In this document: positions 1-51,986 of the stretch, piece after piece
How positions within the stretch are numbered: the first letter of the stretch is position 1
Layout of the letters: every line of letters starts with the position of its first letter
DNA from: Methanofastidiosum sp.
Lineage (GTDB): Archaea; Methanobacteriota_B; Thermococci; Methanofastidiosales; Methanofastidiosaceae
Direction: 5' to 3'
Assembly (NCBI GenBank): GCA_020854815.1
Contig: JAHKLW010000025.1
Span: 1 to 51,986, forward strand
DNA: 51,986 nt
The notes under the pieces: model-generated
The model's database searches: none
The model's input: the letters and a program-made list of their open reading frames with translations, nothing else
What the model was told of the DNA's origin: nothing
Program-made: the position numbers and the translations under genes

Positions 1-96
1 AGACAAAATAATGCTTCTAAGCGCTTTTACAATCTCTTTTTTATCCTCTGGTAAGCTGTTAATATATTCACTTATTTCATTAGAAGCTTCCACCAT
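1..96 (-). CDS. DUF1801-like protein, N-terminal part only (cut by window edge)
   Basis: An open frame starts with ATG at 96 on the minus strand and runs off the left edge. Its 32 visible codons read like the start of small DUF1801/YdhG-type proteins, with a YINSLPEDKKEIVKALRSII stretch close to the usual 'Y..sLPe.kre.ve.LR.lI' opening. Function in that family is poorly defined (iron-chaperone-like fold). Only the first helix is visible, so the call rests on pattern memory and is weak. Confidence 0.4.
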   Translation of the reverse strand, partial: MVEASNEISEYINSLPEDKKEIVKALRSIILS

Positions 97-551
97 AGTA
101 TCATTATGTTAATTCTTTTAAGACTTTAAAAATATCCCTCTAGAACGCATTTTATACTTTGAGTAAGCTACCCCTATGCCATAAAAAAACCGTTTTTGCA
201 AAATACTAAGATTTTTAAGTTTCTGAGGTATTGTGAAATAGGGGTAAAATAGGGCCTAAATAGTCTATTTATCCTGCTTTTTCCTAGTATTTATACCCTA
301 ATTTATTGCGTATAATATACATTATACGTAGCATAGACGATTTTCGCGTAAATTTCGCTAAAAAGGGACAATTTTAGGCCCTTTGGGGGAAAATTAGGAT
401 TAAAATAAATGAGATTAGGATAAGACAGATCATACAGTATTTTTACGGCACCATCATTCAGAAAATATCAGATCTCTTACTTTTAACAACTTCTAGAATC
501 CCCTTTTTAGGTTAATTAGTATGGGCTAATCAGATAAAAAGTGATAAGAAA
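97..551. other. AT-rich intergenic region with palindrome and repeated AGGGCCTAAA motif
   Basis: No open frame with gene-like composition was found in these 455 bases. The region holds a perfect 8-bp inverted repeat CGTATAAT-ATAC-ATTATACG at 309-328. It also holds AGGGCCTAAA at 251-260 and its exact reverse complement at 373-382; a third copy lies at 993-1002 near the related small gene. It may carry promoters or a small RNA, but nothing identifies one. Confidence 0.5.
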
Positions 552-749
552 TTATTTAAAAAATTTGTAAATTGGCAGTATAGAAACTAGTACAAAAAGC
601 ACTATGAAAAGTATAAGGTACTGTCTTACGAAAAGCGGAATGTAAGCTCCAATAATAAGGCCAAATAGCATTGCACTAATTTTAACTAATCCTATATCCC
701 ACACGCTTAATTTTTTTGTATTATTATCCATCCATTTTGTAAATCCCAT
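552..749 (-). CDS. Small two-helix membrane protein, paralogue of the 1020-1271 gene
   Basis: 65 residues starting at ATG (749). A charged N-terminus of about 18 residues is followed by a WDIGLVKISAMLFGLIIGAY segment and a second hydrophobic helix, ending in a basic tail (YKFFK). The same layout and the shared signature xDIGLxxxxAMxxGxIIGxYI is found in the protein at 1020-1271, so the two are paralogues. Both are predicted integral membrane proteins with about two helices. I do not recognise a function. Being conserved between two copies supports that both are real genes despite their size. Confidence 0.6.
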   Translation of the reverse strand: MGFTKWMDNNTKKLSVWDIGLVKISAMLFGLIIGAYIPLFVRQYLILFIVLFVLVSILPIYKFFK

Positions 750-1019
750 AATCTCACTATACTACCTAGGGTAAATAAGTATTTATAGTTAACTTATCTA
801 AAAGTTGGTAAATGAATTTCGATTCCATTTTCATCTTTTAATAAACGCCTTTACTAGGAAAAAATATGGGATTGGCATTCCATAACTAACTAGATAAATG
901 AATAATATATTGCAATTATTTTATATTATTATATTGTTTAAAATATAGTTTTATATAATTATTGCAATTATCCTTAATTAATCTGTATGCATAGGGCCTA
1001 AATACATGATTCTTAGTAA

Positions 1020-1271
1020 TTATTTTAAAAATCTGTAAAGTGGCTTAATTGACAATAGAACAAAAATTATTATTAATGCCCTCAAATGCTTTATTACAAA
1101 AGAAGATATGTAACCACCAATTATAATTCCCAAAGTCATTGCAGCATATTGGGCTAAACCTATGTCCGATATGTTCCATCTCTTTATCTGCTCATCGTAC
1201 CTGATACCTGTAATCTTTTCTGTATAATCTCCTATCAATGCATCCATTTTTAAAATTGCTTCATCTGACAA
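1020..1271 (-). CDS. Small two-helix membrane protein, paralogue of the 552-749 gene
   Basis: 83 residues from a TTG start at 1271, chosen because an AGGAGGT ribosome site lies about 8 nt upstream (around 1280-1287 on the plus strand as ACCTCCT). The N-terminal ~35 residues are soluble and charged; then comes an SDIGLAQYAAMTLGIIIGGY segment and a second helix ending LYRFLK. It matches the 65-residue neighbour over the whole membrane part and differs by a longer N-terminal cytosolic part. The function is unknown to me. Confidence 0.65.
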   Translation of the reverse strand: MSDEAILKMDALIGDYTEKITGIRYDEQIKRWNISDIGLAQYAAMTLGIIIGGYISSFVIKHLRALIIIFVLLSIKPLYRFLK

Positions 1272-1784
1272 ATGAATAGACCTCCTATAAATCCTTATTA
1301 AATAAGTGATTATTATATTTAACTTTAACTAATGGTAAGTTCTGATTAATAAATACCGATCCCATTACCTATATTTCACATAATTTCACTAGGTTATGGT
1401 ATTCTATTATTAGGTACTAATACCAAAAACGTGAATATCAAATGCAATAATTATTTGATTATATACTATATATAATATATATTTTGAAATAGTGAGTTTT
1501 TGATATTTTTAGTTAGCCAATAAAAAATAAATTATATAAATTTTTATAATTCTGAATATTAGTATCTCCTAATATTAGTAAAATTAATTGCAATAATTAT
1601 TACAACATATATTCTAAATATTATATAAGTTGACATTTTGAGTTTTTTAGTGATTTTAAAAATTGAGTAATGGAGGTTTCTAGAATAGAGTATTTTAGTT
1701 GAATATCCCGCCCTAATTGGATAAATAATTTAATAATTAAAGCTATTCAATAAAATAAGGCCATTAAGGCCTCAGAATTTTTTA
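1272..1784. other. AT-rich intergenic region without recognisable gene
   Basis: 513 bases of very high A+T content with stop codons in all frames at short intervals. The 13-mer TGCAATAATTATT occurs twice (1443-1455 and 1589-1601), and shorter relatives beginning TGCAATTA occur at 911 and 963. A 10-bp direct repeat AATATTAGTA is at 1555-1564 and 1571-1580. These may be regulator sites or simple low-complexity sequence. No tRNA-like or hairpin-terminator structure was apparent. Confidence 0.45.
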
Positions 1785-2204
1785 TTAGTAACCTGAACCA
1801 GATCCACTAGTTGAACCTGTTGCCCCAGTTTGCACTACAAATTGGCCATTCATTAAAGGGTGCACATCGCATCTAAAGAAATATGTTCCAACTTTTGTTG
1901 GGGCATTAAATTCATAAGTGGTAGTTGCCACGCCTATTATAATTGCTCCAACAAATATGGAATCCTTAGCTTCTGATGTTTCATATATTGCAACGTTGTG
2001 AGATTCTCCTGCGTCCAGATTGCTAAATATTAACTTTACATGGGCGCCAGGTGGCACAGTTATAGTGCTCTTGTCAAATGCCATATCTTTGGCTGTAAGA
2101 TTGATGGTGATCTCCTGTGTTGTTGGTTTAGGGCTTGAGCAGCCTGCTAGGACTACTGAAAATACTAATACCCCTATTAACAAGACATAAATATCTTTTT
2201 TCAT
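1785..2204 (-). CDS. Cupredoxin-domain lipoprotein (type 1 copper protein)
   Basis: 139 residues. A signal peptide ends in a lipobox LAGC with Cys22, so the mature protein should be lipid-anchored outside the cell. The rest is a single cupredoxin domain. The four usual type 1 copper ligands are all visible: His69 (in ESHNV) and the C-terminal loop Cys112-x2-His115-x2-Met118 (CDVHPLM). It ends in a Ser/Gly-rich tail. Such domains carry electrons or hold copper; the partner is unknown here. An AAAGGAGG ribosome site precedes the ATG, and an AT-rich TATA-like box lies further upstream. The next gene on the same strand is a radical SAM protein 163 nt away, probably a separate unit. Confidence 0.8.
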   Translation of the reverse strand: MKKDIYVLLIGVLVFSVVLAGCSSPKPTTQEITINLTAKDMAFDKSTITVPPGAHVKLIFSNLDAGESHNVAIYETSEAKDSIFVGAIIIGVATTTYEFNAPTKVGTYFFRCDVHPLMNGQFVVQTGATGSTSGSGSGY

Positions 2205-2367
2205 TTTTCCTCCTTTATTATAATAATTTTATTCCTTTATTAAAAGGACATAATTAATATGTTTATATATATTTAAATTTATCCCATATAATAAATAATA
2301 TTTTTTCAAAGCTTATTAAAAGCGAACGTTATCATAGATTAACCTAGTTTTGAAAAACGACAAAAGA

Positions 2368-3801
2368 CTATTGAAACATATAAGAACATGATGGGTCTTC
2401 AGCTAACATACTATTTGATTTAATGTATGCTCTTGCTCGGCATCCGCCACATATTATTTTGTATTTGCAAGCTCCGCACTTGCCTTCCCAGTTATCCCTG
2501 TCTCGCATTTGAGTTAATGCAATGTTATCTTTCCATATTAAATCAAGATTTCCATCTAGGACATTGCCCAAATCCATTCTAAGAAAAGGGCAGGGCATGA
2601 TAGTTCCTTCACTAGATATTGCCAAAAGGAATCTTCCTGCAGAGCAGCCTCCGACATATTCTATGTATTTACCCCACCCAGGTTTATCAAATTTAGTAAA
2701 TCCAATCTGCATCAGTTCTTTATTATTTTGTTTTTCAAAATGGAGCTGAGAGATTTCTGGCGCTTGAAGTACTACAATTTTCCTAAAATATTGATCATAC
2801 TCTTTACGCTTATTTAGGATTTCAGTTAGCATCTTTTCTTTGTTTCCGTTGTCTATGGCCAGAGGATCATTTCCACTTCCGGAGGGGACATAATTTAAAA
2901 ATATGCATGTGTCCGCCCCAGCATTTTTTGCAAGTTCTAAAAAGCTTTGCACCTCGTCTTTCACTAAGCGAGTAAGCGTCAGAGATAAACCTACAGTAAG
3001 GTTTTGTTCTTTACAGAATTTAATGGCGTTGATAGATTTCTTAAAAGAATCCTTTTTCCTGTGGGCATCGTTTATTTCTTCTATAGAACTAAATACACTT
3101 ATTTCTACATAGCTTATTCCGGATTCTTTGATATTCTTAGCAATCTCCCTATCTAATTGCGTTCCATTTGTTGCAAGAGATGTTGCAAATCCCAGTTTAT
3201 TGGCATACTCTGCAATTGTAAAAAAGTCATCTCTGAGCAACGGCTCACCTCCTGAAAAGACAAGGGATAAAACGCCTGCCTCTTTGAGATTATCGAGTAT
3301 TTTGACCCATTTTTCTGTAGGCAGATCGGATTGATTTTCTTTTTTATTTGAATTAATATTAAATGTGTTAACATAACAATAGCTACAGTTTAGATTACAG
3401 TATCTTGTAAGTTCTAGAATAACAGAAACTGGTGAATTAAAGGTAAGGGGCTTCCTTAAGCCAAATGAGTTTATCCCTTCCAAAACAGAATGCACACCTT
3501 TAGTGTAAGAGGAAAGGGAATATCCTTCAGAAAATGTGGGAACTGTCTTTAGAGAGTTTCTGCTAACTGCAAATCCAAAAAGCCTTAAGAGGGGGATCCA
3601 GGGCTTATAAAAGTAGAATAAGATAGTGCACCTTTTACACATTATAGGTTCTTCTTCAGTTTCTATACTGTTTATTATTTGTTCCAGAACAGTCTTATTA
3701 CATTTAATACAATTAGTTGTTATTTCCGTGATGGAATATTTAATTAGGGGATTTATAGTTAGAGAGTACAATCCTATATCCATTAGTTTATTTCTTATCA
3801 T
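2368..3801 (-). CDS. Radical SAM/SPASM protein with N-terminal Cys4 motif
   Basis: 477 residues. The radical SAM core starts near residue 130 with Cys135-x3-Cys139-x2-Cys142 (CNLNCSYC), the 4Fe-4S/SAM site, followed by SGGEPLLR, the SAM-amino contact. The C-terminus carries a SPASM-type Cys-rich tail (CGACKYKIICGGCRARAY) for extra iron-sulfur clusters. SPASM proteins modify peptides or take part in heme or cofactor synthesis (AhbC/AhbD-like). An unusual ~120-residue N-terminal extension holds two CxxC pairs (Cys31/34 and Cys55/58), resembling a zinc ribbon. No obvious peptide substrate or heme genes flank it, so the substrate is open. The cupredoxin and lipoprotein genes beside it are on the same strand. 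Confidence 0.75.
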   Translation of the reverse strand: MIRNKLMDIGLYSLTINPLIKYSITEITTNCIKCNKTVLEQIINSIETEEEPIMCKRCTILFYFYKPWIPLLRLFGFAVSRNSLKTVPTFSEGYSLSSYTKGVHSVLEGINSFGLRKPLTFNSPVSVILELTRYCNLNCSYCYVNTFNINSNKKENQSDLPTEKWVKILDNLKEAGVLSLVFSGGEPLLRDDFFTIAEYANKLGFATSLATNGTQLDREIAKNIKESGISYVEISVFSSIEEINDAHRKKDSFKKSINAIKFCKEQNLTVGLSLTLTRLVKDEVQSFLELAKNAGADTCIFLNYVPSGSGNDPLAIDNGNKEKMLTEILNKRKEYDQYFRKIVVLQAPEISQLHFEKQNNKELMQIGFTKFDKPGWGKYIEYVGGCSAGRFLLAISSEGTIMPCPFLRMDLGNVLDGNLDLIWKDNIALTQMRDRDNWEGKCGACKYKIICGGCRARAYIKSNSMLAEDPSCSYMFQ

Positions 3802-3858
3802 CTCAATCTATCTAAGAATTTTTAGTATATATGCTTAATTAAAAATTAAAAAATAAAT

Positions 3859-5121
3859 TTATGGAACTACTAGGTCCATAATTATTGTATCAAATATTCC
3901 ATTTGGAGAATAAGCGATCAGAGATATCTTGTATGTGCCTGAAGGTACATTTGGCCCAACTGTAAAAGTAGTTTCATATGTGCCAATATTGTGTGCTTTA
4001 ATCTTTTGTAATTCTGGTGTTGTAATGGCTTCCATCCCTTCTGGCAATCCGACAAATTTAATGTAAACGTTGTTCTGGGTAAAGAATCCTCTGTTCTCAA
4101 CACCTATAGTTGTATTTTGAACTCCCGGAGCAATAGTAAATGAAGATATTATCTTTCCATCTTGTATAATTGCATCTCCGTTATTTAATGTAAAGCTTTC
4201 TATGTCAACTTTTGGATAGAGGATAGTTGCAGGAAGTGAAGGTTTTGGATTGCAGTTCCAGCAGCACTCTCTATAAAGAAATACATTTGTAGTGGGTTGA
4301 CCTTCCCAATCATCATAGGTAATATTGATACTTGAAGGGATTTTGTTATATGCATAGACTCCAGATATATTGAATGGCCCCGAGGTATTATTTGCAAGAA
4401 AATCATCAATTAGAGCTTTGTCCCAACCTGAATAGAAATATAACATGTATGTGTAGTAATTACTACTTTCCTCTTCCAGTGGATTTATTTCATTTCCGTT
4501 AAATATTAGGCTGGGAGATTCTGAAGTAATGACTAAAACATATCCTTCTTTTAGTTGGCATTTGCTATTGGGTGGAAGGTATTGATCTTTAAAGGAAGTT
4601 GGAATACATCCGTCCTCCAAGGGCTCTTCGTCATCCAGCCCCATATTTATATATTCAAAGAGATACAGTATGAACGATGAAAACGGAAAAGAGAATATAT
4701 TGGTACTAGAATCATTGCTATTAATAGTTTGTAATTCAGGACATTTTCGGGTATCTATACTTAAATCAGTATTATTAAGACGATAATACTGGGAAGGTGA
4801 GCATCTATTAATGTTATAAGAAAACGGTAGGGTTACTCTCTCACCTAAAAGCCCCGGTACCCATGCGCCTGCCAATCCCCTAAAAGTTTCTATCTTTGCA
4901 TCTGCTTCACATTTGCAGGTAGGGCACTCTTGCTGGCATTCAGCGAGGTATCCTTCATATATCTGATTTAGTCCACTTTGCACATCTTCATCCATTAGTA
5001 CGGGCTCCTGAATACAGCCGTAGAATTCATTATTATTGACAAAAACTTCAGAAGTCGTGCATCCGGATATAAAAGAAACTACAATTAACAAAGAAATTAA
5101 TATAGCAATTTTTCCTTTCAT
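3859..5121 (-). CDS. Secreted lipoprotein with C-terminal NEW3/CARDB-like beta domain
   Basis: 420 residues from the ATG at 5121, preferred over ATG 5133 because a GGTG ribosome site sits 6 nt before it. The signal peptide ends in a lipobox (FISGC), predicting a lipid-anchored surface protein. A Cys-rich segment (CQQECPTCKC) lies near residue 60. The middle is rich in Asn, Ser and Tyr and shows no family I recognise. The last ~110 residues look like a NEW3/CARDB immunoglobulin-like domain (GVENRGFFTQNNVYIKF, then VPSGTYKISLIAYSPNG), often used in archaeal surface proteins. It probably has a structural or binding role at the cell surface. Confidence 0.6.
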   Translation of the reverse strand: MKGKIAILISLLIVVSFISGCTTSEVFVNNNEFYGCIQEPVLMDEDVQSGLNQIYEGYLAECQQECPTCKCEADAKIETFRGLAGAWVPGLLGERVTLPFSYNINRCSPSQYYRLNNTDLSIDTRKCPELQTINSNDSSTNIFSFPFSSFILYLFEYINMGLDDEEPLEDGCIPTSFKDQYLPPNSKCQLKEGYVLVITSESPSLIFNGNEINPLEEESSNYYTYMLYFYSGWDKALIDDFLANNTSGPFNISGVYAYNKIPSSINITYDDWEGQPTTNVFLYRECCWNCNPKPSLPATILYPKVDIESFTLNNGDAIIQDGKIISSFTIAPGVQNTTIGVENRGFFTQNNVYIKFVGLPEGMEAITTPELQKIKAHNIGTYETTFTVGPNVPSGTYKISLIAYSPNGIFDTIIMDLVVP

Positions 5122-5190
5122 AATTGACACCATTATTACAAATTAATGATAGTTACCGATATTTAAATCTATCGGATTCTTTCAAATCGA

Positions 5191-6177
5191 CTAGAATCTC
5201 TTGAATACCCTGCAAATTGCCAAAGTAATCCACAAATCATTTTCATCCTCTTTTGGAAGCCCATAGTATACTTTCCATGTTCCATCAGACCTTTGGTTTT
5301 CAATTAAATAATCTAACCCCCTCTTGGTGTCATAGTCTTCTTTAGTAAATTTTAACTTGGAAAGAGAGTCAAGAGAAGAAACAATATCCGTCCACCAGAA
5401 AGGATAAGCTAGCTTTCCCCAGTATTCGGGTGAGCCGTGATCAGTATAGTTGTCTTTCTTAAAAAATTGGGATTTGAGAAAAGCGCCGGCTTTTCTTATT
5501 TCATTTGTTTTTCTGTAGTGCCCATGCGCTGCAAAAGCCCTTAACACTATGCCCGTCACTAGATGAGATGATGGCTTAGTTGGATCATTTTTGATTGGCT
5601 CAGTTTGCTCATTTTTATAGAACACTTCAGATATCTTGCATTTTGTAGTTCTAAATGGTATGGCCCAGCCTCCATCATTTTGCCTCATTGATAAAAGCCA
5701 ATTGATACCAAGATCAATTCTATCATCTTTTCCATAACCTGCTTTGATTAACATCTCCATTATGCCCGCAGAATAATTTGGAGTGTATTCATTACCATAT
5801 ATGCCTCTGAAATCTCCTTCTTCAGTTTGAAATGAAAATAGAAATTCACAAGCCTTTGAAATTGCATTATTTGTGTTGTTTAGGCCGTACTTTTCAATTA
5901 AAACTCTCATTGTTCGATAGGTCTCAAGTTGATTGTAATTCATCTGAGAGCGAATCTCTTCTTTACCCCCAGAATATTTCCACGACCCATCTTCTTGTTG
6001 TCTATTCAATAAAGATACGGCCCCTGGCAGTTCCCATAACGCTTCAATATTTCCAGGATCTTCATCCAATAACTCTAGCCTTGTGAAATAGTTTATCGCT
6101 TTATTATTTGAAAGAATTAAAGGAGTAACTGGGTTTAACCGTAGGAGTATTTTCCAATTATTCGAATCTTTTAACAT
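5191..6177 (-). CDS. Prenyltransferase/squalene-cyclase-like alpha/alpha-toroid protein
   Basis: 328 residues from ATG 6177; a longer TTG-started frame (6207) would overlap the upstream gene, while the ATG leaves an 8-nt gap. The protein is built of repeats of the terpenoid-cyclase toroid type: LLNRQQEDGSWKY near residue 60, FSFQTEEGDFRG near 130, LLSMRQNDGGWAIP near 170 and LIENQRSDGTWKVYY near 305. These resemble QW motifs (Q-x-x-DG-x-W). I see no DXDD motif of squalene-hopene cyclases, so cyclase activity cannot be claimed; a binding or unknown lyase role is equally possible. It follows a small membrane protein gene, probably in one transcript. Confidence 0.6.
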   Translation of the reverse strand: MLKDSNNWKILLRLNPVTPLILSNNKAINYFTRLELLDEDPGNIEALWELPGAVSLLNRQQEDGSWKYSGGKEEIRSQMNYNQLETYRTMRVLIEKYGLNNTNNAISKACEFLFSFQTEEGDFRGIYGNEYTPNYSAGIMEMLIKAGYGKDDRIDLGINWLLSMRQNDGGWAIPFRTTKCKISEVFYKNEQTEPIKNDPTKPSSHLVTGIVLRAFAAHGHYRKTNEIRKAGAFLKSQFFKKDNYTDHGSPEYWGKLAYPFWWTDIVSSLDSLSKLKFTKEDYDTKRGLDYLIENQRSDGTWKVYYGLPKEDENDLWITLAICRVFKRF

Positions 6178-6185
6178 AACATCAA

Positions 6186-6389
6186 TTAGAGTAATTTTAC
6201 TATACAATCAACAAAGTCTGATGTGAGTTTTTTGAAAGGAAAGATATAGAGTACCACCCATAACACTTCAGTAATTCCAAGTGCATAAAGATATTTGACT
6301 TTATGTTTATTTTTTACAAGGGAAGAGTATAAAATCAAGAGCAAGACGAAATTGGCTATTGCGAGATATAAATACAATATAGATGCCAT
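6186..6389 (-). CDS. Small two-helix membrane protein
   Basis: 67 residues: a first hydrophobic helix (about residues 2-22), a basic loop (VKNKHKVK) and a second helix ending at a short tail. A GGGAG ribosome site 5 nt before the ATG (around 6395-6400) supports it as a real gene. It lies 8 nt upstream of the toroid protein on the same strand, so the pair is likely co-transcribed and might work together at the membrane. I do not recognise a family. Confidence 0.55.
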   Translation of the reverse strand: MASILYLYLAIANFVLLLILYSSLVKNKHKVKYLYALGITEVLWVVLYIFPFKKLTSDFVDCIVKLL

Positions 6390-6470
6390 TATTCTCCCAA
6401 TTACATTTTACTCTTTGTACTATTTAAATTAATCGTTTAAAATCCAAATTTAATAGTATAAAATCAAGTA

Positions 6471-6485
6471 AAGACTTTTATAATA
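6471..6485 (+). promoter_or_regulatory. Archaeal TATA promoter of the 6514-8191 ABC exporter
   Basis: An AAGACTTTTATAATAC box lies about 35 nt before the TTG start, followed by an AAAGGTG ribosome site at 6503-6508. Expected transcription start near 6500-6505. Confidence 0.4.
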
Positions 6486-6513
6486 CGAAATAATTTTCTA
6501 GAAAGGTGTTTCA

Positions 6514-7422
6514 TTGTCCATTGTCCTTGAAGCTAAAAATCTAGAAAAGAAATTTAGTGATGTTATAGCCGTCAATAAGATTAATTTCAAGGTAAAGGAA
6601 GGAGAAGTTTTTGGATTTTTGGGACCTAACGGCGCAGGTAAAACTACAACTATGAAGATGATTCAATGCGTATCGCCAAAAACTTCGGGAGAGCTAAAAG
6701 TATTTAATCTTGATGTTGATAAAAATCCCAGGAAAATCAAGAAACTCATGGGCGTTGTTCCTCAGATTGATAATCTTGATCCGGATTTCACTGTTATTGG
6801 GAATCTTTTGCAGTATTCGAGATATTTTGATATTCCTAAACAAGAGGCAATAAAGAGGGCAAAGGAGCTAATTGAATATATACAGATCACAGAAAAAAAG
6901 GACAGTTCAATTGAAAAGCTGTCCGGGGGGATGAAAAGAAGATTGGTCTTGGCAAGGGCTATGATTAATAATCCTAAACTTTTGATATTAGACGAACCTA
7001 CTACAGGGCTTGACCCTCAAGCAAGGCATCTAATCTGGGAGAAACTTAAAGACCTATCCTCAAAAGGAATTACTGTGATCATCACGACTCATTATATGGA
7101 AGAAGCTGCAAGGCTTTGCGATAGATTGGTAATAATGGACAATGGGCAAATACTTGTTGAAGGGGCCCCAAACGAACTCATTAAGAGATATGTTGGAGAT
7201 CATATTGTAGAAGCTGAGAATACTGCAGAGATAAAATCCTGTTTAGATAAAAACGATATAAAATATGATATTGGAAACGATAATGTTGAGATCTATACAG
7301 AAAATATCCAGAAAGTAACTAATCTCCTGTTAAATCAATGCACCCATAGTGGGGTCACAGCAAGACCTGCCACGCTTGAAGATGTGTTTTTGAAGCTTAC
7401 TGGGAGAAAACTAAGGGATTGA
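6514..7422 (+). CDS. ABC exporter ATP-binding subunit (DrrA/NodI type)
   Basis: 302 residues from a TTG start, supported by AAAGGTG 5 nt upstream. Walker A GPNGAGKTTT lies near residue 38, the signature LSGGMKRRL near 140, Walker B LLILDEPTTGLDP near 158 and the switch His in TTHY near 193. The C-terminal ~80 residues form the extra domain typical of DrrA/NodI proteins, ending DVFLKLTGRKLRD. The subunit powers an ABC-2 export system whose permease is the next gene (4-nt gap). Substrates in this family range from drugs to polysaccharides and lipids. A paralogue lies at 42389-43357 with the same C-terminal DVFLKLTGR signature. Confidence 0.88.
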   Translation: MSIVLEAKNLEKKFSDVIAVNKINFKVKEGEVFGFLGPNGAGKTTTMKMIQCVSPKTSGELKVFNLDVDKNPRKIKKLMGVVPQIDNLDPDFTVIGNLLQYSRYFDIPKQEAIKRAKELIEYIQITEKKDSSIEKLSGGMKRRLVLARAMINNPKLLILDEPTTGLDPQARHLIWEKLKDLSSKGITVIITTHYMEEAARLCDRLVIMDNGQILVEGAPNELIKRYVGDHIVEAENTAEIKSCLDKNDIKYDIGNDNVEIYTENIQKVTNLLLNQCTHSGVTARPATLEDVFLKLTGRKLRD

Positions 7423-7426
7423 TATT

Positions 7427-8191
7427 ATGGATCTAAGTTATCGGATAACTAAGGGTTGGCGAAGGAATTTTGTTACGTTTTTTAAAACATGGCGACTAAA
7501 TGTAATACCTCCATTTCTGGAGCCTTTGTTATACCTTCTAGCGTTGGGATTTGGTCTAGGGAGCTTTATAGATAATATTGAGGGTATATCTTATGTTAAA
7601 TTTATCGCTCCTGCTTTAGTTTCAATATCTGTAATGAATGCTTCTTTCTTTGAATGCACATACACGTCTTTTGTTAGAATGTACTATCTCAAAACATTTG
7701 ATGCGATGATAGCAACACCTGTATCTATAGAAGAAGTAATAGCTGGAGAACTATTATGGGGTGCTACAAGAAGTACAGTATATGCTACTTTTATGTTACC
7801 TGTTCTTTTGCTTTTTGGGGTGGTTGAGTTACCTTCGTCATTATTAATTATTCCATTCGCATTTTTGAGTGGGTTATTATTTGCATCTATCGCTATGTGT
7901 TTTACTGCTATCACCCCTAACATAGATACTCTTAACTATCCAATGTTTCTATTTATCACGCCAATGTTCCTGTTCAGTGGCACCTTCTTTCCCTTAACTT
8001 TATTGCCCGCCACAGTGCAATATGTGGCATTAGGAATCTTACCATTGGCACATGTGGTAATAGTAAATCGTGCAATAACATTGTCTGCAATTAATGTGGC
8101 GACTTTCCTTAGTATAATATGGATTTTAGTTGCAACTTCGGTATTTTTCTTTGTTTCAATAAAACTGATGAAAAGAAGATTAATCGTTTGA
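7427..8191 (+). CDS. ABC-2 type permease (DrrB/NodJ type)
   Basis: 254 residues with about six membrane helices and the ABC-2 membrane signature near residues 170-185 (FLFITPMFLFSGTFFPL). It is the membrane partner of the ATPase at 6514-7422, with the start 4 nt after that gene's stop. The sixth helix ends in a basic tail (KLMKRRLIV). The last 12 bases overlap the 3' end of the convergent trehalose-synthesis gene, an unusually tight tail-to-tail arrangement that leaves no room for a terminator between them. The exported substrate cannot be told from sequence. Confidence 0.85.
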   Translation: MDLSYRITKGWRRNFVTFFKTWRLNVIPPFLEPLLYLLALGFGLGSFIDNIEGISYVKFIAPALVSISVMNASFFECTYTSFVRMYYLKTFDAMIATPVSIEEVIAGELLWGATRSTVYATFMLPVLLLFGVVELPSSLLIIPFAFLSGLLFASIAMCFTAITPNIDTLNYPMFLFITPMFLFSGTFFPLTLLPATVQYVALGILPLAHVVIVNRAITLSAINVATFLSIIWILVATSVFFFVSIKLMKRRLIV

Positions 8192-10378
8192 AATTGGGGA
8201 ATTTAGTTCCTTTAGTAGAATTCTAACTTCTTTAGGAGATTTAACATTGTACTTAGCTTGAGAAGGCTCTATACCTACCTTTATAGAATATGCATTTTCT
8301 GGTACTACTTTAAAAATATCTTCATCTGTGAAATCATCACCAATAGCAAATATAAAATCCCATTTTTTCTTATTAAGCCAGTTGGAAGTTGCTTGCCCTT
8401 TATCTATGTTAATATTCTTAATTTCAATAATTTTATTACCTTCAAAAACTCCCACATTTAGATTAGATGTTAGGTGCATTAAAGCTGCTTTTAGTTCTCT
8501 GGATCTTATAGCTGCTAACTCGGGATCTACTTTTCTATAGTGCCAAACAAGGGAAAGTTCCTTATTTTCGATTAATGATCCGGGAGTTCTATCGACATAC
8601 AATTCCAATAGGGGTAAGATTTTTTCTTTCCAATCCTCTCCTTCTGGTTCAGTCAAAATCCAATTACTTCCTTTTTCTTTAATTTGTCCGCCGTGTTCGG
8701 CTATCAGACTTAGATTAATATCTTTAAACCAACTCTCAAGAGTATTTTTATCGCGCCCACTTATTATGACAACATTGTTTTTAGAATCATTTGAAAGATT
8801 TTTTAGAATAGAAATTAATTCATTATCGGGCGATGCCTTATGAGGTGCGTTTGAAAAAGGGACTAAAGTTCCATCATAATCGAGCAAGAACAAACGATTT
8901 TCACTGTTTTTGTATCTATCTATCATGCTCTGTTTAGTTGAAGTTAGAATAAGTTTTACTTCAAGCGTTCTCTGTTCATTTTTTACTTCTTCAAGTTTTA
9001 TCATAAAATCTTCTGCCCATCTTGTTACATTATATTTTTTTAATCTTTTTTGCATGATTCTATTTCTTTCAATCTGTTCATCAAGTGGCATTTCCAATGC
9101 TTTTCTAATCGCATCTGCAATTTCTTCTATATTATTTGGATTAACTATCAATGCTTCTCCAAGTTCAACTGAAGCACCGGCCATTTCGCTAAGAATAAGT
9201 ACACCTTTTCCATCACTTTTCGAAGCGATGAACTCCTTAGCAATTAAATTCATTCCATCTCTTATGGGGGTTACTAATCCCACATCAGAAAGATTGTACA
9301 ATGAAAGAAGAGAATAATACGAGATATACCGATATAGATATATAATTGGTGTCCAGTTTACTCTACCATATTTTCCGTTTATTTTTCCAACTCTTTCATC
9401 AATCTTGTTTTTAAGTTTTTCATAATGTTCAACTTTAGTCCTTGATGGAACTGTTACAAGTATTAATTCAACCTTCCCCCTATACATAGGATATTTATCA
9501 AGAAAATAGTCATACGCCTCTAGTCTTTGAAGAATTCCTTTTGTATAATCAAGTCTATCAATTGAGAAAATAATTTTATATTCTCCAATTTTTTCACGTA
9601 TTTCATTTATTTTTTTCTGAACATTTGCATCTTTTACCATATTTGAGAATTTATCATACTCTATTCCCATAGGAAATGCATCTGCTTCAAAAAAACTTTT
9701 TCCTGTGAAGACCTTACCTGCAACATTTTCAAACCCTAATACCCTTAATACTCCAGATAAGAAATGTCTTGAATAATCAGATATATGAAACCCAATCAAA
9801 TCAGCTTCAAGAAGTCCCTCAAGAATCTCTCTTCTCCAAGGTAACAGCCTATATATCTCAAAAGATGGGAATGGAATATGTAAGAAGAATCCTATTGAAG
9901 TTTGAGGCAATTTTTCTCTAATTAGTTTTGGAAGTAACATTAGGTGGTAGTCATGAAACCAAATTGTATCTTCAGTCTTTGCAATTTCACATACGGCTTC
10001 ACAGAATTTCTCGTTTACGCTTTTATAAGCCTCCCAATTCTTTTTTACATATTCTGTATACTGTGTGAATCCATGAAAAAGTGGCCATAAAGTACTATTA
10101 CAAAATCCGTTATAATATTGTTCAATGTCTTTCTTTGATAAGAAAACAGGGTAATTTTGATATTCTTCTAATAATTTTGACTTAATATATTTCTTTTCAT
10201 CGATGTTTATTTTATCTGAAGAAAGGCCACACCAACCTATCCAAGCGCTATCATAGTTTGTATAGAAAGATGCAAGTCCTGTAGCAAGACCACCCACGCT
10301 GTGCTTAAAATTTAGATCTCCATTATTTTTTTCTATAGTTATAGGCAGTCTGTTTGAAACTATTAATAATCTTTTCAT
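8180..10378 (-). CDS. otsAB: Bifunctional trehalose-6-phosphate synthase/phosphatase (OtsA-OtsB fusion)
   Basis: 732 residues. Residues 1 to about 470 are a GT20 trehalose-6-phosphate synthase: SNRLPI at the start, SVGGLATGL near 27, FHDYHLMLLP near 145 and HIPFPSFEIYRLLPWR near 165, all known substrate-binding stretches. From about residue 495 a HAD-type trehalose phosphatase follows: LLDYDGTLVPF (nucleophile Asp), IISGRD and GDDFTDEDIF (metal site). The fused enzyme should make trehalose from NDP-glucose plus glucose-6-phosphate and then remove the phosphate. It is divergent from glucokinase (133-nt spacer) and sits in a block that can supply both substrates. Confidence 0.93.
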   Translation of the reverse strand: MKRLLIVSNRLPITIEKNNGDLNFKHSVGGLATGLASFYTNYDSAWIGWCGLSSDKINIDEKKYIKSKLLEEYQNYPVFLSKKDIEQYYNGFCNSTLWPLFHGFTQYTEYVKKNWEAYKSVNEKFCEAVCEIAKTEDTIWFHDYHLMLLPKLIREKLPQTSIGFFLHIPFPSFEIYRLLPWRREILEGLLEADLIGFHISDYSRHFLSGVLRVLGFENVAGKVFTGKSFFEADAFPMGIEYDKFSNMVKDANVQKKINEIREKIGEYKIIFSIDRLDYTKGILQRLEAYDYFLDKYPMYRGKVELILVTVPSRTKVEHYEKLKNKIDERVGKINGKYGRVNWTPIIYLYRYISYYSLLSLYNLSDVGLVTPIRDGMNLIAKEFIASKSDGKGVLILSEMAGASVELGEALIVNPNNIEEIADAIRKALEMPLDEQIERNRIMQKRLKKYNVTRWAEDFMIKLEEVKNEQRTLEVKLILTSTKQSMIDRYKNSENRLFLLDYDGTLVPFSNAPHKASPDNELISILKNLSNDSKNNVVIISGRDKNTLESWFKDINLSLIAEHGGQIKEKGSNWILTEPEGEDWKEKILPLLELYVDRTPGSLIENKELSLVWHYRKVDPELAAIRSRELKAALMHLTSNLNVGVFEGNKIIEIKNINIDKGQATSNWLNKKKWDFIFAIGDDFTDEDIFKVVPENAYSIKVGIEPSQAKYNVKSPKEVRILLKELNSPISND

Positions 10379-10430
10379 TTTACCAAATCTATATAATATA
10401 GTTTTTCTAGTTTAAATTATTAATTGAGAT

Positions 10431-10443
10431 AAATTATATAAAC
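10431..10443 (+). promoter_or_regulatory. TATA box of the glucokinase gene
   Basis: An AAATTATATAAAC element sits in the divergent otsAB/glucokinase spacer, about 70 nt before the TTG start of glucokinase, which has its own GAGGTGA ribosome site. A short 5' leader is implied. Confidence 0.35.
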
Positions 10444-10510
10444 ATCAAAAATCAATATATTCTGATTGGAATTTTTAGGGATTATTGGGACGACATCTTG
10501 AGGTGAAATC

Positions 10511-11587
10511 TTGAAAAATAAATTTGGAATAGAGTATCTTGTCAATAATAATAAAGCCTATTCACGTTATGTTCTTGCTGCAGATGTTGGGGGGACTAAT
10601 ACTACAATAGGAGTTTGTGGGATATGTGGACAAATTCCTTCTTTAGTGTTTTATAAACGTTATAAGAGTCAAAATATAAACTCCATAGTACCACCTCTTA
10701 GGGAGATCTTAGAATATACTAAAAATAACCACAATATAGATTTACAAGTTGCATGTTTTGGTTGTGCCGGAGTGCAACTTAAGAAAGACATTGTAAAGCT
10801 TACTAATTTGAAATGGGGTATTGACCTAAATGAAGTTATTCAGAAAACAGAAATTTCTAAAGCATTTATAATTAATGATTTTCAAGCAATTGGTTATGGG
10901 ATTAATTTTCTCAAAGATGAGGATTCTAAGGATATTTTTATTGTAAGATCTACTAAGCATGACCAAAACAAAGCTAAAACTAAGGTCATTATTGGTGCAG
11001 GAACAGGCCTCGGAAAGGCAATTTTAGCTCATGACAATTATAATGAAGTATACACACCTTTGCCTAGTGAAGGGGGCCATACAGATTTTCCCATACATAA
11101 TGAATTTGAGTTTAGATTAGTTAGGTATATCAAAGAAAAAAAGAATCTTAAAAGTTCAGTAAGATACGAGGATATATTATCCGGTACTGGTATAGAGTTG
11201 ATTTATTTATTCTTGAAAGCATCTGGAGAATATTCAAAAACACATTATGACAAAATAATAGAAAAATCCAAAGATAAAGCTTCGTTGATATCTAAATACA
11301 AGGATATTGATGAAAAATCTAAAGAAGCGTTTAGATTATTTACTAGATTTTATGGAAGATGTGCAAAAAACTTTGCCTTAGACACTCTCTCATTGGGAGG
11401 ATTATATATTGCCGGAGGAATTGCGAGTAAAAATAAAGAGATTTTTAAAACTGAAGATTTTTTAAAAGAATTTGAAAAATGTTCCACGCAAAAAAAAGTT
11501 CTTGAGTCAATTCCAATATATGTAATACTTAACTATGATGTAAGTTTATACGGGGCAGCGTACTATGCAATGATAAATTCCATATGA
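10511..11587 (+). CDS. glk: Glucokinase, bacterial Glk family
   Basis: 358 residues from a TTG start, backed by a GAGGTGA ribosome site just upstream. An ATP-binding ADVGGTNTTIGV stretch lies near residue 25, INDFQAIGYG near 118, GAGTGLGKA near 158, SEGGHTDF near 188 and SGTGIELIYL near 222. This pattern fits the Glk family (PF02685), known mainly from bacteria; many archaea instead use ADP-dependent or ROK glucokinases. It phosphorylates glucose to G6P, feeding both the glycolytic genes that follow on the same strand and the divergent OtsAB. Transfer from bacteria is my inference. Confidence 0.87.
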   Translation: MKNKFGIEYLVNNNKAYSRYVLAADVGGTNTTIGVCGICGQIPSLVFYKRYKSQNINSIVPPLREILEYTKNNHNIDLQVACFGCAGVQLKKDIVKLTNLKWGIDLNEVIQKTEISKAFIINDFQAIGYGINFLKDEDSKDIFIVRSTKHDQNKAKTKVIIGAGTGLGKAILAHDNYNEVYTPLPSEGGHTDFPIHNEFEFRLVRYIKEKKNLKSSVRYEDILSGTGIELIYLFLKASGEYSKTHYDKIIEKSKDKASLISKYKDIDEKSKEAFRLFTRFYGRCAKNFALDTLSLGGLYIAGGIASKNKEIFKTEDFLKEFEKCSTQKKVLESIPIYVILNYDVSLYGAAYYAMINSI

Positions 11588-11613
11588 ATTTAATAAAAAC
11601 ATTTAAAAAATAA

Positions 11614-11634
11614 ATCGAAAGCTTTATAAAAAAT
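11614..11634 (+). promoter_or_regulatory. BRE/TATA promoter of the aldolase-PfkB-PGI operon
   Basis: CGAAA (11616-11620) directly precedes GCTTTATAAAAAAT (11621-11634), close to the archaeal BRE plus TATA consensus. Transcription would start near 11657, leaving an ~85-nt leader with a GGAGGG ribosome site at 11731-11736. Confidence 0.6.
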
Positions 11635-11742
11635 AAAATGGAAATAGCTAATTGAAAATAATTTTTAGCATTAATATTTTCTATTATACTAATACTCTCA
11701 CGAAGTCATTTTTGTTGTAATTTTAAAAATGGAGGGTAGAAT

Positions 11743-12633
11743 ATGGATATTTTAAATAATTTGGACTTGGCACTTGGTAAAAGGATTAGGTTGTATAGAT
11801 TGATGTACACATATGGATTGAGAAATGGAAAATTAAATCTATTGCCCATTGATCATGGTTTAGAGCATGGTCCACGTGACTTCTTTTCAAATCCAGATAG
11901 CTTAGATCCAGAATACATTCTAAATTTAGCAATAAGTCTTGGAGTATCTGGCATTGTCATGCATATAGGGCTTGCAGAAAAATATATGAAAAAATACGCG
12001 GGGAATATCCCTCTTGTCCTAAAATTAAATGGGAAAACTTCAATACCTGAAGATGATGCCCCAATCTCACCATTGACGGCAAGTGTAGAGGATGCAGTTA
12101 GGCTAGGTGCAGATGCTGTTGGATATACTTTATATGTTGGAACTCCCAATCAAAAAGAAGATATTGATCAATTTAGAATAGTAAAAAAAGAAGCAGATAG
12201 ATATGGAATGCCAATAATAGTCTGGTCCTATCCTAGAGGAAAGGCTATAGAAGAAAAAGGTGGAAAAGAATCTTTATTTGCTGTTGATTATGCTGCAAGA
12301 GTCGGATGTGAATTGGGTGCCGATATAATAAAAATTAACTTTCCAGTTATTGATGAATCAAAGATGGATTTGTATCCAGAGCCATATAATAAATTGTATT
12401 TGTCGCAAGGAGAGTGTATAAAAAAAGTAGTTAAATCCGCCGGGAATACAATGGTTCTTGTATCGGGGGGGTCGAAGATTGGCGATCAAGATATTTTAAA
12501 CAAAGTCAAATATTCAATGGAAGCTGGCGCTACAGGTATAATATTTGGAAGAAATCTTTGGCAAAGAAGTAGAGAGGATTCTTGGAAAATAAATGAAAAA
12601 ATTAAGAATATAATGAAGGAGTACCCGGGGTGA
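11743..12633 (+). CDS. fba: Archaeal class I fructose-1,6-bisphosphate aldolase (DhnA type)
   Basis: 296 residues with the ATG placed 6 nt after a strong GGAGGG site. LLPIDHGLEHGPRDFF near residue 29 is the signature opening of archaeal class I aldolases. The Schiff-base lysine is most likely the one in GADIIKINFPV near 195, and the phosphate-binding VSGGSKIGD and GATGIIFGRN stretches lie near 244 and 265. The enzyme splits fructose-1,6-bisphosphate into dihydroxyacetone phosphate and glyceraldehyde-3-phosphate. It opens a tight three-gene operon with a PfkB kinase (4-nt gap) and phosphoglucose isomerase (8-nt gap). Confidence 0.9.
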   Translation: MDILNNLDLALGKRIRLYRLMYTYGLRNGKLNLLPIDHGLEHGPRDFFSNPDSLDPEYILNLAISLGVSGIVMHIGLAEKYMKKYAGNIPLVLKLNGKTSIPEDDAPISPLTASVEDAVRLGADAVGYTLYVGTPNQKEDIDQFRIVKKEADRYGMPIIVWSYPRGKAIEEKGGKESLFAVDYAARVGCELGADIIKINFPVIDESKMDLYPEPYNKLYLSQGECIKKVVKSAGNTMVLVSGGSKIGDQDILNKVKYSMEAGATGIIFGRNLWQRSREDSWKINEKIKNIMKEYPG

Positions 12634-12637
12634 TATT

Positions 12638-13606
12638 ATGTATGATGTCATTACTATGGGTAGTTGTACTATAGATCTATTTGTAGACACAGGAACTGAT
12701 CTATTTAGACTAACAAAAGATGGACAATTATATGTGCCATATGGGAGCAAGATTCTTGTTAAATCAATGAATTTTGAAATTGGAGGAGGCGGTACAAATA
12801 CTGCTGGAGCATTTGCAACATTTGGATTGAAAGTTGCATTATTGGGGAAAATAGGGGATGATCATAATGCCGATAAAATATTGAAATATCTAAATTCCAT
12901 TCAATGCGATACGTCTTTATTGATAAAAGAAGAAGGTTCTTCAGATTATTCTGTAATTCTGGATGCAAAAGGTAGGGATCGAACTATTCTTACTCTAAAA
13001 GATAAAAATGATAAGCTTAGATTTAATGAAATCAACTTATCAAGACTAAAAACCAAATGGTTTTATCTTTGTACAATGCTTGAAGAATCCCTAGACACCC
13101 AAATAAAAATATCGAAATATGCAAATGAAAATAATATTGGAATAATGTATAATCCAAGTTCTTATTTAATTAGGAAAGGAATACAAAAGTTTGAAGAAAT
13201 ACTTAATAATTCTACCATAATTTGTGTAAATTTTGAAGAAGCTAAGATGATTACTGGCCATACTGATCCAAGACTTATGTCAGATAATTTACTTAGTTAT
13301 GGGCCCGAAATAGTAATAATAACTGATGGCAATCATGGAGCTTATGCTTTCACAAAAAAAGAAGGATATATGATCATACCAAACGAGGTAAATGTAAAAG
13401 AAACTACTGGGGCGGGAGATAGTTTTGGCGCAGGATTTCTTACAGGTTTTATGAAAACTAAAAATATCAAAATTGCCTTAGAATATGGGGCCACTGAATC
13501 TGAATCAGTGATTCAATATTTGGGTGCAAAAAATAAATTTTTGAATATTGAAGAGATTGACTCCAAAATTAGTGAATACCCTCATAAAATTATTAAAATA
13601 AAATAA
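12638..13606 (+). CDS. PfkB-family sugar kinase, probable phosphofructokinase
   Basis: 322 residues of the ribokinase/PfkB fold. The substrate-side motif GGGGTNTAGAFATFGLKV lies near residue 48 and the catalytic anion-hole motif ETTGAGDSFGAGFLTGF near 252, with the base Asp in GAGD. A GGGGTGAT site overlaps the aldolase stop and lies 4 nt before the ATG. Family members phosphorylate fructose-6-phosphate, ribose, nucleosides or other sugars. Its place between aldolase and phosphoglucose isomerase argues for fructose-6-phosphate, but this is inferred from context only; adenosine or ribose kinase activity is possible. Confidence 0.78.
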   Translation: MYDVITMGSCTIDLFVDTGTDLFRLTKDGQLYVPYGSKILVKSMNFEIGGGGTNTAGAFATFGLKVALLGKIGDDHNADKILKYLNSIQCDTSLLIKEEGSSDYSVILDAKGRDRTILTLKDKNDKLRFNEINLSRLKTKWFYLCTMLEESLDTQIKISKYANENNIGIMYNPSSYLIRKGIQKFEEILNNSTIICVNFEEAKMITGHTDPRLMSDNLLSYGPEIVIITDGNHGAYAFTKKEGYMIIPNEVNVKETTGAGDSFGAGFLTGFMKTKNIKIALEYGATESESVIQYLGAKNKFLNIEEIDSKISEYPHKIIKIK

Positions 13607-13614
13607 GTGTTAAA

Positions 13615-14943
13615 ATGAATGAATTGAAATTTGATTTTAAAGATAGTTTGGTATTACCAATAGATATAAATCTGGTAGAAAAAAATCTGACAAATGAGAT
13701 AGATATTTTAAACAATGTAGTTAAAAACAAAAATTATGAAGATTATAGATCTTTCATAAATCTTCCTTATGACGAAGAATCCCTTAAGATTATAAAAAAA
13801 ATGGTATATGAGAAAAAAAAATTAAATCCCAAATATTTAGTTGTTATAGGAATTGGAGGAAGTAATCTTGGAACAATCGCCATTCAAGAAGCTATACTTG
13901 GAAAACTATACAATGAATTAAATCCAGATGTTAAGATATTATATGCAGATACAGTTGATTCAGATATTTTGAGTAGTATTATACAAGTTATAGAGACAGT
14001 ATTACAAAATGGAGAAAACATAATTATTAATGTAATCAGTAAATCCGGTAGTACTACAGAAACTATTGCAAATTCTGAGATAATTATAAATATTCTTAAA
14101 AAATATAAAAAAAATTACTATGACTATGTAGTTGTTACTTCTGACAAAGATTCTAAGTTATGGGAATTAGCTTTAGAAGAAAATTTTACCTTATTAGAAA
14201 TACCAAGAAAAGTTGTAGGTAGATATTCAGTTTTTTCTGCTGTAGGATTATTTCCTCTTGGATTAATAGGGGTTAATATAGATCTATTGCTTAACGGGGC
14301 AAAGGATATAATTCAAAAAAGTATAAACAAGAATTTAGAATTAAATCCTGTGGCAAAAAGCGCTTCTTTGATTTATATCCACTATAAAAGAGGAAGAAAC
14401 ATACATAACCTGTTTTTATTTAGTCCGGGAATGGAATCAATAGGTATGTGGTACAAACAATTAATGGCAGAAAGCCTTGGGAAGGAATATAATCTCAAAA
14501 GAGAGCATGTTTTTACAGGTATAACCCCAATAGTATCTATAGGATCAACAGACCTACATTCAATGACACAATTGTATTTAGGGGGGCCAGATGATAAATT
14601 TACTACTTTTGTTAAAATAAAGCATAATAGAACTATTTTGAGAATCCCAAAAGAAAGAATTTATTCTAAATTAGTTAAAGGAATACAAGAAAAAAAGTTA
14701 CAGACTTTGATGAATGCGGTATATAAAGGTGTTATCAAAACATTCAGAAATCGCAAAAGACCATTCATGGAAGTTCGAATAAATAACAAATCTGAATATG
14801 CAATTGGACAATTTCTCCAATATAAGATGATTGAAATGGTATATTTAGGATATTTAATGAATGTTAATCCATTCAATCAGCCAAACGTTGAGGAATACAA
14901 AGCTGAAACTAGAAAGATTTTGGAAAGAAAAAAGGAGGATTGA
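13615..14943 (+). CDS. pgi: Glucose-6-phosphate isomerase
   Basis: 442 residues of the PGI superfamily (SIS fold), about the size of Bacillus-type PGI and unrelated to the cupin PGI of Thermococcales. VIGIGGSNLGTIAIQEAI near residue 79 and NVISKSGSTTETIANSE near 141 are the two sugar-phosphate binding loops; a QLMAESLGKE stretch near 282 carries the catalytic Glu. It interconverts G6P and F6P. It is the last intact gene of the operon; the decayed ferredoxin begins immediately after its stop, and the final codons contain the GGAGG that could have served that lost gene. Confidence 0.92.
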   Translation: MNELKFDFKDSLVLPIDINLVEKNLTNEIDILNNVVKNKNYEDYRSFINLPYDEESLKIIKKMVYEKKKLNPKYLVVIGIGGSNLGTIAIQEAILGKLYNELNPDVKILYADTVDSDILSSIIQVIETVLQNGENIIINVISKSGSTTETIANSEIIINILKKYKKNYYDYVVVTSDKDSKLWELALEENFTLLEIPRKVVGRYSVFSAVGLFPLGLIGVNIDLLLNGAKDIIQKSINKNLELNPVAKSASLIYIHYKRGRNIHNLFLFSPGMESIGMWYKQLMAESLGKEYNLKREHVFTGITPIVSIGSTDLHSMTQLYLGGPDDKFTTFVKIKHNRTILRIPKERIYSKLVKGIQEKKLQTLMNAVYKGVIKTFRNRKRPFMEVRINNKSEYAIGQFLQYKMIEMVYLGYLMNVNPFNQPNVEEYKAETRKILERKKED

Positions 14944-14946
14944 TAG

Positions 14947-15196
14947 ATTCAAACAGTTACAAATCAAAGATATCGAGAAATCAAAAACCTGAAATGTATT
15001 GGGTGTAGTCTTTGCATGTTTGCATGTGCTAGAACGAATTTGAGATAGACTCGTCAGCTATTTTTAACTATAAGCTTAAGCGCATTCGAGAGGGGCGCCA
15101 CGATTATTTTTTTGTAGAGCGTGTAAAAATCTGCCTTGCACTGAGGTATGCCCCACAGCATTTATAAATATAGCATCTTTAAGAAACCCATACTAA
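14947..15196 (+). pseudogene. Decayed AOR-type 4Fe-4S ferredoxin
   Basis: Reading three frames in turn recovers one protein. 14947-15033 gives NLKCIGCSLCMFACART. A shift then gives NEFEIDSSAIFNYKLKRI to about 15112. After a second shift in a T7 run (15107-15113) comes CRACKNLPCTEVCPTAFI, ending at a stop at 15196. The CxxCxxC...C pattern, the SAI segment and the CRACxxxPC...CP pattern match the ferredoxins that accompany aldehyde:ferredoxin oxidoreductases. There is no ATG, GTG or TTG start (ATT stands where the gene should begin) and the C-terminal second half is missing. A GGAGG inside the end of pgi is correctly placed, so this was once the next gene of the glycolytic operon. Confidence 0.72.
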
Positions 15197-15233
15197 AATG
15201 CAGATTATTTCTTTAAATTTGAGGATATCCCAC

Positions 15234-15358
15234 GATTATGAATTGATATACCCTCCAGGTTCTATTTTAGGAATCTCTCAGCTGAAGGAATTTTAAACCT
15301 GATTCACAAAATTGAATCTTATGCCATAGATCATTATTCAAAAATAACAAATTTTTAA
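15234..15358 (+). pseudogene. Possible remnant of an aldehyde:ferredoxin oxidoreductase family gene
   Basis: Two adjacent frames read DYELIYPPGSILGIS (from 15234) and then AEGILNLIHKIESYAID (from 15281, stop at 15358). Together they resemble the AOR segment 'YE.iy.lGS.lGI.d.e.il.li...e.yglD.iS'. The remnant is short and split by a frameshift, but it stands right after a ferredoxin of the AOR-associated type, where an AOR-family gene would be expected. AOR-family enzymes include glyceraldehyde-3-phosphate:ferredoxin oxidoreductase. The identification rests on remembered family patterns and needs an alignment. Confidence 0.42.
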
Positions 15359-15367
15359 TATTTTATT

Positions 15368-16360
15368 TTACGATATAATCTTTGAGTACGCCCCAACTGC
15401 TGAATTATTTATTTTTACATTAGACAATTTACACTTTGAATCAACAATACTTTTGTTAATAACTGATTTTTCTATACTAGTATTATCAAATATAACTGAA
15501 TTCGTAATAGAAGATTCATCTATTTCGCATCCATTTCCGATATATGTAAAAGGCCCTATCACTGATTTGCTTTTAATTATAGATTTATCCCCTATTACTA
15601 CTGGCTCAATAATCTTGCAACTATGTGATATTTCACAATCTCCTATATATGTTTTCATGTATGTTTTAATTGAATCTAAGTAAGAATCCGGAGACCCGAT
15701 ATCGTGCCACGAACCCGCTGAGAAAGAATATCCGAAAACATTAGTTTTCCCCGACAAAAAACTTACAAAATCGCCTAAATTATCCACTTTTTTATTTTCT
15801 TTTACATAGTTTAATAGAATTCTGACTGAATCCTTAGGCAAGATGTACATCGCTATCCCCGCCATTGTAGTGGGTGGATTTGGAGGTTTTTCATGAAATC
15901 TTATTATTCTATCGCCTTCTAACTCCGCGATGCCATATCTTCTTGCAAGGTCCATACTTTTAATATCATATAGGGCGGTAATAGGTGCATTGATATTATT
16001 ATAATACTTTAAGAAATCTGTTAGTTCAAAAGTGAACAAATTATCTCCGGCAATGATAAAAAGTTCATCGTCTATCTCTTCAGCTAACTGTGCTAAGGCC
16101 TTAACAGCCCCTAATTTTTCCTCTTCTTTAGTTGTCTTTTCTATTGCTAATTCAACGTCCTTATCTTTTATCCATTCTTTGAAATCTTCTTCAAAAAATT
16201 CGTTTGTTGAAATGATAATAGGAATGTTCAACTTTTTCACTTTTTCGTAGACAAAATCTAATATGTTTTGTTTTCCTATTGGAAGAAATACTTTTGACCT
16301 TTTCCTCGTAATTGGCCAAAGCCTTGTTGCATACCCTCCTGCTAATATTACAATTTTCAT
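15368..16360 (-). CDS. Sugar-1-phosphate nucleotidyltransferase with C-terminal left-handed beta-helix
   Basis: 330 residues. The N-terminal nucleotidyltransferase domain opens with LAGGYATRLWPITRKRSKVF, the nucleotide-binding loop, and has IIAGDNLF near residue 102 (metal Asp) and FHEKPPNPP near 153. The last ~100 residues are hexapeptide-like repeats (VIGDKSIIKSKSVIGPFTYI) forming a beta-helix. It joins a sugar-1-phosphate to a nucleotide. Glucose-1-phosphate is the likely substrate because phosphohexomutase, TreT and OtsA lie close by and need NDP-glucose; mannose-1-phosphate is the main alternative. It is a single minus-strand gene, convergent with the glycolytic operon. Confidence 0.83.
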   Translation of the reverse strand: MKIVILAGGYATRLWPITRKRSKVFLPIGKQNILDFVYEKVKKLNIPIIISTNEFFEEDFKEWIKDKDVELAIEKTTKEEEKLGAVKALAQLAEEIDDELFIIAGDNLFTFELTDFLKYYNNINAPITALYDIKSMDLARRYGIAELEGDRIIRFHEKPPNPPTTMAGIAMYILPKDSVRILLNYVKENKKVDNLGDFVSFLSGKTNVFGYSFSAGSWHDIGSPDSYLDSIKTYMKTYIGDCEISHSCKIIEPVVIGDKSIIKSKSVIGPFTYIGNGCEIDESSITNSVIFDNTSIEKSVINKSIVDSKCKLSNVKINNSAVGAYSKIIS

Positions 16361-16468
16361 GAATAATATAGAATTTTAGAATAAATAAAATTAATGTTTT
16401 AAATTCTATAATACGAATAATTTTTACTCATTTTGTCAATTATAACTCATTTTAGTTTCAAATTCGGC

Positions 16469-16486
16469 AAAAAAGCTTTTATATAT
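16469..16486 (+). promoter_or_regulatory. Promoter of the small membrane protein/MscS pair
   Basis: AAAAAAGCTTTTATATAT, a BRE/TATA-like element, ends 20 nt before the ATG at 16506 and no ribosome site is present, so the transcript is probably leaderless. Confidence 0.5.
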
Positions 16487-16505
16487 CCTTTACAAATATT
16501 ATTAG

Positions 16506-16769
16506 ATGGAAAATCTTAGAGAGGTAGTTCCCACATTTCCCAACTTAGCATTTAGGCACCTAGTCTTATTTCATATTTTGTTAGTTTTAGGATATTTATT
16601 ATTTAAGAATATTAACAATATCCGTATTTTTGAATCTATATCAACGCCTCTAAATCTTGTAGCCGAAATATTATTAATTATTTGGTTTACTTTAGTTATA
16701 ATAACAGTTATTAGATTAATTGTATTTTTATGGGGAAAATTAATTCCAAATATTAATCAATCAAAATGA
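16506..16769 (+). CDS. Small membrane protein co-transcribed with MscS
   Basis: 87 residues with two clear hydrophobic helices (about 18-36 and 50-76), separated by an NNIRIFESISTP loop, and a short polar tail. Its last 4 bases overlap the start of the MscS channel gene, so the two are translationally coupled. I do not recognise a family. Its topology could match additional N-terminal helices seen in larger MscS-like channels, or it may be an accessory subunit; both are inference. Confidence 0.6.
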   Translation: MENLREVVPTFPNLAFRHLVLFHILLVLGYLLFKNINNIRIFESISTPLNLVAEILLIIWFTLVIITVIRLIVFLWGKLIPNINQSK

Positions 16770-17800
16770 TCTTGGATAATCATTGGATATTAGAAATATT
16801 TATATTAGCAATAAGCATTATTTTTAGTATCTTAATAATTAATATTTTCTTTTATATTTTAAAAAAAGTTGATAGAGATGAAAAATTCTTTAATTTCTTT
16901 AAATTAAAAAATCCTTTAATATTTATTTCTTTTTTAGCCTTGTTTATAACAATAACTAATATTTTTGAGAGTGAAATTATTAGAATTAATACTGTAACTT
17001 CAATTATTAAAATCATTGTTATTTTTAATTTTACTTGGCTTTCTATCTCTTTTGTAAACGTCTTAAATGATTATCTTTACCAAATATTTAATTTATCAAA
17101 GAAGGACAATATAAAGGAAAGAAAAATCGTCACACAAATTCAATATATAAAATCTGTATTAATATTCTTAATTATAATAATTAGTTGCTCATTGATATTA
17201 ATAAGTTTTGATAGTCTTAAAAATATAGGTGTAGGATTAATTACCTCAGTTGGAGTCTTAGGAATAGTCATTGGGTTTGCAGCTCAAAAATCTTTTTCTA
17301 ACCTATTGGCTGGATTTCAAATTGCATTTACACAGCCAATTAGAATAGATGATGTAGTTGTAGTCGAAAAGGAGTGGGGTAGGGTAGAAGAAATAACATT
17401 GACATATGTGGTAGTATGCATATGGGACCAAAGAAGATTAATCTTACCCATATCATATTTCATAGATACCCCATTTCAGAACTGGACAAGATCTTCGGCA
17501 GATATTTTGGGGACTGTATTTTTTTATGTTGATTATAAAATACCCATCTTAGAAATAAAACAAGAATTTCGAAAAATACTTGAATCTTCAGAACTATGGG
17601 ATGAAAAGGTTGGTATTTTACAAGTTACAGATACAACAGAAAAGACGATGGAACTTAGAGGAATAGTTAGTGCTAAAGATTCGCCCCAGTTATGGGATTT
17701 AAGGTGTTATGTTAGGGAAAAAATGATTGAATATATCCAAAAACGGTACCCAGATAACCTCCCAAAGACACGATTAGAATTTTCAAATAAATTAAACTAA
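16766..17800 (+). CDS. mscS: MscS-family mechanosensitive ion channel
   Basis: 344 residues. Four hydrophobic helices occupy about residues 8-165; the pore-lining helix is GLITSVGVLGIVIGFAAQKS near 150-172, rich in Gly and Ala as in MscS TM3. The soluble beta domain follows: FTQPIRIDDVVVVEKEWGRV, then TWGxVxxIxL-like EEITLTYVVV, RRLILPISYF (N/P loop) and FQNWTR. Such channels release solutes on osmotic downshock. Its location among trehalose-synthesis genes suggests a joint osmotic role. It overlaps the upstream small membrane protein by 4 nt and is convergent with the TreT-like gene. Confidence 0.9.
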   Translation: MILDNHWILEIFILAISIIFSILIINIFFYILKKVDRDEKFFNFFKLKNPLIFISFLALFITITNIFESEIIRINTVTSIIKIIVIFNFTWLSISFVNVLNDYLYQIFNLSKKDNIKERKIVTQIQYIKSVLIFLIIIISCSLILISFDSLKNIGVGLITSVGVLGIVIGFAAQKSFSNLLAGFQIAFTQPIRIDDVVVVEKEWGRVEEITLTYVVVCIWDQRRLILPISYFIDTPFQNWTRSSADILGTVFFYVDYKIPILEIKQEFRKILESSELWDEKVGILQVTDTTEKTMELRGIVSAKDSPQLWDLRCYVREKMIEYIQKRYPDNLPKTRLEFSNKLN

Positions 17801-17830
17801 TATATTTTTGAAAATGTGCAAATCCTTACA

Positions 17831-19153
17831 TTAGAGTTCATACCAAGGATGAAAACTGACAATACTCTCATTCGGAATATGTGGCATGGTCTTAATTGTA
17901 AGAATTGAATCATACACCCTGCCAGGCATCATAAATCTTTTCATTACAAATTCTTTTGCATTTTTTCCGATAATCTCCGCCTTGTCAGGATTTCGTAATA
18001 GCCAAACTATCTTATCTGCACGTTTTTTGGCACCGTGAATTAGAAATCCGTTTTTATCAGGGATTATTTGAAGTGTCAATCCTCCAACTGGCCTAGCGAC
18101 CACAGGTTTACCTTTCCATAATGCTTCAGTTACAGTGAGCCCAAATCCTTCTTTTATTGAATTTTGCACAACTACTGTTGCTGCTCTTTGCATTGCGTTT
18201 ACTTCAACATCTGAGAGATTTAATAATATATATACGTCCTTAATGCTTTTTATTTCTTCCTTAACATCTTCTAGAATAGTAACTCCTTCTGGGTCATCAC
18301 TTGCCATGCTCCCCACTAAGACTAACTGACAGTCTTCTTTCTGCTTTACTGATTTATAAATTGATATAAGGCCCACAGGATCTTTCCACTTGTCAAATCT
18401 ACTTACCTGTAATATTATTGGCTTGTTTTTATCAATATGATATTTATCAAGGATTTCTGAGATTAACTCTTCTTTCAATTCTTTATTTTTATCAGATAGG
18501 GGATCAATATAAGGGGGTATTATAAACTTTGGTAGATCCCAAGAATATACAATATACTGAACCTTAGAAAAAATAGCCGCATCATAATAGCTTGCTAGAT
18601 CAGTGATTAATTTTCGTAAATTTTTATTGTCCGCAAAAACATCTACATCCAAATCAATATGACATCTCCACAACCATTTCTGATTATCCTTTTTCAGGTA
18701 CTTTGCCAAGCCAAGAGGTTGAGGATCGTGGATAGTAATTATATCATATTCTTCGTCGATTATATTACCATCTACATTTTCTTCAGTGCAAGAAGTATAG
18801 ATATCTTCCATATTTTTCGTGAAATCATGTTTTTTTCCTTGAAGTAAATTATGGATTGACTTAGTAACGTTAAAAAAATCATCGTTTCCTTTCATAACCT
18901 TCCAGTCATCCTCTATTCCAAATTGATTTAAGAAAGGAACAGAAGATTTCAACATCTCGGCTACTCCGCCCCCATATGAAGTAGAATTTAGTTCTAGTAA
19001 CTTAACTCCCTCAAATGATTCTGCCAATTCCTTTAATTTTTCAATAGGTTCCTTCCCAACTACTTTTTCATATTCTTTAAGTTTAGGAACTTTTAATGAG
19101 TTAATTTTTTTTCTTTCACTGTAAATATTTCCATTATTTAGATTTTCAGACAT
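17831..19153 (-). CDS. treT: Trehalose synthase TreT-type glycosyltransferase (GT4)
   Basis: 440 residues of GT-B fold. The N-terminal NSTSYGGGVAEMLKSSVPFL (near residue 56) and HNLLQG (near 97) are hallmarks of the TreT/trehalose phosphorylase group, as is the DPQPLGL stretch near 145. The GT4 donor-site E-x7-E appears in KEGFGLTVTEALWKGKPVVA near 336. TreT makes trehalose directly from NDP-glucose and glucose, reversibly; trehalose phosphorylase is the main alternative. A phosphohexomutase ends 15 nt upstream on the same strand. Together with OtsAB this gives two trehalose routes within 11 kb. Confidence 0.82.
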   Translation of the reverse strand: MSENLNNGNIYSERKKINSLKVPKLKEYEKVVGKEPIEKLKELAESFEGVKLLELNSTSYGGGVAEMLKSSVPFLNQFGIEDDWKVMKGNDDFFNVTKSIHNLLQGKKHDFTKNMEDIYTSCTEENVDGNIIDEEYDIITIHDPQPLGLAKYLKKDNQKWLWRCHIDLDVDVFADNKNLRKLITDLASYYDAAIFSKVQYIVYSWDLPKFIIPPYIDPLSDKNKELKEELISEILDKYHIDKNKPIILQVSRFDKWKDPVGLISIYKSVKQKEDCQLVLVGSMASDDPEGVTILEDVKEEIKSIKDVYILLNLSDVEVNAMQRAATVVVQNSIKEGFGLTVTEALWKGKPVVARPVGGLTLQIIPDKNGFLIHGAKKRADKIVWLLRNPDKAEIIGKNAKEFVMKRFMMPGRVYDSILTIKTMPHIPNESIVSFHPWYEL

Positions 19154-19168
19154 TTTTATGCACCTGTG

Positions 19169-20458
19169 TCAACTATCCATAATTTTTTTAATATAGTTTA
19201 TTTTTTCCATTAGAGTGACTTCATTATTTGATTCTATATTGACTCTTAGAACTGGTTCAGTATTCGAAGGTCTTACATTAATCCACCAGTCCATATAATA
19301 AATAGAAATACCGTCAATTTCTTCTACCTGGCCTTCATCAAATAGATCTAAAATTGATTGCATTTTGTCTTCTTTGTTCTCAACTTTAAAATTTAATTCA
19401 CCACTTTGGTAATATTTGGCATATTTTTTTGCAATTTCACTCAAAGTATTATTCTCAATACTTTTTAGAATGTATAGAAGGGCCAAAAGAGGTGCTTCAA
19501 ATCCTCCTGCTTCTTTGAAATAAAAATGATTAGACAGTTCTCCTGCAAATATCACATCTTTTTCCTTCATTAATTTTTTAATAAAGTAATGTCCCACTCT
19601 AGATTTAATAGGTAATCCACCATTAGCTATAATTGTTTCAGGAACAATTTTGCTACAACGCAAATCATAAATTATATTTCCCTTTAATTCCGAGAGTAAT
19701 TGCTCCGAAATTATAGCTGTTAAGATATCTCCTTTTATTGGTTGACCCTTTTCATCAATTATTCCTATCCTATCCCCATCTCCATCAAAGATTATTCCAA
19801 TATCTGCTTTTTCTTCTAATACTCTATGGATTATATTCTCCAGACAATCAAGAGTCATTGTATTGGGCATATGATCTGGAAAATTACCATCAGGGGTATA
19901 AGAAAGATAAGTTTTATTTTTAAAAATGGCATCAAGTATTTTTCTTTCAACAACCGTTGCACCATTTGAAAAATCCACGACAATTTTTGGAGTTTTGATA
20001 TTTTCAAACTTATTTAAATAATAATCTATATAGTTGTTTTCAAGATTTATTTTATAATCTTCTGCTTTTTCTAATATTTTGGGGAGTTCATATTCTTTAA
20101 ACATAGGTTTAATCTGATTAATTGGTGAAAGCGGTAATCCTTCGATATCACATGCTTTAAAACCGCCATATTCTTTTGGATTGTGTGAGGCCGTTGCAAG
20201 GACGCCAACATCAAAATTATTCTTAGTGATAAAATACATAAAAGGTGTTGATATCATTCCAGCATAACTAATCTTTGTACCTTCATCGACAACTCCCGTT
20301 ATAAAAGGGTCTTTAAATTTTTCAGAGCTTATTCTAGAATCGATTCCAAAGAGAATTTTTTTGTAGGATTTCCCAAAGGTTCTACCAAGACTATATGCAA
20401 ATTTCTCATCGATTTCTTTTGGATAAATCCCTCTTATATCATATAATTTGAAAATCAT
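19169..20458 (-). CDS. Phosphohexomutase (phosphoglucomutase/phosphomannomutase)
   Basis: 429 residues of the alpha-D-phosphohexomutase family, somewhat short because loops are trimmed. The phospho-serine loop TASHNPKEYGGFK lies near residue 88, the metal loop DGDGDRIGII near 225, the sugar-specificity GELSNHFYF near 316 and the phosphate-binding RPSNTEPVLRV near 396. It interconverts glucose-6-P and glucose-1-P, or the mannose forms; GELSNH is typical of archaeal PGM/PMM enzymes with both activities. It precedes the TreT-like gene by 15 nt, and the MFS transporter lies 31 nt upstream, so the three are probably one minus-strand transcript. Confidence 0.88.
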   Translation of the reverse strand: MIFKLYDIRGIYPKEIDEKFAYSLGRTFGKSYKKILFGIDSRISSEKFKDPFITGVVDEGTKISYAGMISTPFMYFITKNNFDVGVLATASHNPKEYGGFKACDIEGLPLSPINQIKPMFKEYELPKILEKAEDYKINLENNYIDYYLNKFENIKTPKIVVDFSNGATVVERKILDAIFKNKTYLSYTPDGNFPDHMPNTMTLDCLENIIHRVLEEKADIGIIFDGDGDRIGIIDEKGQPIKGDILTAIISEQLLSELKGNIIYDLRCSKIVPETIIANGGLPIKSRVGHYFIKKLMKEKDVIFAGELSNHFYFKEAGGFEAPLLALLYILKSIENNTLSEIAKKYAKYYQSGELNFKVENKEDKMQSILDLFDEGQVEEIDGISIYYMDWWINVRPSNTEPVLRVNIESNNEVTLMEKINYIKKIMDS

Positions 20459-20489
20459 TATATCTTATTATATTGGAATTATGAATTTA

Positions 20490-22013
20490 TTAGTTTTTTG
20501 ATTGTTTTTTATATCTATAAATATTCTTCGACCTAATTCTTCTCATGAGTCGTCTTCTCAAAAAATCAGGTTTTTTAACTAATAATAATGTTGAAAAAGG
20601 AAATTGGATCATATATCTCAAGCCCCCACCAATGTTGGAAAATCCCCTAACGCCATGTCTGGCCTCAAGAAATAATTCATTGAAAATAATCTTTCTTTGT
20701 ATTTCTTCACCTTCGTGTATATTCGCCAATCTGTGAAGTGAATATAATCCTATTAAAAAGGCAAGGAAAAAAAAGAAATCCCAAGACTTTAAGTTAAATG
20801 TTTCAAATAAGAGTTTGTTTTCAGGAGATATCCATTCTAGAGTCAAGGCCAACTCTCTTTTTTCAAAGAAGTCGGCGAATATCCCTCCAATTATAGGGGC
20901 TATGCCAGCAGTTATAGAATTAATGATACTAGAAAATGCGAGATATGCTGTAGAATTACCTTCGGGTGCCAGTTTCAATGTTATGTTTCCAGAGGCTAAA
21001 GATACTCCGGCTGCAGATATGCCCATTGTTGCGTGAATTATTATGAGCAAGGGTATGGTGAGAATATATTTTTCTGGCAAAGTAGTAAAAGTCCATCCAA
21101 GTATACTTAAAATAAAAAGAGGGCCGCAAATCTGTAATACAGATTTATTGCTGAATTTATCAGATATTCTACCCCAAAAATGTAAAAAGATAAAGGTCAT
21201 CAATTGCCCTAGGATCATAAGAAGAACAATACTCGACATGCTTAGATCTAATCTCTTTAACATATATACGGTAAAAAAGGGTGCAGCCAAGTTGACTGCA
21301 AAATTCCAAGACCCTAAAAACTTAAGTAAATTTCTGTAATTTATATCCTTCATAGGCTGAGAAAAAAGTCTTAGAATATTACTTTCTGCCTTTAATAACA
21401 TTCCAGGTTCAGGTATTTTCGAAATATAATAGACGCCAATTAACCCAGAAAGGTATCCGAAAAAAAATATAATTGAATAACTAAATACCATTAAGTTTGG
21501 ATACGAGCTACTCCAATAATCAATAAAATATCCTGCTAGAAGCGCCATCGGAATACTTGATAATGTTGCAAATCTCATCCTTCTCGAAAAGAATGATCCT
21601 AACATATGTATTGGAATCAAGTCTCTCATCCAAGAGTTCCAGCTACACCCACTTATAGCAGAGAATGCCGATTGTAATATTAAAAACAATATAAAAAATA
21701 TTATGCCAAGTTTGTAATTAACTAAACAAGGCAATAAAGCTATTAAAAGAATAAAAGATCTACTAATAGCAGATGAAAACATAGAAATCTTTCTTCTATC
21801 CCTATACCTCTCAACGATATAAACTGCAGGTATTTGTATAAGATTGGCTATTGCCGGAATTGAAGCCATGATACCTATCAATAAATTAGAAGCTCCGAGA
21901 CTCAATGCAAATGCCGTTAGAAATGTTCCACTAGTCAAAGTTATCATTATCTGGCTTGCTACCCCGTCACGAAGTATATATTTAAGGCCAATATTTTGAT
22001 CGTGAGAGTTCAT
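20490..22013 (-). CDS. Major facilitator superfamily transporter
   Basis: 507 residues with about 12 hydrophobic helices, a YRDRRK loop near residue 70 in the position of the MFS A-motif, and WGRISDKFSNK after the seventh helix, the repeat of that motif in the second half. A ~60-residue C-terminal cytosolic tail is rich in Arg and Lys (FLRRRLMRRIRSK). It is the first gene of a probable operon with phosphohexomutase and TreT, which makes a sugar or disaccharide a reasonable cargo, but nothing in the sequence proves this. Confidence 0.78.
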   Translation of the reverse strand: MNSHDQNIGLKYILRDGVASQIMITLTSGTFLTAFALSLGASNLLIGIMASIPAIANLIQIPAVYIVERYRDRRKISMFSSAISRSFILLIALLPCLVNYKLGIIFFILFLILQSAFSAISGCSWNSWMRDLIPIHMLGSFFSRRMRFATLSSIPMALLAGYFIDYWSSSYPNLMVFSYSIIFFFGYLSGLIGVYYISKIPEPGMLLKAESNILRLFSQPMKDINYRNLLKFLGSWNFAVNLAAPFFTVYMLKRLDLSMSSIVLLMILGQLMTFIFLHFWGRISDKFSNKSVLQICGPLFILSILGWTFTTLPEKYILTIPLLIIIHATMGISAAGVSLASGNITLKLAPEGNSTAYLAFSSIINSITAGIAPIIGGIFADFFEKRELALTLEWISPENKLLFETFNLKSWDFFFFLAFLIGLYSLHRLANIHEGEEIQRKIIFNELFLEARHGVRGFSNIGGGLRYMIQFPFSTLLLVKKPDFLRRRLMRRIRSKNIYRYKKQSKN

Positions 22014-22148
22014 TATGCATCCCGTCTAATTAGATAATTTAAGACTATAAGAATGAAATTCCAATTATGCTATTTATCTAATTAATTAAATTTGAAACTA
22101 ACTTTAAATAACTACCTATATTCAGAAAAATAACATTTTAATGTTAGA

Positions 22149-22694
22149 CTAATCTTCAGGAACGTATTTCAAAATAATTTTCATTCTTGGATCATCCTCA
22201 AATTGATCGGGAAAACAGAAGTTCGGGGTAACTTCATATCCATATCCTTGATTTAATAATCCATACGCAATAAGCTCACAACAAACAACATTTTTGTCGA
22301 TGTCAATCCTAAGGTATTTCCTTAAATCCTTCTTAATCAGTCTTTTTATTAAAAATAGATTTCCTGTCCTGAGAAACTGAATGTAACTATAGTCCAATCC
22401 AAGATACATCATGCAGTCCTTAACAAGTTTATCTTTGTCAATGTAATCTGGTGGTCTCACGATCATTAAGTCATCTGTATCAAGATAATCCTTTACTTCT
22501 TTTACCTGGACCCCACCAACAGTCGATTCAACACTCTTTTCATAGCCTATATACAATCTACAGTGTGGCCATCTGGCATCTGGAACAGCCTTGCATATGA
22601 TAGATTCAATTGGACTTTTTTCATTTCTGCTTAGTATTATGTCTCCCTTTTCGAGTGATGAAATGAATTTTTCTTTAGAAGAAGTGATTTCCAT
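22149..22694 (-). CDS. YiiX/YaeF-type permuted papain-fold (NlpC/P60 superfamily) protein
   Basis: 181 residues. The family's circularly permuted papain fold is suggested by GDIILSRNEKSPIESII at residue 17, the His motif WPHCRLYIG near 42-50 and the catalytic-Cys motif VVCCELIAYGLL near 138. In this order the His precedes the Cys, as in YaeF/YiiX and LRAT-like members. Members hydrolyse amide or thioester bonds of lipids or peptides. There is no signal peptide, so a cytosolic location is likely. It is a single gene with its own AT-rich promoter region shared with the divergent flavodoxin. Confidence 0.7.
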   Translation of the reverse strand: MEITSSKEKFISSLEKGDIILSRNEKSPIESIICKAVPDARWPHCRLYIGYEKSVESTVGGVQVKEVKDYLDTDDLMIVRPPDYIDKDKLVKDCMMYLGLDYSYIQFLRTGNLFLIKRLIKKDLRKYLRIDIDKNVVCCELIAYGLLNQGYGYEVTPNFCFPDQFEDDPRMKIILKYVPED

Positions 22695-22812
22695 TATATC
22701 CTTTGAAAATTAATAGTAATAATATATAAATTTTTTTGATTTATCAAATATATCTAATTTTTACCAAAGTTTTTTATAGATTGAAGTTAATATTAATGGC
22801 ATGAGGTCTATA

Positions 22813-23226
22813 ATGAAAGTATGTATTCTTTATGATTCAAAATATGGAAATGGAAAAACTTGCATGGAATATCTAGGTTCAATTATAAAAGATCGGAAGC
22901 ATGAAGTTGATATTTATTCGGTTAAAAAAATTAAGCCTACTTCGATTCCAGAATCTGAGCTTTATATTTTTAGCGCGCCTACCCACTTTGGAGATGTAAG
23001 CGAAAAAATGAAAAGATTTATTAAAAAAATAGACGGCAAAGAGGGCAAAAAATACTCGGCCATAAATACGTGCCTTGCACCTGAAAAGACAAAGGAGAAC
23101 AGAGCGATTGACACAATAGAAATGATGTTAGAGGAGAAGGGTATGAAAAGAGCTACTAAAAATTTAGGAATAAAGGTAAAAGATTTGAAAGGTCTAGCAG
23201 AAGAAATAATGAAGGAGCTTGGATGA
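22813..23226 (+). CDS. Flavodoxin-like protein
   Basis: 137 residues from ATG 22813. The in-frame ATG at 22801 is less likely because a GAGGT ribosome site at 22803-22807 lies 5 nt before the second ATG. The sequence opens ILYDSKYGNGKTC, a flavodoxin phosphate-binding loop in which the usual T/S-x-T-G-N is altered to S-K-Y-G-N-G-K-T. The second loop is SAPTHFGDVSEKMKRF. It probably binds FMN and carries electrons or reduces quinones. Its stop overlaps the start of the rhodanese gene (TGA within ATGA), so the two are co-translated. Confidence 0.75.
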   Translation: MKVCILYDSKYGNGKTCMEYLGSIIKDRKHEVDIYSVKKIKPTSIPESELYIFSAPTHFGDVSEKMKRFIKKIDGKEGKKYSAINTCLAPEKTKENRAIDTIEMMLEEKGMKRATKNLGIKVKDLKGLAEEIMKELG

Positions 23227-23990
23227 TCATCATGAAAAAAATATTAGCGTTGTTTATCTTATTATTTTTGGTCGTTTCTTCAGTCACAGTTGTATCATCT
23301 CAAAAAAATGTTGCGCTTGTTGCAAATTCTATAGACTACAATCTAAACAGTAACATTATCTCTATTCTTCAGAGTCGCGGCATGAACATAGTTTATTTTG
23401 GCAGGACCGATACGGGCTATAACTCTTATCCATATATCATAATACTTGGTGGGCCAGATGCACCAGATCATACAGGATTTTTAGCAACACAAATTCTGCT
23501 TCCAAATGAAAGAAATAATCTAAGGAATATGCCCGGATATCAAGTCTTCTATGAAAAACGTGACCAATGGCTGGCCAGACAAAAAGTATTCGTAATAGCG
23601 GGCAGCGATAGAGAAAATACCAGGTTCGCAGTTCAGAGTAATCTCGTTACTTTGATAGACCGAATAGTAGAAGATACAGGTAGCCCAGCAGTACCCTATT
23701 ATCCAATTAATTCATCTCAATTGAAACAACTGATTGCTAGCGGGGAACCACTCTTTATCATAGATGTCAGAAGCCCGGATGAATATCGTGCTGGGCATAT
23801 ACCTGGAGCTGTGAATATAACTGGAATTGAACTAGGTTCTGTACTTTCGAGTATACCTCGAGATAGGAAAATAATTGTGTACTGTACTACTGCACAGGCC
23901 GCAATAACAAATGCACAATTCCTTGCAAACAAAGGATTTGCAAACGTTTATGCCTTAACAGATCCATATATAATCTATATTAATAGTTAA
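23223..23990 (+). CDS. Secreted rhodanese-domain protein with N-terminal S-layer-like domain
   Basis: 255 residues from ATG 23223, preferred over ATG 23232 because AAGGAG sits 5 nt before the first. A signal peptide or membrane anchor spans about residues 4-26. Residues 30-140 carry YIIILGGPDAPDHTG and FVIAGSDRENTRFAV, resembling the archaeal S-layer-associated domain of COG2247 type (cell-wall-binding-like). A rhodanese domain follows with IDVRSPDEYRAGHIPGAVNI near 180 and the active-site loop VYCTTAQAA near 219 (Cys221). It likely handles sulfane sulfur outside the membrane. It is coupled to the flavodoxin upstream. Confidence 0.75.
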   Translation: MIIMKKILALFILLFLVVSSVTVVSSQKNVALVANSIDYNLNSNIISILQSRGMNIVYFGRTDTGYNSYPYIIILGGPDAPDHTGFLATQILLPNERNNLRNMPGYQVFYEKRDQWLARQKVFVIAGSDRENTRFAVQSNLVTLIDRIVEDTGSPAVPYYPINSSQLKQLIASGEPLFIIDVRSPDEYRAGHIPGAVNITGIELGSVLSSIPRDRKIIVYCTTAQAAITNAQFLANKGFANVYALTDPYIIYINS

Positions 23991-24012
23991 GATTTTATTT
24001 ATATTTTTATTT

Positions 24013-24414
24013 TTATTTTTTGAAATATTCTTTAAGAGGTTTCCAGTAAAAATCTTCCCAACCACTTTCATAATCATCTGCTTGTTCTTCTGGAACTTTT
24101 GAATGAGTCATTTCTATTTCAGTTCCGCCAGTGACTTTGTTAAATTTTAATTCAAATATGGAAGGGGGATACCCTTCAGGACATTCAGTTGTTGCCCATT
24201 CTTGAACTATCTTTTCCCCTTTTTCAAGTTCAATATATTTACCAAAAATATATCCATCCCACGCTGTGAACTTTCCTCCAACTTTTGGGTCTGAAGTTGC
24301 TTTACTACCTGTAAATTCGGAATGCCTTTTCCCTTCGATAATAGCATTATATACATCTTCCGGCGTAGCTGGGATAACTACCTTTTGTTTTAATGTTCTA
24401 AACTTAAATTTCAA
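24013..24414 (-). CDS. SRPBCC/AHSA1-domain protein
   Basis: 133 residues from a TTG at 24414, chosen because a GAGGTGA ribosome site lies just upstream and this start avoids an 11-bp overlap with msrB; a longer frame begins at 24435. VVIPATPEDVYNAIIEGKRHSEFTGSKAT opens the typical START-like fold, and GYIFGKYIELEKGEKIVQEW plus TEIEMTHSKVPEEQADDYE match the AHSA1 (Aha1 C-terminal) pattern. Members bind hydrophobic ligands or assist Hsp90; the ligand is unknown. It follows msrB on the same strand and is probably in its operon. Confidence 0.78.
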   Translation of the reverse strand: MKFKFRTLKQKVVIPATPEDVYNAIIEGKRHSEFTGSKATSDPKVGGKFTAWDGYIFGKYIELEKGEKIVQEWATTECPEGYPPSIFELKFNKVTGGTEIEMTHSKVPEEQADDYESGWEDFYWKPLKEYFKK

Positions 24415-24424
24415 AATTTCACCT

Positions 24425-24817
24425 CTATTCTTCAAACTTCAGAGATTTAGAATTCATGCAGTATCTTTTACCAGTTGGTTTTGGGCCATCATCAAATACA
24501 TGCCCCAAATGTCCACCGCACTTGCTGCATAAGACCTCAGTCCTGACCATCCCATAATCTAAATCTTCGTGTTCTTCCACACTGTCTTTATTAGATGGCC
24601 TGGTAAAACTTGGCCAGCCGGTCCCAGAATCGAATTTATCCTCAGAATCAAATAGTTCATTCCCGCATCCTGTGCAAAAATATTTTCCTTTCTTTTTGTT
24701 GTCTAGTAACTTGCCACTAAATGGTCTTTCTGTTCCCTTTTCTCGTAAGATATGATACTCTTCAGGAGTAAGTTTCTTCTTCCATTCCTTTTCTGGGAGT
24801 TTTATCTTTTCTTTCAT
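24425..24817 (-). CDS. msrB: Peptide methionine (R)-S-oxide reductase
   Basis: 130 residues covering the entire SelR fold. Four zinc cysteines occur as CTGCGNELF near residue 46 and [12 protein letters not shown] near 95. GTGWPSF lies near 65 and the catalytic Cys sits in [11 protein letters not shown] near 120. It repairs methionine-R-sulfoxide in proteins. Its presence in a probably anaerobic archaeon points to exposure to oxidants. No msrA was seen in the window. The SRPBCC gene follows within 11 nt. Confidence 0.92.
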
Positions 24818-24911
24818 AATAATCCTAGGATTGTTTAAATATTAAAATTTAAATAGTTATTTACTATTAATTGTTTGGATATTAAAAAAACTACTATAGT
24901 CTATATGGGAT

Positions 24912-25260
24912 ATGATAAAAATGTTGAATAAAATAAGGTTATTTATGGCCATTATTACTGGAGCTATATTGGGAATATTCTGTATTATTGGAGTTGGAAG
25001 CAGAATTGGGATGACAATCATATTTTTTTATAGCGATGTGGTATAACAGGGTAGTTATGGGACTAATAATTGGCCTTTATGGGGAAATAAGATTAACTAA
25101 GGGCCCTAGCAATACTTTGATTAGAGGTTTTATTTTGGGGACAATAGTATCAAGCACCATATCCCTCGCAACTGAATTTAGGGATGTTCCAAGTTTTTTC
25201 GCGGGTATAGTCTATGGAATTATTATAGATTATGTTGCAACTAGATATGGAAATAGATAG
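24912..25260 (+). pseudogene. Four-helix membrane protein gene split by a frameshift in a T7 run
   Basis: The first frame (ATG 24912 or 24921) encodes about 40 residues with one hydrophobic helix, ending at a stop shortly after 25040. The second frame begins within the T run at 25023-25029 and continues MWYNRVVMGLIIGLYGEIRL to the stop at 25260, with two more helices. Removing one T joins the two frames as ...IFFIAMWYNRVVMGL, which matches my recollection of small archaeal membrane proteins with an LWYNR..MG motif. Either a sequencing error, a recent mutation or slippage explains it. The function is unknown. Confidence 0.55.
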
Positions 25261-25261
25261 T

Positions 25262-27055
25262 CTAAGGGTTATCTGGCGTTCCTAAACTTGAGGAACAAGA
25301 TATATCTATTGTAGTTTCTGGGAAACTATCTGACTTGGATAATTTATCCATTTCCTGATTCTTTCTTTTTTCTAATTCTTCTTTCTCTAAGACCCCATAT
25401 GCAACTTTCCCGATTAATGTCAGCGGCAGTTCTTTTCTGAATTCAATTTCCTCAGGGCAACTCCATTTTATGAGATGCTCTTGGCAGTAATTCATTAGTT
25501 CTTTAGCCAGATCATTACTAGCTTGTGAAGGATCTTTTAAGGATACAAAAGCCTTGACACTTTTCATTTTATGCGAATGTGGAATTCCAATAGCACATGA
25601 TAAAGCAACTGCTGGGTGGCTATCTAGTACGTCTTCAATTTGCGAAGGATATACATTCATTCCAGAAGATATAATTATCCTTTTGAGCCTCTGTTTGAAA
25701 TAAAAGAATCCATCAGGATCCATATATCCAGCATCCCCTGTGTGTAACCACCTTCTTCCGTCAGGATGAATTTTAATAGTTTTTTCAGTTTCTTCTGGGT
25801 GGTCGAGGTATCCCATCATTACTGTGGGGCCACTGACACATATCTCTCCTTCAGTACCTGGCGGCGCTTCTTCAAATGTATCGTATTTAACTATTTTTAG
25901 AATCATGTCCGATAGAGGAATTCCGATACTGCCTTCTCTGTAAGTTTTTTTAGGCATTATAGTAACGCCTGTTACTGATTCAGTTAGCCCATAACCTTCT
26001 CTTAGAACTAGATTGACACCATTTACATTAACAGCATTCTCAAATTCCATCTTAATTTCATGAGGTAAATGATCTCCACCGCAAAAAGCACCCTTTATAC
26101 AGCCAAAATCAACTTTTGATATTTTTGGATTTCTTGCAAGGGCAGCGTAAAGCGTTGGAACTCCTGCGATGTACATAGGTTTCTTCCGTTTAATTAAATC
26201 CAATACTGCTTTGGGGCTGAATTTTGGAACAAGAATGCATTTCCCTGAACCTACCAGGAATGTATGGACGCATACACCTAGTCCAAATCCATGAAATATT
26301 GGTAGGATTGATAGTACAGAATCTTGGTCACTGATGGGGCCTTGTGCCAATGCCTGATATGCAAGAGAATTGAAGTTCATATTGGAAAGTTCTATTCCTT
26401 TAGGCATTCCTGTTGTGCCACCACTATATAATATTAGTGCAATTTCATCAGGATTATTTGATATCGTATCAATATTTGGGTAATCTTTTTCCATTGAATC
26501 ATTTAACCAAACAACTTTTGGATCAAAAGGAACTTTCTTTATTTGTCTGCCTGCTGTTAATTTAAATCCAATTTTTTTGGTTAAGGTAAGGTAATCACTT
26601 ATTTTTGACAGTATTATTTTTTCAACTGAAGTTGAATCAATTATATCGCTAAAGTTTTTATAAAACGCATCTAAAGTTATTGCATATTTGCTTTTACTAA
26701 GATTAAGGTAAAACTTAACTTCCTTCGGCGGGGAAAGAGGATGGATCATGCTCGAAACTGCTCCAATTTTATTAATTGCATAAAGGCAAATGAGTGCTTG
26801 AGGGCAGTTTGGCAAAGAAATTGTGACCCGGTCACTTTTTCTAAGTCCAAGTGAATACAAGGTATCTGCACATTTGTCTATATCTGATAAGAATTTAGAG
26901 TAAGTGGAAGTATTTTCTAAAAAATCATATGCAATTTTATAAGGATTTTTAATCGCTGCATCACGAATAGCCCCATATAAAGTGTTTCTTGGATAGTCAA
27001 TACTTTCTGGAACATAATCGTAATATCTTAGCCATGGTTTTTTTTCATACATCAT
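25262..27055 (-). CDS. AMP-dependent acyl-CoA synthetase/ligase
   Basis: 597 residues of the adenylate-forming superfamily. The P-loop LYSGGTTGMPKGIELS lies near residue 212, the adenine-binding REGYGLTESVTG near 353, the TGDAGYMDPDGFFYF hinge region near 440 and GKVAYGVLEK near 565 (catalytic Lys in GK). It activates a carboxylic acid, probably a fatty acid, to the CoA thioester through an acyl-AMP. Its first 4 bases overlap the end of the E2-like acyltransferase gene, so the two are translationally coupled and probably share a substrate. Confidence 0.87.
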   Translation of the reverse strand: MMYEKKPWLRYYDYVPESIDYPRNTLYGAIRDAAIKNPYKIAYDFLENTSTYSKFLSDIDKCADTLYSLGLRKSDRVTISLPNCPQALICLYAINKIGAVSSMIHPLSPPKEVKFYLNLSKSKYAITLDAFYKNFSDIIDSTSVEKIILSKISDYLTLTKKIGFKLTAGRQIKKVPFDPKVVWLNDSMEKDYPNIDTISNNPDEIALILYSGGTTGMPKGIELSNMNFNSLAYQALAQGPISDQDSVLSILPIFHGFGLGVCVHTFLVGSGKCILVPKFSPKAVLDLIKRKKPMYIAGVPTLYAALARNPKISKVDFGCIKGAFCGGDHLPHEIKMEFENAVNVNGVNLVLREGYGLTESVTGVTIMPKKTYREGSIGIPLSDMILKIVKYDTFEEAPPGTEGEICVSGPTVMMGYLDHPEETEKTIKIHPDGRRWLHTGDAGYMDPDGFFYFKQRLKRIIISSGMNVYPSQIEDVLDSHPAVALSCAIGIPHSHKMKSVKAFVSLKDPSQASNDLAKELMNYCQEHLIKWSCPEEIEFRKELPLTLIGKVAYGVLEKEELEKRKNQEMDKLSKSDSFPETTIDISCSSSLGTPDNP

Positions 27056-27936
27056 TTTCCCTCCGTCGCCTCTAAGTATTGCCTGATATCTTCTTCAGAA
27101 GGTGGGGTTTCGAGCATTTCAGGATCCTGCATAAATTTTTTAAAAAGCTCAATTGCTTTAACAAAATATATTCCCTCACTTATACGATCATCTAAAGTGT
27201 AGCCTATTCTAACCACATCCTTTACTTTTAATTCACCATTTTCATCAACTACAGGAGCTTTGTGAATCTTTCCAAGGGCCAAGAAGTTTGAAGCATTTCC
27301 GTATTCAAACAAGTGGTGGTAAACTGAGTTTAGCCCCAGACTACCAAGATTAGTTACATAAACACTTGTATACATAGGGTCATCTTTAACTATTGAAGCC
27401 GGCAAAATGCCGTAGTAATCAAGCCCCTTCCAGGCCCAAACTATAAATTTTAAAATAAAGTCTGGGAATTTAATAAGAATGTCTATTTCCTTTTCTTCAT
27501 GCTTTTTTTCGTCTCCCCTTCCATACTCTAAAGATTTGGCCATTTTTTGTATTACACCATCCAAAGTATCTCTAGGGTCAAAAGTAATTTTAATATTAGA
27601 ATAATCTGACTCTTCATCTAATTTTTTCTTTACAATCATAGTTATTTGGATATTATTCCTTTGAAAGATTCTTCGGCCCATAACAAATCTGTTCAATTGG
27701 GGCCTCATTGCCACAGTCCTGACTAATGAAGCAACGAATATGTGGAAAAACTTGACTTTTTTTTCACTTAGTCCTGAATTGACTTTTTCCATATAATCTA
27801 AAGTGTTTTCGACTTCAAGTTCAAAATCTGCATAAATTGCTGATTCTGTCCTCGTTTTCATTACAAATGGGTATATTTTTCTATAATTAGAGAGTGTTCT
27901 TATCTGCTTACCGTCGCATCTATCGCCGAAGGCCAT
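27052..27936 (-). CDS. E2-like (2-oxoacid dehydrogenase acyltransferase fold) protein lacking the catalytic His
   Basis: 294 residues resembling the catalytic domain of lipoate acyltransferases, without lipoyl or subunit-binding domains. Landmarks are MGRRIFQRNNIQITMIVKKK near residue 85, VYVTNLGSLGLNSVYHHLFE near 190 and IGYTLDDRISEGIYFVKA near 244. At the last, the E2 consensus D-H-R-x-x-D-G reads D-D-R-I-S-E-G, so the catalytic His is replaced. Similar standalone proteins occur beside acyl-CoA ligases in some anaerobes. An altered acyltransferase or a non-catalytic role is possible. It is the first gene of the pair with the ligase. Confidence 0.68.
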   Translation of the reverse strand: MAFGDRCDGKQIRTLSNYRKIYPFVMKTRTESAIYADFELEVENTLDYMEKVNSGLSEKKVKFFHIFVASLVRTVAMRPQLNRFVMGRRIFQRNNIQITMIVKKKLDEESDYSNIKITFDPRDTLDGVIQKMAKSLEYGRGDEKKHEEKEIDILIKFPDFILKFIVWAWKGLDYYGILPASIVKDDPMYTSVYVTNLGSLGLNSVYHHLFEYGNASNFLALGKIHKAPVVDENGELKVKDVVRIGYTLDDRISEGIYFVKAIELFKKFMQDPEMLETPPSEEDIRQYLEATEGK

Positions 27937-28085
27937 AAATTATCACCAAATGTTGATACAATATTAGACATCTGACGTTTTTTATTTATAATGTTTTCCG
28001 TTTTAAATTCCTGGGTAAAAAGAAGGCTTACTTATTATTCAAAAAAACAGGAACATATGGAAACATAGAATGCCCAAATTTTCTA

Positions 28086-30635
28086 TTAATTTGAATTTAA
28101 TTTTAATTTAATTAATTTTAGCATCTCAAACCACATTATGCTAATAATTCCCAAAACAAGACATATCAAAAGATCATTTATGTGGAGTACTGATAAAAGA
28201 AATAACTCTCTAAGAAATGGAATGTAGAGCACCATTCCTAAAAATAGTAATGCCCCAAAAGTAACATACCAAAGGGCGGAATTTGGAGATTTCAAAGTCT
28301 TTAACATAGTTCTTGTCCAAGATCTATTGGTGAAGATTAATGCTAAGTTCGCAACTATTAGGGTTGTAAATGTAAATGCTCGAGCTTCCATTTCACCTTG
28401 ACCTCTGCTCATTACTATAATATATGTAACTAACGCTATAATTAAAACGCTAAAACCCTGCAAGAAACTCAGCAAAGCTGTTGATTTGCTAAAAATATTC
28501 TCTTTTGTACTTCTTGGAGGTCTATTCATCACATTTGCCTCTTCAGGTTCAGCTTCAAAGACAACTGAGCAAGCAGGGTCTATTATTAATTCAAGGAATA
28601 CTATATGGACCGGCAATAGAACTAGCGGCATTTTAAGAAGAACTGGTATAAGTGACATTCCAGCTATAGGAACATGTATGGCCAAAATATATGCCATAGC
28701 TTTCTTTAAATTATCGAAAATTCTTCTACCCATTCTAACTGACTTAACTATTGAAGAGAAGTCATCATCGAGCAACACAAGATCTGCAGATTCTCTAGCA
28801 ACATCTGTTCCTCTTCCTCCCATTGCTATTCCAATATTTGAAGATTTAAGAGCAGGCGCATCGTTAACTCCATCTCCCGTCATGGCCACAACTTCGCCGT
28901 TAAATTTCAGTGCGTTGACTATCCTAAGTTTTTGTTCTGGAACTGCCCTAGCAAAAATAGTAACATCTTTAATTATTTTCTGTAACTCTTCATCAGTCAT
29001 TGTATCAAGTTCTTGTCCCGTGATAATCTTTTCAGGATTCTTTAGTCCAATCTGTTTTCCAATATTCTGGGCCGTACTGGGATAATCCCCAGTTATCATT
29101 ATGATCTTAATACCTGCATCATAACATTCTTTAACTGCATTGGGGACAGAAAGCCTTATGGGGTCCATTAGCCCTATTAGTCCTAAAAATTCAAATTTGA
29201 AATCATGCTGTTTAGTTGGTAAATCAATTTCTTTAAATGCTGATCTTGCAACTCCCAATACCCTTAGTCCATCTTTAGCAAGTTTATCTACATCTGCCAA
29301 AATATGTTTCTTTTTGGATTCTTCAAGATGGCACAAATCAATAATTGCTTCTGGAGCTCCTTTGGAGGATATTATGTAATCTTTTCCATCTGGAGATTTC
29401 CACACATGTGACATTGCCAACAAATTTTCGGATAATGGGTACTCCCGCATTAATTTCCAATCATTATGAATATGTTCAGTACCCAAAAGGTAGTGATTTC
29501 CTAACTCTTTGAACGCCTTCTCCATTGGGTCAAATGGCTCCTTTTGGCTAGCTAGAATGCTAAACTCGACTATTTCATGAAACTCTTCCGGTACAGATTT
29601 TTTTGATTCGTAATTTACCTCATATATATTTTCATCAACTAGTATTTTGTTGACAGTCATACGATTTTGAGTTAAAGTGCCTGTCTTGTCTACACACAGT
29701 ACTGTTGCAGAGCCAAGAGTTTCTACTGCGGGAACTCTTCTTGTGAGAACTCTATTTTGGGATATTCTCCATGCCCCAAGTGCTAGAAATACAGTCAATA
29801 CTACAGGAAACTCTTCAGGAAGTATGGCCATAGCAAGAGTAATGCCGGCTAGAAATCCTTCTAACCAGTTGCCACGCGATAAACCGTAGAAAACAATAAT
29901 TATCAAACAAAGTAAAAATCCGGCGGTAGAAAAATATTTTATAATATTTTTTGTTTCTTTTTGTAAACGGGTTCCTTCTTGATCTAACGATTGTAATGCT
30001 TTGCCTATCTTTCCCATTTCAGTTTTAATTCCTGTGGACTGTACCTGTGCCACGCCCTGCCCTTTGACAACTAGTGTACCCGAATAAATGAAAGGTAATC
30101 CTTCTCCACCCGGAGATATCATTTGAGATATCTCTTTACATTTTGATTTTCTAACCGGTACTGATTCACCAGTTAATAAAGATTCATCAGTAAAGAAATT
30201 ACTACAATCTAGAAGTATTGCATCTGCAGGAACACGATCCCCTTCAGAAAGGATTAATATATCTTCCCTTACTACCTCTCTACCTGCAATACGTTTTTGT
30301 TCCCCACCCCGTATTACTGATGCACGAGGGCTTGACAAGTCTCTCAAAGCTTCTAAAGCTCTTTCAGTCTTTCTTTCCTGATAAAAAGTAATTCCAATTA
30401 TAACAAAAACAAAGAAAAGAAGCATGATGCCTTCTTGGATATCTCCAAGAATAAAATATATCGTACCACATGCTACAAGAAGTAAAAACATTGGCTCGCG
30501 TATTACTTCAAAAGCTATATGCAAACCAGTCTTTTTCTTTTTTGAAGGAAGCTCATTATAACCTTCTTCTTGTATTCTTTTATTTGCTTCCTTTTCTGAC
30601 AATCCCTTTAATTTTGTAACGTCGAAATCATCCAT
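28086..30635 (-). CDS. P2-type cation-transporting ATPase
   Basis: 849 residues with the full P-type layout: an N-terminal cation-ATPase segment; TDESLLTGES in the actuator domain near residue 170; ILPEEFPVVLT in TM4 near 275; DKTGTLTQNRMTV with the phosphorylated Asp near 316; MITGDYPSTA near 515; TGDGVNDAPAL near 595; and about ten helices. The TM4 PEEFP in place of PEGLP is shared with a bacterial and archaeal group annotated as calcium or general cation pumps. TM6 carries LELIIDPACS. Calcium export is the best guess, with Na+ or Mn2+ as alternatives. It is a single gene with its own promoter. Confidence 0.87.
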   Translation of the reverse strand: MDDFDVTKLKGLSEKEANKRIQEEGYNELPSKKKKTGLHIAFEVIREPMFLLLVACGTIYFILGDIQEGIMLLFFVFVIIGITFYQERKTERALEALRDLSSPRASVIRGGEQKRIAGREVVREDILILSEGDRVPADAILLDCSNFFTDESLLTGESVPVRKSKCKEISQMISPGGEGLPFIYSGTLVVKGQGVAQVQSTGIKTEMGKIGKALQSLDQEGTRLQKETKNIIKYFSTAGFLLCLIIIVFYGLSRGNWLEGFLAGITLAMAILPEEFPVVLTVFLALGAWRISQNRVLTRRVPAVETLGSATVLCVDKTGTLTQNRMTVNKILVDENIYEVNYESKKSVPEEFHEIVEFSILASQKEPFDPMEKAFKELGNHYLLGTEHIHNDWKLMREYPLSENLLAMSHVWKSPDGKDYIISSKGAPEAIIDLCHLEESKKKHILADVDKLAKDGLRVLGVARSAFKEIDLPTKQHDFKFEFLGLIGLMDPIRLSVPNAVKECYDAGIKIIMITGDYPSTAQNIGKQIGLKNPEKIITGQELDTMTDEELQKIIKDVTIFARAVPEQKLRIVNALKFNGEVVAMTGDGVNDAPALKSSNIGIAMGGRGTDVARESADLVLLDDDFSSIVKSVRMGRRIFDNLKKAMAYILAIHVPIAGMSLIPVLLKMPLVLLPVHIVFLELIIDPACSVVFEAEPEEANVMNRPPRSTKENIFSKSTALLSFLQGFSVLIIALVTYIIVMSRGQGEMEARAFTFTTLIVANLALIFTNRSWTRTMLKTLKSPNSALWYVTFGALLFLGMVLYIPFLRELFLLSVLHINDLLICLVLGIISIMWFEMLKLIKLKLNSN

Positions 30636-30718
30636 CTATTATTGATTAGAGTATTCTCTTATAAACTTTACATTAAAATCATTAAACATAATAATTTCAA
30701 AAATTAAATTAAATTTGG

Positions 30719-31069
30719 ATGAAAAATAAAGATATGGGCGTCTTAAGAAAATCGATGCTTACTAAAATCAGCGGCGTGTTCTTAATATTTTTAATATTGG
30801 CTTTTTTTGATTTCATATCCGTCTTAGTTTCTTATTTAATATTTCACAAACTTATAGGATTTTTAAACAATAATTTTATCGTTCTTACATTTCTTCTTGT
30901 AACAATATTAGTTGGGTCGATAATGAAAGACATTAGCCCACGACTAAAATATCTATCCCCATTATTTTATACTTTAGGCGGCTTAACGATATTAATAATT
31001 GCAATAAATACTATAGTTGATTTAGAGATTTTATCCATTTATATCGTTAATGTTGAAATTAAGACCTAA
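30719..31069 (+). CDS. Hypothetical membrane protein, about three helices
   Basis: 116 residues starting at ATG 30719, close behind an AT-rich stretch and without a ribosome site. A short basic N-terminus is followed by three hydrophobic segments (about 17-45, 52-67 and 78-100). The loop between helices two and three reads MKDISPRLKY. I recognise no family. It is divergent from the P-type ATPase (83-nt spacer) and might share regulation with it. Confidence 0.55.
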   Translation: MKNKDMGVLRKSMLTKISGVFLIFLILAFFDFISVLVSYLIFHKLIGFLNNNFIVLTFLLVTILVGSIMKDISPRLKYLSPLFYTLGGLTILIIAINTIVDLEILSIYIVNVEIKT

Positions 31070-31203
31070 TATATATTTTTAAGTTAATCAAGACCATATT
31101 AGCCCTTTATATATTAAAATAAAGATTCTACTAGAGATTATATATCTATAAATAGCATTTCTGCACAGTCTAGATTTATATTTTGTTTAAAAAAATTTCT
31201 GCC

Positions 31204-31464
31204 ATGGCTAATGAATTTGACCAAGCGTATGGATTTATTATTAAGAATTGTAACTATCTAGGTAGTATGAGATCAGTCCAAGGAGAAGTTGAAGTATGGG
31301 AAAGAAAGGAAAAAGATAGAATCTTTCTTATAGATAAAAAATCTGAAAGATTTTTATTAAGACGAAAACAAGATGATCCGGAGTGGTACAAAAATTCAAG
31401 GGATATGCTCTCTTCCCTTATAGAAAATAATTGCGATCTGCCACCACTTTTATGTTTATGTTAA
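31204..31464 (+). CDS. Small hypothetical soluble protein
   Basis: 86 residues from ATG 31204; a TTG at 31183 would add seven. A TTTATATT box at about 31175-31182 is ~25 nt before the ATG, fitting a leaderless transcript. The sequence is charged, with WERKEKDRIFLIDKKSERFL in the middle and a PPLLCLC end. No known domain is apparent and no membrane helix is present. It is followed at 44 nt by the UbiA-like gene. Confidence 0.45.
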   Translation: MANEFDQAYGFIIKNCNYLGSMRSVQGEVEVWERKEKDRIFLIDKKSERFLLRRKQDDPEWYKNSRDMLSSLIENNCDLPPLLCLC

Positions 31465-31508
31465 ATCGTATATATATGTTATTGGGAATATTTATAAACA
31501 AATTTAAG

Positions 31509-32423
31509 ATGAGTAATACTATGAAATTACGGGCAATTGTTTATAATTCCGCCACTCTTAATGCCCCAAAAAATATCCTTCAGTTACTATTTGGCGTAGT
31601 TATATTTGCGAGTATAACGGGTGAATATGACTTACTAAAGATAGTATTTGCAGCTTCAGGCCTTTCTTTAGGGCTGGGCGCAGTATATTTATTTAATGAT
31701 ATTACTGATTACGAAGAAGATAAAAAGAATCAGATGAAAATATCTTGGAAGGTTATAGCTAACGGGAGTATTTCAATCCCCACGACAAAAAACCTTGTTC
31801 TAATTTTATCTATTTTAGGAACAACATTTTCTTTTTTGGCAGGGATGAACTTTTTTATCATATTTTCACTAATAATAGGATTAAATCTATTATACTCCTA
31901 TCCATCTATACGGCTCAAAAGCCACAAGAATTCTTCTTTAATAGTCATAACAATTATACAGATATTAAAATTCTCAAGTGGCTGGTTTCTTCTTACAAAT
32001 AGTTTCAAAGGCTTTCCTTTCCCTTTTATTATGGCCTTGTCAGTAGGATACACACTTATGTTCATATACTATAAGAACAATACCACAAGCGCTAAAAAAA
32101 TAATTAAAGAGAATAGGAGAAGGGTTTATCCACTTTCATTATTGTTAATTGGATTCTTATTAATTTCTTTCTTTATGTATGCGTACCCTATTGTGTTTGT
32201 ATTAATACTCGCAATGGCTGTTCCCACAATCTTATTTTATTCATTATCTAAAGAATACATAGGGACTAAAGTAAACTTTGCTTTCATGTATGCTGGGCTT
32301 ATTATTATATTATTAGCATTTGTTTTACTTTCAGTGCCAACTGTTACAGCATCAAACGATACTCTTCTGGGATACTCAAACCATCTAAAAGAGATACTTA
32401 AGGATGCTTATTTAAATAAGTGA
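31509..32423 (+). CDS. UbiA-family prenyltransferase-like membrane protein
   Basis: 304 residues from ATG 31509. A longer frame from 31431 overlaps the upstream gene and adds an unlikely N-terminus; ATG 31521 is another option. About eight hydrophobic helices are present. The first Asp-rich motif is clear: LFNDITDYEEDKKN (NDxxDxxxD) near residue 58, with YSYPSIRLKS near 125 as in UbiA proteins. In the place of the second Asp-rich motif I see NNTTSAKKIIKENRRR without acidic pairs, so normal prenyl transfer is doubtful. The last 16 bases overlap the convergent PHP gene. Confidence 0.6.
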   Translation: MSNTMKLRAIVYNSATLNAPKNILQLLFGVVIFASITGEYDLLKIVFAASGLSLGLGAVYLFNDITDYEEDKKNQMKISWKVIANGSISIPTTKNLVLILSILGTTFSFLAGMNFFIIFSLIIGLNLLYSYPSIRLKSHKNSSLIVITIIQILKFSSGWFLLTNSFKGFPFPFIMALSVGYTLMFIYYKNNTTSAKKIIKENRRRVYPLSLLLIGFLLISFFMYAYPIVFVLILAMAVPTILFYSLSKEYIGTKVNFAFMYAGLIIILLAFVLLSVPTVTASNDTLLGYSNHLKEILKDAYLNK

Positions 32424-33061
32424 ATCATGCTTGTTTTCAAATGGGGTTTTATACCAGTCTCCCTACCATAAATAGATATTTTTCCTTCTTTTATAGTTTT
32501 GAATATAGCGTTTGTTGTTTTTTTTGATTCTATCACAAAGTAAGACGATCCCAGTTCCTCAGAAAAGTGAGAATCAGAGCCAGCTACCCCAGGGATGCCA
32601 TTAATTTTTGCATATGTTTCGGCCAGTTTATTGTGGCTAGATAGAAGAGTTCTGCTATTAAAAATCTCAATTGCATGAATCTTGTCTTTGACACTGTCTA
32701 TGTCATCGCCAATACCTTTTCGGAATTTATCAAAGGGATGAGGGGCAATAATAAATCCTTTTTCTGCATAAGAGACTGTGTCTTCTAAAGTCATATCACT
32801 CGGGATTTCCTCTTCAAGATTTAGTACAATAATTTCTCCTGAAACAGTTTTTACTTCTTGACCTACTAATACTTTTATTGGCAAGTCCTTTTTTTCTGCA
32901 AGATCCCTTGTTTCAATACCCCCTCTTATAGAGTTGTGGTCTGTAACTGAAATGACATCAATATCTTTAGCCACGGCCATTTCTAAAATTGTAAGAGAAT
33001 TCATATTGCCGTCTGGCGAATAATAAGAATGTATATGAAAATCAAGTTTTAGTCTCCCCAT
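32408..33061 (-). CDS. PHP-domain metal-dependent phosphoesterase
   Basis: 217 residues. The PHP metal motifs are all visible: DFHIHSYYSPDG at residue 6, TDHNSIRGG near 40, GQEV near 66, APHPFDK near 105 and GSDSHFSEELG near 157. Small standalone PHP proteins hydrolyse phosphoesters such as histidinol phosphate or nucleotides; the substrate here is not known. It overlaps the convergent UbiA-like gene by 16 bases and is divergent from the response regulator. Confidence 0.85.
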   Translation of the reverse strand: MGRLKLDFHIHSYYSPDGNMNSLTILEMAVAKDIDVISVTDHNSIRGGIETRDLAEKKDLPIKVLVGQEVKTVSGEIIVLNLEEEIPSDMTLEDTVSYAEKGFIIAPHPFDKFRKGIGDDIDSVKDKIHAIEIFNSRTLLSSHNKLAETYAKINGIPGVAGSDSHFSEELGSSYFVIESKKTTNAIFKTIKEGKISIYGRETGIKPHLKTSMIHLFK

Positions 33062-33157
33062 AACATAGCCTATTTAATCATATTTAAAAAATTAACTTAG
33101 ATTTTAGATATTCTTATTAGAAAGAGTTTTAAATAAATAAATTAACTATGTTTTGAT

Positions 33158-33532
33158 ATGTTAAAAGTACTTGTTGTTGAAGACGAAGTCGAACTTCTAG
33201 AACTATATGATTTGATCTTAAGTAAGGACTATATAGTTTTTACCACAGAGAGTGGTAGAGAAGCTATTAATATTTTTGATAGGGAGAATCCTGAAGTAAT
33301 AATTGTTGACATAAGACTACCCGATGTATCTGGGGTTGAAGTAACTAGACATGCCAAATCAAAAAATCCTGATGTGGCAGTAATTGGAGTATCGGCATAT
33401 AGAGAAAGATTTAAAGAAGTTCTTGATGCAGGCGCAGCAACTGTAATCCAAAAACCTTTTCTTGTTAAACAGATCCATAAAGTCATAGAAGATGTTCTTC
33501 AAGATATAAAAGATGGAAAAAAATCTGAATAA
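33158..33532 (+). CDS. Stand-alone response regulator receiver domain
   Basis: 124 residues forming a single REC domain. The acidic pair is in VVEDEVEL at residue 5, the phospho-acceptor Asp is in VIIVDIRLPDVSG near 50, the switch residue lies in VIGVSAYRE near 80 and the Lys in VIQKPF near 104. There is no output domain, so it signals by protein contact, as in CheY or Spo0F. No histidine kinase lies in the window, making it an orphan here. A GTTTTAAATAAATA box ~30 nt upstream with no ribosome site suggests a leaderless transcript. Confidence 0.88.
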   Translation: MLKVLVVEDEVELLELYDLILSKDYIVFTTESGREAINIFDRENPEVIIVDIRLPDVSGVEVTRHAKSKNPDVAVIGVSAYRERFKEVLDAGAATVIQKPFLVKQIHKVIEDVLQDIKDGKKSE

Positions 33533-33569
33533 ACAGATACTTTTTTATATCCTATTTTTTTTGTAAAAA

Positions 33570-34136
33570 ATGGTTATTATGGTAGATAAAATAGCGAATC
33601 CAGGCCCACTAGGGCTTGCTGCATTTGGATTAACTACTCTTATCTTGAATTTTGTCAATGCAGAGATTATTCCTGCGGAAAGTTTAGGAATGGTTTTACC
33701 GATGGGCATATTCTATGGTGGTGCATGTCAAGTGTGCGCTGGCATGTGGGAAATGAAAAAAGGCAACACATTTGGTGCTACGGCATTCACATCATACGGA
33801 GCATTCTGGCTTGGTCTGGCATTTATGTTTTTGCTTCAATTTGCAGAAATAATAACGCCAGTTCCAAAAGCGGGGCTTGCAGTATTTCTCGGAGCATGGG
33901 GTCTTTTCACAGCATATATGACCATCGCGACCCTGAAAAAACCAAAAGCATTGCAAGTAGTATTTATATCCTTGACAATTCTGTTCTTCCTTTTAGCGAT
34001 TGGTCAGTTTAATCACACTGTCCATATTTTAGCAGGATATGAAGGTATATTTACAGCATTGGCAGCATTATATCTATCTGCAGCAGAAGTAATAAACGAA
34101 ACGTATGGTAGAGAAATTCTCCCAATAGGTCAATAA
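33570..34136 (+). CDS. GPR1/FUN34/YaaH-family acetate transporter
   Basis: 188 residues with six hydrophobic helices. The family signature NPGPLGLAAFGLTTLILN lies at residue 9 (NPAPLGL in SatP/YaaH), followed by GGACQVCAGMWEMKKGNTFG, the conserved second loop. Members move acetate or succinate with protons across the cell membrane. A TTTTTTATATCC box ~25 nt before ATG 33570 fits a leaderless mRNA; ATG 33579 is an alternative. In an anaerobic archaeon it could import acetate for biosynthesis or methanogenesis. Confidence 0.88.
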   Translation: MVIMVDKIANPGPLGLAAFGLTTLILNFVNAEIIPAESLGMVLPMGIFYGGACQVCAGMWEMKKGNTFGATAFTSYGAFWLGLAFMFLLQFAEIITPVPKAGLAVFLGAWGLFTAYMTIATLKKPKALQVVFISLTILFFLLAIGQFNHTVHILAGYEGIFTALAALYLSAAEVINETYGREILPIGQ

Positions 34137-34177
34137 ATTTATATATTATTTTTTCTATTTTTTTTATAGTGATTCAC

Positions 34178-34420
34178 ATGGGATGTAATGATGAACTTAA
34201 ATCTAAAATGCTTACTTTAATCTACCAAAGAGGTGAGATATCTCCTGAAAAGATAGCAGATTTGACTAACTCTCCTATTGAAAAAGTTAGAACATGTGGG
34301 GGTGAACTGAAATCAGATAAATTAATTGAAGAATGTTGTGGTAAGTATTCCGTCCCTTCTATAGTTGACGCAAAGTCAGAATATAACTCAGGAGATGATG
34401 GATGTTCAGGAGCAGGTTGA
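34178..34420 (+). CDS. Small winged-helix protein with C-terminal Cys/Gly tail
   Basis: 80 residues from ATG 34178; a GTG at 34169 would add three. The core SKMLTLIYQRGEISPEKIAD is a winged helix-turn-helix opening, with LTNSPIEKVRTCGGELKSDK as the recognition part. The tail KSEYNSGDDGCSGAG is polar and holds one of five cysteines (MGC, RTC, EECC, GCSG), which could bind a metal. It probably controls transcription, but no target is evident. It follows the acetate transporter by ~40 nt, so co-regulation is possible. Confidence 0.6.
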   Translation: MGCNDELKSKMLTLIYQRGEISPEKIADLTNSPIEKVRTCGGELKSDKLIEECCGKYSVPSIVDAKSEYNSGDDGCSGAG

Positions 34421-34504
34421 TTTACAAAAAGAAGATCTTTTTTAAAATTTTTGGGCACATTCAAATATAAAAAAGAGACATTAATCCAAAAAACATTTAA
34501 GAAA

Positions 34505-35728
34505 ATGACATATTCAATGTATAGTGGATATATGTTTGTTTGTGTGAACGTAAATGGCATTTACCTTGTTGATAATAAAGGTAAGATTAATGATTATGAA
34601 GCTTTTTCTAAAGGTACAAAATCTTCAGTTAAATCAATGATTAAACTTGAAAACGGCAAAATTCCGTTTGAGTTAAAAAAAATATTGGAAAGAAATCCCG
34701 ATCTATCTTTAATTTCTGAATATGAATTTAAGGATAAGGGTACATTCCAATTCATCTTTCCAAATGAAGGCGGGCGCTCATTCAGAGAAAATTACATGGA
34801 TATCTTGGACAAAGCATCGATAAATGAAGATGAGTACAGAAAAAAACAAAAATCCATTCTTCAAGAGTTGGCCAGAATAAAGGTAACAAGCCTATTGGGC
34901 GAGAAAGACAAACTTATAACCCATGCAGTCTATTCGCTCAACGAATTTGATGAAACAATTAATCTATTTCTCGAAAGAATTAGAGAATGGTACTCCATTC
35001 ATTTTCCTGAAGCAGTCGCTGCTATCCCTGAAAACAAAAATCTCATTGAGTTCATTATCAAGATTGGAGATAAGTCAAAATATCTAGAAAAAAAGAATTT
35101 ACTATCCTATAACTCAACGCTTACAGATGAAACAATTGAGAGGTCTCTTGGTGTTGTTTTGGCCAGTGAGGATATCTCTCAAATAAAAGAAATTGCAGAT
35201 CTGATTGATATTTTGTATAAAAAGAAGGAAATTCTGGAAATATATATTACAAATCTAGTAAATCAAGTCGCGCCAAATACTTCTGAAGTGGCAACTCCAA
35301 TTATCACTGCAAAACTAATCTCTCATGCAGGTGGACTTAAAAATTTATCAGTTAAACCTTCGTCAACTATACAGTTAATGGGCGCAGAAAAGGCACTCTT
35401 CAGACATCTAAAAACTGGTGCTGATCCCCCCAAATATGGAATAATACTCCAAAATCCAGAAATTGGCAAAGCTCCTTGGTGGCAGAAAGGAAAAATTGCA
35501 AGAACTCTAGCTTCAAAAATAGCTATCGCGGCTAGAGTTGATAACGAAGGGGGAGAATTCATAGGGGATAAACTCAGAAATGATTTATTGAAAAGAATAT
35601 CAGAAATTGAAAGAAAGTATCCTAATGCACCACCAAAAAAAGAAAAAGAACGACAGATGGCACGGAAATTCGAATACAAGCCAAAAAAGAAATTTGAAAA
35701 ATCCAAACATAGAAAAGGAAAATTTTAA
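34505..35728 (+). CDS. nop5: NOP5/NOP56 family C/D-box RNP protein
   Basis: 407 residues from ATG 34505. An upstream frame from TTG 34451 adds a basic stretch not expected in the family, and an AAATATAAAA box ~30 nt before 34505 fits a leaderless mRNA. The central Nop domain is diagnostic: VAPNTSEVATPIITAKLISH followed by AGGLKNLSVKPSSTIQLMGA and EKALFRHLKTG. The end is a Lys-rich tail (KPKKKFEKSKHRKGKF). It scaffolds fibrillarin and L7Ae on guide RNAs for 2'-O-methylation. The usual fibrillarin neighbour is absent from the window. Confidence 0.93.
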   Translation: MTYSMYSGYMFVCVNVNGIYLVDNKGKINDYEAFSKGTKSSVKSMIKLENGKIPFELKKILERNPDLSLISEYEFKDKGTFQFIFPNEGGRSFRENYMDILDKASINEDEYRKKQKSILQELARIKVTSLLGEKDKLITHAVYSLNEFDETINLFLERIREWYSIHFPEAVAAIPENKNLIEFIIKIGDKSKYLEKKNLLSYNSTLTDETIERSLGVVLASEDISQIKEIADLIDILYKKKEILEIYITNLVNQVAPNTSEVATPIITAKLISHAGGLKNLSVKPSSTIQLMGAEKALFRHLKTGADPPKYGIILQNPEIGKAPWWQKGKIARTLASKIAIAARVDNEGGEFIGDKLRNDLLKRISEIERKYPNAPPKKEKERQMARKFEYKPKKKFEKSKHRKGKF

Positions 35729-35752
35729 ATCTTCTACATCTAATTACATTCT

Positions 35753-36118
35753 ATGCAAATAAAAATTAAAACTGATAAATTTGAGTTTAAAGCTATATTG
35801 GATGAATCTCAAACTGCAAAGGCTATCCACGAATCACTTCCATTCAAAGCCAAAGGATTTAGGTGGGGGGGAGAAATATATTTCTCAATTCCCGTCCATG
35901 TTGATTATGAAAATCCAAAAGAAATCGTTAATAAAGGAGATTTGGCATTTTGGCCACAAGGAGACGCATTCTGTATATTCTTTGGAAAAACTCCCGCTTC
36001 CTTAGAGAGGGAAATTAGGCCAGCAAGTACAGTTAATGTTTTTGGTAAAATTGATGGCCCATTAGATAACTTAAATCTAGTAAAAGACGGGGAAACTATT
36101 ATTGTAGAAAGAGATTAA
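35753..36118 (+). CDS. Cyclophilin-like fold protein (TM1367/DUF369 type)
   Basis: 121 residues. ESLPFKAKGFRWGGEIYFSI, NKGDLAFWPQGDAFCIFFGKTP and VNVFGKIDGPLDNL are stretches I associate with the small cyclophilin-like proteins of the TM1367 group. The active residues of true peptidyl-prolyl isomerases are not evident, so activity is uncertain. Its stop codon is immediately followed by the ATG of pelota, and it begins 24 nt after nop5. The three genes therefore form a likely operon of RNA and ribosome functions. Confidence 0.72.
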   Translation: MQIKIKTDKFEFKAILDESQTAKAIHESLPFKAKGFRWGGEIYFSIPVHVDYENPKEIVNKGDLAFWPQGDAFCIFFGKTPASLEREIRPASTVNVFGKIDGPLDNLNLVKDGETIIVERD

Positions 36119-37168
36119 ATGAAAATAATCCATAGAGAACTTGACAAAGGGATATTGAAGATAAGGGCGGATAATGCCGACGATCTTTGGCACCTATCTC
36201 ATATAATAGAAAGTGGAGATTTACTTTTCGGTAAAACTTATCGAAAGGAAATGAAAAAAGGTGACAAGATAAGAAGTGAGAAACTTGAACGGATTCCTGT
36301 AAAACTAGAGATTATGGTAGAAAAAATAGAGTTCTCTAAAGATGTCATGAGACTCAGGGTAACTGGGATCATAACCCAAGGGGAAGAGTCTGGAAGTCAC
36401 CATACTTTCAACATAGAAGAAGGCTCTACACTGACTCTGACTAAAAAATGGAAATCCTATCAACTAGAAAGAATTGATAGGGCAATAAAGGATACACTAA
36501 CCCCAAAAATTTTGATAGTGTGCATTGAAGAAGGAGACGCTGACTTTGGCATAATTGCTCAATATGGTGTAGATTTTCCAGTTTCTGTTTCAAGAAGTAT
36601 AGCTGGAAAACATGAAATATCCTCTAGAGACAAAGATAAACGAGAATTTTTTGCAGAAACTTCTTCTAAGATTTTAGAAATGATTCAAAAATATAATCTA
36701 AAGACCGTCATTGTTGCAGGACCCGGGTTCTACAAAGAGGAATTCATGAATTTTGTCAAAGAATACAAATCCGAGATAATAAACAATATTGTAACTGAAA
36801 ATGTGTCAACTGGTGGCAGGGCAGGGGTTTACGAATGTATAAAAAGAGGCATATTGGAAAAAGCCCAAAAAGATCTTAGAATATCCCTTGAAACTAATGC
36901 GGTGGAAAGGTTATTTGAAGCTATAATTAAAAATGATGGAGTATATGGGATTAAAGCTATTGAAAGCGCATTGGAATATGGGGCCGTTAATGAGCTCCTT
37001 ATAGTTGATCATTTTCTTAGAATAGCAGAGTTTGAAATAATAACTGAAAAATCCAGAGAACAAAAAGCCATAATACATGTAATTTCAAGTGAACATGATG
37101 CTGGTAAAAAACTTGAAGGTATTGGGGGAATTGGAGCAATTTTAAGATTTAAAATTAGCGACATTTAA
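36119..37168 (+). CDS. pelA: Pelota (Dom34) mRNA surveillance protein
   Basis: 349 residues, full length for archaeal Pelota. The N-terminal Sm-like domain opens MKIIHRELDKGILKIRADNA and includes DDLWHLSHIIESGD. The eRF1-like central domain carries ADFGIIAQYGV and the long helix region, and the C-terminal domain has VSTGGRAGVYECIKRG and SSEHDAGKKLEGIGGIGAIL. With aEF1alpha it rescues stalled ribosomes and splits them with ABCE1. It follows the cyclophilin-like gene with no gap. Its last 14 bases overlap the convergent PssA-like gene. Confidence 0.95.
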   Translation: MKIIHRELDKGILKIRADNADDLWHLSHIIESGDLLFGKTYRKEMKKGDKIRSEKLERIPVKLEIMVEKIEFSKDVMRLRVTGIITQGEESGSHHTFNIEEGSTLTLTKKWKSYQLERIDRAIKDTLTPKILIVCIEEGDADFGIIAQYGVDFPVSVSRSIAGKHEISSRDKDKREFFAETSSKILEMIQKYNLKTVIVAGPGFYKEEFMNFVKEYKSEIINNIVTENVSTGGRAGVYECIKRGILEKAQKDLRISLETNAVERLFEAIIKNDGVYGIKAIESALEYGAVNELLIVDHFLRIAEFEIITEKSREQKAIIHVISSEHDAGKKLEGIGGIGAILRFKISDI

Positions 37169-37805
37169 TTACATATGCTGTAAAAATACAGGGCAATAAA
37201 ATTAGTAATGCTCTTGAAACTATTATTATCTCTGGTGTGGGTATTAGAGAGACAAGGACAAATATTAAGCTAAATGCTACTAATGATTTTCCATTCTTTG
37301 AGGGTCTAGCAATACTAAAATTTGAAATGAAAAGGACTGATGTCAGAATTAATAAAATAGAAAATAAATAAAAAGGAATTTTTGAGAGAAAAAGTAAAAT
37401 AACAAAGATCGCCCCAAGAGTTATAGGGAGGCCAAAATATTCTTCTGAATCTAAGGCATTGAATCTTGAAAGTCTCAATAACCCAAATATAACATAGATC
37501 GCACCTAAAAATAAACTTAAAATACTATTATTTCCAGAGCTAATAAAAATATAAGCCGGAACTATCCCAAAAGAGATTATATCCGACAATGAATCTAGTG
37601 ACTTGCCAAACTCGTCACAATTATTCTTTTTCCTAGCCAAAAATCCATCAAAACTATCAAAAAATATACAAAAGAAGACTATCTTAGAAGCAATAAATAG
37701 ATCCCCAACAATTATAAAATATATGGCCGAAAAGCCTAAGATTCCATTTATAATTGTAAAAATATCGGGCAAAGAAACAAAAGCTGTTATCCCTAGTTTG
37801 TTCAT
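37155..37805 (-). CDS. pssA: CDP-alcohol phosphatidyltransferase, probable archaetidylserine synthase
   Basis: 216 residues from ATG 37805; a TTG at 37823, overlapping the lrp stop, is an alternative. The CDP-alcohol motif D-G-x2-A-R-x8-G-x3-D-x3-D is intact in FDGFLARKKNNCDEFGKSLD and its continuation DSLSDIISFG. Seven or so membrane helices and the opening VSLPDIFTIINGILG fit the PssA branch, which in archaea makes archaetidylserine from CDP-archaeol and serine. Inositol or glycerol phosphate acceptors cannot be excluded. It is probably in one transcript with the Lrp regulator and overlaps the 3' end of pelA. Confidence 0.82.
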   Translation of the reverse strand: MNKLGITAFVSLPDIFTIINGILGFSAIYFIIVGDLFIASKIVFFCIFFDSFDGFLARKKNNCDEFGKSLDSLSDIISFGIVPAYIFISSGNNSILSLFLGAIYVIFGLLRLSRFNALDSEEYFGLPITLGAIFVILLFLSKIPFYLFSILLILTSVLFISNFSIARPSKNGKSLVAFSLIFVLVSLIPTPEIIIVSRALLILLPCIFTAYVIKCR

Positions 37806-37815
37806 GATATCATTT

Positions 37816-38259
37816 TTAATCAAATTTCACTCGAATATCTTCTTTAATCGTGTTTAATACGAGTGAAGTGTTGGTTTTATCTACATTCTCAAATGTTTGC
37901 AGCTCTTTTACGAAATTATTGAGCTGCCCTCTATTCCTAAATCGGGCAATGATAACTGCATCATAGTTTCCCGTTACGTTATAGATAGAAACTATGTTAT
38001 TGAATTTATCAAGAAGGGATGCAACATCCTGTAGTTTGCCTCTCTTTATCGTAACATTAATCACTGCAACAAAATCGTAACCAGCCTTTGATGGTTCAAC
38101 AACTGGAATATAACCTTTAATAATACCTTCATCTTCCATCTTTTTAATTCTGTGAGAAATAGTTCCTACTGCAATGTTAAGATTCTTTGATAATTCTCTA
38201 AAAGAAAGCCGTGAGTCTTTATTGAGTTCTGATATTATCTTTTTATCTAGTTCATCCAT
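37816..38259 (-). CDS. Lrp/AsnC-family transcription regulator
   Basis: 147 residues from ATG 38259, next to a GGTGA site; a longer TTG frame begins at 38271. The N-terminal helix-turn-helix reads LDKKIISELNKDSRLSFREL, then NLNIAVGTISHRIKKMEDEG. The C-terminal RAM effector domain spans about residues 65-145, with GNYDAVIIARFRNRGQLNNF near 105. Members sense amino acids as octamers of dimers and usually control their own gene. The ligand is unknown. The promoter region carries a 12-bp palindrome and flanking inverted AATCCTCA repeats that could be its own operator. Confidence 0.9.
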   Translation of the reverse strand: MDELDKKIISELNKDSRLSFRELSKNLNIAVGTISHRIKKMEDEGIIKGYIPVVEPSKAGYDFVAVINVTIKRGKLQDVASLLDKFNNIVSIYNVTGNYDAVIIARFRNRGQLNNFVKELQTFENVDKTNTSLVLNTIKEDIRVKFD

Positions 38260-38319
38260 AATCCTCACCAAATTTATTACTAGGAATTACTATAAAAGCT
38301 TTTACTAAAAATGAGGATT
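38260..38319. promoter_or_regulatory. lrp promoter with palindrome TAAAAGCTTTTA and flanking inverted repeat
   Basis: AATCCTCA at 38260-38267 and its exact complement TGAGGATT at 38312-38319 flank a perfect 12-bp palindrome TAAAAGCTTTTA at 38293-38304. Read on the minus strand, the palindrome is part of the BRE/TATA element (AAGCTTTTATAGTAA) about 30 nt before lrp. Lrp autoregulation is a reasonable inference; the half-sites are spaced unlike a single dimer site. Confidence 0.4.
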
Positions 38320-38358
38320 TATAATAAGGATTATTAAAAATATTAAATAAAATTAAAA

Positions 38359-39066
38359 TTAAATTTTATAGGTTATAGACACTGTAGCACTTATCTCTAC
38401 ATCTTCTGGTGGGACAGATGTAGCTTCGTCCTTGACTGCTGAAAAGACTCTATTGTATGGAACTATGTTGTATGAAGACTCGTTCATATAAGTAATCTTT
38501 CCAAGTTTAAAGTTGCCTGCTTCTGCCATAGCGTTTGCTTTAACTTGAGCTACTTTGACTGCTTCTTTAATAATTTTTATTTTGACTTCTTGCATTTTTG
38601 CGTCGCTTAGGCCGAATTCAATGTTGTTTATTCTGTTAGCACCTGCTTTAATAGATGCGTCAACTACATTTCCAACTTTACTTGTGTCGGTAGTTATTAC
38701 TTTTAAACCGTAAACTGCCCTATAACCTAACAAAGTTGGTTCGCTATCCCTTGGGTAATAATATTCAGGGTATATGCTGAATGTATCTGTTTGGATTTTG
38801 TCGGAAGGTATGCCCTCCTTTTCTAAAGCCTGTATCACTTGGCCTAATATTCTTGAAGCTTCTTGCTGCGACAGCAAAGCTGTATCGTTTCTTGTTTCAA
38901 TATATACATATATTATAGCTTGATCTGGCGCTTCTTTAATTAATGCAGTTCCAGTTACTTGTAACTGGCTATATTGCCCTTGTGTTGCGGGCTTTAATAC
39001 TGCAACTGTCACCAAACCTAGTGCTAAGATAATTGCTACGATACCATAGATTATTTCCTTTTCCAT
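38359..39066 (-). CDS. SIMPL-domain (DUF541) protein, membrane-anchored or secreted
   Basis: 235 residues from ATG 39066, chosen for the GGAGGCGA ribosome site 8 nt upstream. An N-terminal signal or anchor helix (IIYGIVAIILALGLVTVAVL) is followed by the SIMPL domain: VTGTALIKEAPDQAIIYVYI, GIPSDKIQTDTFSIYPEYYY and INNIEFGLSDAKMQEVKIKI are family hallmarks. These proteins form rings outside the membrane in some bacteria; the role in archaea is not established. No obvious functional partner flanks it. Confidence 0.85.
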   Translation of the reverse strand: MEKEIIYGIVAIILALGLVTVAVLKPATQGQYSQLQVTGTALIKEAPDQAIIYVYIETRNDTALLSQQEASRILGQVIQALEKEGIPSDKIQTDTFSIYPEYYYPRDSEPTLLGYRAVYGLKVITTDTSKVGNVVDASIKAGANRINNIEFGLSDAKMQEVKIKIIKEAVKVAQVKANAMAEAGNFKLGKITYMNESSYNIVPYNRVFSAVKDEATSVPPEDVEISATVSITYKI

Positions 39067-39155
39067 GTATATCGCCTCCAATAATACAGGTATAGAAAAA
39101 CTATATAAGGATTATGATAAGGTTTAATATACTTTGAAGCTATATATAAAAGAGA

Positions 39156-39665
39156 TTAAAGATACTTTTGAAGATCTTTCTGAAGTGCCAACAATCTTTG
39201 GATTGAAGAATGACCCTCCCCCAATTCTATTATAAATCTTTGAAATACTTTTTCAAAGTTAACTTGTACACCATTAATAAAAAAATTATCTGCGTGGCAC
39301 ACTATTCTCTCTTCTATGGTTTCAGGTATGTAATTGTTATTTGGTAAACCGAATTTATCTGCATCTCTTTTGTCGATTCCAGACCCAATATGCCTTTCGC
39401 ATATCAAAGCAATCTTCTCATCTATACCTTTATTCCTGATAATTTCTGCGCCAATTACTCCATGATATATGCCATTTATTTTTGATCTCCCTATATCGTG
39501 CAAAAGTCCACCTATTTCAATTAGATTTATATCTAGTTCAAAATCTTTAGAAGCTTTTTCACCTATCTCTTTAGCATACTTAGAAACATTTATACAGTGG
39601 CTTATAATTTTTTCAGAACAACCTTCAGTTCTTAGTAGTGATATTGCTTCTTCTTTAGATATCAT
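39156..39665 (-). CDS. HD-domain phosphohydrolase
   Basis: 169 residues. The HD metal site is complete: ISHCINVSKYAKEIG (first His) near residue 20, GGLLHDIGRSK near 52 (HD pair), HGVIGAEIIR near 68 and the distal CHADNFF near 123 (last Asp). It resembles the small archaeal HDIG-type proteins (TIGR00295 group) of unknown substrate; nucleotides or cyclic nucleotides are possible. It begins 9 nt after the TFE gene, so the two are likely co-transcribed. Confidence 0.85.
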   Translation of the reverse strand: MISKEEAISLLRTEGCSEKIISHCINVSKYAKEIGEKASKDFELDINLIEIGGLLHDIGRSKINGIYHGVIGAEIIRNKGIDEKIALICERHIGSGIDKRDADKFGLPNNNYIPETIEERIVCHADNFFINGVQVNFEKVFQRFIIELGEGHSSIQRLLALQKDLQKYL

Positions 39666-39673
39666 GACGATCT

Positions 39674-40174
39674 TTAGTTGGCTTCAACTTTTTTGAATTT
39701 TTCCAAAGCTTCTTCTAGTTCTTTTATCATTTCAGAGTTGTCAAAGAAATCTAGTTTTTCTCCACAGATATTACATTTAAAACTAAGTTGCTCTGCGACA
39801 TCAAATGGGACCTTAGAACAGTTATTTTTGCACGCAAAAAACATATTATCTTGTTCATATTCTAGTAATTCTTCAAGATGTTCGGAATAGTCTTTCTCTC
39901 TCTTTTCGATTACTTCTGGTGCTTTTGAAAGGTCCATTTTCCAATAATAAATATACCAACCAGTTTCTTTATCTTTTATCCTTCTATATGTAGCAAGCCT
40001 ATTGTCATAGAGCTTATATAGTGCTCTCCTTACGTTATTAATCCTTAAATGAGTAACTTTAGAGATTTCTTCATCAGTTGCTTCTTTTTCATAGATAATG
40101 TTTGCAACCTCAACACCTTCTTCGCCCAATAACTCTTCAAGAAAATCAAATAGTAATCTTTGATCTAATTCCAT
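39674..40174 (-). CDS. tfe: Transcription initiation factor TFE, alpha subunit
   Basis: 166 residues. An extended winged-helix domain occupies residues 1-80 (KVTHLRINNVRRALYKLYDN with the recognition helix), followed by a charged helix and a zinc ribbon with two Cys pairs: FFACKNNCSK near 115 and FKCNICGEKLDF near 138. This is the archaeal TFIIE-alpha layout. It helps TBP and TFB open promoters with RNA polymerase. The gene heads a small unit with the HD protein. An upstream ~250-nt spacer separates it from the divergent DUF554 gene. Confidence 0.93.
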   Translation of the reverse strand: MELDQRLLFDFLEELLGEEGVEVANIIYEKEATDEEISKVTHLRINNVRRALYKLYDNRLATYRRIKDKETGWYIYYWKMDLSKAPEVIEKREKDYSEHLEELLEYEQDNMFFACKNNCSKVPFDVAEQLSFKCNICGEKLDFFDNSEMIKELEEALEKFKKVEAN

Positions 40175-40422
40175 GATATCCCTTCAATTAAAAATTCAAA
40201 GCAATAGTTTATTATGTCGTTTTTTTATATAAATGTTTGCTTCTACGTGACTTTTAATTATGAGAAAGAGAGATATATTTAAACTTTTCGGCAACGATTA
40301 AAATACGCGTATCGACAATATTTTGCATATAAATAACATCTATTTATCAGTTGTTTTTATTTAAATAGGGAATGTAAAAAGAAATTAGATAGATTTTTAA
40401 GTGAATTTTTTAATTTTTTTTC

Positions 40423-41100
40423 ATGCTAGGAACAATAGTAAACGTCGTTGCAATTATTCTGGGTAGCATACTGGGTATTTTGATTAAATCACGATTTCCA
40501 AAAAAGATAAATAAGATTATATTTCAAGTTATAGGATTATTTACAATTACATTGGGAATTACAATGGCAATAAAGACAAATAATATACTAGTAGTTGCGT
40601 TTAGCCTTATTATTGGTTCTGTAATTGGAGAAAGTATAGATATAGAAAAATATCTTGAGAGATTCAGTGAAAAGTTGAGAAATAAGCTTAAGAATTCAAG
40701 TGATAAATTTTCTGAAGGTTTTATTACTGCTACATTGATATACTGTATTGGCCCAATGGCTATACTTGGATCTATAGAAGAAGGCCTTGGCAATCCCCCA
40801 AGCTTATTGTTTGCAAAGTCCGTATTAGATGGAGTTGCATCTATTGCATTGGCTTCTGCTTTGGGAATAGGGGTGATGTTCTCAGCTATTCCCCTCTTTA
40901 TATATCAAGGCGGAATTACATTATTCGCTAGTTATGTTAGTAATTACCTAAGCGATGCCCTTGTCGTTGAACTCAGTGCAGTTGGAGGAATACTACTTTT
41001 AGGGCTTGGAATGAATATTGCCGAAATTAAGAAATTCAAAGTGGTAAATATGCTACCAAGTCTTGTTGTAATAGTTGTCTTAAGTTATTTTTTTATATAG
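40423..41100 (+). CDS. DUF554 family membrane protein
   Basis: 225 residues with about seven helices. The opening LGTIVNVVAIILGSILGILI, the segment KTNNILVVAFSLIIGSVIGE near residue 48 and FITATLIYCIGPMAILGSIE near 98 are characteristic of DUF554 (YdfK-like) proteins, whose transport function is unproven. The gene starts 38 nt after a TTTTTAA-type box without a ribosome site. TPI follows 54 nt downstream on the same strand but appears unrelated in function. Confidence 0.87.
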   Translation: MLGTIVNVVAIILGSILGILIKSRFPKKINKIIFQVIGLFTITLGITMAIKTNNILVVAFSLIIGSVIGESIDIEKYLERFSEKLRNKLKNSSDKFSEGFITATLIYCIGPMAILGSIEEGLGNPPSLLFAKSVLDGVASIALASALGIGVMFSAIPLFIYQGGITLFASYVSNYLSDALVVELSAVGGILLLGLGMNIAEIKKFKVVNMLPSLVVIVVLSYFFI

Positions 41101-41154
41101 ATGTCTCATGCAAAAGAATAAAAACAGACTCTTAACTTAATTAATTGTGATAAA

Positions 41155-41829
41155 ATGAAAACACCAATAATTCTTGTTAATTTTAAGATTTATAATGAAA
41201 TATCAGGGTCTAGAGGACTTGAACTAGCAAGGATATGTGAAACAATATCTAAAAAAACAGGAGTTAATATATCAATCGCTCCTCAAATTGTCGATTTGTC
41301 ATATATATCTGAAAAAGTTGATATACCCGTATTTTCACAGCATGCAGACAATATCAAACCAGGAAGCGGAACTGGGAAAACAACCTTGGAAGGTATCAAA
41401 GCATCAAAGGCTGTTGGCACCCTTATTAATCATTCTGAAAATAGATTAAAAATAGCAGATATAGATTCAATAGTGAATAGATGTAAGGAGTTAGAACTAA
41501 TATCAGTAGTTTGTACTAATAATATAGCAGTAAGTAAAGCTGTGGCGATGTTTGACCCCACATTTATTGCTGTTGAGCCACCCGAGTTAATCGGAGGCGA
41601 TATATCTGTTACTGATGCCGATCCAGGAATTGTTAAAAATACTGTTAAAATTATTAGAGATATTGCACCTAATGTGAAAGTTCTATGTGGAGCGGGCGTA
41701 AAAAATGGAAAAGATGTTAATAAGGCACTTGAACTAGGGGCCGAAGGAGTTCTGCTGGCATCGGGAGTTACAAAAGCAAAAAATCCTCTTTCGATTTTAG
41801 AGGATCTTGCTAAAGGCGCCATAAGATAA
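41155..41829 (+). CDS. tpiA: Triosephosphate isomerase, archaeal type
   Basis: 224 residues, the short archaeal version (~220 aa versus ~250 in bacteria). Catalytic residues are visible: Lys in VNFKIYNE near residue 9, His in LINHSENR near 92 and Glu in FIAVEPPELIGG near 140. The phosphate-binding VLCGAGVKNGKD and GVLLASGVTKAKNP follow. It interconverts DHAP and glyceraldehyde-3-P, completing the triose step of the glycolytic genes at 10.5-15 kb. The stop codon lies inside a 7-bp inverted repeat (41824-41838) that precedes marR. Confidence 0.95.
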   Translation: MKTPIILVNFKIYNEISGSRGLELARICETISKKTGVNISIAPQIVDLSYISEKVDIPVFSQHADNIKPGSGTGKTTLEGIKASKAVGTLINHSENRLKIADIDSIVNRCKELELISVVCTNNIAVSKAVAMFDPTFIAVEPPELIGGDISVTDADPGIVKNTVKIIRDIAPNVKVLCGAGVKNGKDVNKALELGAEGVLLASGVTKAKNPLSILEDLAKGAIR

Positions 41830-41838
41830 TTATTATCT
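41824..41838. repeat. Inverted repeat AGATAAT-T-ATTATCT upstream of marR
   Basis: Perfect 7-bp arms with a 1-nt spacer, overlapping the tpiA stop codon, about 60 nt before marR. No T tract follows, so it reads as a possible operator or mRNA hairpin and not as a clear terminator. It does not match the half-sites found before the efflux ATPase. Confidence 0.4.
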
Positions 41839-41895
41839 CATATAGGGGGATTAAGCGCGAAAAAAAATAACATAGGGAAAAAATTTTCAGAAATT

Positions 41896-42297
41896 ATGAG
41901 GTATTCCCACCTATACATGAAAGAAGAACTAAAAGATACCGAGATATGTAGGGGGCCATTCCATTTTTTGATGTGTATCCATGAAAATGAGGGTATATGC
42001 CAAGAGGATCTCTCTAGAGAATTAAGGCTGGATAAAACAACCACAACTAGAACCCTTCAAAAACTATTAACGGGTGGATATATCTCAAAAGAAAAAAATG
42101 TTGAAGACAAAAGAATGTATCGTGTTTATATTACTTTAAAGGGAAAAGAATTAATCAATAATCGCAAAGCTATTTTCTCATCATTAGACAAGATTATGCT
42201 TGGGGGGCTAACAAACGAAGAAAAAGATATGCTTGAAAAGCTTCTAACAAGAATAGCTCAGAATCTTATTAAAGAAGTCAAAGGCGACAAGAAATGA
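41896..42297 (+). CDS. MarR-family transcription regulator
   Basis: 133 residues from ATG 41896. The winged helix core ENEGICQEDLSRELRLDKTT plus TTRTLQKLLTGGYISKEKNV and the wing DKRMYRVYITLKGKEL match MarR proteins. The family usually starts ~20 residues earlier; the frame is open upstream (…IGKKFSEIMRYSHLYMKEEL), but only ATA/ATT codons are available there, so the start may be atypical. It stands directly before a DrrAB efflux pair whose promoter carries a MarR-like palindrome, so it is the likely repressor of that pair. Confidence 0.87.
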   Translation: MRYSHLYMKEELKDTEICRGPFHFLMCIHENEGICQEDLSRELRLDKTTTTRTLQKLLTGGYISKEKNVEDKRMYRVYITLKGKELINNRKAIFSSLDKIMLGGLTNEEKDMLEKLLTRIAQNLIKEVKGDKK

Positions 42298-42328
42298 GAA
42301 ATTTAGACCCCTAAAATACTATAAAGAA

Positions 42329-42373
42329 TACAACGATACTTTTATAAATTAGTTGTAAATACAACTTTCGTTG
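42329..42373 (+). promoter_or_regulatory. Promoter and probable MarR operator of the efflux operon
   Basis: A TATA element ACTTTTATAAATT (42338-42350) is framed by the half-site TACAAC at 42329-42334 and the palindrome GTTGTA-AA-TACAAC at 42352-42365. An outer inverted repeat CAACGA (42331-42336) / TCGTTG (42368-42373) surrounds all of it. A TTGTA-centred palindrome over the promoter and start region is what a MarR dimer would bind to block transcription. Confidence 0.6.
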
Positions 42374-42388
42374 AATGGGGTGTGTTGG

Positions 42389-43357
42389 ATGAGTATTATT
42401 GAAATTAAAGATCTTACAAGGAAATTTGGTGATAAAACCGCAGTCGATAATATCTCCTTTGAAGTAGTTGAAGGGGAGATATTTGGCTTTTTAGGACCAA
42501 ACGGTGCGGGTAAGACCACTACAATAAGTATCCTTTGCACCCTTCTTGAACCTACATCAGGATACGCAAAAATATCAGGGTATAATGTTGCAAATGAAAG
42601 AGACAATGTCAGACATTCCATAGGAATTGTATTCCAAGATCCGTCTCTAGATGGGGATTTAACAGGCGAAGAAAATCTTAGATTTCATGGAATGGTGTAC
42701 AATGTACCCAAGGATAAAAGAGAAAAGAGGATGATGGACTTACTTGAAATGGTTGATCTTTACGAAAAAAAAGATGAACTTACAAAAAATTATTCTGGAG
42801 GCATGAAAAGAAGGCTTGAAATAGCAAGAGGCTTACTTCATCACCCTAAAGTCCTTTTCCTCGATGAGCCCACTATCGGGCTTGATCCCCAAACTAGAAA
42901 TAAGATATGGGAACATATTAGAGAATTACAAGAAAAGAAAGGTATAACAATTTTTTTGACAACGCATTATATGGAAGAGGCTGAAAACTGTAACAGAATT
43001 GCTATTATTGATCATGGTAAAATAATCGCATTGGATACTCCAGACAATTTAAAAAAAAGTCTTAAAGGTGACTTGATAACACTAAAAACATCAGATAATG
43101 AAGGTTCAAAGGAAGTTATACAGACATGTTTTTCTATTCTTCCAGACATTAAAGATGATACTATTTACCTTTACGCAGAAAATGGAGAAAACTTTGTTCC
43201 AAAATTATTTAGAGCTTTGAGAAATTATGAGATTACATCAATTAATGTTAGAAAACCCACCCTAAATGATGTTTTTTTGAAATTAACTGGGCGCCAGATA
43301 AGAGAAGAAACTGTAGATGGAATAAGTAGAATGAGAAATTCACACGGAAGAAGATAA
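42389..43357 (+). CDS. ABC exporter ATP-binding subunit (DrrA type)
   Basis: 322 residues from ATG 42389, chosen for the GGGGTG ribosome site about 6 nt upstream; a TTG at 42371 gives a longer frame. Walker A GPNGAGKTTT lies near residue 38, the signature YSGGMKRRLE near 140, Walker B VLFLDEPTIGLDP near 158 and the His switch TTHYMEEAE near 194. The C-terminal extension ends DVFLKLTGRQIRE, as in its paralogue at 6514. It forms an exporter with the next gene, which starts 2 nt after its stop, and is probably controlled by the MarR protein upstream. Confidence 0.9.
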   Translation: MSIIEIKDLTRKFGDKTAVDNISFEVVEGEIFGFLGPNGAGKTTTISILCTLLEPTSGYAKISGYNVANERDNVRHSIGIVFQDPSLDGDLTGEENLRFHGMVYNVPKDKREKRMMDLLEMVDLYEKKDELTKNYSGGMKRRLEIARGLLHHPKVLFLDEPTIGLDPQTRNKIWEHIRELQEKKGITIFLTTHYMEEAENCNRIAIIDHGKIIALDTPDNLKKSLKGDLITLKTSDNEGSKEVIQTCFSILPDIKDDTIYLYAENGENFVPKLFRALRNYEITSINVRKPTLNDVFLKLTGRQIREETVDGISRMRNSHGRR

Positions 43358-43358
43358 C

Positions 43359-44102
43359 ATGTTAAATGCAATTTATATCATATGGCTTAGAGAAATTAAA
43401 AAATTTGGTCGAGATAGATCAAGATTAATTTCTTCAATAGTTCAGCCGTTGATTTGGCTTTTACTTTTTGGAACAGGATTAGGTGCAGCATTCGGAAAAG
43501 TTGGAGATCTTCAGTATATTCAGTTTATGTTTCCAGGAATATTAGTAATGACTATTCTATTTTCATCAATGTTTTCGGCTATATCTATCATATGGGATAG
43601 ACAGTTTGGATTTCTAAAAGAAATGCTTGTAGCACCCATAAGCAGAACCTCAATTGCTATTGGAAAGTCAATTGGTGGTGCATCAAAAAGCACTATCCAA
43701 GGCATGATAATTCTTATTTTCTCACCTCTTCTTGGGATTAATTTAACATTAACAAAATTTATTATGGTTGTCCCGCTAATGTTTTTTATAGCCTTCACTA
43801 TATCCGGTATTGGCATAATAATAGCTGCTAGAATGGAATCTTTTGAAGGATTTAATCTAATAATTAACTTCATAATTATGCCAATGTTTCTATTAAGTGG
43901 TGCAATTTTTCCCATTTCTAATCTACCATCTTGGTTATCTGTTGTGGTAAATATTAATCCACTCTCTTATGGTGTAGATATTATGAGGTGGGTTATGACA
44001 GGAGTTTCTGAGAGGGGCCCGGCTTTAGACTTGACAATTCTTTCTATGGTATGCATTATAACTACTTCCGTATCAGTATATTTGTTCTCAAAAGGAAAAT
44101 AA
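43359..44102 (+). CDS. ABC-2 type permease (DrrB type)
   Basis: 247 residues with six hydrophobic helices. The N-terminal cytosolic WLREIKKFGRDRSRLISSIV leads into QPLIWLLLFGTGLGAAF, a typical DrrB opening. The ABC-2 signature NFIIMPMFLLSGAIFPI lies near 180. It pairs with the ATPase upstream (1-nt gap) as a drug- or lipid-exporting half-transporter. MarR control suggests export of toxic small molecules such as phenolics or antibiotics, an inference from context. Confidence 0.88.
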   Translation: MLNAIYIIWLREIKKFGRDRSRLISSIVQPLIWLLLFGTGLGAAFGKVGDLQYIQFMFPGILVMTILFSSMFSAISIIWDRQFGFLKEMLVAPISRTSIAIGKSIGGASKSTIQGMIILIFSPLLGINLTLTKFIMVVPLMFFIAFTISGIGIIIAARMESFEGFNLIINFIIMPMFLLSGAIFPISNLPSWLSVVVNINPLSYGVDIMRWVMTGVSERGPALDLTILSMVCIITTSVSVYLFSKGK

Positions 44103-44106
44103 AATA

Positions 44107-45144
44107 TTATTTATAATTTTTTTTTGCTATTTCCAACACTTTCATTGCTAATTTTAAGGTATAATCAAGATCGTTTAAATCTAATATTTCTACTGTAGAA
44201 TGTATGTATTTTGAAGGTATTGATATTACGGCAGTTGGAATGCCCTCTTTTATTATATGAACGGCCGCACCATCCGTACTTCCCCCAGAGATGTGATTTT
44301 GGTAAGGTATTTTAGCTTCTATTGTAGATTGCAATATGATATCTTTGACTTTTTCACTCAAAATGAATCCTCTGTCCATTAAATTAATTGATGGCCCTTT
44401 GCCAATGTTAATTGTAACTTTGTCTGTTTCTGTTTTTGGTATTGGCCCTGCTGTTGTAGAGTCTATAATCAATGCAAAATCAATATCGATGCCATAAGCT
44501 GCAGTTTTTGCACCCCTTAAACCAACTTCCTCTTGGGTGGTAAATACGCCATAAAAAGTATAATCAGGATTTTTTATTTTTTTAATTAATTCAATCAATA
44601 TTGCACATCCAGCTCTGTTGTCAAAGGATTTACAACTTACGATGTTCTCTTTACCCAATTCAGAAAAGGAAATATCTCTTGTTATCGAATCGCCAGGTTT
44701 AATTCCAAGTGATTCAACTTCTTCTTTTGAATTTACTCCAACGTCTATCCTCAGATCTTCGATCTTTAACGCTTTATCTCGTTCTTCCTGCGAAGTTATA
44801 TGGGGGGGTTTTAGCCCTATAACCCCTAATATGTCAGCTTTTGAAGAATGAATTTTAACTCTCTGAGAACCTAAACTCCTTGGATCAAACCCTCCTATTG
44901 TCTCAAAAGAAATAAATCCCTTATCGTCAATATATTTAACCATGAATCCAATTTCGTCCATGTGCGCAGAGATCATTACGCCAAATTTATCTGAACCTTT
45001 CTTTATGGCAATTATATTGCCCATAGAATCTTCTCTTATTTCATCAACATGATTTTTTATTTCTTCAATAATTAGTTTTTTTATTCTTTTTTCATGACCA
45101 GAAACTCCGGGCGCTTCAGATAGTTTCTTTAATAACTCCTTCAA
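44107..45144 (-). CDS. M42-family metallo-aminopeptidase (TET/endoglucanase-like)
   Basis: 345 residues from a TTG start with a GAAGTGAT site 5 nt upstream. Binuclear metal and catalytic motifs are in order: SAHMDEIGFMVKYID near residue 59, SFDNRAGCAIL near 170, TTQEEVGLRGAK near 200 (catalytic and metal Glu), IIDSTTAG near 225 and HISGGSTDGAAVH near 297. M42 enzymes form 12-subunit tetrahedral particles that trim peptides leaving the proteasome. It is convergent with the drrB gene with a 4-nt gap. Confidence 0.92.
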   Translation of the reverse strand: MKELLKKLSEAPGVSGHEKRIKKLIIEEIKNHVDEIREDSMGNIIAIKKGSDKFGVMISAHMDEIGFMVKYIDDKGFISFETIGGFDPRSLGSQRVKIHSSKADILGVIGLKPPHITSQEERDKALKIEDLRIDVGVNSKEEVESLGIKPGDSITRDISFSELGKENIVSCKSFDNRAGCAILIELIKKIKNPDYTFYGVFTTQEEVGLRGAKTAAYGIDIDFALIIDSTTAGPIPKTETDKVTINIGKGPSINLMDRGFILSEKVKDIILQSTIEAKIPYQNHISGGSTDGAAVHIIKEGIPTAVISIPSKYIHSTVEILDLNDLDYTLKLAMKVLEIAKKNYK

Positions 45145-45224
45145 TGCATCACTTCCATGGTAAGGTATTATGCAAATCTAAATATAAGAATATCCTTAAT
45201 CGCTTAATATTCTATTCTAACATT

Positions 45225-45238
45225 AAAGATATAAAACA
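45225..45238 (+). promoter_or_regulatory. TATA box of the isoprenyl-diphosphate synthase gene
   Basis: AAAGATATAAAACA lies ~25 nt before ATG 45257 with no ribosome site, supporting a leaderless transcript and this start over GTG 45242. Confidence 0.45.
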
Positions 45239-45256
45239 TATGTGACTATTTTTTTT

Positions 45257-46330
45257 ATGTCTGATGTTGATATAATAAAATTCATTGAAGATAAGAAAGG
45301 CTTTATAGAAAATACTATCGAAAGATATGTTCCTAAAGATATAAACAATGAAAACTTCAAATCAAAATCAAGATACAAAGTTGATTATAAAGCTCTAAAT
45401 TATGGTATATCTAAACCATTGTGGGATTTTCTTGGATACGGCGGAAAAAGATGGAGGCCTGTTCTTTTTCTCTTGATATCTGAGGCACTAGGAGCAAACA
45501 TGAAAAAAATAAGTGATTTTTTAGTTATACCTGAAATCGCACACAATGGAACCATTATTATTGATGACATAGAAGATAATGCAGATCTTAGGCGAGGTAA
45601 ACCTGCTCTTCACAAAGTATATGGCGTAGATATAGCAATAAACTGTGGGAACGCGATGTATTTCTTACCCTTACAAGTTGTAGAAGAAAATAAAGACAAT
45701 ATCTCAATTGAGACTCTCTATCGCATTTATTCAATATATCTAGAGGAAATGAGAAATCTTCACTATGGCCAGGCTTTAGATATAACGTGGCATAAAGGAA
45801 TACTAAAAAAGGAACCAAGTGTTGATGAATATCTACAAATGACTGCTTTCAAGACTGGAACTCTAGCTAGAATGGCTGCAAGGATGGCAGTTGCCCTCTC
45901 AGGAAAAGACGAAGAAATAGAAATTAAATTTGGAAGATTTGCTGAGAGCATTGGGATAGCATTTCAAATTCAGGATGATTTATTAGATTTGGCAACAACT
46001 GAAAAAGAAAGAGAGGCTTTTGGAAAATCATACGGGAATGATATAAGTGAAGGCAAAAGAAGCCTTGCAGTGATTTATTCGTTTTTATATTTAGAAAAAG
46101 CAAAAAAAGATAGATTGATAAAAATTTTAAACTCGCATACTAAAGAGAAGAAACTAATTGAAGAGGCTATCAATCTTATCAAAGAAACTGGAGCCATTGA
46201 ATTATCTAGAAAAACTGCAAATAAACTGGTACTCGAATCTTGGGATGAAATAGATAATGAGCTAAAAGAAAGTGAAGCAAAATTATATCTACAGGCTTTT
46301 TCTGATTTCTTAATAAAAAGAAAGATTTAA
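45257..46330 (+). CDS. idsA: Geranylgeranyl/farnesyl diphosphate synthase
   Basis: 357 residues from ATG 45257. The first Asp-rich motif IIDDIEDNADLRRGKPALH lies near residue 103 and the second, FQIQDDLLDLA, near 239, as in trans-isoprenyl diphosphate synthases. GGKRWRPVLFLL near 65 binds the isopentenyl diphosphate. The chain-length region before the first motif (LVIPEIAHNGTIIIDD) lacks bulky aromatic residues at the position that would cap short products, which favours C20 or longer; this is a weak inference. The product feeds archaeal ether lipids. It overlaps nothing and is convergent with the CDC48 gene. Confidence 0.9.
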   Translation: MSDVDIIKFIEDKKGFIENTIERYVPKDINNENFKSKSRYKVDYKALNYGISKPLWDFLGYGGKRWRPVLFLLISEALGANMKKISDFLVIPEIAHNGTIIIDDIEDNADLRRGKPALHKVYGVDIAINCGNAMYFLPLQVVEENKDNISIETLYRIYSIYLEEMRNLHYGQALDITWHKGILKKEPSVDEYLQMTAFKTGTLARMAARMAVALSGKDEEIEIKFGRFAESIGIAFQIQDDLLDLATTEKEREAFGKSYGNDISEGKRSLAVIYSFLYLEKAKKDRLIKILNSHTKEKKLIEEAINLIKETGAIELSRKTANKLVLESWDEIDNELKESEAKLYLQAFSDFLIKRKI

Positions 46331-48592
<2,262 letters not shown>

Positions 48593-48669
48593 TTATATTA
48601 ATACTATTAAAAATGTATTGGTATTAAGTTAAAAATATTATTCTATAACTCTTTTACGTTAGAACCCGA

Positions 48670-48682
48670 TAGTTTTATAAAT
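48670..48682 (+). promoter_or_regulatory. TATA element of the MAT gene
   Basis: TAGTTTTATAAAT lies ~45 nt before ATG 48724 in the 149-nt spacer shared with the divergent CDC48 gene. Confidence 0.45.
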
Positions 48683-48723
48683 TTACCGAAAGTTGAAATT
48701 TTACAAATGTTATAGTGGTTATT

Positions 48724-49884
48724 ATGAAAAACATATACATTTCTCCGAAAGTTATCAGACAAGGCGAATTTGAACTTGTAGAAAGAAAAGGTGTTGGACA
48801 CCCTGATTCTGTTGCAGATGGAATAGCTCAAAAAGTAAGCAATGAACTCTCAAAGTATTATATCAAAAAATTTGGAACTATAATGCACCATAATACGGAT
48901 CAGGTAGAGGTCGTTGGTGGACAGGCAGTTTCAAAATTTTCTGGGGGGGAAATAATAGAAGACCCATTAATAATACTTTCTGGCAGGGCAACTCAGAGAG
49001 TAGGTGGCGAAATAGTTCCGATTCATGAGATTGCAAAGGAAGCTACTGAGAAATTCATTAAAGAATTATTCAGAGGAGAAATGAGAGTAGGAATTGAATC
49101 TTTCATGGGAGAGGGATCCTCTGATCTAAAAGATGTTTTTGGTAGGAAAAACTCTATCCCTTCATCGAATGATACTTCTTTTGGTGTTTCTTTTTATCCG
49201 TTCACTAAAGTTGAGCAATTAGTTTTTGATGTAGAAAATTATCTTAACTCTGACAAAATGAACAAACAATATCCTGCAATTGGCAGAGATATAAAAGTTA
49301 TGGGTGCAAGAATAAGAGACAATACTAAGATTACTATTGCTTTGGCAACAGTAGACAAATACGTTGAAAATATTGAAGAATACACAACATTCAAAGAACA
49401 AATAAAAGAGGTTCTTAAGGATAAGTTTGGAAGTTGTGATGTTGAGTATTATATTAATACTGCTGATGATGTCGAGAGGGGAAGTGCATTTCTTACTGTT
49501 ACAGGATCATCCATGGAAAATGGTGATGATGGTTCAGTAGGAAGAGGTAATAGAGCAAATGGACTTATCACCCCTTACAAGCCAATGTCAATGGAAGCTG
49601 CAGCAGGGAAGAATCCTGTTAATCACGTTGGTAAATTGTATAATGTCTTATCTTTATACATTGCACGAGATATATATAATAACACAAACGTTGGTGAAAC
49701 TCAAGTTAGAATACTGAGCCAAATTGGAAAACCGATAAATGATCCTCTTGCATGTGACGTCTCAACAGAGAATGAAGTTTCAAATGAAGACCACAAGGAA
49801 ATTCAGAGAATTGCATCAGATTGGTTAGATAACATTCGACAGGTAACTGAAGACATTATCAATGAAAAAGTAAATCTTTTCTAA
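48724..49884 (+). CDS. mat: Archaeal S-adenosylmethionine synthetase
   Basis: 386 residues from ATG 48724 (a GTG at 48715 adds three). This is the archaeal MAT type, unrelated in sequence to the bacterial MetK. ERKGVGHPDSVADGIA near residue 18, IMHHNTDQVEVVGGQAV near 55, GRGNRANGLITPYKPMSMEA near 275 and AGKNPVNHVGKLYNVLS near 298 are family-wide signatures. It makes AdoMet from methionine and ATP, which would supply the radical SAM protein and rRNA methylation factors in this window. Confidence 0.96.
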   Translation: MKNIYISPKVIRQGEFELVERKGVGHPDSVADGIAQKVSNELSKYYIKKFGTIMHHNTDQVEVVGGQAVSKFSGGEIIEDPLIILSGRATQRVGGEIVPIHEIAKEATEKFIKELFRGEMRVGIESFMGEGSSDLKDVFGRKNSIPSSNDTSFGVSFYPFTKVEQLVFDVENYLNSDKMNKQYPAIGRDIKVMGARIRDNTKITIALATVDKYVENIEEYTTFKEQIKEVLKDKFGSCDVEYYINTADDVERGSAFLTVTGSSMENGDDGSVGRGNRANGLITPYKPMSMEAAAGKNPVNHVGKLYNVLSLYIARDIYNNTNVGETQVRILSQIGKPINDPLACDVSTENEVSNEDHKEIQRIASDWLDNIRQVTEDIINEKVNLF

Positions 49885-49960
49885 ATTTATTATTTTAACT
49901 TTCTTTAATTCTAGATACTTTTATATATTTAATACCTCTATAAGTAATGGAGGTTTGCGG

Positions 49961-51160
49961 ATGAAAAAAATAATATCAGTATTACTTGCATCCTTACTAG
50001 TTTTATCATCAGGATTAATCTTTGCTGAAGAGTATACAAATTCTCCATTTGCTTTGGTAGATAATCCAACGTCTTTGTTTGTATACGACTTAAATAAAGA
50101 TGGAAAAGATGAAATATTGGTTAGTTCGACTGACGGTAGGCTTCGTGCATTTGATTTATCAGGATTTGAAAAATGGTCCTATGTTGCAGATGGAGTGCTG
50201 TACTCTATTTATGTTGAGGACATTGACGGAGATGGACTTGCAGACGTTATTATAGGAACTGGAGAAATAAATCAGCAAACATTTAGATTTTCCTCTGGTA
50301 AAGTGATTGTTCTTAATCATTTTGGAAGAATAAAATGGGACTATGAAACAACAAGCGCAGTCAAAAGCATATATGTTACGGACTTTGATAAAGACGGAAA
50401 ACTTGATGTCTTAGCTTCTTCCGACGATGGCGTTTTATATGCCTTAACTAATATGGGCACTTTAAAATGGGATGAATTTACAGGATCCAAGTCCCCTGCT
50501 TTTGCTGCTAATGTATTAGGCAGTGCGGATATCATAATAGTTCATGGGCAAGCAATTTTGAATGCAAATGGTAAAATAGTAAAAACAGCGCCTGATTTCT
50601 TCGAATGGAAAAAATACATACTTGACGACTTAAATAAAGATGGAAAGACTGAATTCATTATGATTTCCCATTATCCTTTTGTATCAGTATTTAATCTTGA
50701 AAATGCTGATCTTAAAGCAATTTGGCAGCATCAGTGCGATGGGGATGCTATGGATGCATTAGTTAATGACTTAGACGGTGATGGGAAATTAGAAGTAGTA
50801 GTTTCCTCAGCTAAATGGTTGGATTCTTCTAATACTTATGGCGAAGGTAAGATCTACATACTTAACGGTAACGATGGCTCAATTAAAAAGAGCATCACTT
50901 TATCTTCTCCTGCATTCTATTTAGGGATTTCAGATATTAACAGTGATGGTAAAAAAGATATAATCTACACATCAGACAAAGGTGTCAATTTTTTATTATA
51001 TGGCCCTCCTGAAAAGATAGAAGAGACGAAGGAACAACTTCTTCCAAAAGAAGAGTCAAATCCCATAGAAACACAGCCAAAAAATACGCCAGGATTTGAA
51101 ATTGGTGCACTTAGTGCGGCTATAGTTCTAGTAGGATACTACTTAAAAAGAAGAAAATAA
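49961..51160 (+). CDS. Secreted FG-GAP/VCBS beta-propeller protein with PGF-CTERM-like anchor
   Basis: 399 residues from ATG 49961, six nt after a GGAGGT site. A signal peptide spans about 1-22. At least six calcium-binding D-x-[ND]-x-DG repeats are seen: DLNKDGKDEILVSS, DIDGDGLADVIIG, DFDKDGKLDVLASS, DLNKDGKTEFIMIS, DLDGDGKLEVVVSS and DINSDGKKDIIY, consistent with a beta-propeller on the cell surface. The C-terminus reads PGFEIGALSAAIVLVGYYLK plus RRK: a PGF motif, a hydrophobic helix and basic residues, as in archaeosortase A targets. It is probably exported and lipid-anchored. Confidence 0.78.
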   Translation: MKKIISVLLASLLVLSSGLIFAEEYTNSPFALVDNPTSLFVYDLNKDGKDEILVSSTDGRLRAFDLSGFEKWSYVADGVLYSIYVEDIDGDGLADVIIGTGEINQQTFRFSSGKVIVLNHFGRIKWDYETTSAVKSIYVTDFDKDGKLDVLASSDDGVLYALTNMGTLKWDEFTGSKSPAFAANVLGSADIIIVHGQAILNANGKIVKTAPDFFEWKKYILDDLNKDGKTEFIMISHYPFVSVFNLENADLKAIWQHQCDGDAMDALVNDLDGDGKLEVVVSSAKWLDSSNTYGEGKIYILNGNDGSIKKSITLSSPAFYLGISDINSDGKKDIIYTSDKGVNFLLYGPPEKIEETKEQLLPKEESNPIETQPKNTPGFEIGALSAAIVLVGYYLKRRK

Positions 51161-51187
51161 ATTATTTATTTTTTAATTTTTTTGATA

Positions 51188-51784
51188 TCATTTGCCAGTT
51201 TGTCCTGTCGGTCGCCCTTGTGGTGTCGTTCCTGTTCCACCAGGTTGGAAGTTTCCTCCATCGGGATTACAATCTGTTGTGTAACATCCAGGATCTGGAT
51301 AGCATCCATTGGGCCCACAACAGTAGCCTTGATAACACTGAGTACATCCGGGTCTGTCACAGTACCAGTCATTACAACCACTTCTTGCGGCAGTAACAGC
51401 GACTAATCCGCCACACGGACCATTCCCATCATCATATTTGCCACAACTTCTTTCATTGTATGAATAAAGACATTTGCATTCTGTATCTGCATATATTTTT
51501 GCAGTTTCAGTTGCTACGATAGATGATTGAGCATAAAAAAATGAATTTTTATAGTCGCCTTTGTTAAAATAATTCCATGAATATTGCAAATTTAATCGTG
51601 CTTCATGATTGAATCTTTTCGAACAAGGCCATATACTATCTTTTCCAGACTCGTAATTCATAAGAGCAGTTGAGGCTTCATTAATTTTAGCAATTGCGTC
51701 GTTCTGATTTTGTGCAATTACAAAAGCCCCGTTGCCAGCCACTAATATTACTATGAAATATAAAGTGAGGAAATATTTATTCGT
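51188..51784 (-). CDS. Cys-rich secreted protein with probable ACG start
   Basis: A GTG start at 51742 gives 184 residues but cuts a hydrophobic stretch. The frame stays open upstream and gives a complete signal peptide (NKYFLTLYFIVILVAGNG) if translation starts at ACG, 51784-51782. An AGGGTGAT ribosome site lies 3 nt before that ACG and no ATG, GTG or TTG is available there. The mature part has a helical region (LNLQYSWNYFNKGDYKNSFF) and a C-terminal third full of Cys (CGPNGCYPDPGC and others, about 16 Cys), then a Gly/Thr/Pro tail. It resembles extracellular disulfide-rich or metal-binding proteins. The function is unknown. Confidence 0.55.
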   Translation of the reverse strand, partial: TNKYFLTLYFIVILVAGNGAFVIAQNQNDAIAKINEASTALMNYESGKDSIWPCSKRFNHEARLNLQYSWNYFNKGDYKNSFFYAQSSIVATETAKIYADTECKCLYSYNERSCGKYDDGNGPCGGLVAVTAARSGCNDWYCDRPGCTQCYQGYCCGPNGCYPDPGCYTTDCNPDGGNFQPGGTGTTPQGRPTGQTGK

Positions 51785-51860
51785 ATTATCACCCTATGTA
51801 TAATGGAGATTCAATTATTTAAGTCTTTTTATTTATAATATCTTATGTGTTATCTGGTAA

Positions 51861-51986
51861 TTATTTCGCTTCATAGTTTTCTACCTCCTTTTCTAAAAGT
51901 TCCATGAAGTTTCCAAGTAACACTGGCTCGAGCTTTCGCCAGAAAGCTTGCTCTGGTGTTTTGAGATTGTCCCAGTCGAGGCTCAT
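51861..51986 (-). CDS. Possible short or truncated ORF at the right edge
   Basis: An open frame of 41 codons (stop at 51861-51863) begins with an ATG exactly at the window's last base, so it may be the 3' end of a longer gene. The visible peptide is charged and helical (WRKLEPVLLGNF, LLEKEVENYEAK) with no known domain. A strong AGGAGGT inside its end would suit a downstream start (ATG about 8 nt later), but only a 13-codon frame follows there. GC content is higher than in the neighbouring genes. Confidence 0.3.
   Translation of the reverse strand: MSLDWDNLKTPEQAFWRKLEPVLLGNFMELLEKEVENYEAK

Follow-up and report, generated by a model that had tools for sequence, protein, structure and literature searches.

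A degraded ferredoxin-AOR gene pair at the end of a glycolytic gene run in Methanofastidiosum

What occupies the 424 nt between the phosphoglucose isomerase gene (pgi) and its convergent right-hand neighbour in a Methanofastidiosum genome, and which function did its lineage lose there? The window, by which we mean the whole 51,986-nt stretch of DNA that was analysed, comes from a draft genome (G000; 1.95 Mb, 102 contigs, 96% complete) that holds one copy of the gap DNA. A six-frame translation of 14944-15367 gave KCIGCSLCMFACART in the +1 frame, NEFEIDSSAI in the +0 frame and CRACKNLPCTEVCPTAFINIASLRNPY followed by a stop in the +2 frame, so that the motifs quoted in an earlier sequence-only reading are all present, in three different frames. 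That reading had also placed the remnant at the end of a glycolytic gene run, and the run is indeed there, as glk-fba-pfkB-pgi, with both flanks of the gap intact and collinear with a sister species, G002:

10511-11587, + strand: glucokinase (glk), first gene of the sugar run (PF02685, E 1.3e-75)
11743-12633, + strand: class I fructose-bisphosphate aldolase-like protein of the DeoC/LacD family (PF01791, E 3e-43; NF006704, E 2e-66, below the cut-off of that model)
12638-13606, + strand: pfkB-family sugar kinase (PF00294, E 2.5e-38; 91% amino acid identity to G002)
13615-14943, + strand: pgi, intact (PF00342, E 5e-22)
15368-16360, - strand: rmlA-like nucleotidyltransferase, the convergent right flank (PF00483, E 2e-40)

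At the same locus, G002 and a further relative, G003, carry an intact ferredoxin gene (16 cysteines, four-cluster type) and an intact AOR gene of 577 codons, the undamaged pair for which the earlier reading had advised looking in related genomes. In G002 (locus L007), an open ferredoxin frame that runs to 3201 comes after pgi, then the AOR at 3198-4931 (577 aa) and the convergent rmlA-like gene; the order is the same in G003, where it is split over two overlapping contigs and where a reported stop is the natural gene end. The pair stands directly after pfkB and pgi in both genomes and, judging from this arrangement, apparently shares one operon with them. The rmlA-like flank is the same gene in G002 and G003 and recurs, more distantly, near the AOR of G010, a member of a sister family. 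As for pgi, it was found in three of the 61 genomes searched, namely the window's, G002 (91% amino acid identity) and G003 (64%), all belonging to one genus of ten genomes.

The gap aligns to this intact pair in two parts: from 14944 to ~15150 it matches the G002 ferredoxin DNA at 172 of 196 positions (88%), and 15149-15331 matches the middle of the G002 AOR gene at 139 of 181 (77%). When the intact proteins were searched against the 424 nt by tblastn, the ferredoxin scored 55.1 bits and the AOR 56.2 bits, while the best of 1000 shuffled controls reached 23.1 and 22.3 bits, respectively. The AOR remnant was also recovered in a search of the genus itself (E 6e-11), with TGA and TAA stops inside. 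The proposal of a dead AOR-type ferredoxin after pgi was thus correct, and the AOR-like fragment behind it is a real AOR remnant. The earlier claim of at least two frameshifts also stands, and there are more lesions than it had counted:

14944-15153, + strand: remnant of the 5' half of a WorS-like ferredoxin gene (alignment to the intact G002 ferredoxin)
~14978-14991, + strand: 14-nt insertion in the ferredoxin remnant, relative to G002
~15039/15040, + strand: 16-nt deletion in the ferredoxin remnant, relative to G002
~15061-15065, + strand: one additional T in the ferredoxin remnant, relative to G002
15107-15113, + strand: one additional T in a T7 run (T6 in G002)
15147-15157, + strand: junction of a ~1.06 kb deletion that joins the ferredoxin to mid-AOR, at a TG(T/C)CC microhomology
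15149-15331, + strand: AOR (WorL) remnant covering codons ~287-348, interrupted by a premature TAA and by small indels
15326-15333, + strand: junction left by a ~0.66 kb deletion, with TAGAT as the microhomology (L007 ~4237-4241 joined to ~4897-4902)
15329-15359, + strand: AOR 3' tail remnant up to its TAA (short, weak alignment to L007 4898-4931, in the expected place)

The larger deletion has its ends at ~2992-2996 and ~4056-4060 of L007, so that the window enters the AOR at codon ~287, and both large junctions lie at microhomologies of about five bases. Subtracting ~1.06 kb and ~0.66 kb from the 2145 nt of the intact region leaves ~420 nt, which accounts for the whole length of the gap. A 2-nt deletion is also present, and the premature TAA is a stop of the substitution type. 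Of the four second-shell residues of the AOR, T239, Y431 and H449 have lost their codons, as have, at a minimum, Cys284 and Cys489. In the window lineage, the pair was destroyed by two microhomology-flanked deletions together with small frameshifts. Besides, the inserted 14 nt (CAAAAACCTGAAAT) closely resemble the 16 nt that are deleted ~60 nt downstream relative to G002, which suggests a template switch or the relocation of a short segment within the dying gene.

Could the disruptions be sequencing or assembly errors in a pair that is in fact intact? Two of the small indels do fall in T runs and the assembly, in 102 contigs, is a draft. Read errors, however, do not typically remove ~1.7 kb in two deletions, insert 14 nt, delete 16 nt and create a stop by substitution; the genes on either side of the gap are undamaged and keep the G002 order, and no second copy exists in the genome. 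We regard such errors as a highly improbable source of the damage. Nor do we give any appreciable weight to the idea that the 424 nt now encode a new short peptide or RNA built from the old genes: the gap retains a codon-position bias, which is explained by constraint before death, its frames are broken several times and it has no Rfam match. Searches of the genome and of its own genus revealed no second ferredoxin-AOR copy elsewhere in G000, and a DNA search of plasmids gave no match. Because an intact orthologue occupies the same locus in sister species, because the window carries disabling lesions and because no second copy was found, we conclude with high confidence that 14944-15367 is a pseudogene, formed from a ferredoxin gene and an AOR gene that lay side by side. 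Its loss is an ordinary evolutionary event.

One sign on which the sequence-only reading had relied has to be abandoned. It took the missing start codon as damage, but in G002 and G010, where the ferredoxin is intact, an ATG, GTG or TTG is likewise missing nearby (L007 2780-2815 and L142 5709-5760, respectively), and we rejected this feature as a mark of death. In G010, a stop in the same frame restricts the candidate starts ahead of the first cluster motif to codons such as ATA. Such ferredoxins could possibly start at ATA or ATT or be translated by coupling to the upstream gene.

How old is the loss? Compared with G002, the gap differs at 14/122 first, 8/123 second and 44/125 third codon positions, so that 44 of 66 differences lie at third positions. 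Living genes have a similar excess: divergence from G002 at positions 1, 2 and 3 is 0.061, 0.029 and 0.161 in pgi and 0.103, 0.056 and 0.40 in the MFS gene. Had most of the divergence come after death, the three positions should be nearly equal; the codon pattern therefore places the death of the pair late in the time since the split from G002, a recent loss, as the earlier reading had proposed. We offer no clock, since third-position divergence is very uneven among neighbouring genes. It rises from 0.16 in pgi (13615-14943) to 0.59 in the adjacent rmlA (15368-16360), a jump that suggests recombination or transfer near the pseudogene.

We then asked what the intact enzyme is. The G002 AOR contains both AFOR_N (PF02730, E 1e-64) and AFOR_C (PF01314, E 6e-52), and its AlphaFold model (pLDDT 77) matches 1aor, 1b25, 9mqx, 8c0z, 6x1o and 4z3w at TM 0.74-0.84, structures that include AOR, FOR, WOR5 and BamB. 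In a tree of 31 proteins, which carries a long-branch warning and is used here only for the separateness of the clade, the AORs of Archaeoglobi and of the G002/G003 type formed one clade with 100/100 support, apart from GAPOR, from Thermococcales proteins of the AOR, FOR and WOR types and from the two other, intact AORs of the window genome; it gave no direction for gene transfer between Archaeoglobi and the window's genus. Exactly one clade member is present in 40 of 59 Archaeoglobi genomes, and within the window's phylum the clade AOR is limited to G002, G003 and two genomes of the sister family, G010 and G013 (47%). A scan of named genomes with the intact AOR, which reaches close relatives only, found it in seven genomes of Archaeoglobales (61-66%). 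Four Fe-S cysteines and the second-shell Thr/Glu/Tyr/His, with residue correspondence taken from the 1aor alignment, are invariant in all 39 clade members compared, and the partner ferredoxins (40 of 40) have at least 16 cysteines and are encoded immediately upstream of the AOR. No conserved third subunit, be it a flavin WorN or one of the bifurcating WorABC kind, accompanies the pair: in G002 and G003 the next gene after the AOR is the convergent rmlA-like one, and other loci are likewise without such a subunit. A Class II WOR consists of WorL and WorS with four clusters (PMC13328260), and by that scheme the intact pair is, on its sequence features, a Class II WOR with predicted tungsten and predicted ferredoxin use. 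The literature that we searched contained no characterised member of this clade and no described role for it.

The earlier reading had linked the remnant to GAPOR, the archaeal enzyme for GAP, and this link was not upheld. GAPOR does belong to the same AOR superfamily, and 18 of 20 sampled genomes of a family of the same class (read as Thermococcaceae) score above its cut-off. However, the G002 AOR reaches only 32.4 bits against the GAPOR_Arch model (NF040818), whose cut-off is 1300, and the intact clade sits on a separate branch with 100/100 support. In addition, Y431 and H449, which lie in a region absent from GAPOR (PMC12096430), are invariant in 39 of 39 clade members, and GAPOR is monomeric whereas the intact enzyme has a ferredoxin subunit. 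Model score and tree together rule out an origin from canonical archaeal GAPOR at the family level, and we hold that origin to be very improbable. Full GAPOR matches were found neither in the window's genus nor in Archaeoglobi. We also considered the clade as the source of the gene-less GAPOR activity of Archaeoglobus 7324 and rejected it, that activity having come from contaminating Thermococcus (PMC8146568).

What, then, would the pair have oxidised? It is likely a two-subunit aldehyde oxidase that passes electrons to ferredoxin, and gene context hints at the substrate. In G010 the pair lies next to an FBP aldolase/phosphatase gene; among 38 Archaeoglobi loci, phosphoribulokinase (PRK) stands beside it in seven and glycerol-3-phosphate dehydrogenase (G3PDH) nearby in 12, and most of the remainder adjoin a DHH-family protein or unknowns, so that about half have non-sugar neighbours. 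Archaeoglobus has genes of a RuBisCO/phosphoribulokinase pathway (PMC5241800), and RuBisCO was present in all seven Archaeoglobales genomes tested. Since the sugar settings of the pair (the pgi operon, FBP aldolase/phosphatase, PRK and G3PDH) involve triose phosphates or adjoin them, a triose-phosphate substrate is plausible. The likeness to bacterial GOR, which also has two subunits, and the gene context make a GAP role possible; the most likely single reaction, to which we accord slightly less than an even chance, would be GAP to 3-phosphoglycerate with reduction of ferredoxin, bypassing GAPDH and PGK. Class II WORs can use other aldehydes or sulfonates. The intact pair could accordingly oxidise another aldehyde, in detoxification or derived from sugars or amino acids, its place after pgi being incidental, and we judge this evenly poised between true and false: broad substrate ranges are common in AORs, roughly one in two Archaeoglobi homologues lies away from sugar-metabolism genes and general AORs have the same four active-site residues (PMC12096430), but genes of sugar-phosphate metabolism turn up beside the pair repeatedly and in several combinations (pgi, FBP aldolase/phosphatase, PRK, G3PDH). 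In addition, the aldolase and the isomerase would fit gluconeogenesis equally well, where a GAP-oxidising enzyme would be futile. The odds are about even that the window lineage lost a GAP oxidation step. The broadest reading strikes us as rather unlikely: it would make the clade a third independent GAP:ferredoxin oxidoreductase, next to archaeal GAPOR and bacterial GOR, at work both in a glycolytic operon and in a pathway tied to phosphoribulokinase, and would have the window caught just after its loss.

The earlier reading had remarked that the operon stops just before triose oxidation, but in the genome as a whole the pathway does not simply end at this point. GAPDH (type II, phosphorylating) is present in nine of ten genomes of the genus, G000 included, and G000, G002 and G003 encode a divergent PGK-like protein of 453 aa (Pfam PGK 55 bits, cut-off 27). 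A genome search of these three with PF00162 had given nothing, yet the PGK-like protein of a relative used as query found a homologue of 78-94% identity in each, and we rejected the idea that operon-bearing genomes have no PGK. Since GAPDH and the PGK-like gene are kept, loss of the ferredoxin-AOR pair need not break glycolysis; these two genes are seen in the genome, and their products probably compensate for the lost pair. The PGK-like family (L154 1495-2856; contig C94 in G000) belongs to the window's order and occurs in 15 of 31 relatives searched and in none of the sampled Thermococcaceae-like genomes; it scores 50-58 bits against Pfam PGK and has no NCBIfam name and no PDB relative by sequence. 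Its AlphaFold model (pLDDT 36) is too low in confidence to interpret. Separately, G000 has two different RuBisCO large-subunit-like genes (C26 ~4707-5516 and C79 ~6479-7450), one of which G002 shares, while G003 apparently has the other type.

The wider window encodes OtsAB, a TreT-like trehalose synthase, phosphoglucomutase, a transporter and triosephosphate isomerase. The sugar run is flanked by the OtsAB fusion, the TreT-like synthase and phosphoglucomutase (8180-10378, 17831-19153 and 19169-20458), two routes of trehalose synthesis. Given these trehalose genes, the locus probably stores and mobilises trehalose, and the lost enzyme would have turned trehalose-derived sugar into reduced ferredoxin. 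The intact pair may be an unrecognised ferredoxin-linked enzyme of glycolysis. If it oxidises GAP, a probable methanogen would gain low-potential ferredoxin from internal sugar, and a clade for which we found no described role would gain a function. In any case, the pseudogene points to a widespread, uncharacterised clade of tungsten-type enzymes, for which the glycolytic operon beside the remnant gives the clearest link to a pathway, and sister species with and without the enzyme, their sugar locus otherwise intact, offer a natural test.

Among known systems, archaeal GAPOR (PfGAPOR, clade 23) shares with the intact pair the superfamily and the reaction proposed here, GAP to 3PG with ferredoxin, and differs in being a monomer on a distant branch without the Tyr/His region. 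Pyrococcus AOR and FOR (1aor, 1b25) and the AorAB-type enzymes (8c0z, 9mqx) have in common with the intact AOR the fold, the Fe-S cysteines and the second-shell residues, and the Fe-S subunits of 8c0z and 9mqx are homologous to the ferredoxin of the pair; however, identity in the structure alignment is ~22-26% and the clade differs. The single-copy ferredoxin-AOR pairs of Archaeoglobi (L053-L059, L100-L130) have ~57-70% AOR identity and the ferredoxin-AOR order in essentially all; in place of a pgi operon, they adjoin phosphoribulokinase, glycerol-3-phosphate dehydrogenase, a DHH protein or unknowns. The Class II WORs, such as CbGOR and PfASOR/WOR5, share with the intact pair an AOR-fold large subunit and an adjacent small subunit with four [4Fe-4S] clusters; here, WorL has 577 aa, and the pair is found in Archaeoglobi and in the window's order. 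Among these WORs, the CbGOR enzyme from Caldicellulosiruptor bescii (clade 20) is a two-subunit bacterial GAP oxidase (PMC13328260, PMC12096430), and the bacterial GOR keeps all four second-shell residues where archaeal GAPOR keeps two (PMC12096430). CbGOR, which works in glycolysis, resembles the pair in two features, its two-subunit layout and the Thr/Glu/Tyr/His of its second shell.
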